The position numbers and the translations under genes are program-made. A stretch of DNA of 42,333 bases from a virus, in IMG/VR virus record IMGVR_UViG_3300002334_000047, positions 1 to 42,333 of that record. One strand, written 5' to 3'. Position 1 is the first letter of the stretch; every line of letters starts with the position of its first letter. This document shows positions 1 to 42,333 of this stretch, piece by piece. Under the pieces are notes generated by a model that saw only the letters and a list, made by a program, of their open reading frames with translations, was not told the origin of the DNA and ran no database searches.

Positions 1-99
1 AAGAATAGGAGCCGCCAAAAATGAGTAATACAACGATGAGTGACGTGTTCGACCTTCCTTTGGCCGCAGATGAAAATATGTTATACCAAAACGATAACG
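1..99. repeat. Terminal direct repeat, copy 1 (circular-assembly overlap)
   Basis: Bases 1-99 are identical to 42235-42333. An exact 99-base overlap at both ends is what a de Bruijn assembler leaves when a circular or terminally redundant molecule is closed. I infer a unit genome of 42,234 bp. A real 99-bp terminal repeat on the packaged DNA is possible but less likely, because it lies inside a gene and the P22-type terminase suggests headful packaging. Confidence 0.95.
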
Positions 100-269
100 G
101 AGGCGTCATTGAATGCGAATACGACCTTGATGCAGAGGCCATAGCTCTAGCAGTAAACAACTATGATAACTTAGTTAAAGCCTTGGAGCGCATCAAAGAC
201 GCACCACTCGGCACATTACACAGAATGTACGCAACAGACGCCCTACAAGCCATTAAAGGAGAGCAATAG
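21..269 (+). CDS. Hypothetical small acidic early protein
   Basis: This 82-residue protein follows a strong ribosome site (AGGAG, 11 bases upstream). It is acidic at the N-terminus, with a helical centre around residues 38-60. I do not recognise a specific family. On the circle it comes 12 bases after the small membrane protein ending at 42242, so it belongs to the rightward early operon. It runs straight into the next gene with no gap. The duplicate at the right edge is only the assembly overlap. Confidence 0.75.
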   Translation: MSNTTMSDVFDLPLAADENMLYQNDNGGVIECEYDLDAEAIALAVNNYDNLVKALERIKDAPLGTLHRMYATDALQAIKGEQ

Positions 270-473
270 ATGACTGCTGATGATGAAGCTATGTCGATAG
301 ATATTATAGCTATGTTAGAAAAAGCGTCTAATGACATCGAGAAGATACTAAAAGACAATAACATTACTGTTGTTCAATTGGGTATATCTGAGTTCTGGCT
401 AGATCATACAGGCGTATATCCAAGCGGTGACTACAGTGTAAGGCAAATATCGGTTAAGAATGGAGAGCAATAA
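270..473 (+). CDS. Hypothetical small protein
   Basis: A 67-residue protein whose ATG comes directly after the preceding TAG, with GGAGAGC as ribosome site. The N-terminal half is predicted helical and acidic; the C-terminal half contains FWLDHTGVYPSGDYSVRQIS and looks like beta strands. No family recognised. Its stop overlaps the next start (TAATG), so the two are translationally coupled. Confidence 0.7.
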   Translation: MTADDEAMSIDIIAMLEKASNDIEKILKDNNITVVQLGISEFWLDHTGVYPSGDYSVRQISVKNGEQ

Positions 474-676
474 TGAACCCAAACCTAGAATCATACAAAA
501 GGACGCAATTCACACCCGCCGCACAGCCTGACTATGGCGATCTAGTGATATGCCTGATTGATGACCAATGGGCAGAAGGAGGCTTTATACTTGAGCTAAG
601 CGTCGAGCCTACAGCGGAAACAATGGCTGAGGGTTTCGGTTGGTATAACGAGCCTGGTAATTGTGGCAGGTTTTAA
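473..676 (+). CDS. Hypothetical small protein
   Basis: A 67-residue protein that starts inside the preceding stop codon (TAATG) with GGAGAG upstream. It has two Trp and a Gly/Asn-rich C-terminus (WYNEPGNCGRF). Function is unknown. It is the last gene before a clear promoter, so it probably ends one early transcription unit, although no strong terminator hairpin is visible. Confidence 0.65.
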   Translation: MNPNLESYKRTQFTPAAQPDYGDLVICLIDDQWAEGGFILELSVEPTAETMAEGFGWYNEPGNCGRF

Positions 677-685
677 TCCTTTTTA

Positions 686-715
686 TTTACAATTAAGCCT
701 AGGCAAGGCTATAAT
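686..715 (+). promoter_or_regulatory. Promoter for the replication genes (TTTACA-18-TATAAT)
   Basis: TTTACA at 686-691 and a perfect TATAAT at 710-715 are separated by 18 bases, close to the sigma-70 consensus. It points at the gene starting at 746. Two direct repeats overlap its spacer, -10 and likely transcript start, suggesting repression or autoregulation. Confidence 0.75.
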
Positions 716-732
716 AACACTAGGTAAGGCTA
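699..732. repeat. Two direct repeats CTAGGYAAGGCTA, 21-bp period (operator/iteron candidate)
   Basis: CTAGGCAAGGCTA at 699-711 and CTAGGTAAGGCTA at 720-732 match at 12 of 13 positions. They are 21 bp apart, two helical turns, so both face the same side of the DNA. They flank the -10 box. The product of the next gene begins with a ribbon-helix-helix-like domain and is a natural candidate binder. The repeats could be an autoregulatory operator, replication iterons, or both. Confidence 0.6.
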
Positions 733-745
733 AGAGGTAGTGGGA

Positions 746-1210
746 ATGAAGGATAAGCAAGTTCAAATGAATTTAGTGGTAGATGAGGATGTTAAGAATT
801 TTATCTTTGATGAGGCGGCAAAGTTGGACAATAGAAAGCCTGGATGGTATCTGAATAACCTTTTTAGATCCAAGTATATGAAGGGTAAAAAACCCACTTC
901 CACTAGCGCAAGCATGGTTTCTCAGTGGGTAGGTCCGGTGGGGTTAAACGTCAAAGCTTGGGGGGAGTTCGAACAGCATAGAAAGGATATGAAAAAGCCA
1001 CTAACGGACACGGCAAGGACAAAAGCGGCTAATCAGATATACCAGTTAACACAAAAAGAACAGCAAGAAACGGTTGATAGATCAATTCAATCTAGATGGG
1101 CTGGATTATTTCCAGAAAAGGCGAAAGAAGATGAAGCGAATAGACGAAGTGATAGAGACGAAGTTGCTAGACAACTCTCAGATCCCAACCGAGCACTGGC
1201 AAACTGGTGA
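746..1210 (+). CDS. RHH domain plus replication-initiator-like protein
   Basis: A 154-residue protein; ATG 746 is preferred over GTG 740 for its spacing from AGAGG. Residues about 5-45 fit an Arc/MetJ-like ribbon-helix-helix fold: strand QVQMNLVV, helix DEDVKNFIFDEAAKL, helix GWYLNNLFRSKYM. After a Ser/Thr-rich linker, residues 70-130 (WGEFEQHRKDMKKPLTDTA, then RWAGLFPEK) resemble the C-terminal region of phage O-type replication proteins. Position just before a P-like helicase loader supports an initiator role. It overlaps the next gene by 80 bases. Assignment is from pattern reading only. Confidence 0.55.
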   Translation: MKDKQVQMNLVVDEDVKNFIFDEAAKLDNRKPGWYLNNLFRSKYMKGKKPTSTSASMVSQWVGPVGLNVKAWGEFEQHRKDMKKPLTDTARTKAANQIYQLTQKEQQETVDRSIQSRWAGLFPEKAKEDEANRRSDRDEVARQLSDPNRALANW

Positions 1211-1637
1211 AGTAAGCGACTATGAAAAGCAGGCTACGGTCTATTTTTTCAAGCGCTTACAGGATATCTATGGCTCGAAATTCTTTCAAAGTTTCAAAAC
1301 TACCGATTCTCTCAGGTCGGCACGGCGAGAATGGTCGCCAGAGGTCGGCAAGCTATCCAGAGAACAGATTGATACAGGGATAGAGAAGGTCAAAAACCTT
1401 TGCTCTGTTAAAGATGGTGATTTTGAATGGCCAAACATTGCTTTAACTATCGGCATTTGTAACGGCAACTACAAAACAGCCAAAACTGAAAAGCAATTAC
1501 GCCAGAAAGCAATCGACGCTGACGAGTCTAGACGCGTGTCACGAGAACGATGGTTAGCTGACACAGGCGCACAAGATCGGGCTAAAAAAGCTCGTGACAG
1601 TGCAATGAAGGATTGGCGAGCTAAGTTAGCCTTATAA
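1131..1637 (+). CDS. P-like: Lambda P-like replication protein (helicase loader)
   Basis: A 168-residue protein; ATG 1131 follows GGCGAAAGAAG, whereas the upstream in-frame start lacks a good site. The central region has the layout of the phage P family: a FF..F segment, then RREWSPEVGKLSREQIDTGI, then EWPNIALTIGICNG. In lambda, P recruits host DnaB helicase to the O-ori complex. No phage helicase is visible here, which fits host helicase recruitment. The C-terminus is highly charged (residues 125-165). Overlap with the preceding initiator-like gene implies coupling. Confidence 0.65.
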   Translation: MKRIDEVIETKLLDNSQIPTEHWQTGEVSDYEKQATVYFFKRLQDIYGSKFFQSFKTTDSLRSARREWSPEVGKLSREQIDTGIEKVKNLCSVKDGDFEWPNIALTIGICNGNYKTAKTEKQLRQKAIDADESRRVSRERWLADTGAQDRAKKARDSAMKDWRAKLAL

Positions 1638-1652
1638 GCGGGAGAATACTGT

Positions 1653-1850
1653 ATGAATAAGTTTGAGCTGTGGTTTTTGCAAAGAATTATAAAGAAAGCA
1701 ATAAAGCAAGGTAATCACCACCATAAGATTTTTAATCTTTACAAGATGATAACTGACGCGGCAAGGGAGGAATTTAGCGAGGACAGCAAACAGACCTTTG
1801 ATCATTTCTTAAATGAAATACATCAAGACTCATTGAGAAACACTAAATAA
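1653..1850 (+). CDS. Hypothetical small basic protein
   Basis: A 65-residue, mostly helical protein preceded by GCGGGAG. The N-terminal half is Lys/His-rich (KKAIKQGNHHHK). It lies directly downstream of the replication genes and may be an accessory of that operon. No family recognised. Confidence 0.65.
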   Translation: MNKFELWFLQRIIKKAIKQGNHHHKIFNLYKMITDAAREEFSEDSKQTFDHFLNEIHQDSLRNTK

Positions 1851-1882
1851 TTTAGCTATATAACACGCAGTGGAGAAAGAGA

Positions 1883-2158
1883 ATGGATCGCGAAGAATTA
1901 AATAATTTATGGCGAGAGTATAACTCTTACCAAGGCACTTGCCACAATTCAATAAATAAAACAGGTGTTGCCGTTGAAAACTTTGAATCTGTTTTGAGTG
2001 CTGCAATGTCTTTAGCTAGTGAGCTTGAAGATTTAAAGAAAGAGCGCAAAGAACCTAAATACGAACATCAAAGCACATCGCAGGAAGATTCGTTTCTTTG
2101 GGAGGACGAAGAACCAGATGAGGCAAAGGCAACCGCTGATTTTGCTAGATACGGTTGA
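1883..2158 (+). CDS. Hypothetical acidic protein
   Basis: A 91-residue protein with ribosome site GGAGAAAGAG. Residues 25-60 are likely helix or coiled coil (SAAMSLASELEDLKKERKE); the tail is acidic (WEDEEPDEAK). Function unknown. It sits in the rightward operon between replication genes and the terminator at 2437. Confidence 0.65.
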   Translation: MDREELNNLWREYNSYQGTCHNSINKTGVAVENFESVLSAAMSLASELEDLKKERKEPKYEHQSTSQEDSFLWEDEEPDEAKATADFARYG

Positions 2159-2195
2159 AAATAAACCTAAATAATGTCACATAGGAGGGCTAACA

Positions 2196-2438
2196 ATGGG
2201 TGTATCATTAAGCTGGAAACCTACAGATCCAAGTCAAGGCACTTCATTTGCAAGTGGATCAAAATTACATTCGATTCTAGAAAACAGTTTTGGTGGATTC
2301 CCTATAACATTTACTAACGCCGATGTAAGCAAACTGGAGGGAATTATGGCGTGTGGATACGAAGATATACAAGATCTTATAACAGCAATTTACAAACACG
2401 AAAGCGTTGACGTTGAAGATTGTTGGTGGTCAAAATAG
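2196..2438 (+). CDS. Hypothetical protein
   Basis: An 80-residue protein after a perfect AGGAGG site. It contains no motif I recognise; the C-terminus is acidic with paired Trp (DCWWSK). It is the last gene of the rightward early operon. Its stop codon touches a symmetric terminator that also ends the convergent cro-like operon. Confidence 0.7.
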   Translation: MGVSLSWKPTDPSQGTSFASGSKLHSILENSFGGFPITFTNADVSKLEGIMACGYEDIQDLITAIYKHESVDVEDCWWSK

Positions 2439-2460
2439 AGGGCTACCCTACGCCCTCTTT
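2437..2460. terminator. Bidirectional terminator between convergent operons
   Basis: AGAGGGC (2437-2443) pairs perfectly with GCCCTCT (2452-2458) around an eight-base loop. TTT follows on the plus strand and TATTTTG on the minus strand. It separates the rightward early genes from the leftward cro-like operon and can serve both. Confidence 0.8.
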
Positions 2461-2595
2461 AGCCTCCAGCTCTTCAAGCAGTCTATCGTATAGCTCATGC
2501 CAAGATCGTCCTTCACCGTCAACACAGAACAAACCACGAGTTAATCGCATCCAATAACCTCTAGATATTTTATTTACTTCTAATGCAGGGGCCAT
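2443..2595 (-). CDS. Small protein in the cro-like operon
   Basis: A 50-residue ORF, ATG at 2595, stop TAG inside the terminator stem. Its ATG overlaps the stop of the upstream HTH gene (TGATG), a strong sign of a genuine coupled gene. The sequence is amphipathic with a C-terminal acidic helix (WHELYDRLLEELEAKEG). Function unknown; it may act with the repressor or as an early switch factor. Confidence 0.65.
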   Translation of the reverse strand: MAPALEVNKISRGYWMRLTRGLFCVDGEGRSWHELYDRLLEELEAKEGVG

Positions 2596-2801
2596 CATAT
2601 CTTAGCCCTTGGCATACGCACGGCACGAAGCTTGCCCTTTGTGATTTCTTCAATCTGGATAGCTCTGTCAGCAGGAATCAGCCCACTTACTTTCCAGTGA
2701 CTAATGGCCCCCACGGTAACACCGAGTTTACCCGCCATTCTCTCAGGCCCACCCAAATACAAAATAATACCTACAACTGTAGTCTCTTTTCGCTTATCCA
2801 T
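2595..2801 (-). CDS. Cro/YdaS-like HTH transcriptional regulator
   Basis: A 68-residue single-domain DNA-binding protein. The helix-turn-helix spans residues about 18-45: GGPERMAGKLGVTVGAISHW, then a wing-like IPADRAIQIEEITKGK segment, as in Cro and YdaS-type regulators. It is transcribed leftward, divergent from 2915. Three evenly spaced dyads lie in the gap between them, so it probably binds there and regulates both directions. It is too short to be a CI-type repressor with a cleavable dimerisation domain. Confidence 0.8.
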   Translation of the reverse strand: MDKRKETTVVGIILYLGGPERMAGKLGVTVGAISHWKVSGLIPADRAIQIEEITKGKLRAVRMPRAKI

Positions 2802-2817
2802 ACTGCCTCCAAGTTTT

Positions 2818-2879
2818 TTATAGTGTAACTAAAATAATATTATAGTTCCACTAGACAAGTTGATTATAGTGGTGCTATA
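2818..2879. promoter_or_regulatory. Three operator-like dyads between divergent genes
   Basis: Three copies of TTATAGT (2818-2824, 2840-2846, 2864-2870) each begin an 11-bp partial dyad: TAGTGTAACTA (2821-2831), TAGTTCCACTA (2843-2853), TAGTGGTGCTA (2867-2877). Centres are 22 and 24 bp apart, close to lambda operator spacing. The second overlaps a minus-strand TATAAT (2839-2844); the third overlaps the rightward promoter. Confidence 0.7.
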
Positions 2880-2881
2880 TT
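2852..2881 (+). promoter_or_regulatory. Rightward promoter (TAGACA-18-TATATT)
   Basis: TAGACA at 2852-2857 and TATATT at 2876-2881 have an 18-base spacer. The third operator-like dyad lies across the spacer and -10, so a bound regulator would block it. It would drive 2915 onward, including recT and ssb. Confidence 0.6.
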
Positions 2882-2914
2882 TGAACTCATCAACACGAAC
2901 TACGGAGAGCAGGC

Positions 2915-3259
2915 ATGATTAATGTAATAATTTGGGTTTCGGTAAGCGCGGGAATAGTTGCTGATAATTGGTATGGTCTTGAATGGGCTGGGAACATATC
3001 AATTTTTGTAGTGTGGTTTTTCGCGGTTTTTAGTCTTCTGGTTTTATTAATGCCTGATGAAAAGTTCCTTGAGGCAATAAAGGATGAAGGAACAATAAAA
3101 AAGTATTTGTTTAGAGCTTTTTACTTTATCGCTGTAAATGTGATGCTTGCGGCGGGTTGGTTTGTCACTGCTACGGCGTCTGTCATAGGATTTGTTTTGG
3201 TTTATGCAAAAACCGCTTCTGCTAAAGAAAAGCTATCTGAAAAGTCAAAGGAGGCATAA
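2915..3259 (+). CDS. Small multi-pass membrane protein
   Basis: A 114-residue protein after CGGAGAG. Hydrophobic stretches at about residues 1-17, 24-48 and 66-100 suggest three or four membrane helices; the tail is charged (KEKLSEKSKEA). As the first gene of the operator-controlled rightward operon, it could alter the host envelope early in infection or exclude other phages, which is inference. No family recognised. Its stop is coupled to the next start (TAATG). Confidence 0.7.
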   Translation: MINVIIWVSVSAGIVADNWYGLEWAGNISIFVVWFFAVFSLLVLLMPDEKFLEAIKDEGTIKKYLFRAFYFIAVNVMLAAGWFVTATASVIGFVLVYAKTASAKEKLSEKSKEA

Positions 3260-3591
3260 TGGACATACAAGACTATCCAGAACTGAAAGAAGCATTAGCC
3301 GCTTTGATAAACGTACATCATGACAGCCTGGAAGATTTCTTTGTTTGCCACTTACCTCCAATGGATCGTGAAACACTGAGAATGGCTTATATCCATGACG
3401 CTGATGTCGAGGAGATAAAGTCAGCAATAAATGGTGATCAGATAGCAAAAGAAATCAAGCGCGGAATTGTTACGGGTATCGCTATACAGGACGCATTATT
3501 CGAGAAAATCAACAAGATAGCGAAATTAATGGGGCCGACACTTCGAGAGATAGAGCGGTCAAATAACCAGAAGGATAGGATTGATGAGTAA
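3259..3591 (+). CDS. Hypothetical protein upstream of RecT
   Basis: A 110-residue, mostly helical protein starting within the preceding TAATG. It overlaps the start of recT by eight bases. This is where RecE/exonuclease partners often sit, but it is far too short and lacks nuclease motifs. It may be a recombination accessory; unrecognised. Confidence 0.65.
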   Translation: MDIQDYPELKEALAALINVHHDSLEDFFVCHLPPMDRETLRMAYIHDADVEEIKSAINGDQIAKEIKRGIVTGIAIQDALFEKINKIAKLMGPTLREIERSNNQKDRIDE

Positions 3592-4624
3592 TAAAGCGCT
3601 TGCAGTACTTGCCGCCAGCAAAGACCGTTTCATAACCTTAAACAAGGCCAATGATGATTTACTGTCATATGAGCAGGAATGTATTTTTGCCAAACAGCAG
3701 CTAGAAAAAAACGATTTCACTATGAAGACGGGCATAAACAACCAGAGAAGCCTGCAGGGGGCGATTCTAAACGTAGCGGCTATTGGTATTAGTTTGAACC
3801 CAGCGAAGCAACACGCCTATTTGGTGCCTCGTGGAGGGGCTATATGCCTGGACATAAGCTTTCAAGGCCTTAGAAAGATTGCTACAGATAGCGGTGCAAT
3901 TGAATGGGCAAAAGTGGAGCTCGTTTATAAAAATGATACGTTCAAATGGACAGGCCCGGTTACCGTTCCCGTTCATGAGGCAGACCCGTTTAGTAAGGAT
4001 CGGGGGGAATTGATCGGCGGGTACTGCCTTGCGAAGTTGCCAAGCGGCGAATACATGGTTGAAGTCATGAAGGTAGAGGAAATCAACAAGATACGCGACA
4101 CCTCCAAAGCTTCAAAGAATGGCCCTTGGGTCAACTGGTATGATGAGATGGCAAAGAAAACCATCTTAAAGCGAGCATTCAAGCAGTGGCCCCAAACTAC
4201 CAATGACCAAATTGGCAGGGCTAGACTAGAAACAGCCATCAGTGCGTCACACGATGCCGAAGGTACAGCCTACAGCCTAGAAGAACATGCCGAGTACATG
4301 AACCTATTTAACGCTGGCAATGGCTTAGACTTCTATCTAATGCGGAGACGTACCGAGGAGGATGTTTGGAACGCTCTATACAATTCATTCGATAAAGGAT
4401 TTAAGGTTAAAAATAAAGAGATCGCTGATAATTTGGAGAAAGAGGGAATAGCTGTAATCCTCGAATATGTGGTAGAAGTTGCTGATTTTAAGGCTATGCA
4501 AGACCCTGGTGCGGCAGCAGAAACAATGTCAGAACTGAGTGAAGAGGAATTAAAGTTAGTAACTGATCAACTTAACCCAATAGATAACGAATGGTTATCA
4601 AAAGCAATACAGGAATATTCATAA
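3584..4624 (+). CDS. recT: RecT-family single-strand annealing recombinase
   Basis: A 346-residue protein from ATG 3584 (AAGGATAGGATTG upstream). RecT-family landmarks: a helical N-terminus; [20 protein letters not shown] with AYLVPRGG (about 62-85); [26 protein letters not shown]; and [20 protein letters not shown] (about 180-200). RecT binds ssDNA and anneals complementary strands in phage recombination and end repair. It overlaps the SSB gene by one base. No partner exonuclease is visible. Residues about 220-346 extend beyond the core and are acidic. Confidence 0.9.
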
Positions 4625-5130
4625 TGGCTAGAAAAGGCATCAATAAAGTTATCGTCCTGGGTAATTTAGGCCAAGACCCAGAAGTCCGGTACATGCCCAA
4701 CGGTAACGCTGTAACAAACATAAGTATTGCAACAAGCGAGTCATGGCAGGACAAGCAATCAGGACAGAATCAAGAGCGTACAGAATGGCACCGTGTTGTT
4801 TTCTTTAATCGCCTTGCTGAAATTGCCGGTGAATATCTGCGTAAAGGCTCAAAGGTTTACGTTGAAGGCTCTCTTCGTACTAACAAATGGCAAGACCAAA
4901 GCGGCAATGATCGATACACCACAGAGATTGTAGCCTCTGAAATGCAAATGTTAGATACAAAGCCTAGTGATAGTTCGGGTTACAGCACCAATCAACAGCA
5001 AAACATGTCAGGTAAAAATCACAACCAACAAAGCGGAATAGAGCGCCCTACTGATAACGGCGTTCCTCCTGCTATGGGTGGTGCAAACACCCAGGCACAA
5101 GGTGGGCTTGAGGACGACATACCTTTTTAA
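4624..5130 (+). CDS. ssb: Single-stranded DNA-binding protein
   Basis: A 168-residue SSB. ATG 4624 overlaps the recT stop and gives the canonical start [20 protein letters not shown]. The OB-fold continues through [20 protein letters not shown] and [17 protein letters not shown] (to about residue 105). A Gln/Asn/Gly-rich linker follows, then the acidic tip DDIPF, which in bacterial SSBs recruits replication and repair proteins. Partner for RecT and for replication. Confidence 0.95.
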
Positions 5131-5150
5131 ATTAAACGGACGTAATTGAA

Positions 5151-5234
5151 ATGCATCAACGGCAAAGGCGAACCAACACTATAACGATAGCAATTATTTT
5201 AATAGCAATAGCGTTCACAGCCTTGGCGCTGTAA
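5151..5234 (+). CDS. Tiny single-pass membrane peptide
   Basis: A 27-codon ORF: basic start (MHQRQRRTNT), then a hydrophobic helix (ITIAIILIAIAFTALAL) to the end. The ribosome site is weak (GGA, ten bases upstream). The positive-inside charge pattern and position after ssb support a real membrane microprotein, but it is short enough to arise by chance. Confidence 0.4.
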   Translation: MHQRQRRTNTITIAIILIAIAFTALAL

Positions 5235-5239
5235 CCAGT

Positions 5240-5309
5240 TTCGTTCCTCTCTCATGTTAATGGGGTACATCGCGGTATTACCCTGCCGCACTAGGGAGAG
5301 AGGAACGAA
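5240..5309 (+). other. Long perfect stem-loop (14 bp) after ssb
   Basis: Bases 5240-5253 pair perfectly with 5296-5309 (TTCGTTCCTCTCTC and its complement). The 42-base apical region can form GGGTA/TACCC or GCGG/CCGC. There is no U-tract directly after it, so it is not an ordinary terminator. It may be a leader RNA structure, processing site or transcript-stabilising element before 5343. Confidence 0.6.
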
Positions 5310-5342
5310 TTTAATAACAACGCAAAATAAAGGAACTGCACA

Positions 5343-5651
5343 ATGGAACGTCAAGAAATTGAAAAAGAAGCAAGCAAAAAAGGGCTAAACGCCCCGAGAA
5401 TAACCCAACATCAGATTGACCACACAATAGTAAGCGAGCAGTACCACATATTTGACGGGTCACAACTTACCGTATGCTGCCTCACTCTTGAAAATGGGTT
5501 TACCGTCACTGGTGAAAGTGCGTGCGCCAGCCCTGAAAACTTCAACCAAGAGCTAGGCAGAAAAATAGCCTATGCCAATGCTAGTCAAAAAATATGGCCT
5601 TTAGAAGGCTATCTACTCAAAGAACGTCTTTACCGCCTTAGCAAATCATAA
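5343..5651 (+). CDS. Hypothetical protein (Gp49-like layout)
   Basis: A 102-residue protein after AAAGGAACTGC. The pattern (IVSEQYHIFDGSQLTVCCLT, LENGFTVTGESACASPENFN, YLLKERLY) resembles small phage proteins of the Gp49-like family that have a conserved NGF.V.G.S.C...FN core. Function unknown even where that family is annotated. It is the first gene of a stretch of monocistronic cassettes separated by hairpins. Confidence 0.75.
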   Translation: MERQEIEKEASKKGLNAPRITQHQIDHTIVSEQYHIFDGSQLTVCCLTLENGFTVTGESACASPENFNQELGRKIAYANASQKIWPLEGYLLKERLYRLSKS

Positions 5652-5667
5652 ACACCACAACATCAAC

Positions 5668-5696
5668 AACCCCGTCAGATTCGTCTCGCGGGGTTT
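5668..5696 (+). terminator. Terminator-like hairpin AACCCCG/CGGGGTT
   Basis: AACCCCG (5668-5674) pairs with CGGGGTT (5689-5695) around a 14-base loop, followed by TCT. It is a short U-tract rho-independent terminator, or an attenuator before 5743. The sequence after it (TTTCTGGGTG) is repeated after the next hairpin. Confidence 0.6.
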
Positions 5697-5742
5697 CTGG
5701 GTGCAAGCATTAGCTTTTAATTTAATTCAACGGAGATAGAAA

Positions 5743-6018
5743 ATGATTCAACCAACAATTGGCCGCGTAGTTTTATATACCCCGCCAACAAAAGACCCTG
5801 ATGATAAAGGGTTTCAGCCACACGCCGCCACAGTTGCCTATGTGTGGAATGATCGAATGGTAAACCTATCAATTGTGGATCAAAACGGTGTCCCTTATAG
5901 CGCTACTTCTGTTCAATTAATCCAAGACGATGATGACATTCCAGAAGGCGCAGGTTATTGCGAGTGGATGGAATACCAAAAAGAACAAGCAGCAAAAGAA
6001 GAAACCAAAGCAGCATAA
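5743..6018 (+). CDS. Hypothetical protein with SH3-like beta layout
   Basis: A 91-residue protein after CGGAGATAG. PTIGRVVLYTPP, HAATVAYVWNDRMVNLSIVD and GVPYSATSVQLI read as alternating beta strands. The end is acidic then Lys/Ala-rich. It resembles small phage proteins found near recombination genes, but I cannot name the family. It sits between two terminator-like hairpins, so its transcript dose may be set separately. Confidence 0.7.
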   Translation: MIQPTIGRVVLYTPPTKDPDDKGFQPHAATVAYVWNDRMVNLSIVDQNGVPYSATSVQLIQDDDDIPEGAGYCEWMEYQKEQAAKEETKAA

Positions 6019-6035
6019 CCGCCCCGTCTCGCTTA

Positions 6036-6059
6036 AAAGCCTCCTTAATTGGGGGCTTT
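6036..6059 (+). terminator. Terminator hairpin AAAGCCTCC/GGGGGCTTT
   Basis: A nine-pair stem (one G-U) around TTAATT, with TTTC at the end. It lies 18 bases after the stop at 6018. The downstream TTTCTGGGTG plus GGCATACGCTTT matches the downstream part of the hairpin at 5668, so the two cassettes share a leader. Confidence 0.7.
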
Positions 6060-6107
6060 CTGGGTGAAGGCATACGCTTTCATAACTTAAACCTAGAGGA
6101 GGTAGAA

Positions 6108-6419
6108 ATGGGACGCATCTTGTTAGCTTTAACGCTGCTTATGTTCTCTTTTACTGCAATGGCTTCAACGCTTGAGCAATTCCAACCTTACCAGTTGGAA
6201 AATAGTATTTCGGTAGATGATGTTGGTATTAACCATATAGGCACTGGTAGCGAATCGGAGGTAGAAATATTTCAGCCCGGTATTGCTTACATTGGTGGTG
6301 GAGGTTCTGGTGGTGTAACAGCATCCCTTGAACATAGTGATAATCACATGCCTATTACCGCAACTGCATTTCATTTAGAAGACCCCGGCCTACGAAGCCA
6401 TAACGTTTCCACTGTGTAA
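6108..6419 (+). CDS. Small secreted protein with signal peptide
   Basis: A 103-residue protein; ATG 6108 follows AGAGGAGG, far better than any upstream start. Residues 1-20 form a signal peptide (MGRILLALTLLMFSFTAMAS, cleavage likely after AMA). The mature part includes a Gly-rich segment (YIGGGGSGGVTAS) and ends in a short polar tail. An exported phage protein outside the lysis region may modify the envelope; this is inference. Confidence 0.7.
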   Translation: MGRILLALTLLMFSFTAMASTLEQFQPYQLENSISVDDVGINHIGTGSESEVEIFQPGIAYIGGGGSGGVTASLEHSDNHMPITATAFHLEDPGLRSHNVSTV

Positions 6420-6431
6420 GAAGTATTAAAC

Positions 6432-6479
6432 AATCAGCCCTGCCCTTCCTTAAAAGGTCGAAGCTCTGCAGGGCTGATT
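6432..6479 (+). terminator. 12-bp perfect hairpin after the secreted protein
   Basis: AATCAGCCCTGC (6432-6443) pairs perfectly with GCAGGGCTGATT (6468-6479). An inner CCTT/AAGG stem gives a two-tier hairpin. There is no U-run after it, so termination may be weak; it may insulate or stabilise transcripts. Confidence 0.55.
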
Positions 6480-6505
6480 CTAACAACAGAGCAAGGGCCT
6501 GAATC

Positions 6506-6742
6506 ATGCCAGAAGTTAAAATTGAAGTAGGCGAGGAATTAGGGGTCTTTACAAGTAAAGCTCATTGGATTGATAGCGCCCAAAGAGTTTATACAAAAGC
6601 ATATCAACAAATTGGCTCTAAAGATGTTATTACGCTTGATAGTGCAACGCCCCGCCGAATAATGCTAAGAGGTTTGCAGTTCAAAAATGCAGATACTGAT
6701 TGCACCTACCCTGCCGTTGTATATGCAATCAGCGCTAACTAA
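6506..6742 (+). CDS. Hypothetical small beta-rich protein
   Basis: A 78-residue protein preceded by AGCAAGGGCC. PEVKIEVGEELGVFTS and ITLDSATPRRIMLRGLQFKN suggest a compact beta fold like small capsid-associated or decoration proteins, but it lies far from the capsid genes. No family recognised. Confidence 0.65.
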   Translation: MPEVKIEVGEELGVFTSKAHWIDSAQRVYTKAYQQIGSKDVITLDSATPRRIMLRGLQFKNADTDCTYPAVVYAISAN

Positions 6743-6957
6743 GACGCTTTGCTGTCGGGAGGTAGAGTTTTGACTGAAGCAAAAGATTTGCGATGCCCCA
6801 ACACATTGAGCGGTAACCATGAGCCATTACATAACGCTATAGAGACTCAATATGTTTGCGCTCAGTGCAGGGCGTTTTTGGGTTTCATACCTGAGAGTGA
6901 GAAACGAATAATACCAGAATGGCGCAAGCGTTAAGACGCTTTGCTCTGTCGCATAGG
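6739..6957 (+). repeat. Repeated leader TAAGACGCTTTGCT(C)TGTCG
   Basis: The segment at 6740-6757 recurs at 6933-6951 with a one-base insertion. Each copy covers the stop codon of one small gene and lies just before the ribosome site of the next. The copies look like a duplicated intergenic junction, consistent with cassette-wise gain of small genes. Confidence 0.55.
6770..6934 (+). CDS. Small Cys-rich protein (TTG start)
   Basis: A 54-residue protein. TTG 6770 is chosen because GGGAGG ends seven bases upstream; no ATG is available. Two pairs of metal-type ligands are visible: C..TLSGNH..LHNA and YVCAQCRAF, so a small zinc-binding fold is likely. The gene is bracketed by copies of a TAAGACGCTTTGCT element. 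Function unknown. Confidence 0.6.
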   Translation: MTEAKDLRCPNTLSGNHEPLHNAIETQYVCAQCRAFLGFIPESEKRIIPEWRKR

Positions 6958-6969
6958 AGTGACTTAACA

Positions 6970-7134
6970 ATGAAGAAGTATCTAGTAGTAGTTAAGTGGA
7001 TTTATACAGGTGAAATTGAAATCAATGCATCAACTAAAGAGGATGCAGAAAAGTTGGCTATGGCTGAGGATTGTGAAGAGGTTCCTGATTCACTCTACGA
7101 AGTTATAGCGACCGAAATCGAACAAGAGAGTTAA
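6970..7134 (+). CDS. Hypothetical small protein
   Basis: A 54-residue protein. ATG 6970 follows AGGAG at a good distance; the longer frame from 6919 overlaps the previous gene and is less likely. MKKYLVVVKWIYTGEIEINA and the following helix (TKEDAEKLAMAE) look like a small alpha/beta fold. Similar short proteins are common in phage accessory regions; function unknown. Confidence 0.65.
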   Translation: MKKYLVVVKWIYTGEIEINASTKEDAEKLAMAEDCEEVPDSLYEVIATEIEQES

Positions 7135-7181
7135 CGCGTGAAAATGTCGTTAGCGCAGTTTTAAATAAATGGAGAATAAAA

Positions 7182-7469
7182 ATGTTCTGTGAAAAATGTG
7201 GCAAGTATCTAATGCGCATTCATATAGACGGCGAAGAAAGAAAGCAGTGCTTATGCAAAGAATTCACCATCATTGATGAGGGAGGCGAAGAGCATTCTAT
7301 TGGTGCAATGAACACTGAAGACGCGGCACTGAAGTACGCTGAAAAGTCTAATTGCGAAGGTGATTACTACCTGATGAACGAGTCAGCTGAAATAACTGTT
7401 AATGATGAACGATTCAAGATAAGCGCAGAGCCTGACGTTTATTATTCAGCCGAAGCGCTTAAATCGTAG
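7182..7469 (+). CDS. Zinc-ribbon-like small protein
   Basis: A 95-residue protein after GGAG. It opens with a CxxC knuckle (MFCEKCGKYL) and has a second pair at QCLCK about 15 residues on: a likely zinc ribbon with a short second half. The remainder (TEDAALKYAEKSNCEGDYY) resembles the helix of the previous gene (TKEDAEKLAMAEDCEE), so the two may be diverged paralogues. Confidence 0.65.
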   Translation: MFCEKCGKYLMRIHIDGEERKQCLCKEFTIIDEGGEEHSIGAMNTEDAALKYAEKSNCEGDYYLMNESAEITVNDERFKISAEPDVYYSAEALKS

Positions 7470-7487
7470 TTCTGTCGCTAAGTCGTC

Positions 7488-7509
7488 TTAAAACTATCTA
7501 TAAATAGAT
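7488..7509 (+). promoter_or_regulatory. Repeated motif TTAAAACTATCNATAAAT, copy 1
   Basis: The 18-base motif at 7488-7505 recurs at 15253-15270 with one difference. This copy also contains the palindrome ATCTAT-AA-ATAGAT (7496-7509). Both copies sit in short intergenic gaps before new transcription units. It may be a shared promoter or activator site; a TATAAT also occurs at 7553-7558. Confidence 0.45.
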
Positions 7510-7571
7510 CAATTTAATATTTCACATAACGCAGAATCAGAACTATATTTAATATAATAGAGGGTAATCAC

Positions 7572-7724
7572 ATGGACTTCAAAAGCGCAATAGCTAAATG
7601 GTTTAATGATTTCATGGATGGCATGATATTTGGCTCCATACCAGAGCGCAAAGTGTGTGATTGCGACGAAATGGAGTGTTTCTGCGATGATCTGCATAAA
7701 TTGGAAATGCGGGGCCACGTATGA
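7572..7724 (+). CDS. Small acidic Cys-rich protein
   Basis: A 50-residue ORF after GAGGG. The N-terminal half is helical and hydrophobic (WFNDFMDGMIFGSIP); the C-terminal half carries four Cys (VCDCDEMECFCDDLH), likely a metal site. It overlaps the next ORF by four bases (ATGA). Function unknown. Confidence 0.55.
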   Translation: MDFKSAIAKWFNDFMDGMIFGSIPERKVCDCDEMECFCDDLHKLEMRGHV

Positions 7725-7819
7725 AGCAAGACACTGAAATGCACACTGCAGCCAAGATGATAGTAGGGGTGGTGTTTATCGCGTTAGGGTCTATACTGAT
7801 TGTATTGATTTCACGCTGA
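7721..7819 (+). CDS. Tiny single-pass membrane protein
   Basis: A 32-residue ORF starting in an ATGA overlap with the preceding gene. After a polar dozen residues there is one clear membrane helix (MIVGVVFIALGSILIVLI) and a short basic end. Coupling and the clean helix argue for a real microprotein. It is the last gene before a strong terminator. Confidence 0.5.
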   Translation: MKQDTEMHTAAKMIVGVVFIALGSILIVLISR

Positions 7820-7885
7820 CAACCGACAAGGATTCATCAGAAAACCCGGTTACTTCGGAGGTGATCCCTACTTGTGACCCGCTCG

Positions 7886-7912
7886 CCCAGCTCCCAGGTT
7901 GGGTATTTTTTT
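7886..7912 (+). terminator. Strong rho-independent terminator before the virion genes
   Basis: CCCAGCT (7886-7892) pairs with GGTTGGG (7897-7903; two G-U) around CCCA, followed by TATTTTTTT. This is the clearest terminator in the window. It ends the accessory cassettes and separates them from the virion operon starting at 7952. Confidence 0.85.
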
Positions 7913-7951
7913 GCCTGCGTGTTATGATTCCCTCATCATTCGGGGATTTTT

Positions 7952-8536
7952 ATGGCCGCAAATTATATAGATATGGAAGGTTGGGCACTTGCGCTAGTAG
8001 CCAAAGTTGGCTCTCAGTCGTTTATGGAGTCTGGCCCTACTTGGTACATCAGGGAACATGAGATTCTGATATACCCTGAACGTATATTTTTTATGCGTGA
8101 CCCATTTCAGCGCCTTGAATCTGCATATTCCTTCTTTGTAGGTCTAGTTCGTGCTGGTACCCCTCATAATGCCGTTCCAGAAGCGGCACTAGAATCTTGG
8201 GAAAAATTCGTAGACTACGTGCTTGATCCAAGGTATGACGATGAACATTGGAGACCACAGACGGAAACTACGCTGTATATAGGTGATGGTACGGATCGCA
8301 AATTAGTGCCCACTAAAATAATGCGCTTTGAAGATGTAACAAAATGGTGGCCTAACTTCTTCAGCAGAAATTTACCACACATCAACCGCTCTACTAAGCT
8401 AGTAACCACATCATATCGAGGAGATGAGATACGGGTTAAATATGCCGCTGATTATAAGATTTATGATGATTTGGTGCCATATGACAATCTAAGTTTAAAT
8501 GATCGTGGCTGGCCTCTCAAGCAGAGTGCTGAATAA
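7952..8536 (+). CDS. Sulfotransferase family protein
   Basis: A 194-residue protein resembling the Sulfotransfer_2/carbohydrate sulfotransferase family. AKVGSQSF (about 18-25) fits the 5'-phosphosulfate loop (K-V-G-S-x-S). FMRDPFQRLESAYSFF (about 49-64) fits the 3'-phosphate motif (R-D-P-x-x-R-x-x-S-x-Y). DEHWRPQT follows as in cellular CHST enzymes. Such enzymes move sulfate from PAPS to a sugar or protein hydroxyl. It is the first gene of the virion operon and overlaps the next by one base. GGGGA before the ATG is both ribosome site and part of a small TCCC/GGGGA hairpin. The substrate is unknown. Confidence 0.75.
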   Translation: MAANYIDMEGWALALVAKVGSQSFMESGPTWYIREHEILIYPERIFFMRDPFQRLESAYSFFVGLVRAGTPHNAVPEAALESWEKFVDYVLDPRYDDEHWRPQTETTLYIGDGTDRKLVPTKIMRFEDVTKWWPNFFSRNLPHINRSTKLVTTSYRGDEIRVKYAADYKIYDDLVPYDNLSLNDRGWPLKQSAE

Positions 8537-9642
8537 TGGCGTTTACAGTAACAGATGAAGGATCTGATCAGAACTCTTACACCAATCAGCGAACAATAGC
8601 ATCGTTCACACCAGCCGCTAACGCTTTAATGATACTGACACTTGATCGCAATAATGATGCGGCTCCTGATACTATTGTAGGTCATGGAACCTGGGCTATA
8701 TTTAATGACGGCTCAGATACGGCTGATATTATTGCCAATGGCAGAACTACTCAGTACGGCCTCCTCACAGGCAGCTCACCATCAGCATCAACTGTAGTAG
8801 TAGACTGGCCTAGCTCAACAAATAGTGAGATAAATATACAGACCATCGAAGGGTGTGATGTTTCTGGAGATATTAACGACGCGGTTCTGCAGGTAAATTC
8901 AGCATCTAACTACAACGGATCACCAGGCCCATTCGTAAATACGAGAGCGTTATCGGCTTTTGCTAGTGCTACCAACATGGCAATGATTGTTGGTGAAGAT
9001 ACATCAAGTGGCGAGGCTGGGTACTCAACCGCCTTCGCTGGCGCACAGATTGATTTTTACTTTAAAACATCAGAGGATACGACACCTTCCTACAACTCAA
9101 CAGCCACATTCACGACCACAAGAGGTATATCGCTTGAGGTCGCTGAAGATGCTGGCGTTGCGTCTGTATTAACCGGAACAATGATAGATACGGTTGATGA
9201 GGATGATATAACAACAGGTGGCAAAACGATTATAATCACCCTTACAGGTGACACGTTCAAAGCGGCTGGAACCGGGCCAATTGGTTCAACGGCTGACACT
9301 CAAGAGTTAATAGATGGTTTTGATGCGGCAAGCAGCCCAACAAACGGTTGGAATAACGAGGTTAGAGATAAAGCAGCCCCAACTGAAGTGGTCAGAACTA
9401 GCTCAACAGTAGCAACGTGGACAGTCGTAGCTCAGGCAGGATATGACATTTCGGCACAAGAGACGATAACTGGTACAATACCCACGGCGGTACTTGTTAC
9501 GGGTGCTGGGGCGATTACATCGACGCCGACATTTACAATTGATGAAGTTACCACAGGTAGAATAATGGGTAGCTTAGCAGGAAAAGGCGGGCTGGCTGGC
9601 CCTGGTGGGTTAGCAGGCAGAAGCGGCGGGATGGCAGGGTAA
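8536..9642 (+). CDS. Putative virion structural protein with Gly-rich tail
   Basis: A 368-residue, Ser/Thr/Ala-rich, beta-rich protein. An N-terminal jelly-roll-like region (about 1-205) is followed by a second domain (VLTGTMIDTVDEDDITTGGK onward, about 210-345) that looks Ig-like. The end is a Gly/Ala repeat (GLAGKGGLAGPGGLAG). Composition matches secreted or virion surface proteins. Position upstream of the terminase suggests a minor head or decoration protein. Starts within the preceding TAATG. Confidence 0.6.
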   Translation: MAFTVTDEGSDQNSYTNQRTIASFTPAANALMILTLDRNNDAAPDTIVGHGTWAIFNDGSDTADIIANGRTTQYGLLTGSSPSASTVVVDWPSSTNSEINIQTIEGCDVSGDINDAVLQVNSASNYNGSPGPFVNTRALSAFASATNMAMIVGEDTSSGEAGYSTAFAGAQIDFYFKTSEDTTPSYNSTATFTTTRGISLEVAEDAGVASVLTGTMIDTVDEDDITTGGKTIIITLTGDTFKAAGTGPIGSTADTQELIDGFDAASSPTNGWNNEVRDKAAPTEVVRTSSTVATWTVVAQAGYDISAQETITGTIPTAVLVTGAGAITSTPTFTIDEVTTGRIMGSLAGKGGLAGPGGLAGRSGGMAG

Positions 9643-9645
9643 TTT

Positions 9646-10608
9646 ATGAGAGATAGAACGGTAGGCGATACATTTTACATGTTTTTCACTACACGAGCTT
9701 TTGCTACGGGAATTCCTACAGTTTTAGCAGGTAGTCCGGTTGTGTCGGCGTATGAGGATGACAGCGTAACGCAAATAACGGCAGGTATAACGCTTGGCGT
9801 CAGTCATGACTCAGTAGTCGGGCTAAACCTATTAACCGTAGTGGCAACTGGTGGCAACGGGTATGAAACCGGGAAAGATTACAGTTTTGTGATCACCGTA
9901 GGTACAGTAGGCGGCGTTTCAGTAGTTGGTGAGGTTGTAGGTGAATTCTCATTATCACTATCGGCGGCGGCTATTGATTTGGCTAATGGTACTGACGGGC
10001 TTACGGCGCTTAAGACTGGAATTGATGACGTCCCAACTGTTTCAGAATTTAACGCTAGAACCTTGGTGGCTGCTAGCTATTTCGATCCAGCAGCTGATGC
10101 AGTGGCAAACGTTACATTGGTGGCGACAACGACAGCATTAACTAATGTAATCAACGCGGCAAGCATCGTAGCTAGCGTGAGTGGTAACGTAGATGGGTCA
10201 GTCGATAGCGTCACTGGTGATACAAAACAAACAGCAGATCATACAGCTGGTATTGCGGACATTCCAACCGTGGCGGAATTCAATGCTAGAACATTGGTTG
10301 CAGCCTCTTATTTCGATCCAACAGCCGATGCGGTAGCCAACGTAACTTTGTGCGCAACCACAACCACAAATACGGATATGGTGGCAGAGCCCACGACCTT
10401 GCTAACCACTCAAATGAGCGAGGCTTACGCGGCAGACGGCGTAGCACCAACAGTGGCCCAGGCGTTATTTTTAATACAGCAAACTATTGGTGACTTCTCA
10501 ATAGCAGGTACAACAATCACAACCAAGAAGCTTGATGGATCAACAACGGCATCAACCTATACGCTCGATGATGCGACCAACCCAACTAGCAGAACACGTA
10601 CAACATAA
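9646..10608 (+). CDS. Putative structural protein with internal duplication
   Basis: A 320-residue, Thr/Ala/Val-rich protein. The N-terminal 105 residues are beta-rich (VGDTFYMFFTTRAFATGIPT). Two near-identical segments of about 36 residues follow (around 126 and 206), both containing EFNARTLVAASYFDP and DAVANVTL. The C-terminus has TKKLDGSTTASTYTLDD. This layout recurs among uncharacterised virion-associated phage proteins. It overlaps the next gene by one base. Confidence 0.6.
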   Translation: MRDRTVGDTFYMFFTTRAFATGIPTVLAGSPVVSAYEDDSVTQITAGITLGVSHDSVVGLNLLTVVATGGNGYETGKDYSFVITVGTVGGVSVVGEVVGEFSLSLSAAAIDLANGTDGLTALKTGIDDVPTVSEFNARTLVAASYFDPAADAVANVTLVATTTALTNVINAASIVASVSGNVDGSVDSVTGDTKQTADHTAGIADIPTVAEFNARTLVAASYFDPTADAVANVTLCATTTTNTDMVAEPTTLLTTQMSEAYAADGVAPTVAQALFLIQQTIGDFSIAGTTITTKKLDGSTTASTYTLDDATNPTSRTRTT

Positions 10609-10850
10609 TGTCGATAGCGCTAGTAACAACAGCAGGCTTTGGAAACGGAACACTATTAGGTACGGTAAAAGGCGTTGTATTACGTGGTTATGATATTAGC
10701 ACTATCATACCTCCTACAATCCCAGTAGCAGATGGGGTAGTCGTAGGTGGTTTACTTGGTGACGGAATATCAGTGGCAGCAGCATTGGGTGATGGTGTGG
10801 CGGTGACGGCAAGCTTAGGAACAGGAATTGTAGCAAAGGGTAAATTATGA
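10608..10850 (+). CDS. Small Gly/Val-rich structural-like protein
   Basis: An 80-residue protein starting in a TAATG overlap. It is rich in Gly, Val and Ala with short repeated units (GLLGDGISV, ALGDGVAV, SLGTGIVA), suggesting a small beta roll. Unknown, but cotranscribed with virion genes and overlapping the next gene by four bases (ATGA). Confidence 0.55.
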   Translation: MSIALVTTAGFGNGTLLGTVKGVVLRGYDISTIIPPTIPVADGVVVGGLLGDGISVAAALGDGVAVTASLGTGIVAKGKL

Positions 10851-11161
10851 GCGACTTAAACAAAGGCGAAATAGGCCAACCATTGGTGGTTAACTTTGGT
10901 GAAGACATAAGCCTAGCAACTGCTTCAGTAATTGATTTTCAACCAGAGGTTGGTACGACAAAGGAATTCGCGGCAACTATCCCAGCTACAAACCTCACCA
11001 TAAATGGGGTCACTTTGATTGCTAATGAGTATGTATTGTATACTACACTCACAAAAGACGATTTAGATTATGCTGGAAGGGTAAGAATGAGAGCCAAACT
11101 AACATTTTCAAGTACAGATGAGCGGAAATCAAACTACGTTAAATTCAGAGTATTAGCATAG
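10847..11161 (+). CDS. Small beta-rich virion-associated protein
   Basis: A 104-residue protein. GEIGQPLVVNFGEDISLATA, then strands ending in YVLYTTLTKDDLDYAGRVRM and KFRVLA, reads as a single Ig-like or BppU-like beta sandwich of the kind used in tail and decoration proteins. Function is inferred only from composition and location. Confidence 0.6.
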   Translation: MSDLNKGEIGQPLVVNFGEDISLATASVIDFQPEVGTTKEFAATIPATNLTINGVTLIANEYVLYTTLTKDDLDYAGRVRMRAKLTFSSTDERKSNYVKFRVLA

Positions 11162-11169
11162 GAGGCGTT

Positions 11170-11232
11170 ATGCCAGGACACACAGCACCAGAACGCAAGA
11201 AACGCAAGAAGAAAGTCAAGGTTAAAAAGTAG
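11170..11232 (+). CDS. 20-residue lysine-rich peptide
   Basis: A very short ORF with a perfect AGGAGG site seven bases upstream: MPGHTAPERKKRKKKVKVKK. Nearly all of the C-terminal two thirds is Lys/Arg, so a nucleic-acid or terminase-DNA contact is plausible. The strong ribosome site between two real genes supports expression; length alone would not. Confidence 0.5.
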   Translation: MPGHTAPERKKRKKKVKVKK

Positions 11233-11246
11233 ATAAGGGGTTATAT

Positions 11247-11639
11247 ATGGCAGGTGGTAGACCGACAATATGGAGTGAAGAGGTAGAAGCCAAAGCTTGG
11301 GAATACATCCAAGGGGGGTGGCAATCTCAGGGTGATGCTGTTCCTATGGTTGTAGGATTATGCCTATATATTGATCGATCACAAACTGTCATATACGAAT
11401 GGGCTAAGCACGAAGACAAGCAGTTTCAGGACATCGTTAAGGCAATTGGCGAAAGTCAACAGGTAGAATTGTTTAATAAGTCATTAAAAGGTGAGTACAA
11501 CGCGTCAATGGCTAAGCTCATGTTAACCAAGCATGGATACAGCGACAAGGTGGATTCTGACGTTACCAGTGGTGGCAAGCCAATAGCCAATGAATGGCAT
11601 ATTCACCCAGTTTCAGCGGTTAAAGATGGGGATAGTTAA
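11247..11639 (+). CDS. terS: Terminase small subunit
   Basis: A 130-residue DNA-packaging protein. GGRPTIWSEEVEAKAWEYI at the start, the HTH-like segment (CLYIDRSQTVIYEWAKHEDKQF, about 43-64) and NASMAKLMLTKHGYSDKVD are typical of P22 gp3-like small terminases, which recognise pac and hand DNA to the large subunit. Its 3' end overlaps the large terminase gene by 14 bases. RBS AGGGG. Confidence 0.85.
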   Translation: MAGGRPTIWSEEVEAKAWEYIQGGWQSQGDAVPMVVGLCLYIDRSQTVIYEWAKHEDKQFQDIVKAIGESQQVELFNKSLKGEYNASMAKLMLTKHGYSDKVDSDVTSGGKPIANEWHIHPVSAVKDGDS

Positions 11640-13080
11640 TCTAAGGATAGTTGACAAGCTACTCCCATTAATCACTAAGCCAAAGCGCATCAAGATAGCT
11701 GTAGGCGGCAGGGGCTCAGGTAAGTCTATTGGGTTCGGTGATATCATGATTATGTTTTGTGATCAAGGTGACCGCATCTGTGCAGCGCGAGAATTCCAAA
11801 ACTCAATTGATGACTCAGTACATGAAAACCTAAAGGACGCCATCATAAGAATGGACGTTCAAGGGTTCGACCCTCAAGCCAAGGGCATTTATTCAGGCAA
11901 CGATGGAGAAATATTCTACAAGGGATTGGCTCGAAATATCACCTCAATCAAATCCATCGGCAACGTTAAGCGACTATGGATAGAGGAAGGTGAATCCATT
12001 AGTGATAACTCGCTCAAAGTATTAACGCCATCAATTCGTTCCAGTGCATCAGATAACGTAGAAGACGTAGACCCGCCTGAAATATGGATAAGTATGAACA
12101 GGGGATCTACCAGTGATGCCATTGCCAAGAAATACTTAGCTAGAGCTGACAGAGATCTTAAGCGATGTGGTTACTATGAAGATGACTTGATGATAGCTGT
12201 CGAAGTCAATTGGAGAGATAACCCGTGGTTTCCGCCAGAGCTAGAGCAAGAACGCCTAGACGATAAAGCTAATCTGACTGCGGCCGAATACAATCACATA
12301 TGGGAAGGCGACTATTACGACGAGGTGGAGAACTCTATCATTCCCGTTGAATGGTTTGATGCTGCTATTGATGCCCATATTAAGAAAGGCTTCAAAGCTC
12401 AAGGTGCACGAATAGTCTCACATGACCCATCCGACACAGGTCGCGATCCTAAAGGCCTATGTTTGAGGCATGGATCAGTAATTGAAAGCGTATTAGAGAA
12501 GTCTGACGGTGACGTAAACGATGGGTGTGACTGGGCAACAGATTACGCTATAGATAAGAGGGCAGACTCGTTTAACTGGGATTGTGACGGCTTAGGTGTG
12601 TCATTAAAGCGTCAAGTTGCATCAGCTCTTGATGGCACCCAGGTTAATTACATCATGTTCAAAGGCTCAGAATCACCAGAGCGTCCAGATGATATTTATC
12701 AAGCTGTTGGCATAGAGATAGAGCGCGAGAAAGGAAGAAATAACAAGCAGACATTCAAGAACAAAAGAGCACAATTCTATTGGATGCTTAGAGATAGGTT
12801 TTACGCTACATATCGAGCAGTGGTTAAAGGTGAGTATATTGACCCTGATATCATGATTAGCTTGTCATCAGATATCAAAAATATGGCTCAGCTAAGAACT
12901 GAAGTTTGCCGCATACCACGTAAACACAATGGCAATGGTATGATACAGATAATGACAAAGGAGGAGATGTGGACTAAACACAAGATCCCATCACCTAACA
13001 TGGCCGATGCTCTAATGATGAGCATGGCCGTGGTTAATGTCGAACAACCTACAAGCTTAAATTTTTCATCGGAGTGGTAA
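11626..13080 (+). CDS. terL: Terminase large subunit (TerL)
   Basis: A 484-residue packaging ATPase/nuclease (P22 gp2 is 499). Walker A is GGRGSGKS (about 28-35) and Walker B with catalytic Glu is RLWIEEGE (about 112-119). The RNase-H nuclease shows SHDPSD (about 258-263), FNWDCDGLG (about 311-319) and MADALMM near the end. ATG 11626 is chosen over 11590 to limit overlap with the small subunit, though its ribosome site is poor. The stop overlaps the portal start (TAATG). Confidence 0.95.
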   Translation: MGIVNLRIVDKLLPLITKPKRIKIAVGGRGSGKSIGFGDIMIMFCDQGDRICAAREFQNSIDDSVHENLKDAIIRMDVQGFDPQAKGIYSGNDGEIFYKGLARNITSIKSIGNVKRLWIEEGESISDNSLKVLTPSIRSSASDNVEDVDPPEIWISMNRGSTSDAIAKKYLARADRDLKRCGYYEDDLMIAVEVNWRDNPWFPPELEQERLDDKANLTAAEYNHIWEGDYYDEVENSIIPVEWFDAAIDAHIKKGFKAQGARIVSHDPSDTGRDPKGLCLRHGSVIESVLEKSDGDVNDGCDWATDYAIDKRADSFNWDCDGLGVSLKRQVASALDGTQVNYIMFKGSESPERPDDIYQAVGIEIEREKGRNNKQTFKNKRAQFYWMLRDRFYATYRAVVKGEYIDPDIMISLSSDIKNMAQLRTEVCRIPRKHNGNGMIQIMTKEEMWTKHKIPSPNMADALMMSMAVVNVEQPTSLNFSSEW

Positions 13081-15251
13081 TGGCTAACACAGATAAAGAA
13101 CAGGAAATACATACGCTAGCTCTAAAACGATTTCAGCAGGTCGAAGATAAAGAGCGTGGCCAGCGATTGCTTGCGATTGAAGACATAAAGTTTGCACAGG
13201 CTGAGGATGGGCAGTGGGATGATGACGCCAAAGAGAAGCGCAAAGACCGCCCACGATACACCATAAATCGTGTAGCAGGTGCAATTGATCAGTTAGAAGG
13301 TGACCAGCGGCAGACAAGGATATCAATAAAGGTGCGGCCTGTAAGTGGTGGCGCGACTGAAGATGTAGCGCGAACATTCGAAGGTATTATTAGGAATATT
13401 GAGGCAACGAGTAGAGCGGCCAATGCATACGACACAGCATTTCATGAAGTTGTTAACGGTGGCTATGGAGGGTGGAGAGTCGTAACAGAGTTTGGCGATG
13501 ATTCTTTTGACCAGGACATATTCATAAAGACCACCAAAGGTGCTGTCAGCACATTATGGTTCGATACAGCTGCTCAAGAGTATGACAAGCGCGATTCTAA
13601 TTGGTGCTTTAAAACTGTCGATATGTCGAGGGAAGAGCGAGAGGGAAAGTTTAAAGATAAGCCGCTATCAGAATGGCCCAAAGACACGCAATCATTAAGA
13701 AATAACGGTGCAGGCTGTAACATTTGGCAGAAAGAAAACACGTTTTTAGTCGCTGAGTATTGGATTAAAACACCGATCAAGAAGGTGATTGTGCTGCTAT
13801 CTGATGGACGAGTCATAGACTTTGATGAAGATGGTAAGGCGCTTGATGAGCTGGCAGCGAAAGGCGTTACAGAGGTTAAGCGACGAACTGCAGATAGTCA
13901 TAAAATAGAGATGTATCTAATGGATGGTGGCGGAATACTTGAAGGACCGAAAGAGTGGGCAGGTAAGTTTATCCCACAGGTTCCGATGTATGGTCATCAA
14001 ACCCAGATTGAAGGGGCTGATTACACTCGCGGCCTTGTTCGATTCGCAAAAGATCCAGCAAGGATTTACAACTACGGCACCAGCACAGCAGTCGAGACAA
14101 CTGCTTTAACGCCAAAAGATCCATATTGGTACACGCCTAAGCAAGTCATGGGTCACGAGGATAAGTACGAGAACTTTAACACTAGCAACAGTCCATTTAT
14201 GCCTTATAACCCCGACCCAACAGCACCGGGGCCACCTATTCGAAGTGGTGCGCCAGCTGTTAACAATGCTCTACTTGCTCAGATACAGCAGGCCAGCATG
14301 GATTTGTATCATGTAACGAATATGCAGCCACCATCATTAGGCGCTAATCCTGAGCTAAAGAGCGGCAAAGCTATACAGGCACAAGAGCGTCTTGGTGATA
14401 GAGGGTCGTTCATATATGGCGACAACTTAGCAAAATCTGAGGCGTATACAGGCGAGATACTGATTGATTTGATACCTAGGATTTACGACACCCAACGCCA
14501 AGTACAGATCATGGATATGGAAGGTGAGACGGAAACGATAACAGTTAACGAGGAAATAACAGACCAATCTGGAGAGAAAATACTCGTTAATGATCTGGCT
14601 CTTGGAAAGTATGCGGTAGTTTCTGACGCTGGCCCAGCATTCGCAACACAACGCGAAGAATCAGCACAGCAGATAATCGAATTAATAGGAATTAGTCCAA
14701 CAATCGAAGCTATAGCATTGGATCTTGTAGCTAAAGATTTGCCAATACTCGAATCCAAAGAGCTAACTAAGCGACTTAGAAAGCAAATGATAGGTAATGG
14801 TATTGTTGAGCCTACCGAGCAGGAAATTGAAGACTTAGGATTGGATCAACCACAAGAGCCAGATCCTCAGCAAGTAGCGATCACTGATAACATCAATATG
14901 CAGACTGAGGACATTATCTCCAAGATTGAGGAGCGTGACGCTAAAGCACTGAAAACTAAGGTTGATACTCAAAGCTCAACGATTAGTGCATATAAAGAAC
15001 TTGTTGACTCGTTCGTAGCACAGCAACAGGCGGGGATACCGTTCTCCATTGATGAGCATAACGCTAGATTAAAGCAGCTTGATATCATTGATGAAGCCCA
15101 GCAACAGATTGATGAAGGCCCAAACCGAGAGCAAACAGCCAGCATAGTCCAAGAGGGCTTACCTCAAGGTATTGCAGAGCAAGGCGATAACGCTAGAAGG
15201 CTTACGGTTGAGCAGCCCTCGGCATCAGTTGGGCAGGATATAGTCAGATAG
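13080..15251 (+). CDS. Portal protein, P22 gp1 type
   Basis: A 723-residue portal (P22 gp1 is 725). The N-terminal region (RFQQVEDKERGQRLLAIEDI, then QWDDDAKEKR) and RPRYTINRVAGAIDQLEGD are typical of P22-like portals. GKAIQAQERLGDRGSFIYGDN (about 433-453) matches the conserved crown/wing region. The C-terminal 120 residues are Gln/Glu-rich helix, like the P22 barrel extension. It forms the dodecameric DNA gate of the procapsid. GGAG precedes ATG 13080 by five bases. Confidence 0.92.
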   Translation: MANTDKEQEIHTLALKRFQQVEDKERGQRLLAIEDIKFAQAEDGQWDDDAKEKRKDRPRYTINRVAGAIDQLEGDQRQTRISIKVRPVSGGATEDVARTFEGIIRNIEATSRAANAYDTAFHEVVNGGYGGWRVVTEFGDDSFDQDIFIKTTKGAVSTLWFDTAAQEYDKRDSNWCFKTVDMSREEREGKFKDKPLSEWPKDTQSLRNNGAGCNIWQKENTFLVAEYWIKTPIKKVIVLLSDGRVIDFDEDGKALDELAAKGVTEVKRRTADSHKIEMYLMDGGGILEGPKEWAGKFIPQVPMYGHQTQIEGADYTRGLVRFAKDPARIYNYGTSTAVETTALTPKDPYWYTPKQVMGHEDKYENFNTSNSPFMPYNPDPTAPGPPIRSGAPAVNNALLAQIQQASMDLYHVTNMQPPSLGANPELKSGKAIQAQERLGDRGSFIYGDNLAKSEAYTGEILIDLIPRIYDTQRQVQIMDMEGETETITVNEEITDQSGEKILVNDLALGKYAVVSDAGPAFATQREESAQQIIELIGISPTIEAIALDLVAKDLPILESKELTKRLRKQMIGNGIVEPTEQEIEDLGLDQPQEPDPQQVAITDNINMQTEDIISKIEERDAKALKTKVDTQSSTISAYKELVDSFVAQQQAGIPFSIDEHNARLKQLDIIDEAQQQIDEGPNREQTASIVQEGLPQGIAEQGDNARRLTVEQPSASVGQDIVR

Positions 15252-15280
15252 TTTAAAACTATCGATAAATGCATTACAAT
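15252..15280 (+). promoter_or_regulatory. Promoter for scaffold/coat with motif TTAAAACTATCNATAAAT, copy 2
   Basis: TTTAAA (15252-15257), a 17-base spacer and TACAAT (15275-15280) make a sigma-70-like promoter. The motif at 15253-15270 repeats that at 7488-7505 with one difference. It would boost scaffold and coat transcripts. A CGTCGA/TCGACG hairpin lies in the leader at about 15295-15312. Confidence 0.6.
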
Positions 15281-15335
15281 AGATTTACGCTAACGTCGAG
15301 CGATATCGACGGCCTCAATTAACTAAGGTAGTTAA

Positions 15336-16076
15336 ATGACAGATACAAGCGCTGCACAGGTGGATGATAGTAATTTAGATGCTGGGTTAGATCAGCCCGA
15401 AATCGAAACGAACACAGAAACCCCAGAAGCGGAATCGGCACCCGCACAAGTTGTTGAAGATAAGCAGGAAGATGAAGACACTGTTCAACAACGGATTAAC
15501 AAAGAAGTATCACGCAGATATACAGAGAAACGCCGAGCGGATAAGGCAGAGCAAGAACTTGAAGAGTTAAGGGCCAAAACCCCAGTAGTATCGGGTGCAG
15601 CTCCTGAACTCAAAGACTTTGACTATGACCAGGATAAATTTACCCAGGCATTGATAAGTCATCAAGTTGGTGAAGCTTTAACCACTCAAGCAGCAGCACA
15701 GAAAGATGACGCATCCAAGGCAAGCGCCCAGCAAGCTCAGGCCGCTTTCAATGATAGCATTGTAAAACTTGGTAAAGCTGATTGGGATGATGTTGCTAAT
15801 GCAGTGCCACAATTACCTATCGGGGTAGCTGATGTGCTTGTACAGTCAGAGAATGGAGCTGAGTTGATTTATCACCTTGGAACCCATTTGGATTTGGCTG
15901 ATAAGTTAGCAAATATGTCATCCTCTCAGGCAATTATGGAGTTAGGCCGTATCTCTTCAAATATGTCTGCACAACCGGAAATTAAACCCAGTGCAGCGCC
16001 AGATCCTATTGAACCGCTTAATTCAGGTGGTTCACTCTCGAAAGAGCGAGGGCCATCGGGCGCAACTTTTGAATAA
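15336..16076 (+). CDS. Scaffolding protein
   Basis: A 246-residue, very acidic, helical protein (P22 gp8 is 303). The N-terminus is disordered and acidic; residues about 50-90 form a charged coiled coil (RINKEVSRRYTEKRRADKAE). Location between portal and coat is the standard scaffold position. Scaffolds direct coat assembly and then leave the procapsid. Confidence 0.85.
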   Translation: MTDTSAAQVDDSNLDAGLDQPEIETNTETPEAESAPAQVVEDKQEDEDTVQQRINKEVSRRYTEKRRADKAEQELEELRAKTPVVSGAAPELKDFDYDQDKFTQALISHQVGEALTTQAAAQKDDASKASAQQAQAAFNDSIVKLGKADWDDVANAVPQLPIGVADVLVQSENGAELIYHLGTHLDLADKLANMSSSQAIMELGRISSNMSAQPEIKPSAAPDPIEPLNSGGSLSKERGPSGATFE

Positions 16077-16090
16077 AATAGAGGCATCAA

Positions 16091-17374
16091 ATGGCTAATG
16101 ATTTAGACAGTAACTTTACCCGCAAGTTAGCGCGGGTATTTTTAGAAAAATTCGACAGTGGGAGAACGTTATCGAAGAACGTTGACACTCAATTACTTGC
16201 TGGCAAATTTAACCCATCTACTGGTGATACGGTAGACTTCAAGCGACCTACTGATTACGTATCGGTGCGAACGTCTACAGGTGATGTGTCAGGTGAAACT
16301 AAATCTGACATCGTTACAGGTAAGGCGTCCGGCGTAGTACAAGATTACTTCACTGCTTTTGTTGATTATGACGAAGCAGACGAAGCGATCAAGCTGGATC
16401 AACTTGATCAATTACTTGCGCCAATGGCAACACGAATCAAGACTGATTTTGAGCTGGATTTTGCCGCTTTCATGATGAAAAACTGTGCATTATTGGCAGG
16501 TACCGTGGGTACGGCGGCAGACACATGGGATGATGTAGCTGAAGCTGGTGCAATAATGCAAGCTAGCGGCGTTCCCGCTGATAGCCCTTGGTTTTATACC
16601 GTTAATCCATTTACACAACGGGCCTTGGCTAGCACCAACAGAAGTCTCGGCGCTGGCGGTGTTGCTGGTGGATTAGTTAAAACAGCCGTTGACAAAGCTA
16701 CAATCTCAGAAATGTTTGCTGGATTTGACCGGGTAATGACTGCTACTACCTTGGCTAGCTATACGACTGGTACGGGAGCAGACAGAGCTGGAACAATAGC
16801 AGCGGCAGCCCCTAACATTACTTATGTCGGCGCAAAGGACACGATGACGCAAATCATCAACGTCACAGCATTTGAGGCTAACTTAGTTGTTGCGGCAGGT
16901 GAAACATTAACCATTACCGGAAGGAATAGACTTAACCTATCAACTAGACAGCCTATTCTTGATGAGACTGGTGCGGTGGTTGTTTTCTCTGGAGTTGTAA
17001 CGGCATCGGTAACGCTTGGAGCTGCTGGCGAAGGCGCTCTAGTAATCACTGGTCCGGCAATTTTTGAAACTGACGGACAATACAATACCGTTGACTCTGC
17101 ACTGATTGTTGGTGACGTTGTTACCCTAGGTGGCGCGGCTACTACCATTATCCAGCCAAACTTGTTCTGGCATAAGCAAGCATTCTCTGTTGGATCTGTT
17201 CCAATCAAGAAATTGCACTCTACTGATACCTTGGCAACCACAGAAGACGGTTTACAGTTCCGAGTATCGAAGGGCGTAGGCTTCTTAGAGAATGAGCAGA
17301 AGGTTCGTATCGATTTCCGCCCAGCTTACGGTGTAATGAATCCGTTCTTTGCTGGTCACGGCTTCGGTTCATAA
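16091..17374 (+). CDS. Major capsid protein, P22 coat family
   Basis: A 427-residue coat protein (P22 gp5 is 430) after AGAGGC. Landmarks of the P22 coat family: an N-arm with SNFTRKLARVFLEKFDSGR; TGDTVDFKRPTDYVSVRTS (about 43-61); an insertion-domain-like beta stretch (about 235-330); and a C-terminus with VGFLENEQKVRIDFRPAYGV. HK97-type fold expected. Followed by a terminator hairpin. Confidence 0.93.
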   Translation: MANDLDSNFTRKLARVFLEKFDSGRTLSKNVDTQLLAGKFNPSTGDTVDFKRPTDYVSVRTSTGDVSGETKSDIVTGKASGVVQDYFTAFVDYDEADEAIKLDQLDQLLAPMATRIKTDFELDFAAFMMKNCALLAGTVGTAADTWDDVAEAGAIMQASGVPADSPWFYTVNPFTQRALASTNRSLGAGGVAGGLVKTAVDKATISEMFAGFDRVMTATTLASYTTGTGADRAGTIAAAAPNITYVGAKDTMTQIINVTAFEANLVVAAGETLTITGRNRLNLSTRQPILDETGAVVVFSGVVTASVTLGAAGEGALVITGPAIFETDGQYNTVDSALIVGDVVTLGGAATTIIQPNLFWHKQAFSVGSVPIKKLHSTDTLATTEDGLQFRVSKGVGFLENEQKVRIDFRPAYGVMNPFFAGHGFGS

Positions 17375-17386
17375 CAAACCAATAAT

Positions 17387-17414
17387 CCCCGTTTAGGCGG
17401 GGCTTGCTATTTTG
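17387..17414 (+). terminator. Terminator hairpin after the coat gene
   Basis: CCCCG (17387-17391) pairs with CGGGG (17398-17402) around TTTAGG, followed by CTTGCTATTTT. Probably partial, letting downstream head-completion genes be read at a lower level than coat. Confidence 0.75.
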
Positions 17415-17425
17415 AGGATAAGAAT

Positions 17426-17962
17426 ATGGCGTTTGATTCAACAGGTTTAAAAGCATTTGGCGGCAAAGGTAAGGCCTTCGACAAGGGCAAGATGTTTGCT
17501 TATACAACTTCCGATTCAATGGCAACGGTTAGAGCATCTGGGTATTTCGACGGTGTATCATCTAATCTTGATTCTGAATATTTTATTGCCGTGAAAGCAT
17601 CTGATGGCGTGAGTCTTTTAGCGTTAACGCGCGACTCTACTGGTCTAATACTCACCACTGATACAAACATTCAGGCCATTACTGGCGCGGGGGCTGTTGA
17701 CGTTATTACTGATGTTACTCAGTTCACATCTGATGGCGCAGCACAGGCATTGACTATTGCAGATGGCTATATCGGGCAACGAAAAATTGTTGTTCATGTA
17801 GTTGATGGAGGCAGTGGCGTATTAACCCCGGCAAATGGCCTTGGGTATTCTACGATCACTTTCACGACTGCTGGTGAAGCTGTTGAGCTGATGTTCCTTG
17901 CTGGTGGATGGGCAGTAATCGGGTTTGGTGGTCTTACCGCTACATTACCTGCTATCGCTTAA
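17426..17962 (+). CDS. Putative virion protein downstream of coat
   Basis: A 178-residue, beta-rich, Ala/Gly/Thr-rich protein (RBS GAGGATAAG). YFIAVKASDGVSLLALTRDS and FTTAGEAVELMFLAGGWAVI suggest strands of a trimeric decoration or tail-associated fold. Immediately downstream of coat, where decoration proteins are often found. No specific family recognised. Confidence 0.6.
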   Translation: MAFDSTGLKAFGGKGKAFDKGKMFAYTTSDSMATVRASGYFDGVSSNLDSEYFIAVKASDGVSLLALTRDSTGLILTTDTNIQAITGAGAVDVITDVTQFTSDGAAQALTIADGYIGQRKIVVHVVDGGSGVLTPANGLGYSTITFTTAGEAVELMFLAGGWAVIGFGGLTATLPAIA

Positions 17963-17982
17963 CTGGCACCATAAATCAACAT

Positions 17983-18000
17983 AGGGGTTTCGGCCCCTTT
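17983..18000 (+). terminator. Terminator-like hairpin AGGGG/CCCCT
   Basis: AGGGG (17983-17987), loop TTTCGG, CCCCT (17994-17998), then TT. Compact stem with a short U-tract, 21 bases after the stop at 17962. Likely attenuates transcription before the head-completion genes. Confidence 0.65.
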
Positions 18001-18010
18001 TAGGTGACAC

Positions 18011-18202
18011 ATGATCGAGTGGAAAAGACCTAGCGGTAGCACTATTGAAACCGCTGATACTCCCGAAATTGCAGAATACGCAAAGCGGGAAGGTTGGGAA
18101 AAGATAAACAAGCCAAAGCCCAAAAAAAAGGTGACTGACAATGACAACAGCACGCCAGATCGTAACCAGGGCAGCCGAGGAAATCGGAGTAAAGAGGGCT
18201 GA
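18011..18202 (+). CDS. Small head-associated hypothetical protein
   Basis: A 63-residue protein with ribosome site TAGGTG. IEWKRPSGSTIETADTPEI and EYAKREGWEKINKPKPKKK resemble small phage proteins with a strand-helix core and a basic tail. The final 20 residues overlap the gp4-like gene by 62 bases. Unknown role. Confidence 0.6.
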   Translation: MIEWKRPSGSTIETADTPEIAEYAKREGWEKINKPKPKKKVTDNDNSTPDRNQGSRGNRSKEG

Positions 18203-18578
18203 AATAACCCTTGAACCTGCTGACGCACAAGTCATATTCGATAGAATGAATGATTTGCTTGTTGAATGGGCTGACGTTGGATTAACCCCAGCTTTCACCA
18301 TTGTTGCTGACCTTGATGATGACGTGAATATTGACAGTAACGCCAAAGGAGCCGTCCAATACGCTTTAGCAATTAGATCAGCCCCAGCATTTCAAAAGGT
18401 TGTTACTGCTGATTTAAGAGATCTAGCACGGGAAACACTGACGGCTTTAGAGCGCTCAGTTATCCATATCGGAGAGGTGGCGTTACCTGACACTTTGCCA
18501 ACAGGCTCCGGTAATGATTGCGGTCGTGTATTTAGAGATGATCGTTTTTTTGATACGAATAAAAAGGTTAATTTCTAA
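18141..18578 (+). CDS. Head-completion protein, P22 gp4-like
   Basis: A 145-residue protein (P22 gp4 is 166) after AAGGTGACTGAC. Mostly helical with the family layout: ARQIVTRAAEEIGVKRAEI, then FDRMNDLLVEWADVGLTPAF (about 35-54), then a Pro-containing loop and helix. In P22, gp4 binds the portal ring after packaging. Overlaps the gp10-like gene by one base (TAATG). Confidence 0.8.
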   Translation: MTTARQIVTRAAEEIGVKRAEITLEPADAQVIFDRMNDLLVEWADVGLTPAFTIVADLDDDVNIDSNAKGAVQYALAIRSAPAFQKVVTADLRDLARETLTALERSVIHIGEVALPDTLPTGSGNDCGRVFRDDRFFDTNKKVNF

Positions 18579-20032
18579 TGGGTGCAAGAGTCCCATTACC
18601 ATTAGGCTTCGGCTTTTATCAGTCTGAATCTCTCCCATTCTCAGCACAGCGGTGTATTAATTGGATACCAGTAGTCGCTGAGGGTGCAGCATTAAATATT
18701 AGCGCATTATTTCAGCCTCCGGGGTTGAAGGTATTCTCAGATACTGGTTTGCTGGAAAACCGTGGCGCAATGGAGATGAAGGAAATCCCTTATTTTGTAA
18801 ATGGGAATAGCCTTATTTCATTGTCAGCATCTGGCGGCGTAACCAATCACGGCACTATCGAAGGATCTGCACGAGTATCATTAGCAAATAATGGTCAGTA
18901 CCTTGTAATCGTCGTTCCAGGCGGAAAATCATACGCATTCAACAACCAATCAAGCACGCTAGCACAAATCACTGACGTGGATTTTAGAACCTCTGATTAC
19001 GTGGTGTTTAAAGATGGGTTTTTTGTATTCGCTGCCACCGATGGCACTGTATTTTTCAACTCTTCACTGAATGACCCGTTTAGTTATGACGCATTGGAAT
19101 TTGGATCAGCAGAAATTAATCCTGACAAAATAGTGGCCTTGCACGTTAACCATAACGAGTTATTCGTTCCTGGTGCTGAGACTATTGAGCTATTTGATAA
19201 CGTTGCTGGTGCAGGGTTTCCATTTCAGCGGATAAATGGAGCTAATATACAAAAAGGCGTTCATGCTAGATTCTCCCTTGTCGAGTTTGACAATACCTTT
19301 TGCTTTGCTGGTGGTGGCCTTAATGAGCTGACAGCTATTTGGAAGGTGACAGGAAGCTCTAGCGTGACAAAGCTATCTACTGATGCCATTGATACCGAGA
19401 TACAAAAATTCACTCGTGGCGAGATAGAGGACGCCTTTGCACTAACGTTTTCACGGCGAGGTCAGTTCTTCGCTTTGTTCACATTCGAATCAGAGCGGAT
19501 ACCATCGAAAACATTTGTTTATAACGCTACCTCTTCTGCATTGGCGGGTGGGGCCATTTGGTTTGAGCTTCAGACCGGGCTTAATGATAATAGATTCAGA
19601 ATTCAATCGATAGTTTCAGCCTATGGTAAATTACTGGTAGGTGATCAATCAACGGGAATTATCGGTGAATTTGATGACAATACTTTTACGTATTACGGCG
19701 ACCCAATATTTCGACGAATGCAGACAGCACCATTCAGCCAGGACGGGTTGCCCATCTTTGCTGGTGAATTTGAGGCTACGTTTGAATCAGGTGTTGGTCT
19801 TAATAATGGAATTGATCCGGTCGTATTATTATCTTACTCCGATAATGGCAACCGTACATTCAAAGGCGACTTTGCGAGAGGTATAGGCAAAATCGGGGAG
19901 TATGGGCAGCAAACAGTTTGGAATAGACAGGGTAGGTTCCCAGTATCGCGATCAGTACAACTAACCGTCACAGATCCGGTTAGAGCCAATTTAATACGAC
20001 TAGCGGCATCTGCTGAAATAGGCACTCAGTAA
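18578..20032 (+). CDS. DNA-stabilisation protein, P22 gp10-like
   Basis: A 484-residue protein (P22 gp10 is 472). The start is diagnostic: PLPLGFGFYQSESLPFSAQR and CINWIPVVAEG match the family's consensus, then FQPPGLKVF. The rest is beta-propeller-like (DYVVFKDGFFVFAATDGTVF and similar blades). In P22, gp10 hexamers attach beneath gp4 and plug the packaged head. TAATG couplings on both sides. Confidence 0.9.
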   Translation: MGARVPLPLGFGFYQSESLPFSAQRCINWIPVVAEGAALNISALFQPPGLKVFSDTGLLENRGAMEMKEIPYFVNGNSLISLSASGGVTNHGTIEGSARVSLANNGQYLVIVVPGGKSYAFNNQSSTLAQITDVDFRTSDYVVFKDGFFVFAATDGTVFFNSSLNDPFSYDALEFGSAEINPDKIVALHVNHNELFVPGAETIELFDNVAGAGFPFQRINGANIQKGVHARFSLVEFDNTFCFAGGGLNELTAIWKVTGSSSVTKLSTDAIDTEIQKFTRGEIEDAFALTFSRRGQFFALFTFESERIPSKTFVYNATSSALAGGAIWFELQTGLNDNRFRIQSIVSAYGKLLVGDQSTGIIGEFDDNTFTYYGDPIFRRMQTAPFSQDGLPIFAGEFEATFESGVGLNNGIDPVVLLSYSDNGNRTFKGDFARGIGKIGEYGQQTVWNRQGRFPVSRSVQLTVTDPVRANLIRLAASAEIGTQ

Positions 20033-20292
20033 TGGCCTTAATACCACCAAGACGTGACCAATACTTTAATGATGAAGGAAAGCTCACAAATAGAGCAATA
20101 CGCTATTTTGAAGACCTAGCAGGACAAACCAACGTAAATACCGAAACGGTTACCTCCGCACAAACATCAAGAGGCCAAGCATTGGTATTTGCTCTTGAGA
20201 ATAGAATAGGCAGCGGTGACTTTTTAACATCAGATGAAACAGGCTTTACTGTCGATTCAGATAGACTCTCTTGTGATATGGACGAAGCGTAA
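20032..20292 (+). CDS. Small tail-associated hypothetical protein
   Basis: An 86-residue protein starting in TAATG. PPRRDQYFNDEGKLTNRAIR and YFEDLAGQTN recall the short N-terminal segment often seen in podovirus tail proteins between the gp10-like gene and fibre/needle genes. C-terminus acidic. Unknown role; coupled to the next gene. Confidence 0.65.
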   Translation: MALIPPRRDQYFNDEGKLTNRAIRYFEDLAGQTNVNTETVTSAQTSRGQALVFALENRIGSGDFLTSDETGFTVDSDRLSCDMDEA

Positions 20293-21554
20293 TGGCTCAA
20301 GACTTAATAAATGTAGGCACAGTAGCGAACGATAGAACAGGCGATACATGGCGAGACGCTATGGGCAAAGCTAATGCCAACTTCACAGAGTTATTTGCTG
20401 TAGCAGATGCTGTCGGACTTACATTTATCAGCAAGGAGTCTGAATTTCCAGTTCAAGACGCATCAACAATAACCTTAGAGGCCGATACAAACTATATAAT
20501 TACGGCTGATTTCTCTACAGCTAAAAACTTTATATGGAAAACTGGCTCTTCATGGACTTCTGGCAGTATTGACGGGCCGACTGTAACTTTCACAGGTTCG
20601 GGAACAATGTTTACTGGAACAAATGAAAGCTTTTATATGAATAATGCAAGTATTGATCCAGGTATAGGTAATGAGGCCTTTGCATTAACCGATAATACAA
20701 CACACACATCAAAGCTATTAATTGAAAACACTCAAGTCAACAACTGTCTAAGATGGGGAACATTCGATGGGGCGCTGTTAATTGAAGTGACTAACTCGAA
20801 TTCACCAAACGCGGTCGATGGTTGCGTGTTTGTTGGAACTAATGGAGTAATAATATCATTTAGTAAGTGGGCTATGACTTCTACGTCCGCAACATTTAAG
20901 GGTATTGACTTGGGTTCAGCAACCGCAACCGTTTTGGAGTTCCAGAACCTGTTTTTTGTGGCACCTTCTGGAGCCTTTGGTATTTCCGGACTTGCCAATA
21001 GTGGTAACGTGCCTACTGGCCGCCTAGCAATGGTGAATAATTCTGAATTCCTGGGTGGAATGACTGATCTTGAGAATATATCTACATCAGATACGCGATG
21101 GAACTTTCGCGACAATAACCCGACAGCAGACACTTTTGCTGATGCCATGCTATCACTTAATAATAATGCAACGGAGACAGTAATATCATCGTCTAGCACT
21201 CCTGTTCTTGTGCTGGGAACGTGGGTAGTAGAAGGGGTTTCCCAATTTACCGGGACAGTCGCTGGTCGGGCCACGTATAACGCGGAGCGCGTCATTCCTT
21301 CGCCAATATCCATTACTGCAACGGTGAGCGCGGCATCAGGAACAAACAAAGATATTAAAATATATCTGGCCATTAATGGTTCAATTGTTGCGAATAGCGG
21401 AAAATCAAACAAGGTAGGATCAGGTGACCCGAAAAATACAACTGTTCTTTGGCAGATCACAGCGTCAGAGGATGATTTTTTTGAAATTTGGATTGAAAAC
21501 AACACAGACACGGTTAATTTGATTGTTGAAGATGCAATTCTGAGGATTAGATAA
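20292..21554 (+). CDS. Tail fibre/needle-position structural protein
   Basis: A 420-residue protein in the position of P22 gene 26. Its start (INVGTVANDRTGDTWRDAM, then KANANFTELF) is a widespread virion-attachment motif of phage tail fibres and spikes. The middle is parallel beta-helix-like with many Asn/Thr/Ser turns (about 95-290), and the end is a beta sandwich (TVSAASGTNKDIKIYLAING). It is much longer than the P22 needle and lacks its coiled coil, so a second spike or fibre is more likely. Confidence 0.65.
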   Translation: MAQDLINVGTVANDRTGDTWRDAMGKANANFTELFAVADAVGLTFISKESEFPVQDASTITLEADTNYIITADFSTAKNFIWKTGSSWTSGSIDGPTVTFTGSGTMFTGTNESFYMNNASIDPGIGNEAFALTDNTTHTSKLLIENTQVNNCLRWGTFDGALLIEVTNSNSPNAVDGCVFVGTNGVIISFSKWAMTSTSATFKGIDLGSATATVLEFQNLFFVAPSGAFGISGLANSGNVPTGRLAMVNNSEFLGGMTDLENISTSDTRWNFRDNNPTADTFADAMLSLNNNATETVISSSSTPVLVLGTWVVEGVSQFTGTVAGRATYNAERVIPSPISITATVSAASGTNKDIKIYLAINGSIVANSGKSNKVGSGDPKNTTVLWQITASEDDFFEIWIENNTDTVNLIVEDAILRIR

Positions 21555-21895
21555 TGGCAAAAATCACCATGTTCTCAGGCGTACAAAACAGCCAGCCGGA
21601 CGTAATAGAGAATCTATACGATTCCCCACCTGCAAACTTAGGCGGAAAAGGTACTGAGATATTGGCGTTTTCAGCGACTAACGATGAAGAGTCAAGCGCA
21701 TCGTATAAGGCGTATATCTATGATGCTAGTGGGAACTTAGTAAAACCTATTGTGCCACAAAAAATAGTGGTTCGTGATCGGTTCGATTTAGGCCCATCAA
21801 GCATAGGCCATACAATACCCCCTGGTGGATCGCTTAGGGTTGAGAGCAGTACGGCGTTATCGATTGCATTCTTTGGCACAGGTAACGAATTATGA
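21554..21895 (+). CDS. Small tail-associated hypothetical protein
   Basis: A 113-residue beta-rich protein starting in TAATG: SASYKAYIYDASGNLVKPIV, then VVRDRFDLGPSSIGHTIPPG. This reads as a single beta sandwich and is probably a fibre partner or tail accessory. It overlaps the next gene by four bases. Confidence 0.6.
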   Translation: MAKITMFSGVQNSQPDVIENLYDSPPANLGGKGTEILAFSATNDEESSASYKAYIYDASGNLVKPIVPQKIVVRDRFDLGPSSIGHTIPPGGSLRVESSTALSIAFFGTGNEL

Positions 21896-22302
21896 TCATA
21901 TCGAGAACGTTTGATATGGATGCTGTGAGAAATATACTCACTTACCCAGGTATTTGGGAGACTATAAGTCATAAAGGCCAAGATATTGACGCTTTCTCCC
22001 CTCCAGTTGATGACTGTATCTATTTGATTGATAATGAAGCGATAGGGTTATTCGTTGTGCATCCTGTGGGGGATGGCTGGAAGTGTCATGTTCAGGTACT
22101 TCCAGAGCATAGAGAAGAATCTGCCGTTGAATTTGGCCAAAAAGTCATTCAATGGATATGGGATAACACAGAGATAGATAAGCTTTTAGCCTCTATACCT
22201 GAAATATACCCAAATGTTAAAAAGTTCTCTGAAATACAGGGCTTTACAGAATACGGTAAAAAGAATTCGAAATGGTTGATTTCAATAGATAGGGGTATGT
22301 AA
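21892..22302 (+). CDS. GNAT-like P22 gp14-type protein (DUF2824)
   Basis: A 136-residue protein with a GNAT-like layout: strands around YLIDNEAIGLFVVHPVGDGW, then CHVQVLPEHREESAVEFGQK (beta strand plus acetyl-CoA-pyrophosphate-like helix), then a final strand pair (GFTEYGKKNSKWLISI). P22 gp14 occupies this position and belongs to such a family, though its role is unclear. ATGA overlap upstream, TAATG downstream. Confidence 0.6.
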   Translation: MIISRTFDMDAVRNILTYPGIWETISHKGQDIDAFSPPVDDCIYLIDNEAIGLFVVHPVGDGWKCHVQVLPEHREESAVEFGQKVIQWIWDNTEIDKLLASIPEIYPNVKKFSEIQGFTEYGKKNSKWLISIDRGM

Positions 22303-23144
22303 TGAGTTTTATTGCGGATATTAGCAACCCAGGGGGATTCGGGCCAGGTGGTGAGAATGATCCGTTTTTTGGTGGTGCAGGGGCAGCAGCAGCAGCAGAA
22401 GCAGGCGAATTACAAGCGGCAACCACACGTGAAGGTATATCCGAAACAAGGCGTCAATTTGACCTCACACAGGCGAACTTTGAACCCATACGACAAGCAG
22501 GACTAGGTGCTTTAGAGTCACAGCAGGCGCTAATAGGACTGTCTGGGGTCGATGCTCAACAGCAAGCCTTTGACACCTTACAGGAATCTCCTGGGCAAAA
22601 ATTCATTAGAGAAAGACAGCAAAAAGCATTGGTAAGAAGATCTGGTGCTATTGGCGGATTAGGCGGCGGAAACGTCAGGACAGCATTACAACAACAGGCT
22701 GCAGGATTTGCCCAACAAGACATACAAAACCAATTTGGCAGACTTGGACAGATTGCAGGTCAAGGTCAGGCGGCAGGGCTCCAACAAAGCCAGTTTGGCG
22801 AAAGATCGACAAGTAACATAGTTGGCCTACAGCAAGCAGGCGGAGCGGCTCGTGCTTCTGGAGTATTGGGCGCGCAACAGGCGCAGACACAAGGTGTTAA
22901 TAATGCGTTCCAGATAGGCGGCCTAGCATTAGCTGCCTTTTCTGATGAACGACTAAAAACCGACAAAGTGGAAGTGGGAAGGGATAAATCCGGGGGAATA
23001 TATAGATTTAAGTATATCGGTTCGAATATCGAATATATCGGGCGAATGGCACAAGAGCTATTCATGACAAACCCTGACGCTGTGAGTTTGCATGAATCAG
23101 GTTATCTACAAGTTAGCGCAGAATTTGCGCCTAGGGTGGCTTAA
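22302..23144 (+). CDS. Ejection protein, P22 gp7-like, with S74-like C-terminus
   Basis: A 280-residue protein in the gp7 position. Gly/Ala/Gln-rich and helical through about residue 205, typical of ejection proteins. The end carries SDERLKTDKVEVGR, then GGIYRFKYI and IGRMAQEL, the signature of the peptidase S74/intramolecular chaperone family, shortened here. In P22 these proteins leave the virion before DNA and help form the transfer channel. Confidence 0.75.
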   Translation: MSFIADISNPGGFGPGGENDPFFGGAGAAAAAEAGELQAATTREGISETRRQFDLTQANFEPIRQAGLGALESQQALIGLSGVDAQQQAFDTLQESPGQKFIRERQQKALVRRSGAIGGLGGGNVRTALQQQAAGFAQQDIQNQFGRLGQIAGQGQAAGLQQSQFGERSTSNIVGLQQAGGAARASGVLGAQQAQTQGVNNAFQIGGLALAAFSDERLKTDKVEVGRDKSGGIYRFKYIGSNIEYIGRMAQELFMTNPDAVSLHESGYLQVSAEFAPRVA

Positions 23145-24431
23145 ATGGCTTTAGTAACAGCAAACCAATTTCAACTTGTACCTGACGTATCCAGGTTAGC
23201 GGCGGGACTTCAACAGGGCCAACAGTTTAACCAGCAGCGACAAGCCCAAAAACAGCAACAGCAATCGAGCCAATTTGCAAGCGGAGCCCTTGGTGGTAGC
23301 GAGGAGGATCTTGGTAAATTAGCTGGGGTTGATCCAGCAAAAGCCATTCAAATACAAAACTTTCTGGCGAATAAGTCAGAAGCTGACCGGGAAGAAATCC
23401 TACGAGAGAATGATGTTCTGACTCGTGGCGCATTGAATGCATTGTCATTGCCTGTTGAGCAGCGCAGGGCATTTGTGCAGAAGCAGCGTGATATTTTTTT
23501 TGCTGATGGTAGAAATACGAAAAACACAGACCAAGCTTTAGCGAGTGATGATGCAACGTTTAATCAGTTCTTGGAATTACAAGCTAGAGAAGGTCAGACG
23601 ATTAAGGAGCTTGCTGCACGGCAATTTCCAAAGCAAGGCGCACCAACATCACTTGAAAAGAATTTGGTAGCAGCGGGATTTACACCTGGAACACCAGAGT
23701 TTCAGGCAGAAGTACAAAAGAACCTAAGCAAAACCACAGGAACCACGGTTAACATTGGTGGTGATAAAGTTTTCGCAAAAGAGGTTGCCAAGCAGCACGC
23801 CAAAACACTAGGCACAGTTAACGAGCAAAGAGATGTAGCGGTTGAGGCGAATCAGTCACTTGATGTACTTGATAATCTTGGCACTGAAACCGGGAAGCTA
23901 GAGCCGTTTAAGCAAGGTCTAGCGGCATGGGGTAAAGCTTTTGGTATAAACACAGAAGGCCTTGCCAATGTTGCCTCTGGTGAAGCATTCAACGCAGAAG
24001 CACAAAGAATAGTATTGGCTGTCAAAGCGTCACAGAAAGGGCCACAAACAGACAAAGACGAAGCCACAATCAGAAAGACTGTTGCTAATCTTGGAAACTC
24101 TCCGGAAGGTAATCAGTTTATTATGGACTCAGCACGAGCGCTGAATAATCGCCGGATTGAAAGAGGTGACTTCTATGATAACTTCATACAAGAGAATGAT
24201 GGAGGATTCAAAGATAGCAATGGTAAAACCGCTGATGCTGCATGGGCTAAGTTTAAGCGCAATACACCTATGGTTTCGGCATTCCAAAAGACGCCAGAGG
24301 GATTGCCTGTATTTTTCTATAAGTTCGAGCAGGCAGTAAGGAATGAAAACCCCAACGCTACTCAAGCTGAAATACTAGAAGCATGGCGTGCACAGGAAAA
24401 GAAAGCCAAGCAAAATAAGGGGCGTAAATAA
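23145..24431 (+). CDS. Ejection protein, P22 gp20-like
   Basis: A 428-residue protein directly abutting the gp7-like gene. Very Gln-rich N-terminus (QQRQAQKQQQQSSQ) and almost entirely helical, with repeated Ala/Lys segments, matching P22 gp20 (471) in position and character. Expected to be stored near the portal and injected with the genome. Overlaps the next gene by one base (TAATG). Confidence 0.7.
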   Translation: MALVTANQFQLVPDVSRLAAGLQQGQQFNQQRQAQKQQQQSSQFASGALGGSEEDLGKLAGVDPAKAIQIQNFLANKSEADREEILRENDVLTRGALNALSLPVEQRRAFVQKQRDIFFADGRNTKNTDQALASDDATFNQFLELQAREGQTIKELAARQFPKQGAPTSLEKNLVAAGFTPGTPEFQAEVQKNLSKTTGTTVNIGGDKVFAKEVAKQHAKTLGTVNEQRDVAVEANQSLDVLDNLGTETGKLEPFKQGLAAWGKAFGINTEGLANVASGEAFNAEAQRIVLAVKASQKGPQTDKDEATIRKTVANLGNSPEGNQFIMDSARALNNRRIERGDFYDNFIQENDGGFKDSNGKTADAAWAKFKRNTPMVSAFQKTPEGLPVFFYKFEQAVRNENPNATQAEILEAWRAQEKKAKQNKGRK

Positions 24432-26455
24432 TGGCTTTGGTTATACCTAAATCAGTTGGTGGTGATGTTGATATAAATCTACCTCAACAGAGAGTTGAAC
24501 CTATCGAAGCTAGGGCAAGTAGTTTGGTAATTCCTGCTTCTGTCGGCGGTGATGCTCCTCCGGTTGTGGCTGATGAGCCAGTCTCTACAATTCCTTTGGC
24601 TAGTTCTTTGGAAGAAATTGGAGCATCCGAGCAACTGAATCAATTATCTATACCATCATTCCTATCAAGCGTTGGTGCAATGTTCACCTTCCAGGATAAT
24701 GAAGTTGGCGACATATTAAAGGATCAATTCCCAGGAACTAAGATTGAGCCTGATGTTGAAGGTAATTTGGTAGCAACTTTTCCAGACGGCAAGCAGTTCG
24801 CTATTAATAAGCCCGGGATTAGCGGCCAAGATATTGTAAAACTCATAGGTTCTATCGGTGCATTTACCCCAGCAGCGAAGGGCGCAACTATTGGCAAAAC
24901 ATTGGTTCAGAAAGTGGTCGCTGGTGTCGCTGGTGCTGGTGCTACTGAAACCGCAATACAAGCCGGACAAGAGGCATTAGGTGCAGAGTTCACGCCTAGT
25001 GATGTTGGGTTGTCTGCCGCTTTAGGTGGGGCTGCTGAAGTGGTTGTTCCCGCTGTCCAGGCAATTAGGCAGGGTCGGCAAGCTAGGCAGATAGGGGCAG
25101 CAGCCGATGAAATCGCACAGGTTGCGCCAACTGTACAGGCTGCACGACAGGCCACAGAAGAGACGGGGATACCATTATTCCAGGCTCAGCAGACAGGTGT
25201 TCCGGCTCAGCTTGAAAAACAATCATTTGTTGCTCAACTTCCAGCAGGTACAAGGTCTGCTGTTGAAGGGCTGAAAACACAGAACAAAGCGGCGGGTGAT
25301 GCGGTAGAAAACTTTATAAATACAATAGCGCCACCTGAAGCGGTAATCACTGGAGCTGACAAGTTCAGAGGTGCAGCACAGGCCGCTGTAGAAAAGGCAA
25401 AAAACATAAGGGCCGAAAAGGCATCACCATTATATAAAGACGCGCTTGAAGCTGGCGCAGATGTAGATCTAACCCCATTAAGAGAGTTTATCAAAACAGA
25501 GCTAAAGGATCTGCCTGCTAGCGGTGAGATTGCAAAAACCCTTGAGAAAGTATCCACACTAACGAAATCAGAGGGCGATCCATCACTAAGGTTGTTGCAT
25601 AACGCCAAAGTAGAGATTGATCAAATGATTAATAAGTTTGGCACTGATTCTCTAGGCAATACAACAAAAGGCAAGGTTACGACTGCAAAAAACATACTGT
25701 TAGATCAAATGGATCTAGCAAGTGACGGATATAAGGCGGCGAGAGAGGCTTTTGCTGATGCGTCTCCGGCAGTAACAAAAATACAGGATTCAATTATAGG
25801 CAAAATTGCTGCACTTGATGACACACAATTAAAACAGGTAAGCGCAAAGATATTTGATCCGGCACAAACTAACCCTCAAGTAATAGCCCAGGCAAAGAAA
25901 GCGATTACAGATGTCGATCCCGATGCATGGAGTCAGATTATCAGAGTTGAGTTAGAAAAGCGGTTAGGGTCAATAAAATCAACTGGTGAAGATTTCAACA
26001 TTGAAAACATTCCCGGTCAGTTATCTAGGGCGCTATTTCCTAACAAAAAAGGTACTGACGTTCTGTTTAATGCGCTAAACCCAGAGCAAAAAAAGAACCT
26101 TACATTTCTTAAAACTGCACTTGGCAGAGCAAAGCAAGGCAGGCCGGGAGGCTCACAGACAGCGGCAAGAGAGGAGATTAAGAAGGAGTTAAGGGGCGGA
26201 GTCGTTCAAGGTATCAGGAACTTTTTCGATAAGCCGATTAGCTCTTTGGCCGGAACTGGCATAAGCACATTAACGGGTGCTGGGGCTGAAGCGGCATTTA
26301 ACAGTAGGGTTGCAGCCCTATCCAAAGCTCTATTTGATCCGACTTGGAAAGCTGAAATGAAACAACTGAGAGCGCTTGGCACAAATAGCCCAGCAGCAGC
26401 ACGAGCCATGACGCAATTACTTGATGACATTACGATTTCAGAGGGAAAACAATAA
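24431..26455 (+). CDS. Ejection protein, P22 gp16-like
   Basis: A 674-residue protein (P22 gp16 is 609). Two similar N-terminal segments (LVIPKSVGGDV at 3 and LVIPASVGGDA about 30 on) precede a hydrophobic Ala/Gly segment around residues 140-205 that could enter the membrane. Long helices follow (about 215-590). Position between the gp20-like gene and tailspike matches P22. Likely the inner-membrane component of the ejection apparatus. Confidence 0.7.
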   Translation: MALVIPKSVGGDVDINLPQQRVEPIEARASSLVIPASVGGDAPPVVADEPVSTIPLASSLEEIGASEQLNQLSIPSFLSSVGAMFTFQDNEVGDILKDQFPGTKIEPDVEGNLVATFPDGKQFAINKPGISGQDIVKLIGSIGAFTPAAKGATIGKTLVQKVVAGVAGAGATETAIQAGQEALGAEFTPSDVGLSAALGGAAEVVVPAVQAIRQGRQARQIGAAADEIAQVAPTVQAARQATEETGIPLFQAQQTGVPAQLEKQSFVAQLPAGTRSAVEGLKTQNKAAGDAVENFINTIAPPEAVITGADKFRGAAQAAVEKAKNIRAEKASPLYKDALEAGADVDLTPLREFIKTELKDLPASGEIAKTLEKVSTLTKSEGDPSLRLLHNAKVEIDQMINKFGTDSLGNTTKGKVTTAKNILLDQMDLASDGYKAAREAFADASPAVTKIQDSIIGKIAALDDTQLKQVSAKIFDPAQTNPQVIAQAKKAITDVDPDAWSQIIRVELEKRLGSIKSTGEDFNIENIPGQLSRALFPNKKGTDVLFNALNPEQKKNLTFLKTALGRAKQGRPGGSQTAAREEIKKELRGGVVQGIRNFFDKPISSLAGTGISTLTGAGAEAAFNSRVAALSKALFDPTWKAEMKQLRALGTNSPAAARAMTQLLDDITISEGKQ

Positions 26456-29073
26456 TGGCTACACGCTTAGTATTACCGTTCGCCGATGTAGGTTCAGGTA
26501 TAAAGCCAGCAGATGGAGCTCAACTTTTCTTCTCAGACACAGGGCTCCCATTTTCAACAAATCCACGACCAACATTTCCTACCGATAATGAAGCAGGAAC
26601 GCCAAACGCTAATCCTGTGATAGCAGATAGCAAAGGCGTATTTGCTGCTATTTATATATCTGGATCTTATCGGCTTGTACTGAAAGACAAAAACAATGTT
26701 CAGATATTTTCTGAGGATAATGTCATACAGACTGCAACAAGCCAGTCATCATCAATGACATACAACCAGGGCGGAACAGGGGCGGTAGATACAACAGTGT
26801 CGGATAAGCTGGGCGAGTCCGTAAGCGTTGCCGACAAAATGACAGCAGCAGAAAGAACAGATGTCTCTACCAATGCGGAAACTCTCGATGTTGGCGCGGC
26901 GATTACAGCAGCACAAGCCGATGTTGGCGCGGCGGGTAAAATACTGTTTACTCCTGGTACATACAGAGTCGATGTGACCAGTGCAACGTTAACAATCACC
27001 TCTGGCGTTGAGTTTATGCCGGGGGCTAAGATTTCAATTTACCGCACATCAGGAACTAATCGCCTTGATATACGCGGAACTGTAGAGCATGAATGTACGC
27101 AATTTATTGATATTACAAACGTCTACGCAACTTTGGCTTTGTGGAATACCGCATGGAATGCGAACGGCACTAACCTACCAATCACGTTTGGCTTTGGAGC
27201 GAGTACTTATAACCAATTTGACAGAGTACCAGTTACCTTATGCCCTCAGAACTTTGGGGCTATCGGGATTACTGGCAACGATGACTCGTTAGCTTGGCAA
27301 GTTTGTTCTGATATGCATAAGCATATGGTGCTTATGACTAACCATGATGTAAGCCAAGTTACGTTACGCGGCAATGAGTTGGTATATCACCAGAACGGCC
27401 GAAAATTGTTAGGGGTTCCTGCTGGTGTAGATCTAAGCTCTATTTTAGAGATTAAATGTGGATTCTCAAAGCTTCATGACCTTAGAGTCGATGCGCAAAA
27501 GTCACAGTTTTACCAGTGTGGTATTCATTGGTACACCAACGACTTAAATATTTTTTTCCCAGGCCAGAACGATATACGGGGAATGTATGTAGAGCAATGT
27601 TACCTAGGACTTTGTATTGGTGGTTTGCCAAGCCAGACGGTGTTTGCAGCGCAAAGCACTGTAGTAACCGCACCATTAGCTACTGACGCACCACTTTCTG
27701 AAAGTGTAGTTTATGATTGTCATAGTATCGATTGTTTAGCATCGATCATGGGTAATCAGCCCAACGGCAAAATTAAGTTTGTTGGTGGTGGCATATCACA
27801 ACCCAATATAACGGGTTACTCAGCTCCGGCTGGTGGCAGGGCCACGTTAGCACTGGCTAATTATTCTTTACTAGATGTCAGGTTTCCCGGTACTGAAATA
27901 GTATTTTCTGCATCTAACATTAATAGCCAGGATATTACAGATACAATTCCGTTTGCGACACTTCAAGGCGGATCACTGATATTTACTGGCTGTGATATGG
28001 AGCCAAGCACACAGATCAGAGTTAAAGCATATACAGGGACATACGCATCAAATGGGTCGACTAATGCAGGTAAGACCTTCTTTGCGGATTCTTATTTAGA
28101 GATAACCAATCCTACTAACTTTGGGTGTAATGTTGGTCTTGATGAGCCTGTTATTGTCATTGATGACAAAGCTAACGGGATGATAATTATACACGCCAGC
28201 AAGCCGGGTTTTGGCTCCGGGCAATTTGGTAACAGAACAGCTCCTTTCATGATGGTGACAGATACATTTACAGGATTGGACGCGAGCGCAACACAGGCTG
28301 AAATAATAGCAGCATCAACGATATTCATTAACCCTTACATTGGGATTAGGGTGTCTGACTCTGCATTCAGGGATTTGAACCCTCGTTCGATAGCTAGCTC
28401 TATTGCTGGGATATTCAAAGGCCTACCGAATGTTGATATTCGCGGCACTGAATTTGTAGGCGCGACTAACTTAGATTTGGTTGCCCCTGCTGATGATCCA
28501 GCTATCCCATCAACCATAACCAAATTTGTACAAGCGAAAGGATCGAGATCTGTCTTTGCTGGAGTTGCTGATCCTACTGGTATCGTTTTAGCAACAAATA
28601 TTGGTAACGGTGTAACAGATGGCGGGTGGACAGCGGCGGTTTCTGGCACCGCATCGGCAGGAAATGTAACGGTTGCGGGTGGGCCTGTAATAATCGGTGA
28701 TGATATTACCGACACGACGCCTACAAGGATCACTGACGCAATAAGGCTCTCTGCTGGCAACGCCACTGCCTCTCTAACTTCTTCGCTGTTTGGGGTTGAG
28801 CCTGGTAAAACTTACCTGCTGACCTATGCAATAAGAACAAATACGGGATCGCCCGGTAATAACACCCATATAGGCCGTATCAAATCCTTTGATATTGATG
28901 GCGTATTTTTATCTGACGATGACCCGGTAGTAGTATTTGAATCAAATCTGGAATCAGGGTGGCAGCATATACTTGTTGCTGGTAAAACAGATGTTAACGC
29001 AGGAAAGGCGGCCTTATTCTTATACGTTGAGAGTACAGCCAGTGTTGATATAACAATGATAGATTTGTTTTGA
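26455..29073 (+). CDS. Tailspike with P22-type head-binding domain
   Basis: An 872-residue tailspike (P22 gp9 is 667). Residues 1-90 are a head-binding-like domain: LPFADVGSGIKPADGAQLFF, then NANPVIADSKGVFAAIYI and YRLVLKDKNNVQIFSEDNV, a common podovirus anchor. After a linker, a right-handed beta helix likely spans about 150-690. The last 170 residues form a beta sandwich resembling carbohydrate-binding modules (GVEPGKTYLLTYAIRTNTGS). It probably binds, and may cut, a surface polysaccharide; I see no diagnostic catalytic residues. Confidence 0.88.
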   Translation: MATRLVLPFADVGSGIKPADGAQLFFSDTGLPFSTNPRPTFPTDNEAGTPNANPVIADSKGVFAAIYISGSYRLVLKDKNNVQIFSEDNVIQTATSQSSSMTYNQGGTGAVDTTVSDKLGESVSVADKMTAAERTDVSTNAETLDVGAAITAAQADVGAAGKILFTPGTYRVDVTSATLTITSGVEFMPGAKISIYRTSGTNRLDIRGTVEHECTQFIDITNVYATLALWNTAWNANGTNLPITFGFGASTYNQFDRVPVTLCPQNFGAIGITGNDDSLAWQVCSDMHKHMVLMTNHDVSQVTLRGNELVYHQNGRKLLGVPAGVDLSSILEIKCGFSKLHDLRVDAQKSQFYQCGIHWYTNDLNIFFPGQNDIRGMYVEQCYLGLCIGGLPSQTVFAAQSTVVTAPLATDAPLSESVVYDCHSIDCLASIMGNQPNGKIKFVGGGISQPNITGYSAPAGGRATLALANYSLLDVRFPGTEIVFSASNINSQDITDTIPFATLQGGSLIFTGCDMEPSTQIRVKAYTGTYASNGSTNAGKTFFADSYLEITNPTNFGCNVGLDEPVIVIDDKANGMIIIHASKPGFGSGQFGNRTAPFMMVTDTFTGLDASATQAEIIAASTIFINPYIGIRVSDSAFRDLNPRSIASSIAGIFKGLPNVDIRGTEFVGATNLDLVAPADDPAIPSTITKFVQAKGSRSVFAGVADPTGIVLATNIGNGVTDGGWTAAVSGTASAGNVTVAGGPVIIGDDITDTTPTRITDAIRLSAGNATASLTSSLFGVEPGKTYLLTYAIRTNTGSPGNNTHIGRIKSFDIDGVFLSDDDPVVVFESNLESGWQHILVAGKTDVNAGKAALFLYVESTASVDITMIDLF

Positions 29074-29375
29074 TGACGCTAAGCGAGAAGCAAAGAGAAT
29101 TCACGTTTATGATCGGCCTACTTATACAGAGGGCTTATGATACAGGCTATGAGCTTACGTTTGGTGACGCTTACGCTAAAACTGGTCATCGCACTGGCTC
29201 TCTTCACTATGATCGCCTTGCGGTTGATTTCAATTTGTTTAAGGATGGCAAATACCTCACTGAGACAGCGGATCATCTGCCATTGGGTGAGTTTTGGGAG
29301 CAGATCGGCGGTACGTGGGGTGGTCGATTTAATGATGGTAACCATTATTCTTTGGAACATGGTGGGATGAAATGA
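29073..29375 (+). CDS. Endolysin, M15-type peptidase
   Basis: A 100-residue zinc peptidase. ATG 29073 overlaps the tailspike stop (TGATG). The M15 signature is clear: S-x-H at SLHYDRLAVD gives ligands His45 and Asp52, and WGGRFNDGNHYSLEH supplies the third, probably His91. Such enzymes cut the peptide cross-links of peptidoglycan at host lysis. Neighbouring holin-like genes support a lysis role. Confidence 0.85.
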   Translation: MTLSEKQREFTFMIGLLIQRAYDTGYELTFGDAYAKTGHRTGSLHYDRLAVDFNLFKDGKYLTETADHLPLGEFWEQIGGTWGGRFNDGNHYSLEHGGMK

Positions 29376-29851
29376 GTGTATTTAGTAAGTTAGCAAACTT
29401 TGTCGGCGGTTCACTATTCAAAGAAATAAAAGACGGCGTTATGTCGTACTTTCCACCTGATATGAACCCACAGGAAAAGGCCGAAGCAGAGTTAAAGATA
29501 CAGGAGTTTCTCCACAGAAAGCAAATTGAAGCCAATGAAATACTCAATGACTCAGCTAAGCAGCTAGATAAACGAATAGCAGAGCAGGAGGGTACAGCCA
29601 GTGATCTTAAAGCGCTTCCTTGGCTTGGTAGACCGATATTGTTCTTGCGTGGCTTACAGCGGCCTTTATGGGGTTTTGCCACAATGTACATGGATAATAA
29701 GTGGTTCTTTGGCGGGGAAAGTTTTAGCGAGCAGCAAGAGACAGCAATGATTGTAATTAATATGCTGGTGCTGGGGTTCTTGTTTGGAGAGAGAGCTATT
29801 AAGAATTTAGAGCCATTGATAGTAAAGGTGTTTGCTAAAGGCAAAGACTAA
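29372..29851 (+). CDS. Holin, GTA_holin_3TM-like
   Basis: A 159-residue protein. The amphipathic start and charged helix (NPQEKAEAELKIQEF, about 31-70), then a linker and hydrophobic helices (about 90-110 and 125-145), match the 3TM holin family: EKA-rich helix, R-P motif (LQRPLWGFATMYMDN), C-terminal GERAIKNLEPL. It overlaps the endolysin gene by four bases. Holins time lysis by opening the inner membrane. Its 3' end overlaps the convergent gene by four bases. Confidence 0.75.
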   Translation: MSVFSKLANFVGGSLFKEIKDGVMSYFPPDMNPQEKAEAELKIQEFLHRKQIEANEILNDSAKQLDKRIAEQEGTASDLKALPWLGRPILFLRGLQRPLWGFATMYMDNKWFFGGESFSEQQETAMIVINMLVLGFLFGERAIKNLEPLIVKVFAKGKD

Positions 29852-30111
29852 TCGTCAGCTTCATCATTCTTTAATTGGCGTCTAATTTTAATTGCTGTCG
29901 AGATAGCATTCAGAATCATGACTATCCCGGTTGCCGATGCTGCGAATATTGCAGCCATTACGCTTAAATCATTCATTGTAAAGGCGCTTGTTGCCTCTGC
30001 CGTTGCTGCTGTTACTCCAGCCCCGGTTGTTACTACTGCTGCTATTGTGGTCTTCGTGTCAAACATCGATTGAATTATATGGGGGCCATGCTCTTTTATC
30101 GCGTCTAACAT
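29848..30111 (-). CDS. Second holin-like membrane protein
   Basis: An 87-residue minus-strand protein with ribosome site AAGG. Two hydrophobic helices (about 20-42 and 47-72: NDLSVMAAIFAASATGIVMI) and a charged C-terminus (KIRRQLKNDEADD) are typical of two-TM holins or antiholins. It ends tail-to-tail against the 3TM holin. Whether it is a partner or antagonist cannot be told from sequence. Confidence 0.65.
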   Translation of the reverse strand: MLDAIKEHGPHIIQSMFDTKTTIAAVVTTGAGVTAATAEATSAFTMNDLSVMAAIFAASATGIVMILNAISTAIKIRRQLKNDEADD

Positions 30112-30239
30112 TATTTATCCTTATCTCTTCGGTCAATACCACCAGAATCAGGTAGCTTAGATTGTCGATCTTCTATCTTGAAACGCTTCAATGCACGCGA
30201 AATAAGCAGCCGAATTACGAATAAGCTTAACCAGATCAT
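30111..30239 (-). CDS. Out-of-frame overlapping membrane microprotein
   Basis: A 42-codon ORF mostly nested in the +1 frame of the 3' part of the membrane-protein gene 30157-30651 and continuing past its end. It has one N-terminal hydrophobic helix (MIWLSLFVIRLLI) and a hydrophilic charged tail (SKLPDSGGIDRRDKDK). The stop overlaps the holin-like ATG (TAATG), as between genuine coupled genes. No good ribosome site of its own, so confidence is moderate. Confidence 0.45.
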   Translation of the reverse strand: MIWLSLFVIRLLISRALKRFKIEDRQSKLPDSGGIDRRDKDK

Positions 30240-30651
30240 CCCATACTGTAGAAACATTAACAGGTCGTCCATCTTTCACCATTAAAGCAGCAAGTTGTAA
30301 AGCTATAACTATCTTTTCGGGTGTCACTCTCATCACAAAAGCATCCTCTAGACCTAGATTATAGGTCAAAAAACCAACCGAGTCGATAATTGCCAAAGCT
30401 GCTTCGGTTAGGCATAGCAATAGCATCATCATGGTGAATCTGTTTAGCATCAACAAACACGCAATGAATACCGGGGAGCTGGCTATATTCCATACAAAGT
30501 ACGATGGATCATTGGCAAATATGTGATTCATGCTTAACGCGACACAGTAGAATGCACAAAATAATGAGACTGCAGCCTGATTAGACCATTGCTTATCTTG
30601 AGTGATAAACATGGCCCATACAGCTACGGCAAAAGGAGCCGCATTGATCAC
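30157..30651 (-). CDS. Multi-pass membrane protein (GTG start)
   Basis: A 164-residue protein starting at GTG 30651, which overlaps the preceding stop as GTGA. Three to four hydrophobic helices lie between residues 4 and 95 (FVWNIASSPVFIACLLMLNR, TMMMLLLCLTEAALAIID). The remainder is amphipathic and cytosolic-looking. No family recognised. Its position beside holin-like genes suggests a lysis or membrane accessory. Confidence 0.65.
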   Translation of the reverse strand: MINAAPFAVAVWAMFITQDKQWSNQAAVSLFCAFYCVALSMNHIFANDPSYFVWNIASSPVFIACLLMLNRFTMMMLLLCLTEAALAIIDSVGFLTYNLGLEDAFVMRVTPEKIVIALQLAALMVKDGRPVNVSTVWDDLVKLIRNSAAYFACIEAFQDRRSTI

Positions 30652-30758
30652 GCGGTTTTCTTCTTCTGCTTAGTTTTGGCTCGGGCAACCTTCTGTTTCT
30701 TTGGTGTTGGTTTAGCCTTGGTTGTTTTTGGTGCGTTATTACTTGGTACTCTTGGCAT
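30648..30758 (-). CDS. 36-residue Lys-rich basic protein
   Basis: A short ORF of strongly basic, low-complexity composition: Pro/Asn start, then repeated Lys-Thr-Ala-Gln units (TKAKPTPKKQKVARAKTK). Both ends overlap neighbours (the upstream gene by 20 bases; GTGA with the downstream start), which supports reality. It may bind nucleic acid or a membrane surface; unrecognised. Confidence 0.5.
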   Translation of the reverse strand: MPRVPSNNAPKTTKAKPTPKKQKVARAKTKQKKKTA

Positions 30759-30969
30759 TTATCAATTCCTCGTAAAAATCAGATGGTGTTTTGAATATCA
30801 GGTAGCCAGTTTTTTCATCCTTTTTACCTGTACCTACAAACTCGCTAAAGTCGTCACACGTGTTAACGAGCGCAGTAACATTATAAACGCATGTTTTACT
30901 GTTGTCATAATACGAGCCCATAGCGCGTTTGATTGCGTTGAGTAGGTGCATGTCTTGTGGGTCATTCAT
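30739..30969 (-). CDS. Hypothetical protein
   Basis: A 76-residue protein; ATG 30969 overlaps the upstream stop (ATGA). NDPQDMHLLNAIKRAMGSYY, then KTGYLIFKTPSDFYEELINA, suggests a small helical protein with a short beta hairpin. Unknown; located directly after the HslV-like peptidase and coupled to it. Confidence 0.6.
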   Translation of the reverse strand: MNDPQDMHLLNAIKRAMGSYYDNSKTCVYNVTALVNTCDDFSEFVGTGKKDEKTGYLIFKTPSDFYEELINAKSTK

Positions 30970-31391
30970 ATCTTCACCTTTATCGTTCTAACTCTGCCAC
31001 CAGTGTAAACGTCACGTTTTATGGCCATTCCGACAGCCTCTTTCGCGGTTGCCCCCATATCCATTGCTGTAATCGCATGAAGATCACCACTTCCAAATGC
31101 GTAATGTTCACTAGTGTTGTATTTAATTGCAACCATGGTTTTATCGAATCCGCATTCCCATAAAACACCATCTTTATCAATTACTAAGCCGTATGCTTGA
31201 GGCTCAAAATCTATCACATCACCAAACCATGATTTTATTATCGCGCTAACATCATCAAGACGACCGCACAGAATAAACGTGACGCCATCCTTTACTGTTG
31301 ATTTTTCCACGTTATCACCTGAAATAATAGAGCCCCGAGTCTGCCTACTGTCATAAGCAATAACGCCATCCTTATAAGCTATCGTTGTCAT
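30966..31391 (-). CDS. HslV/proteasome-like Ntn-hydrolase peptidase
   Basis: A 141-residue protein with HslV topology. After removal of Met it would begin T-T-I-A, as HslV begins T-T-I-V with Thr1 as nucleophile. An Asp near residue 13 (VIAYDSRQT) and a Lys near 29 (GDNVEKS) fall where HslV has Asp17 and Lys33. AFGSGDLHAITAMDMGATAK, then a helix ending in YTGG, matches the IGSGG..A..AA region and C-terminal helix. Expected reaction: threonine-type peptide hydrolysis in an oligomeric chamber. No HslU-type ATPase is encoded, so it may work alone or borrow a host unfoldase. Confidence 0.75.
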   Translation of the reverse strand: MTTIAYKDGVIAYDSRQTRGSIISGDNVEKSTVKDGVTFILCGRLDDVSAIIKSWFGDVIDFEPQAYGLVIDKDGVLWECGFDKTMVAIKYNTSEHYAFGSGDLHAITAMDMGATAKEAVGMAIKRDVYTGGRVRTIKVKI

Positions 31392-31579
31392 TCTTCATCT
31401 ACTCCAACTAGTGGTACGTCTTGCCATTCGGTCATTGCGTAGCCATGCTTAGCATGACGAAACTGTAGAATCCTATAGGTTTCAATTACTGCCCTTGTTT
31501 GTGAACCGAAAACACCAGGATGAACAGGTTGATGTACCTCTCTTTCCTTCTCTTTGAATCTCAGTTCAATATTACTCAT
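31388..31579 (-). CDS. Hypothetical small protein
   Basis: A 63-residue protein coupled (ATGA) to the HslV-like gene downstream. It is charged at the N-terminus (NIELRFKEKEREVHQPVHPG) with an aromatic-rich centre (TYRILQFRHAKHGYAMTEWQ). Similar short proteins occur beside terminase or protease genes in phages but I cannot name the family. It could be an adaptor for the peptidase. Confidence 0.6.
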   Translation of the reverse strand: MSNIELRFKEKEREVHQPVHPGVFGSQTRAVIETYRILQFRHAKHGYAMTEWQDVPLVGVDEE

Positions 31580-32040
31580 ATAACCACCTCAATCACTTCA
31601 GTCCACTTACCTTCAGCGCCTTTTCCATCCACAGCCATGACCTGTGAAAGCCACGCTCCAAGCTCTAAGTCTCTAAGTATGACTGCTTGCTTGTTACCCG
31701 GTACGATTACAGTACGCTTGTTACTACTACCTTTTTTCCAATATGATAGAACGTAATGATCTATCGGGCCGCCATCAGGTACTCCCCAGCTCATGGTTAC
31801 AGCACCGACAGTTGGCTTGATCCACTTCACTAAGATATCTGGGCGGTGAATAACTACGTCACATTTGCACTGATTAGATAGGTTAGACCCACCATTGATA
31901 ACCTTCTCAAGCTTTCGAATATCCTCCTTTACCACTACCCTATCAATTGATAGGTAATATGAGCTACTTGAAACGGATGTCTCAGCCCTGGATGCACCGC
32001 ACATAAACAGGCAGGCTATTAATATGATTAGGTCTCGCAT
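31576..32040 (-). CDS. Secreted fibronectin type III-like protein
   Basis: A 154-residue protein with a signal peptide (MRDLIILIACLFMCGASRAE; a Cys at 14 leaves a lipoprotein possible). Residues about 62-154 read as one FN3 domain: PTVGAVTMSWGVPDGGPIDH, YVLSYWKKGSS, then AVILRDLELGAWLSQVMAVD with the typical G-A-W-L-S-Q-V-x-A-V-D strand. Exported FN3 proteins bind carbohydrates or proteins. Unusual in a DNA-metabolism/lysis operon; a superinfection or envelope role is inference. Confidence 0.65.
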   Translation of the reverse strand: MRDLIILIACLFMCGASRAETSVSSSSYYLSIDRVVVKEDIRKLEKVINGGSNLSNQCKCDVVIHRPDILVKWIKPTVGAVTMSWGVPDGGPIDHYVLSYWKKGSSNKRTVIVPGNKQAVILRDLELGAWLSQVMAVDGKGAEGKWTEVIEVVI

Positions 32041-32201
32041 AATTTCACCATCTGAATAGTTTGATTTGCAAACGGCTTATCATCACCTTTAAATCTTAGA
32101 GATGTGGTTATGTAGATGTCTTTACCTTTACAGACCTGCTCCACCTCGATAAGCAGGTTCTCTCGTATAACCTTTTTTAGATACTCTGCGTCATTGCTCA
32201 T
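32028..32201 (-). CDS. Hypothetical small protein
   Basis: A 57-residue ORF, ATG 32201, overlapping the next gene by 13 bases. SNDAEYLKKVIRENLLIEVE, then two beta strands (KDIYITTSLRFKGDD), reads as a small alpha/beta protein. Coding is supported by tight packing with genes on both sides; function unknown. Confidence 0.55.
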   Translation of the reverse strand: MSNDAEYLKKVIRENLLIEVEQVCKGKDIYITTSLRFKGDDKPFANQTIQMVKLCET

Positions 32202-32204
32202 GCG

Positions 32205-32378
32205 TCACCATCCCCTCTTTGCTTTGCGCATCTTCTGTTCGCCTTTTTGTATCTTGTCGCCTTCTCGGTATCCGGTTTCAAGCTTGTTGGGCTCAGATCT
32301 AACCTCTCTCATTAACGCGCCCCACGGAACGCTATTACAGACCAGGACATAAGGTGTACATTTTCTTTCGTCATACAT
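32205..32378 (-). CDS. Hypothetical small basic protein
   Basis: A 57-residue protein; ATG 32378 is chosen because it lies one base after the upstream stop with GGGAG ahead, whereas the longer frame begins with TTG. Beta-like start (CTPYVLVCNSVPWGALM) and a Lys/Arg-rich end (KGEQKMRKAKRGW). Unrecognised. Confidence 0.55.
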   Translation of the reverse strand: MYDERKCTPYVLVCNSVPWGALMREVRSEPNKLETGYREGDKIQKGEQKMRKAKRGW

Positions 32379-32379
32379 A

Positions 32380-32622
32380 TCAATCACCACTCCCTGCACC
32401 GATAAATCCAGCAATCTTGCCGCACTTAGGACAAGGTATACCGTTTTTACGCCAAGACTCTAATTCAGCCTCACCTATGCAATGAACTTGAAAGCTATGA
32501 CCGCACGCCGCATCACCACCTCCATGATGAATAAGCGCATTATCCGTAAGCCCTTGTTTCTCCTCTGGTGATACAGCGGTACCCATCATTCCGTTGAATT
32601 CATCTGCGTCTTTTTGGTTCAT
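32380..32622 (-). CDS. Small zinc-binding protein
   Basis: An 80-residue protein with a C-x-x-C knuckle (IPCPKCGKIAGF, about 63-74) and an upstream His/Cys pair (CGHSFQVHC, about 40-48), so one zinc site is likely. The N-terminus is acidic helix. Unknown function; it sits directly downstream of the DNA methyltransferase gene. Confidence 0.65.
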   Translation of the reverse strand: MNQKDADEFNGMMGTAVSPEEKQGLTDNALIHHGGGDAACGHSFQVHCIGEAELESWRKNGIPCPKCGKIAGFIGAGSGD

Positions 32623-32663
32623 GCCTTTAGCTCCCGGTAGTGTTATCTGTTGTTCTGCTTATT

Positions 32664-33311
32664 TCAAAACATATCAACCTGTGCTGTCTCTCGATCGAAT
32701 CGCTCTTTTGCCGACTCGTAATAGTCCTTATCTAACTCGCATCCTACAAAGTCAAAGCCCCCGTAGTGCGCCGCTATTGCACTTGAGGCGCTGCCTAAAT
32801 GGGTATCTAGTATCTTGTCACCTTCCTTTGCATAGTTTCTTAGGAGCCAGTTATAGAGCTTTACAGGCTTCTGAGTGGGGTGAATTCGTACTTCTTTGTT
32901 TTTCATGTCACCTTGCAACATTCCTGCCCAGCGATATTTAAACAATCTAACTGCAGTTTTAAAGCTGGTGTATGCAAGCTCGCAATCGGCAAAATGTGAC
33001 TCACCGTTTTCCTTATCCCAAACAATCCAGCAACTAGAACTTGATTCTGGTACCAGTGATATAAAGTGATTCGCCCCCCATATAACCTGATTTTTACTAA
33101 CTCGCTTCAATTCAGTGAAGTACTCTGCAGTCGGTGGTTCTAAATCCCAATCTTTTCTAGAGTACTCCACCGCCGAAAATCTATTCCTTGACGCCTTCCC
33201 AAGTGACTCACCGATACCGTACGGCGGATCAACAATAGCCAGCTCAAAGGCGTTATCATCCAAGCCTTTCATGTACTCCATACAATCCATGTTCAGTAAT
33301 TCTATTTTCAT
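32664..33311 (-). CDS. DNA adenine/N4-cytosine methyltransferase, beta class
   Basis: A 215-residue N6/N4 methyltransferase. Catalytic motif IV DPPYGIG is at 28-34, ahead of the AdoMet motif ILDTHLGSASSAIAA near residue 170, so the order is beta class. DTHLGS in place of DPFAGS is common in phage enzymes. Overlaps the NinG stop by four bases. No restriction endonuclease accompanies it, so it is an orphan, most simply protecting phage DNA from host restriction. Target site unknown. Confidence 0.88.
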   Translation of the reverse strand: MKIELLNMDCMEYMKGLDDNAFELAIVDPPYGIGESLGKASRNRFSAVEYSRKDWDLEPPTAEYFTELKRVSKNQVIWGANHFISLVPESSSSCWIVWDKENGESHFADCELAYTSFKTAVRLFKYRWAGMLQGDMKNKEVRIHPTQKPVKLYNWLLRNYAKEGDKILDTHLGSASSAIAAHYGGFDFVGCELDKDYYESAKERFDRETAQVDMF

Positions 33312-33856
33312 TTCTCCAATTCCCTCACTCTAGCCCTGTATTCTTCTTTAATGTTTTTCAGGTCTTCAATCGTTAACTTAACTTTAGGTTGTGGTCCCTC
33401 TAATTTCTCAACTCTTTCTATACCGATTTTATCTATTAACCGTGCTCTATATTTCACTTGGTTACCGGACAGGAAGCAGTTACATTTTTCACACTGTAAA
33501 TGCACGTTATCTTCGGTGAATCTAAGCTCAGGATGCGCCCCTACTGAGAGGTAATGTCCGGCATTTACTTTGCATCCGGTAGATTGTCCACAGCTTATAC
33601 ATGGTTGGTCGGCTTGGCTTAACCTAACCCACTTATTGAAAACCTGTTGAGCTTCTGCCGTCCACTTGCCACGAGTTTTAATTGATGCTTTGAGACGCCT
33701 AGTTTCAGCCTTGAACGCCTTTTCTTTCTTAGCTGTCACTTTGTCCCGGTGAATCTGATTCAACGCCAGGGCGCAACTAGGAGTGCACACCTTCTGCATT
33801 GATGAGATTGTTTTCTTGTATTCCTTTTTGCACACTTTGCATATTGGTATCTTCAT
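33308..33856 (-). CDS. ninG: NinG/Rap-like Holliday-junction nuclease
   Basis: A 182-residue protein of the lambda NinG (Rap) family. Two Cys clusters: CKVCKKEYKK..C..SC at 6-29, and CISCGQSTGCKVNAGHYLSV followed by NVHLQCEKCNCFLSGN, an HNH-like core (about 85-135). In lambda, Rap cuts branched recombination intermediates and works with annealing recombinases, which suits RecT here. Coupled to genes on both sides. Confidence 0.85.
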   Translation of the reverse strand: MKIPICKVCKKEYKKTISSMQKVCTPSCALALNQIHRDKVTAKKEKAFKAETRRLKASIKTRGKWTAEAQQVFNKWVRLSQADQPCISCGQSTGCKVNAGHYLSVGAHPELRFTEDNVHLQCEKCNCFLSGNQVKYRARLIDKIGIERVEKLEGPQPKVKLTIEDLKNIKEEYRARVRELEK

Positions 33857-34257
33857 ATCGGAACCTGCAACAGGCCTTTACTCTGCTTTAATGCGTACGC
33901 TTCTTTGCTTGTTGCTGCGCAGCACGTTTTGCATCTGTCGGCTCGCCAGTCTTTTTTCGTTGCATTCCTATGGAAACTGTCAACTGTCTGCCCAGCTCCT
34001 TCATGCAAACAATTTGGATTAGTGCATACCTTATTCATCTTTAAGTACCTTTTGGTTTTTTTCTCTCTTACTTTTCTTAGCCTAGCCTTGTCCTCTGGCG
34101 TTCTTCTTAGTAATAAATCTAACCTTTTTATTTTCAAGCAGCCTTTGCACCAATAGGTAACGCCAGACGCTCTAGCTACATCTTTATTAAACTGGTCAAT
34201 CGGTATTGGAAAACCTTCATGTTCACACGCTTTATTGGTGCAAATCTTAGTCTGCAT
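33853..34257 (-). CDS. Protein with two repeated zinc-finger units
   Basis: A 134-residue protein made of two similar Cys-rich units. Both run C-T-N-x-x-C-x-H-E-G, then an F of the form (DQFN/DSFH), then C..C about 25 residues later. The first is near 5-42, the second near 77-113; a basic linker (RLRKVREKKTKRY) joins them. Likely nucleic-acid binding or HNH-derived. It is coupled to ninG. Confidence 0.65.
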   Translation of the reverse strand: MQTKICTNKACEHEGFPIPIDQFNKDVARASGVTYWCKGCLKIKRLDLLLRRTPEDKARLRKVREKKTKRYLKMNKVCTNPNCLHEGAGQTVDSFHRNATKKDWRADRCKTCCAATSKEAYALKQSKGLLQVPI

Positions 34258-34441
34258 ACCAACACTCTATACCTTGTTGAAATAGGAAAAATACAAACCA
34301 TAAGCAGAACATAGAACCGATATAAATTGTGCTTATATTCGTATCGATTTCAAACATATAAGCGCTCCAATCTATCGGCTGGCTCACCATTTCCACAGGC
34401 GGCATATCTGTCGGTGCTGGTATTGATTGATTGCGTAGCAT
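34247..34441 (-). CDS. Small single-pass membrane protein
   Basis: A 64-residue protein with a Pro-rich polar start (IPAPTDMPPVEMVSQP) and one aromatic-rich membrane helix (STIYIGSMFCLWFVFFLF). Unknown. It overlaps the next gene by 11 bases. Confidence 0.6.
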   Translation of the reverse strand: MLRNQSIPAPTDMPPVEMVSQPIDWSAYMFEIDTNISTIYIGSMFCLWFVFFLFQQGIECWYAD

Positions 34442-34846
34442 TTATGACTCCAGCAGTTCTGGGTTTTCGTGGATGTTGCCGATTACTTCATTTTGCCTTA
34501 AGTTGCATTGGATAAAATCATATTCAGGAGATCTATGGCCGCCTGGATTTTCAATGGGAGCGAGAACAAAGCAAGGGTTGCAGGTATCCCACTCAACAAT
34601 CATCAGTTCCTCGTCTATATTTTTAAATGATGATCTAACAACATCCCCCTCATAAATCTCTACGCCGTTCTTATCTTTTAGCCCGGTAAACTGCATTAAT
34701 GGATAATCTGTTTTTACAGCTTCATACCCTGTAGAGCTAAAAATCCAGACAGCCCCGCCAGTTATGTCAAAATCATTATCTCCACCAGGGCCATTAAATA
34801 GCATCATTCCACCATTCCAAGCTCGAAACTTTATTACTCTACTCAT
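34442..34846 (-). CDS. YopX family protein
   Basis: A 134-residue protein. The YopX core is clear: IKFRAWN near the start and LMQFTGLKDKNGVEIYEGDV (about 50-69), then VRSSFK and VEWD strands and GNIHENPELL at the end. YopX proteins are widespread in phages; the molecular role is not established. The stop abuts the next start. Confidence 0.85.
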   Translation of the reverse strand: MSRVIKFRAWNGGMMLFNGPGGDNDFDITGGAVWIFSSTGYEAVKTDYPLMQFTGLKDKNGVEIYEGDVVRSSFKNIDEELMIVEWDTCNPCFVLAPIENPGGHRSPEYDFIQCNLRQNEVIGNIHENPELLES

Positions 34847-35259
34847 TGCTTACCCTCTCTACATGGCCAAGGCACACAGATACCAAATTTCTCTGCCGTA
34901 TGCCGATTTAATACTTCATAAACGTCAGTATATTCACGCCTATCCGCTTTTGTGGTGCTAGTCTTACCAATGACAGCCTTTTGAATAGGACGCCACAGAT
35001 ACTCTTTAGCAAGCTCACACGTCCAAGGTATATCGATCTCAGGGCGTAGCGTTTTCTTCATATCCAAACCTGCATCATTCAATTCTGTAGCTAGCATTGT
35101 TAGGTACTTGTGAAGCGCTGCGTTCTGAAGATTTGTTCGCTGCTTGCCAGTCTTGAAACTGAATTCCACATGCTTGTGTTCGTCGTAGAGCTTAGCTGCA
35201 TGCTTAAGAAACATATCCTTCGTGTGGGCTGAATTTACAATCCATTTTTGACTACTCAT
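34843..35259 (-). CDS. NinB-like recombination protein (tentative)
   Basis: A 138-residue protein. RTNLQNAALHKYLTMLATEL (about 41-60), DIPWTCELAKEYLWRPIQKA and VYEVLNRHTAEKFGICVPWP match the pattern of phage proteins related to NinB/Orf, which bind ssDNA and assist annealing. NinG and RecT elsewhere in the genome fit. The resemblance to lambda NinB itself is only partial. Confidence 0.55.
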   Translation of the reverse strand: MSSQKWIVNSAHTKDMFLKHAAKLYDEHKHVEFSFKTGKQRTNLQNAALHKYLTMLATELNDAGLDMKKTLRPEIDIPWTCELAKEYLWRPIQKAVIGKTSTTKADRREYTDVYEVLNRHTAEKFGICVPWPCREGKQ

Positions 35260-35840
35260 GCGCCGTCAAAACCTGTTGAAATGATTTTAGAATCAATAAA
35301 GTTATCAAACTCATCCATAGTTAGTTCGCCTAATTCACCCCATTCATTACCCTGATCTGGCCCCCAATTATCCTCAAATCTAATGAATCGGTATCGCCTA
35401 GCATCGCGCTGCAAATCACTATCAATCACCTTGTCCTGTATAAATTCACCAAGTTCGCCGTCAAATTTTATTCCGAACTTCTTAAGCGCGGCGGCGGCGT
35501 CCTTGAAGCAATCTAGGTAGCATTCAGTGTCGGCCTGGTCTGTATCGTATTTTTCGGTGCTAACACCTATTGATTCGCACAATATACCAAGCCCATTCTC
35601 TAGAGTGTTGGCCAAGTCTTCTGATCGGATTGCAGATTCAGCAAGGCCGCTCTCTTTTATTGTTAAAGTTTGACCGTCAAAACTGTTAGCTACCAAAGTT
35701 CTTTCACTGCATGAATTTTCAACACACTTGAAATAGGCGTTAATTTCAGGCTTATGAATATCACCCGCTGTAGATATGTCGTCCAAAAGCTTCCATAAGA
35801 ATGCTATCTGGTCGTCTTTATATGACGGTGTATTTTCCAT
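35256..35840 (-). CDS. Hypothetical protein, first gene of the leftward operon
   Basis: A 194-residue protein; ATG 35840 follows GAGAGAGATAGAG and is preferred over an upstream GTG. Acidic, helical, with several Cys. RDARRYRFIRFEDNW (about 148-162) is a short motif common in small phage proteins of unknown role. Its promoter lies just upstream at 35873-35902. Confidence 0.7.
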   Translation of the reverse strand: MENTPSYKDDQIAFLWKLLDDISTAGDIHKPEINAYFKCVENSCSERTLVANSFDGQTLTIKESGLAESAIRSEDLANTLENGLGILCESIGVSTEKYDTDQADTECYLDCFKDAAAALKKFGIKFDGELGEFIQDKVIDSDLQRDARRYRFIRFEDNWGPDQGNEWGELGELTMDEFDNFIDSKIISTGFDGA

Positions 35841-35872
35841 TTTCTCTATCTCTCTCAGTTGTTGATGAATCA

Positions 35873-35902
35873 AATATAGCACTGATCTTTGAGAATGGGC
35901 AA
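35873..35902 (-). promoter_or_regulatory. Leftward promoter (TTGCCC-18-TATATT)
   Basis: On the minus strand TTGCCC (35902-35897) and TATATT (35878-35873) are 18 bases apart. It heads the whole leftward operon down to 29848, for which no other strong promoter is seen. Confidence 0.65.
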
Positions 35903-35910
35903 GATATATA

Positions 35911-35948
35911 TATGCATAATTTATATGTATTTGTCTTTACTATGCATA
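35911..35948. promoter_or_regulatory. Paired palindromes TATGCATA in the divergent gap
   Basis: TATGCATA occurs at 35911-35918 and 35941-35948, exactly 30 bp apart, in a very AT-rich gap between the leftward and rightward operons. Equal spacing at about three turns suggests one regulator binding both. A rightward promoter must lie here too (for example TTGTCT at 35931), but its -10 is unclear. Confidence 0.5.
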
Positions 35949-35994
35949 TATGTGTGCTACAGTTCATCTATCACTAACAAAGAGGAATTACACG

Positions 35995-36381
35995 ATGTTT
36001 GGAACTAAGCAGCTAACTAAAGAACGCGACGAGTTATTAAAAGAAGTTAATGAACTTAAAACTGATTTAGGTGAGCGTGATCGTTTACGTGATCAAGTCA
36101 GAAAGTTAAAGGATGAAGTTGTTGGCCTCAAGTCTCAGAAGAAAATAGAGACTGAGGATATTAAGCACATGGTGCGAATGAAGGAGGAGCGCTCAGAAGT
36201 TGAGAACGACAAAAAGCGCTTGGAGATGGAGCGTGAAAAGGATTCAGCAATTGCTGCGGTAAAGGATGAGTACAGAGACAAGATGGAGGACAGGTTAGAG
36301 CTTGAAGTTGGCAATATGAAAGAGATGTACGGTCAGATCCTAGCAAGGCTCCCTGATATTAGTGCGAAGGTTAAGATTTAA
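35995..36381 (+). CDS. Coiled-coil protein
   Basis: A 128-residue protein from ATG 35995 after AGAGGAA. Residues about 5-105 are a continuous charged heptad-like coil (KERDELLKEVNELKTDLGER, then EENDKK-type segments), ending in a short helix (MYGQILARLP). It resembles small phage coiled-coil scaffolds. First gene of the rightward early operon; the stop overlaps the next start (TAATG). Confidence 0.75.
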   Translation: MFGTKQLTKERDELLKEVNELKTDLGERDRLRDQVRKLKDEVVGLKSQKKIETEDIKHMVRMKEERSEVENDKKRLEMEREKDSAIAAVKDEYRDKMEDRLELEVGNMKEMYGQILARLPDISAKVKI

Positions 36382-36608
36382 TGGGCCTTATTGAATTTGG
36401 ATCAGCGCTAGGCCAAATCGGCGGTCAGAATAATTTTGCAAGGCTTGGGCAGGCATCGGCAGGACAACAAGGGCACGGGATGCGTCTTTCTGATTGCTTT
36501 ATGGACGGCCCCTCTAAAGGCTTAGTAATAAAAGCAAATCATCCGAAATCTTTTATTGAAGAGCTACAAGAAGAAACTAACGAATGGTTGGGGGAAGAAT
36601 GGACTTAA
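36381..36608 (+). CDS. Hypothetical small protein
   Basis: A 75-residue protein starting in TAATG. Gly/Gln-rich start (GSALGQIGGQNNFARLGQAS) and an acidic end (EELQEETNEWLGEEW). Unrecognised; overlaps the next gene by ten bases. Confidence 0.6.
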   Translation: MGLIEFGSALGQIGGQNNFARLGQASAGQQGHGMRLSDCFMDGPSKGLVIKANHPKSFIEELQEETNEWLGEEWT

Positions 36609-36766
36609 GGCAGTACGTGGCAGAGCAGTACAAAATGAACGTGGCAGAGTTTGCGCGTAGAGAAGGGTATGACTATAAATCGGCGCTTAGATACGTTGAG
36701 AACGGTGCTAAATGGATCGACGGCGATGTTTACATTAAAACCGCAGCTAACCGAGATAAATCATGA
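36599..36766 (+). CDS. Small HTH-like protein
   Basis: A 55-residue protein from ATG 36599, preceded by GGGGGAAG. YKMNVAEFARREGYDYKSAL then RYVENGAKWIDGDVYI reads as a small helix-turn-helix (MerR/excisionase-like): helix, turn, recognition helix and wing. It may be a DNA-binding early regulator. It resembles the next gene in layout and overlaps it by four bases. Confidence 0.55.
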   Translation: MDLRQYVAEQYKMNVAEFARREGYDYKSALRYVENGAKWIDGDVYIKTAANRDKS

Positions 36767-36957
36767 GACTAATCGACCACATACAATCAGAACACAATAG
36801 CGACCGCACAGCCTTTGCAAGACACCTTACAAGCGAGTTGCGGATTGATGGCATATTGGTAGCCCCAAAGCACTTTACGCGCATGGACGTGGATAGATGG
36901 ATAGGGAAGGGCTATCAGTGGATCAAGGGTAAGGTTGATTCTGGTGAAAAGAAATGA
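36763..36957 (+). CDS. Small HTH-like protein, paralogue of the preceding one
   Basis: A 64-residue protein coupled by ATGA. NSDRTAFARHLTSELRIDGI, then DRWIGKGYQWIKGKV, has the same order as the preceding gene (helix with F-A-R, then GxxWI.G.V), suggesting that they are diverged paralogues of one DNA-binding fold. Function unknown. Confidence 0.55.
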   Translation: MRLIDHIQSEHNSDRTAFARHLTSELRIDGILVAPKHFTRMDVDRWIGKGYQWIKGKVDSGEKK

Positions 36958-37166
36958 TATTTGATTTTAGAACAATCAGGATAGAGAAGAGGTATTTCCG
37001 GCGTGGCAATGGTCGTGTTAGCGAGTTTAGGAGTTGCAAAATAAACCTTGATGGAACGGAGGAATGTAATGAATGGATTGAGAGTGGTGAGCTAACAAAC
37101 TATTACGAGATATATGAACTTCCTGATTCTAAATGGGCTAGGTTTAAAAAATGGTGGACACGATGA
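36954..37166 (+). CDS. Hypothetical small basic protein
   Basis: A 70-residue protein coupled by ATGA. The N-terminal half is rich in Arg and aromatic residues and looks like beta strands (IFDFRTIRIEKRYFRRGNGR); the end has WARFKKWW. Unrecognised. Overlaps the lipoprotein gene by four bases. Confidence 0.6.
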   Translation: MIFDFRTIRIEKRYFRRGNGRVSEFRSCKINLDGTEECNEWIESGELTNYYEIYELPDSKWARFKKWWTR

Positions 37167-37279
37167 AAATCCTAATCCTATGCCTCTTACTAACATCATG
37201 TACATTCGTATGCGGTGGCAGGTCAGGCGGCGGTAATATCGGTTATCAGTGTGAGCATCAAGGGGTAGATTATGAGTGA
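37163..37279 (+). CDS. Small lipoprotein
   Basis: A 38-residue ORF starting in an ATGA overlap. MKILILCLLLTSC is a lipoprotein signal with lipobox LLTSC, so signal peptidase II would leave a mature peptide of about 26 residues (CTFVCGGRSGGGNIGYQCEH). It overlaps the next gene by eight bases. In other phages small early lipoproteins block superinfection (T5 Llp is an example) or serve as outer-membrane spanins; the early location here favours the former. Confidence 0.6.
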   Translation: MKILILCLLLTSCTFVCGGRSGGGNIGYQCEHQGVDYE

Positions 37280-37601
37280 CGAGAAAATAACAGCGGAAGC
37301 GGAAGGTATTAGCTCTATTTCAATGGGTGAAAACGTAGGTTGGATTACAGGGCCGCATGATGCAGTTAAAGCAGTGCAGAAACTTATCATTGATGGCGAA
37401 GGATACAGGGCGCGCCTAGAAATATCGCCTGATCACAATTACGACGGAATATATTGCAGAAACGCAACGATTGTAATTTTGAAAAATGAAAACGCAGACC
37501 TCAAAGCAGAGCTACTTATAGCTGAAAACGCCCTAGCCAACGCAATAGCCAAGCTACAAGGTAGTAGACAGCATCGGACAGAGGTGAAGAATGATAGGTG
37601 A
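37272..37601 (+). CDS. Hypothetical early protein with C-terminal coil
   Basis: A 109-residue protein. The N-terminal half (MGENVGWITGPHDAVKAVQK) is mixed; residues 70-100 form a coiled coil (ILKNENADLKAELLIAENAL). Typical of small phage early proteins; function unknown. It overlaps both neighbours, by 8 and 11 bases. Confidence 0.65.
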   Translation: MSDEKITAEAEGISSISMGENVGWITGPHDAVKAVQKLIIDGEGYRARLEISPDHNYDGIYCRNATIVILKNENADLKAELLIAENALANAIAKLQGSRQHRTEVKNDR

Positions 37602-37773
37602 TTTCATAGGATTAATAATTATGTTCGGTTTGGGGTTTCTTGCTGGAGCGTTCACTGTGATAAACGATAACAAGACCATAAATGAAGCTTATACAGCCAT
37701 AGCCGAATGCGAGTCAACCCTACCCCGCGATCAAACATGTAAATACGTTATAACAGCAGAGGTGGCGGAATGA
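37591..37773 (+). CDS. Small single-pass membrane protein
   Basis: A 60-residue protein with an N-terminal membrane helix (IGLIIMFGLGFLAGAFTVI) and a periplasmic-type tail holding two Cys (CESTLPRDQTCKY) that could form a disulfide. This is a common small-phage-protein layout. Coupled to the next gene by ATGA. Confidence 0.65.
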   Translation: MIGDFIGLIIMFGLGFLAGAFTVINDNKTINEAYTAIAECESTLPRDQTCKYVITAEVAE

Positions 37774-37961
37774 CCTTCACAGTAGAAGAAAGAGAGGTAG
37801 CTATAAATCATTGCACTAACCCTAACGAGCAGTGTTGTACTTGCAAGCACGCAAAGCCTAAAGATTACATGGTTTATGAATGTCAAAAATGGTGCGCTGA
37901 TGTTGAATATGACGAGGTTTGCCCAAAGTTTGAAGTAAAGTTACAGGAGAGTAACTCATGA
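37770..37961 (+). CDS. Cys-rich small protein
   Basis: A 63-residue protein with seven Cys: HCTNPNEQCCTCKHAKPKD, YECQKWC, EVCPKF. Probably a compact zinc-bound or disulfide-stabilised fold. Unrecognised; coupled on both sides by ATGA overlaps. Confidence 0.65.
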   Translation: MTFTVEEREVAINHCTNPNEQCCTCKHAKPKDYMVYECQKWCADVEYDEVCPKFEVKLQESNS

Positions 37962-38218
37962 ATTACATTTTAAAAATAGATGAATGTTTTTTAAAAGCAA
38001 AATTAGAAGGGTTTAAATTATTCGAAATAAGGGAAAATGATCGCGGGTATCAGAAGGGGGATACTGTTACATATTCTGAGTACCCTATCGCAGAACAAGA
38101 AATAAAACACACGTATGAAATCACATATGTAACAGCATTTCGCCAAATTAAAAACTACGTTGTTTTTGGTGAGCGTCACTTAGAAAGCAAGCAAGGTTCG
38201 ATTACATTGCCAATTTAA
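37958..38218 (+). CDS. DUF3850 / ASCH-like protein
   Basis: An 86-residue protein. ILKIDECFLKAKLEGFKLFE, then IRENDRGYQKGDTVTYSEYP and ITYV, matches DUF3850: the E-I-R-x-N-D-R-x-[FY]-Q-x-G-D core is unmistakable. This family belongs to the ASCH/PUA-like superfamily, expected to bind RNA or modified nucleotides. Its presence a kilobase from the large structured RNA is noted but no link is shown. Confidence 0.8.
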   Translation: MNYILKIDECFLKAKLEGFKLFEIRENDRGYQKGDTVTYSEYPIAEQEIKHTYEITYVTAFRQIKNYVVFGERHLESKQGSITLPI

Positions 38219-38236
38219 AGATACAGGAGAGTGATT

Positions 38237-38509
38237 GTGAAGATAGCTAAACTAAGATTGGCTGGTGACATATTAGGGCGCGAAGGTCTTGCTTTACGAG
38301 TATTAGAAATAGCTAAATCTATCGTTGATGACGGCAGCTACAAGCGTGCAATAAAAGGCGCTGGGGAGCTGGAAGTAATAGCTAGAGCCTGTACGTTCGA
38401 TGATTACTGGGAAGGAAAAATGCTCGACGGCAAACGACATCAAGAATTCAAAATGCAATATGTTATCGACACAACCCCAGTCACAGAATCTAACGAAGGT
38501 GGTAAGTGA
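38237..38509 (+). CDS. Hypothetical protein (GTG start)
   Basis: A 90-residue protein; GTG 38237 has GGAG seven bases upstream and is preferred over GTG 38231. Helical (GREGLALRVLEIAKSIVDDG) then acidic. Unrecognised. The stop overlaps the next start (TGATG). Confidence 0.6.
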   Translation: MKIAKLRLAGDILGREGLALRVLEIAKSIVDDGSYKRAIKGAGELEVIARACTFDDYWEGKMLDGKRHQEFKMQYVIDTTPVTESNEGGK

Positions 38510-38823
38510 TGAGTGACTGGAAAGACCCTTACGAAGAAATGCCAGGTACTGAGCGCGTTGTATTAATACACATTAGAGGCTTGGATGCTCATGGTGTTGT
38601 TTCGGCTTGGTGGTGCGTTGAGGATGAGCCTAATTGGGTGGCTCTTGATGACGCTGTTAATTATGAGCTTGATGAAGTCGATTTCTGGCGTGAAATGATT
38701 GACCTGCCAGAAGGAAGCAAGGCTGATGTAGATATAGACAAACCAAGGATCAAGAAGCCTTATTATCTAGACTGTAAAACTGAAAAAGGTGTAACCAGAA
38801 TATACCTATTGGCTGATCTATAA
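38509..38823 (+). CDS. DUF551-like protein
   Basis: A 104-residue protein from ATG 38509. SDWKDPYEEMPGTERVVLIH, then VVSAWWCVEDEPNWVALDD, follows the DUF551 pattern: W-x-x-P-x-E-x-x-P, V-L, then W and W. Common in phage early regions; role unknown. Confidence 0.6.
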   Translation: MSDWKDPYEEMPGTERVVLIHIRGLDAHGVVSAWWCVEDEPNWVALDDAVNYELDEVDFWREMIDLPEGSKADVDIDKPRIKKPYYLDCKTEKGVTRIYLLADL

Positions 38824-38845
38824 CCACTACCGGGAGTGAATGATT

Positions 38846-39055
38846 ATGAGATCACACGAATTAGCCAAGGAGCTGTTAGAAGCCCCAGACGGCAAAGTAG
38901 TTTGCAGTGTTGATATTTCAACAGGTCAGGACGATGCGGGCGACAGGTGCTTTGGTGAGGCTTTCGAGGGTATCAATAGCCTGCCTACAGACATAGGTTT
39001 TGGTTCTGACGAAGTGGTCCTGTTATTCAGTGGAAATACAAACTTAGACATTTAA
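38846..39055 (+). CDS. Hypothetical small protein
   Basis: A 69-residue protein; ATG 38846 is at a better distance from CGGGAG than ATG 38840. KVVCSVDISTGQDDAGDRCF suggests a small beta-rich fold. The leader (ACTACCG...ATGATTATGA) recurs before the next two genes, pointing to local duplication. Confidence 0.6.
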   Translation: MRSHELAKELLEAPDGKVVCSVDISTGQDDAGDRCFGEAFEGINSLPTDIGFGSDEVVLLFSGNTNLDI

Positions 39056-39076
39056 CACTACCGAAGAGAGATGATT

Positions 39077-39250
39077 ATGACAGGTGAAATGGAACTAATC
39101 CTACAGCTATGCGAAAAGTTAGGGTTTGAAGTGGAAAAGAAAGCTACGCGTGCAAGTATTGAAAATAGAGGCCTAGTAATGGCTATGGGTTCGGCGTTCG
39201 ATCCTGGACTGGAGTACACGTACACTTTATCAAACAAAGAGAAGGGATGA
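39077..39250 (+). CDS. Hypothetical small protein
   Basis: A 57-residue ORF with leader ACTACCGAAGAGAG shared with its neighbours. MELILQLCEKLGFEVEKKAT, then beta strands, is a small alpha/beta pattern. Good ribosome site and position in a tight operon support coding. Confidence 0.55.
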   Translation: MTGEMELILQLCEKLGFEVEKKATRASIENRGLVMAMGSAFDPGLEYTYTLSNKEKG

Positions 39251-39252
39251 TT

Positions 39253-39585
39253 ATGATTGAACGATATGATTTAGAACGAAAAGAGGAATGGGCAAAGTGG
39301 ACAAAGCGAATTCCTGCTATCAAGTTCAAAGAAACCTGGGAGGTTAAAATAATCCCTCCATTTTCAGGAGCTATGGCGCGGTTTTGGGTAGATGAGGGTG
39401 ATGCACATGTCTCTGTTTATTTGGACGTTAACGACAGCTTAGGGTGTGTAGGGGAGCCATATTGGGAGATATATCCCTATGACGGTGACACTTGCCGAGT
39501 GTTAATGAGTGAGCCAGAAGAGTTAGTGCAAAGAATAACCGAAGCATTAAAAAGCCCTCTTGCGGATTCTACCGAAGAGGGCTAA
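39253..39585 (+). CDS. Hypothetical protein upstream of the giant RNA
   Basis: A 110-residue acidic protein; ATG 39253 has GAAGGG six bases upstream (ATG 39247 is the alternative). Trp-rich, with beta-like segments (FKETWEVKIIPPFSGAMARF). Its last codons overlap a strong hairpin (39553-39583). Unrecognised. Confidence 0.6.
   Translation: MIERYDLERKEEWAKWTKRIPAIKFKETWEVKIIPPFSGAMARFWVDEGDAHVSVYLDVNDSLGCVGEPYWEIYPYDGDTCRVLMSEPEELVQRITEALKSPLADSTEEG
39553..39583. terminator. Hairpin at the end of the early gene, before the giant RNA
   Basis: AGCCCTCTT (39553-39561) pairs perfectly with AAGAGGGCT (39575-39583), with an inner CGG/CCG. On the minus strand it is followed by TTTTAATG, a proper terminator; on the plus strand no U-tract follows. 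It may stop antisense transcription into the upstream gene, or be a processing hairpin. Confidence 0.6.
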
Positions 39586-39830
39586 GATTAATTATACCGA
39601 AGGTTTACGAGACCCGACGTAGTTTAAAGATGAAGAGGACAACCACGACGTTTACGGCATACCCTCATTATAGTTATCTACTCAAAACTTGCAATCCTTC
39701 AATTGGGACGATTCTTTATGGATTTCCCATATGAGACTACATAAATGGCTGTACTTAATAGACTTGACCGAAGATATGCAGGATATGACGATTGAATGCT
39801 TATGTTAGCGAAGGTTTAGAGGGCACGTTT

Positions 39831-39891
39831 CTGCACAGGATCAGGGTTCGATTCCCATTAGCTAGCGGTGAATTGTGCGGTAGTTGTTAGC
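39831..39891 (+). other. T-loop pseudoknot subdomain of the giant RNA
   Basis: CTGCACA (39831-39837) pairs with TGTGCGG (39874-39880). GCTAGC (39861-39866), inside that loop, pairs with GTTAGC (39886-39891), outside it, giving an H-type pseudoknot. A GGG-TTCGATT-CCC T-loop hairpin (39844-39856) lies within. An upstream GTTAGC (39804-39809) could compete. Confidence 0.5.
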
Positions 39892-39937
39892 TCGGATTGG
39901 TTCCAACCTTCAGAGTACAGCCTTTTATGTAGTTTCA

Positions 39938-40048
39938 GAGACAGTATTGATCATGGCGTTATACAGGTTAGTTTAACTGGTAAAACGCTCATTCGTGAGA
40001 AGTTCGGGGTTCAAGTCCCTTGCCTAGCGTCATGTTCAATACTGTTTC
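39938..40048 (+). other. tRNA-like domain embedded in the giant RNA
   Basis: A 21-position helix (P5) leads to a tRNA-shaped tip. Elements: AGGU/GCCU (39965-39968/40022-40025); UA; D-arm GUUU (39971-39974), loop AACUGGUA, AAAC (39983-39986); then CUCA-UUCG-UGAG (39988-39999); five-base variable region; T-arm GGGG-UUCAAGU-CCC (40006-40019). D-loop GG and T-loop UUC-A-A are canonical, so the elbow should form. The anticodon arm lacks a seven-base loop and there is no free 3' CCA end, so it cannot decode. Confidence 0.75.
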
Positions 40049-40446
40049 ACCGGAATGGTTATGCAGCTTTCTCAACCGGGAGTCTGCATTGAAGAGAGTA
40101 AAACCCTATATACCCTGAAACATCGGGCGGGGCGCTAGTAGAAATCTGGGAACCAAGTCTAGTTTTCTTGCTTGCAAGGCTTAGCACTCTCTTCAATGCA
40201 GATTTGAACAATCGAAAAGCCAACTTCACAAACGAACATTAACGCAGATAATTATCAATTAGAGGAATTGGTAAGCCGAAGTCTAGGCAACCGTGGCCCC
40301 GTACTGACCTAGCGTCCACCTTGAGCATCTTAGGATGTGAGTGAGAATCTTGTAACGCTTGACCAGATATAAAGCTTAGAGAAATGAGCTGGTTAACTGG
40401 AGTATCAAGGAAAGAGTATGGGGCTCCTATGTCTGAAGGAGTAATT

Positions 40447-40602
40447 ATGAAAGATTTTAAGAAGATATCCACAGAGTTAATTGTATTAAGCACTGATCAA
40501 CAATTGAGAGCATTGAAGATCAAAATCAACACAGAATTGGAAAGACGAATAACCGAGGCCGAAAAGAAGTATTACAAAGGCGGCTATCCAATAATTAAAT
40601 AA
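40447..40602 (+). CDS. Small helical protein after the giant RNA
   Basis: A 51-residue protein; ATG 40447 follows GAAGGAG with ideal spacing. The longer frame from 40384 runs through helices P8 and P10 of the RNA and is rejected. Charged helix (ISTELIVLSTDQQLRALKIK, then ELERRITEAEKKYY). Unknown; the direct junction makes it a candidate RNA-associated gene. Confidence 0.65.
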   Translation: MKDFKKISTELIVLSTDQQLRALKIKINTELERRITEAEKKYYKGGYPIIK

Positions 40603-40611
40603 AGGTGATAT

Positions 40612-40866
40612 ATGCCAATAATTCCATTAGATAGAGATTACGAAGGTGGAGCGGAGGAGGTTAGAGCAAAAAGAAATGCTTTAGCTAGACTCTCAAAGAG
40701 ATGCCCAGTAATTAGGCAGGCTAACATAGCTTTAGACGGCATAGAGGACGGTAAGTGTTTCGACGCTGAGTACGCCATAGATATGATAATAGCGTCTCTT
40801 AGGGGTATGCCAGAGGCCACAGCAACGATTGATCTAATGGATAGAATACTTAAATTAACTAAATAG
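40612..40866 (+). CDS. Hypothetical protein
   Basis: An 84-residue protein after AAAGGTGATAT. Helical with an acidic centre (DGKCFDAEYAIDMIIASLRG). No family recognised; part of the small-gene string ending at the genome junction. Confidence 0.65.
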   Translation: MPIIPLDRDYEGGAEEVRAKRNALARLSKRCPVIRQANIALDGIEDGKCFDAEYAIDMIIASLRGMPEATATIDLMDRILKLTK

Positions 40867-40874
40867 GTAACGAT

Positions 40875-41063
40875 ATGAACAAGGTAATCAAAGTTTTAAT
40901 GGAAGAAATCAAATCACAACACCAAATGCGGCTTGAGGAGGATGAATGTGGGGGCTCTGAGATAGATGAGAGCTTCGACATACTAAAGGCCGGGATGATT
41001 GATACGCTGCTAGAACAGGGTTCAAAAGACTTCAAATTACTTGATGATATTCAGAACTTTTAA
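40875..41063 (+). CDS. Hypothetical small acidic protein
   Basis: A 62-residue protein after TAGGTAACGAT. Acidic, helical (VLMEEIKSQHQMRLEEDECG, then LLEQGSKDFKLLDD). Unknown. Confidence 0.6.
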   Translation: MNKVIKVLMEEIKSQHQMRLEEDECGGSEIDESFDILKAGMIDTLLEQGSKDFKLLDDIQNF

Positions 41064-41086
41064 CCATCTCAACTAGGAGAGTAACA

Positions 41087-41263
41087 ATGGAACTAGTAAT
41101 ACAAATTCAACAAACGGCAATAGTGGTGTTAGTTGTAATATTTTTAGTAGCAAGATTTACTAAGGAGGATTTTCTAGAGAAGGATCACGGGTTTTTAGAC
41201 ATAATATTTTGGTCATTAGTAACGATAATCATCGGCACGGCAATGCTAAGAATCTGGGGATAA
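41087..41263 (+). CDS. Small two-pass membrane protein
   Basis: A 58-residue ORF after TAGGAGAG. Two hydrophobic helices (QTAIVVLVVIFLVARF and IIFWSLVTIIIGTAML) are separated by a charged loop (TKEDFLEKDHG). The strong ribosome site supports it. Unknown role; early membrane protein. Confidence 0.65.
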   Translation: MELVIQIQQTAIVVLVVIFLVARFTKEDFLEKDHGFLDIIFWSLVTIIIGTAMLRIWG

Positions 41264-41303
41264 CCTGTTAACAACTTGTATATAACTAACAAGAGGTACT
41301 GGT

Positions 41304-41567
41304 ATGAGTAAGTTTGACGAAGCATTTTCAGAGCCTATGAGTATGAGCAATAATTCATACGTGTTGAGTGGTGCATTCAGTCGCGAAGAGGCAGCAAAAG
41401 CTTTCGGTGAATACATTGACTACAACGTAAGACCAGAGGCGCTAGAACAGGATCGTGTGCGGTTTGGATACCCTCCAGAGGATGTTGCAGACGGCGAAGA
41501 TTTAGGAGCGTGCTGGTATACGGGTGCGAGCGGCAAAGGATCTAAAGAAGTTTGGGTTTTAGGTTAA
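41304..41567 (+). CDS. Hypothetical acidic protein
   Basis: An 87-residue protein with an AAGAGG ribosome site in the repeated leader. FSREEAAKAFGEYIDYNVRP, then YPPEDVADGEDLGACWYTGA, suggests a small helical protein with a Gly-rich end. Unrecognised. Confidence 0.65.
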   Translation: MSKFDEAFSEPMSMSNNSYVLSGAFSREEAAKAFGEYIDYNVRPEALEQDRVRFGYPPEDVADGEDLGACWYTGASGKGSKEVWVLG

Positions 41568-41593
41568 TTTCACATATAACAAGAGGTAATGGT

Positions 41594-41797
41594 ATGAGTA
41601 AGGAGTTTATTGTAGGTAACGGCGTTAGAATTACAGAGTCAGAGGATATGGGGATTTTCATCCATTTTGAAAGTGTTAGCGGAAATCACACAGGCCAGTT
41701 TTTAGGAAATACAAATGATACGCCAGGGCACAAATGGGCGGTAGAGCTATTAGAGGATCAGCCAGAGCGTGATGATGTTAATGAGTTATTTGATTAA
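41594..41797 (+). CDS. Hypothetical small protein
   Basis: A 67-residue protein; ATG 41594 is fixed by the repeated leader (the frame extends upstream without a ribosome site). Beta-rich (KEFIVGNGVRITESEDMGIF) then acidic helix (AVELLEDQPERDDVNELFD). Unknown. Confidence 0.65.
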   Translation: MSKEFIVGNGVRITESEDMGIFIHFESVSGNHTGQFLGNTNDTPGHKWAVELLEDQPERDDVNELFD

Positions 41798-41823
41798 CCC
41801 CACATATAACAAGAGGTACGACA

Positions 41824-42102
41824 ATGAAATTAGTACACTTAAAAGGTAATGATATTGAGTTGGATGGCGATATTGTTTCATCAGCTAGATATCAAGGACA
41901 TGCATTGATTGCCACAGAAAAATCCATTTATATGATTGTAAAGCAGTTTTCACATGACCCGGTTAAGGCAGTTAAGCTGGCTACACCAGAGTTTAAGGTG
42001 AACGCACCAATCCATTCAATAACTGTTTCTTGTGATGTGGTGCTTATTTGTGCGGGTCGTGAAGTAACAATTCACATTCTAACAGCGCAAGGAGAAGGGT
42101 AA
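41824..42102 (+). CDS. Hypothetical beta-rich protein
   Basis: A 92-residue protein behind the third repeated leader. Strands such as KLVHLKGNDIELDGDIVSSA, ALIATEKSIYMIV and SITVSCDVVLICAGREVTIH suggest a small beta barrel or propeller blade. No family recognised. The stop overlaps the next start (TAATG). Confidence 0.6.
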   Translation: MKLVHLKGNDIELDGDIVSSARYQGHALIATEKSIYMIVKQFSHDPVKAVKLATPEFKVNAPIHSITVSCDVVLICAGREVTIHILTAQGEG

Positions 42103-42242
42103 TGGGTGAGCTAAGCTTTTACTTGGGAATGCTTACAATGTGGGTTATTTGGGTGATGGCTATACTTTTCGACTATGTGGTTGACAGGTATTATCAGCAT
42201 AAGTCATTTAAAGAATGCATATCAGATACAATTAAAGAATAG
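42102..42242 (+). CDS. Small membrane protein at the genome junction
   Basis: A 46-residue ORF starting in TAATG, with GGAGAAGGG upstream. One hydrophobic segment (LGMLTMWVIWVMAILFDYVV) and a charged tail (YYQHKSFKEC). On the circle it is followed 12 bases later by the gene at 21-269. Confidence 0.6.
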   Translation: MGELSFYLGMLTMWVIWVMAILFDYVVDRYYQHKSFKECISDTIKE

Positions 42243-42333
42243 GAGCCGCCAAAAATGAGTAATACAACGATGAGTGACGTGTTCGACCTTCCTTTGGCCG
42301 CAGATGAAAATATGTTATACCAAAACGATAACG
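42235..42333. repeat. Terminal direct repeat, copy 2
   Basis: Identical to bases 1-99. It contains the end of the small membrane-protein gene and the first 79 bases (42255-42333) of a second copy of the gene at 21-269, truncated by the window end. Not a separate gene. Confidence 0.95.

Follow-up and report, generated by a model that had tools for sequence, protein, structure and literature searches.

The window analysed here is the entire 42,333-nt IMG/VR virus record IMGVR_UViG_3300002334_000047, which belongs to a phage of the lambda/P22 type known from environmental DNA alone. Its P22-like character, already proposed in a first-pass annotation of the letters, is borne out by a portal (phrog_156), a coat protein (phrog_283), a head closure protein (phrog_578, Hc3), a scaffold and a terminase as markers of this type, together with O-like and P-like replication proteins and NinG. 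RecT, SSB and a DNA-ejection protein are also encoded, and ARAGORN detected no tRNA gene in the record. The nearest relative of the portal (72% identity) is found on a 14.5-kb contig (NVUT01000043.1) of a metagenome-assembled genome (MAG), which shares 66–68% DNA identity over the structural genes. This MAG is filed as Flavobacterium, and the contig may be a misbinned phage from another host. Within IMG/VR, the relatives of the portal come from uncultivated contigs and show 43–65% identity, and among the isolates listed the identity reaches only about 30–35%. A rightward operon (35950–42333) exits the window on its right end and its content resumes on the left (1–1637, with the O-like and P-like genes at 740–1637), and the presence of operon content at both ends suggests that the genome is permuted or circular.

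Inside this operon, which is apparently early, as had been claimed, a long stretch is devoid of supported genes. It is bounded by an upstream ORF that stops at 39585, a relative of which is present in Alteromonas phage PB15, and by a gene beginning with ATG at 40447 that is preceded by a good Shine-Dalgarno sequence (AAGGAG, 40436–40441). The intervening 861 nt (39586–40446, + strand) harbour the proposed structured RNA, whose provisional bounds are set by these ORF limits. That no other long gene-free stretch exists in the 42 kb agrees with the initial observation, since the other apparent gap (7470–7951) is occupied by two small ORFs. A 74-aa ORF with a GTG start (39868–40092) shows neither a Shine-Dalgarno motif in its sequence nor a PHROG match, and we have rejected protein coding of the region as it contains no ORF with support. 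At its 3' end, the segment CUCCU (40424–40428), as read from the sequence, is capable of pairing with AGGAG (40437–40441) in the Shine-Dalgarno sequence of the following gene (40424–40441, + strand). At its 5' edge, a left-facing intrinsic terminator is predicted on the – strand (39553–39583), which is the clearest leftward terminator of the record, and which is located about 110 nt beyond a promoter-like TTGCAA-16-TATAAT with a perfect TATAAT (39694–39667, – strand). Judging from these signals, the synthesis of a – strand antisense RNA of about 115 nt (39694–39546), complementary to the first 75 or so nucleotides of the large RNA, is possible.

The most prominent features of the region are three very long helices, P2 (39732–39756/39913–39937), P3 (39938–39961/40025–40048) and P4 (40080–40099/40186–40205), in which 24 of 25, 23 of 24 and all 20 positions are paired, including two, three and two G-U pairs, respectively. 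As described in the first-pass annotation, exactly one U-U mismatch is found in P2 and one in P3. With scores of 49, 46 and 44, the three helices surpass the next best found anywhere in the 42 kb (35.5) and they also take the top three ranks of the record upon correction for composition. Dinucleotide shuffling of the region (1000 replicates) gave best helices that scored 25.9 on average and 43 at most, and no helix scored above 41 when the whole window was shuffled 20 times. The predicted folding energy of the whole region on the + strand amounts to –256.7 kcal/mol, compared to a mean of –223.8 kcal/mol in shuffles (z = –4.2), whereas z is –2.0 for the – strand. When folded in 281 windows of 300 nt, the one at 39901 is second lowest (z = –4.2) and those at 39451 and 40051 are low as well, while 39601 and 40201 give ordinary values, an uneven signal that fits a structure of long-range helices. 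Departures from Watson-Crick pairing in the three helices, as read on the + strand, consist of seven G-U pairs and two U-U mismatches, A-C mismatches being absent. On the – strand, the seven G-U pairs would be A-C mismatches, and the probability of finding all seven on one side in a strand-neutral situation is 1/128. This bias, the only evolutionary evidence that a single sequence can offer, favours an RNA transcribed from the + strand over a palindrome in DNA.

The predicted fold on the + strand starts with a 5' domain (39599–39700) closed by the helix Pa (39599–39611/39688–39700) with inner helices at 39616–39622/39678–39683 and 39630–39638/39663–39671 (pair probabilities 0.93–0.99), which is followed by a short hairpin (39704–39729). 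The subsequent domains, defined by helix scan and pair probabilities, comprise P2 (39732–39937), which encloses a weak tRNA-like element termed TLS-A, P3 (39938–40048), which is capped by a second such element, TLS-B, and P4 (40080–40205), which contains inner hairpins. A 3' domain (40295–40425) is closed by the 11 pairs of P8 (40295–40305/40415–40425, pair probability 0.94). Since P3 starts at the base right after P2, both helices can stack. Their outer sequences are identical, both beginning with GAGAC and ending with GUUUC, and these common ends could permit strand exchange within or between molecules.

The initial description had also noted T-loops and a resemblance to tRNA, and both are recovered on the + strand. 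TLS-B (39965–40026) matches the tRNA model RF00005 with 22.8 bits, below the gathering cut-off of 29 bits. It contains a D-arm (GUUU-AACUGGUA-AAAC) and a T-arm (GGGG-UUCAAGU-CCCU), and a hairpin with a UUCG tetraloop (CUCA-UUCG-UGAG) replaces the anticodon arm. It thus resembles tRNAs and the tRNA-like domain of tmRNA in its D-arm with GG and its T-loop UUCAAGU, and it shares with the latter the absence of a working anticodon. However, it scores under the tRNA cut-off, carries a tetraloop instead of a 7-nt anticodon loop, and has neither a CCA end nor a free acceptor end, the acceptor continuing into the 23-pair helix P3. As the cloverleaf is placed 6 kcal/mol above the minimum free energy by the nearest-neighbour model, which prefers another interior, its assignment is based on the tRNA sequence signature and not on energy. 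In TLS-A (39803–39870), a second T-arm (GGGUUCGAUUCCC, 39844–39856) can be read from the sequence and gives a match to the tmRNA model that is only local (E = 0.067), the remainder of the element being uncertain. Phage attachment sites often duplicate the 3' end of a tRNA, as is the case in P22. We judge an attP site to be unlikely at this locus, where the T-arms do not run into an acceptor or CCA end, and the ORF subset that was scanned contained no integrase.

With its long gene-free stretch and extensive secondary structure beyond chance, the locus conforms to the description of large ornate phage RNAs, and a divergent member of GOLLD or ROOL, or else a new class, had been put forward at the outset. 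The assignment to GOLLD or ROOL was not sustained. A cmscan search at E ≤ 10 with the complete set of 4227 Rfam families returned no GOLLD, ROOL, group I or II intron, HEARO or other large bacterial RNA and no riboswitch or T-box in the region. Neither the GOLLD model RF02032 (which describes its conserved 3' region with 416 positions and a cut-off of 150 bits) nor the ROOL model RF03087 (574 positions, cut-off 99.1 bits) matched the region or the whole record at this threshold, and in the positive control, which was run for ROOL alone, the ROOL RNA of pMP118 was found with 130.4 bits. GOLLD RNAs, which sometimes hold tRNAs within a linker region, have been reported from pull-downs to bind ribosomes, and a studied member forms a 14-mer cage (PMC12286853). 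The RNA described here is likewise phage-borne and exceeds 800 nt, but its tRNA-like parts are degenerate and lack an anticodon, and they reside in a record without tRNA genes. ROOL RNAs, also large and ornate, occur in phages and mobile elements and often lie near tRNAs (PMC12286853), but they are shorter and do not share the three helices of 20–24 pairs. An ORF-less transcript of about 800 nt in phage ICP1 (PMC7567579) similarly originates from a gene-free stretch and falls outside Rfam, but it contains neither long helices nor the T-loop motif and shows no convincing sequence similarity. As far as sequence comparison can tell, the RNA is an orphan that is not detectably GOLLD or ROOL.

Searches for homologues led to the same picture. 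In blastn searches with loose E-values, no similar sequence was found in GenBank phages and plasmids, nor was the RNA found in the related MAG that includes contig NVUT01000043.1, and an exact-match search of IMG/VR with a 23-mer across the end of the 5' arm of P2 retrieved no homologue. Among 71 IMG/VR relatives collected by their portal or upstream gene, many of them fragments in which absence carries little weight, the RNA was not detected, the best blastn matches covering 17–20 nt with E-values of 0.045–0.19, and the route via the downstream gene yielded no relatives. No counterpart emerged when the loci of the relatives were scanned for gaps, for clusters of long helices and for T-loops enclosed in such helices, and candidate stretches in three contigs (G001, L037 and L177) bear no resemblance to the RNA. 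Searches of IMG/VR with tRNA-like patterns returned ordinary tRNAs and a few tRNA-like genes with capped anticodons but no homologue, relaxed ARAGORN output was noise, and literature searches provided no description of such an element.

Elements of related build are found in other phages. In the fetched phage DNA, 5 out of 843 distinct T-loop motifs, the window counted, are enclosed by long helices with a score of at least 36, compared to none in shuffles. The strong cases with helices of 19–23 positions include a tRNA-Asn gene in L086 (7006–7120) and further elements in L086 (8445–8565), L259 (2352–2509) and L261 (4200–4312), and a weaker one is located in L148 (700–798). Read from their sequences, the second L086 element and those in L259 and L261 seem to lack an ordinary anticodon arm and to retain the D- and T-arms, and ARAGORN names no normal anticodon for that in L261. 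These elements are similar to the present RNA in build, a likeness of architecture and not necessarily of descent. The L259 and L261 phages carry portals that are 35% identical to the present portal. The elements in L259, L261, L086 (8445–8565) and L148, with acceptor helices of 17–23 pairs, come from unrelated phages, two with P22-like portals, while two of the elements lie in large tRNA arrays.

Taken together, the + strand of the region very probably encodes a functional, structured and non-coding RNA with a length of about 0.85 kb, since the three best helices exceed those of shuffles, the fold is more pronounced on the + than on the – strand, G-U pairs are found without A-C mismatches, the tRNA-like match and the second T-arm are both located on the + strand, and no ORF has support. 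The large multi-arm RNA of the first-pass annotation is thus upheld. In this RNA, one of the very long helices carries tRNA-like sequence at its tip and another contains it in its interior. The RNA would be made early from the rightward operon and be abundant and stable, with P2 and P3 stacked end to end as rigid pillars bearing tRNA-like folds. These would retain the elbow formed by D- and T-loops, while the UUCG cap in place of the anticodon and the extension of the acceptor end into a helix of 23 pairs would prevent the element from being charged or from decoding. As a scaffold or decoy, the RNA might in this way offer tRNA-elbow surfaces to the tRNA-handling machinery of the host, such as the ribosome, RNase P or enzymes that modify the T-arm. 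We propose this elbow mechanism tentatively, counting the T-arm elements on helices of 17–23 pairs in other phages in its favour and the less stable cloverleaf of TLS-B and the weakness of TLS-A against it, and the combination of a structured + strand RNA with a scaffold or decoy function, although our best explanation, falls somewhat short of an even chance. More speculatively, the RNA might represent, as its first member, a novel class of giant phage RNAs, in which anticodon-less tRNA-like modules on pillars of 23–24 pairs mediate assembly or capture of the host translation machinery, and whose module recurs singly in other phages.

The main rival of a scaffold or decoy is an RNA-only assembly, where rigid pillars and exchangeable helix ends would join copies into a homo-oligomer or cage resembling those of GOLLD and ROOL but of a different class. 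The size of the RNA, its phage setting, its tRNA-like content and the interchangeable ends of P2 and P3 are in line with such a role, as is the fact that GOLLD and ROOL both form nanocages though mutually unrelated (PMC12286853). We nevertheless consider it unlikely in light of the missing family match and because no homologues were found that would define conserved contact loops, and the ICP1 RNA, which is of similar size but without long helices, illustrates that size alone is no guide. Still less probable is a very large cis-acting leader, which would sequester the Shine-Dalgarno sequence of the gene at 40447 to control its translation, with the remaining RNA serving as a sensor. The CUCCU segment at the 3' margin of P8 would in this case pair with the AGGAG in partial competition with P8, but P8 and this hairpin have only two pairs in common, the size is far above that of known leaders and Rfam provides no riboswitch or T-box match. 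We regard it as quite improbable that the region is a functionless relic of a phage tRNA cluster, with tRNA genes that have decayed and palindromes left behind. Genes for tRNAs are known from some P22-like phages (PMC8022706), tRNA-like elements with long acceptor helices occur in phage tRNA arrays, and two T-arm-like segments and one D-arm are present, but decay would be expected to leave A-C besides G-U changes, whereas three helices of 20–24 pairs are still intact and a perfect UUCG hairpin occupies the place of the anticodon. A signal for replication, recombination or packaging built of palindromes in DNA, where the inverted repeats are equally visible, is very improbable given the G-U pairs without A-C, the folding bias and the tRNA-like content of the + strand.

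Where studied, giant phage RNAs are abundant and form cages, and none is known to have an assigned function. An unrelated giant RNA with recognisable tRNA-like parts in a small lambda/P22-type phage would hint at the host contacts of such RNAs, and the small size and familiar layout of this phage would make deletion and pull-down experiments practical, given a host or a close isolate.

Our searches have also revealed other features of phage contigs. A 1-kb stretch without long ORFs (L039, 10344–11365) in a phage contig of 46.6 kb shows no Rfam match at gathering cut-offs and contains a strong-looking promoter near its end. Genes in L078 (9378–9473, also in L151 and L211) and L110 (9008–9105, also in L157) are tRNA-like with full acceptor, D- and T-arms, the anticodon loop being replaced by a UUCG tetraloop. 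Finally, a compact tmRNA-like tRNA domain on the – strand of L072 (about 3078–3150, also in L091 and L117) ends with CCA and carries a 6-pair UUCG hairpin at the position where an anticodon arm or the body of tmRNA would be located.
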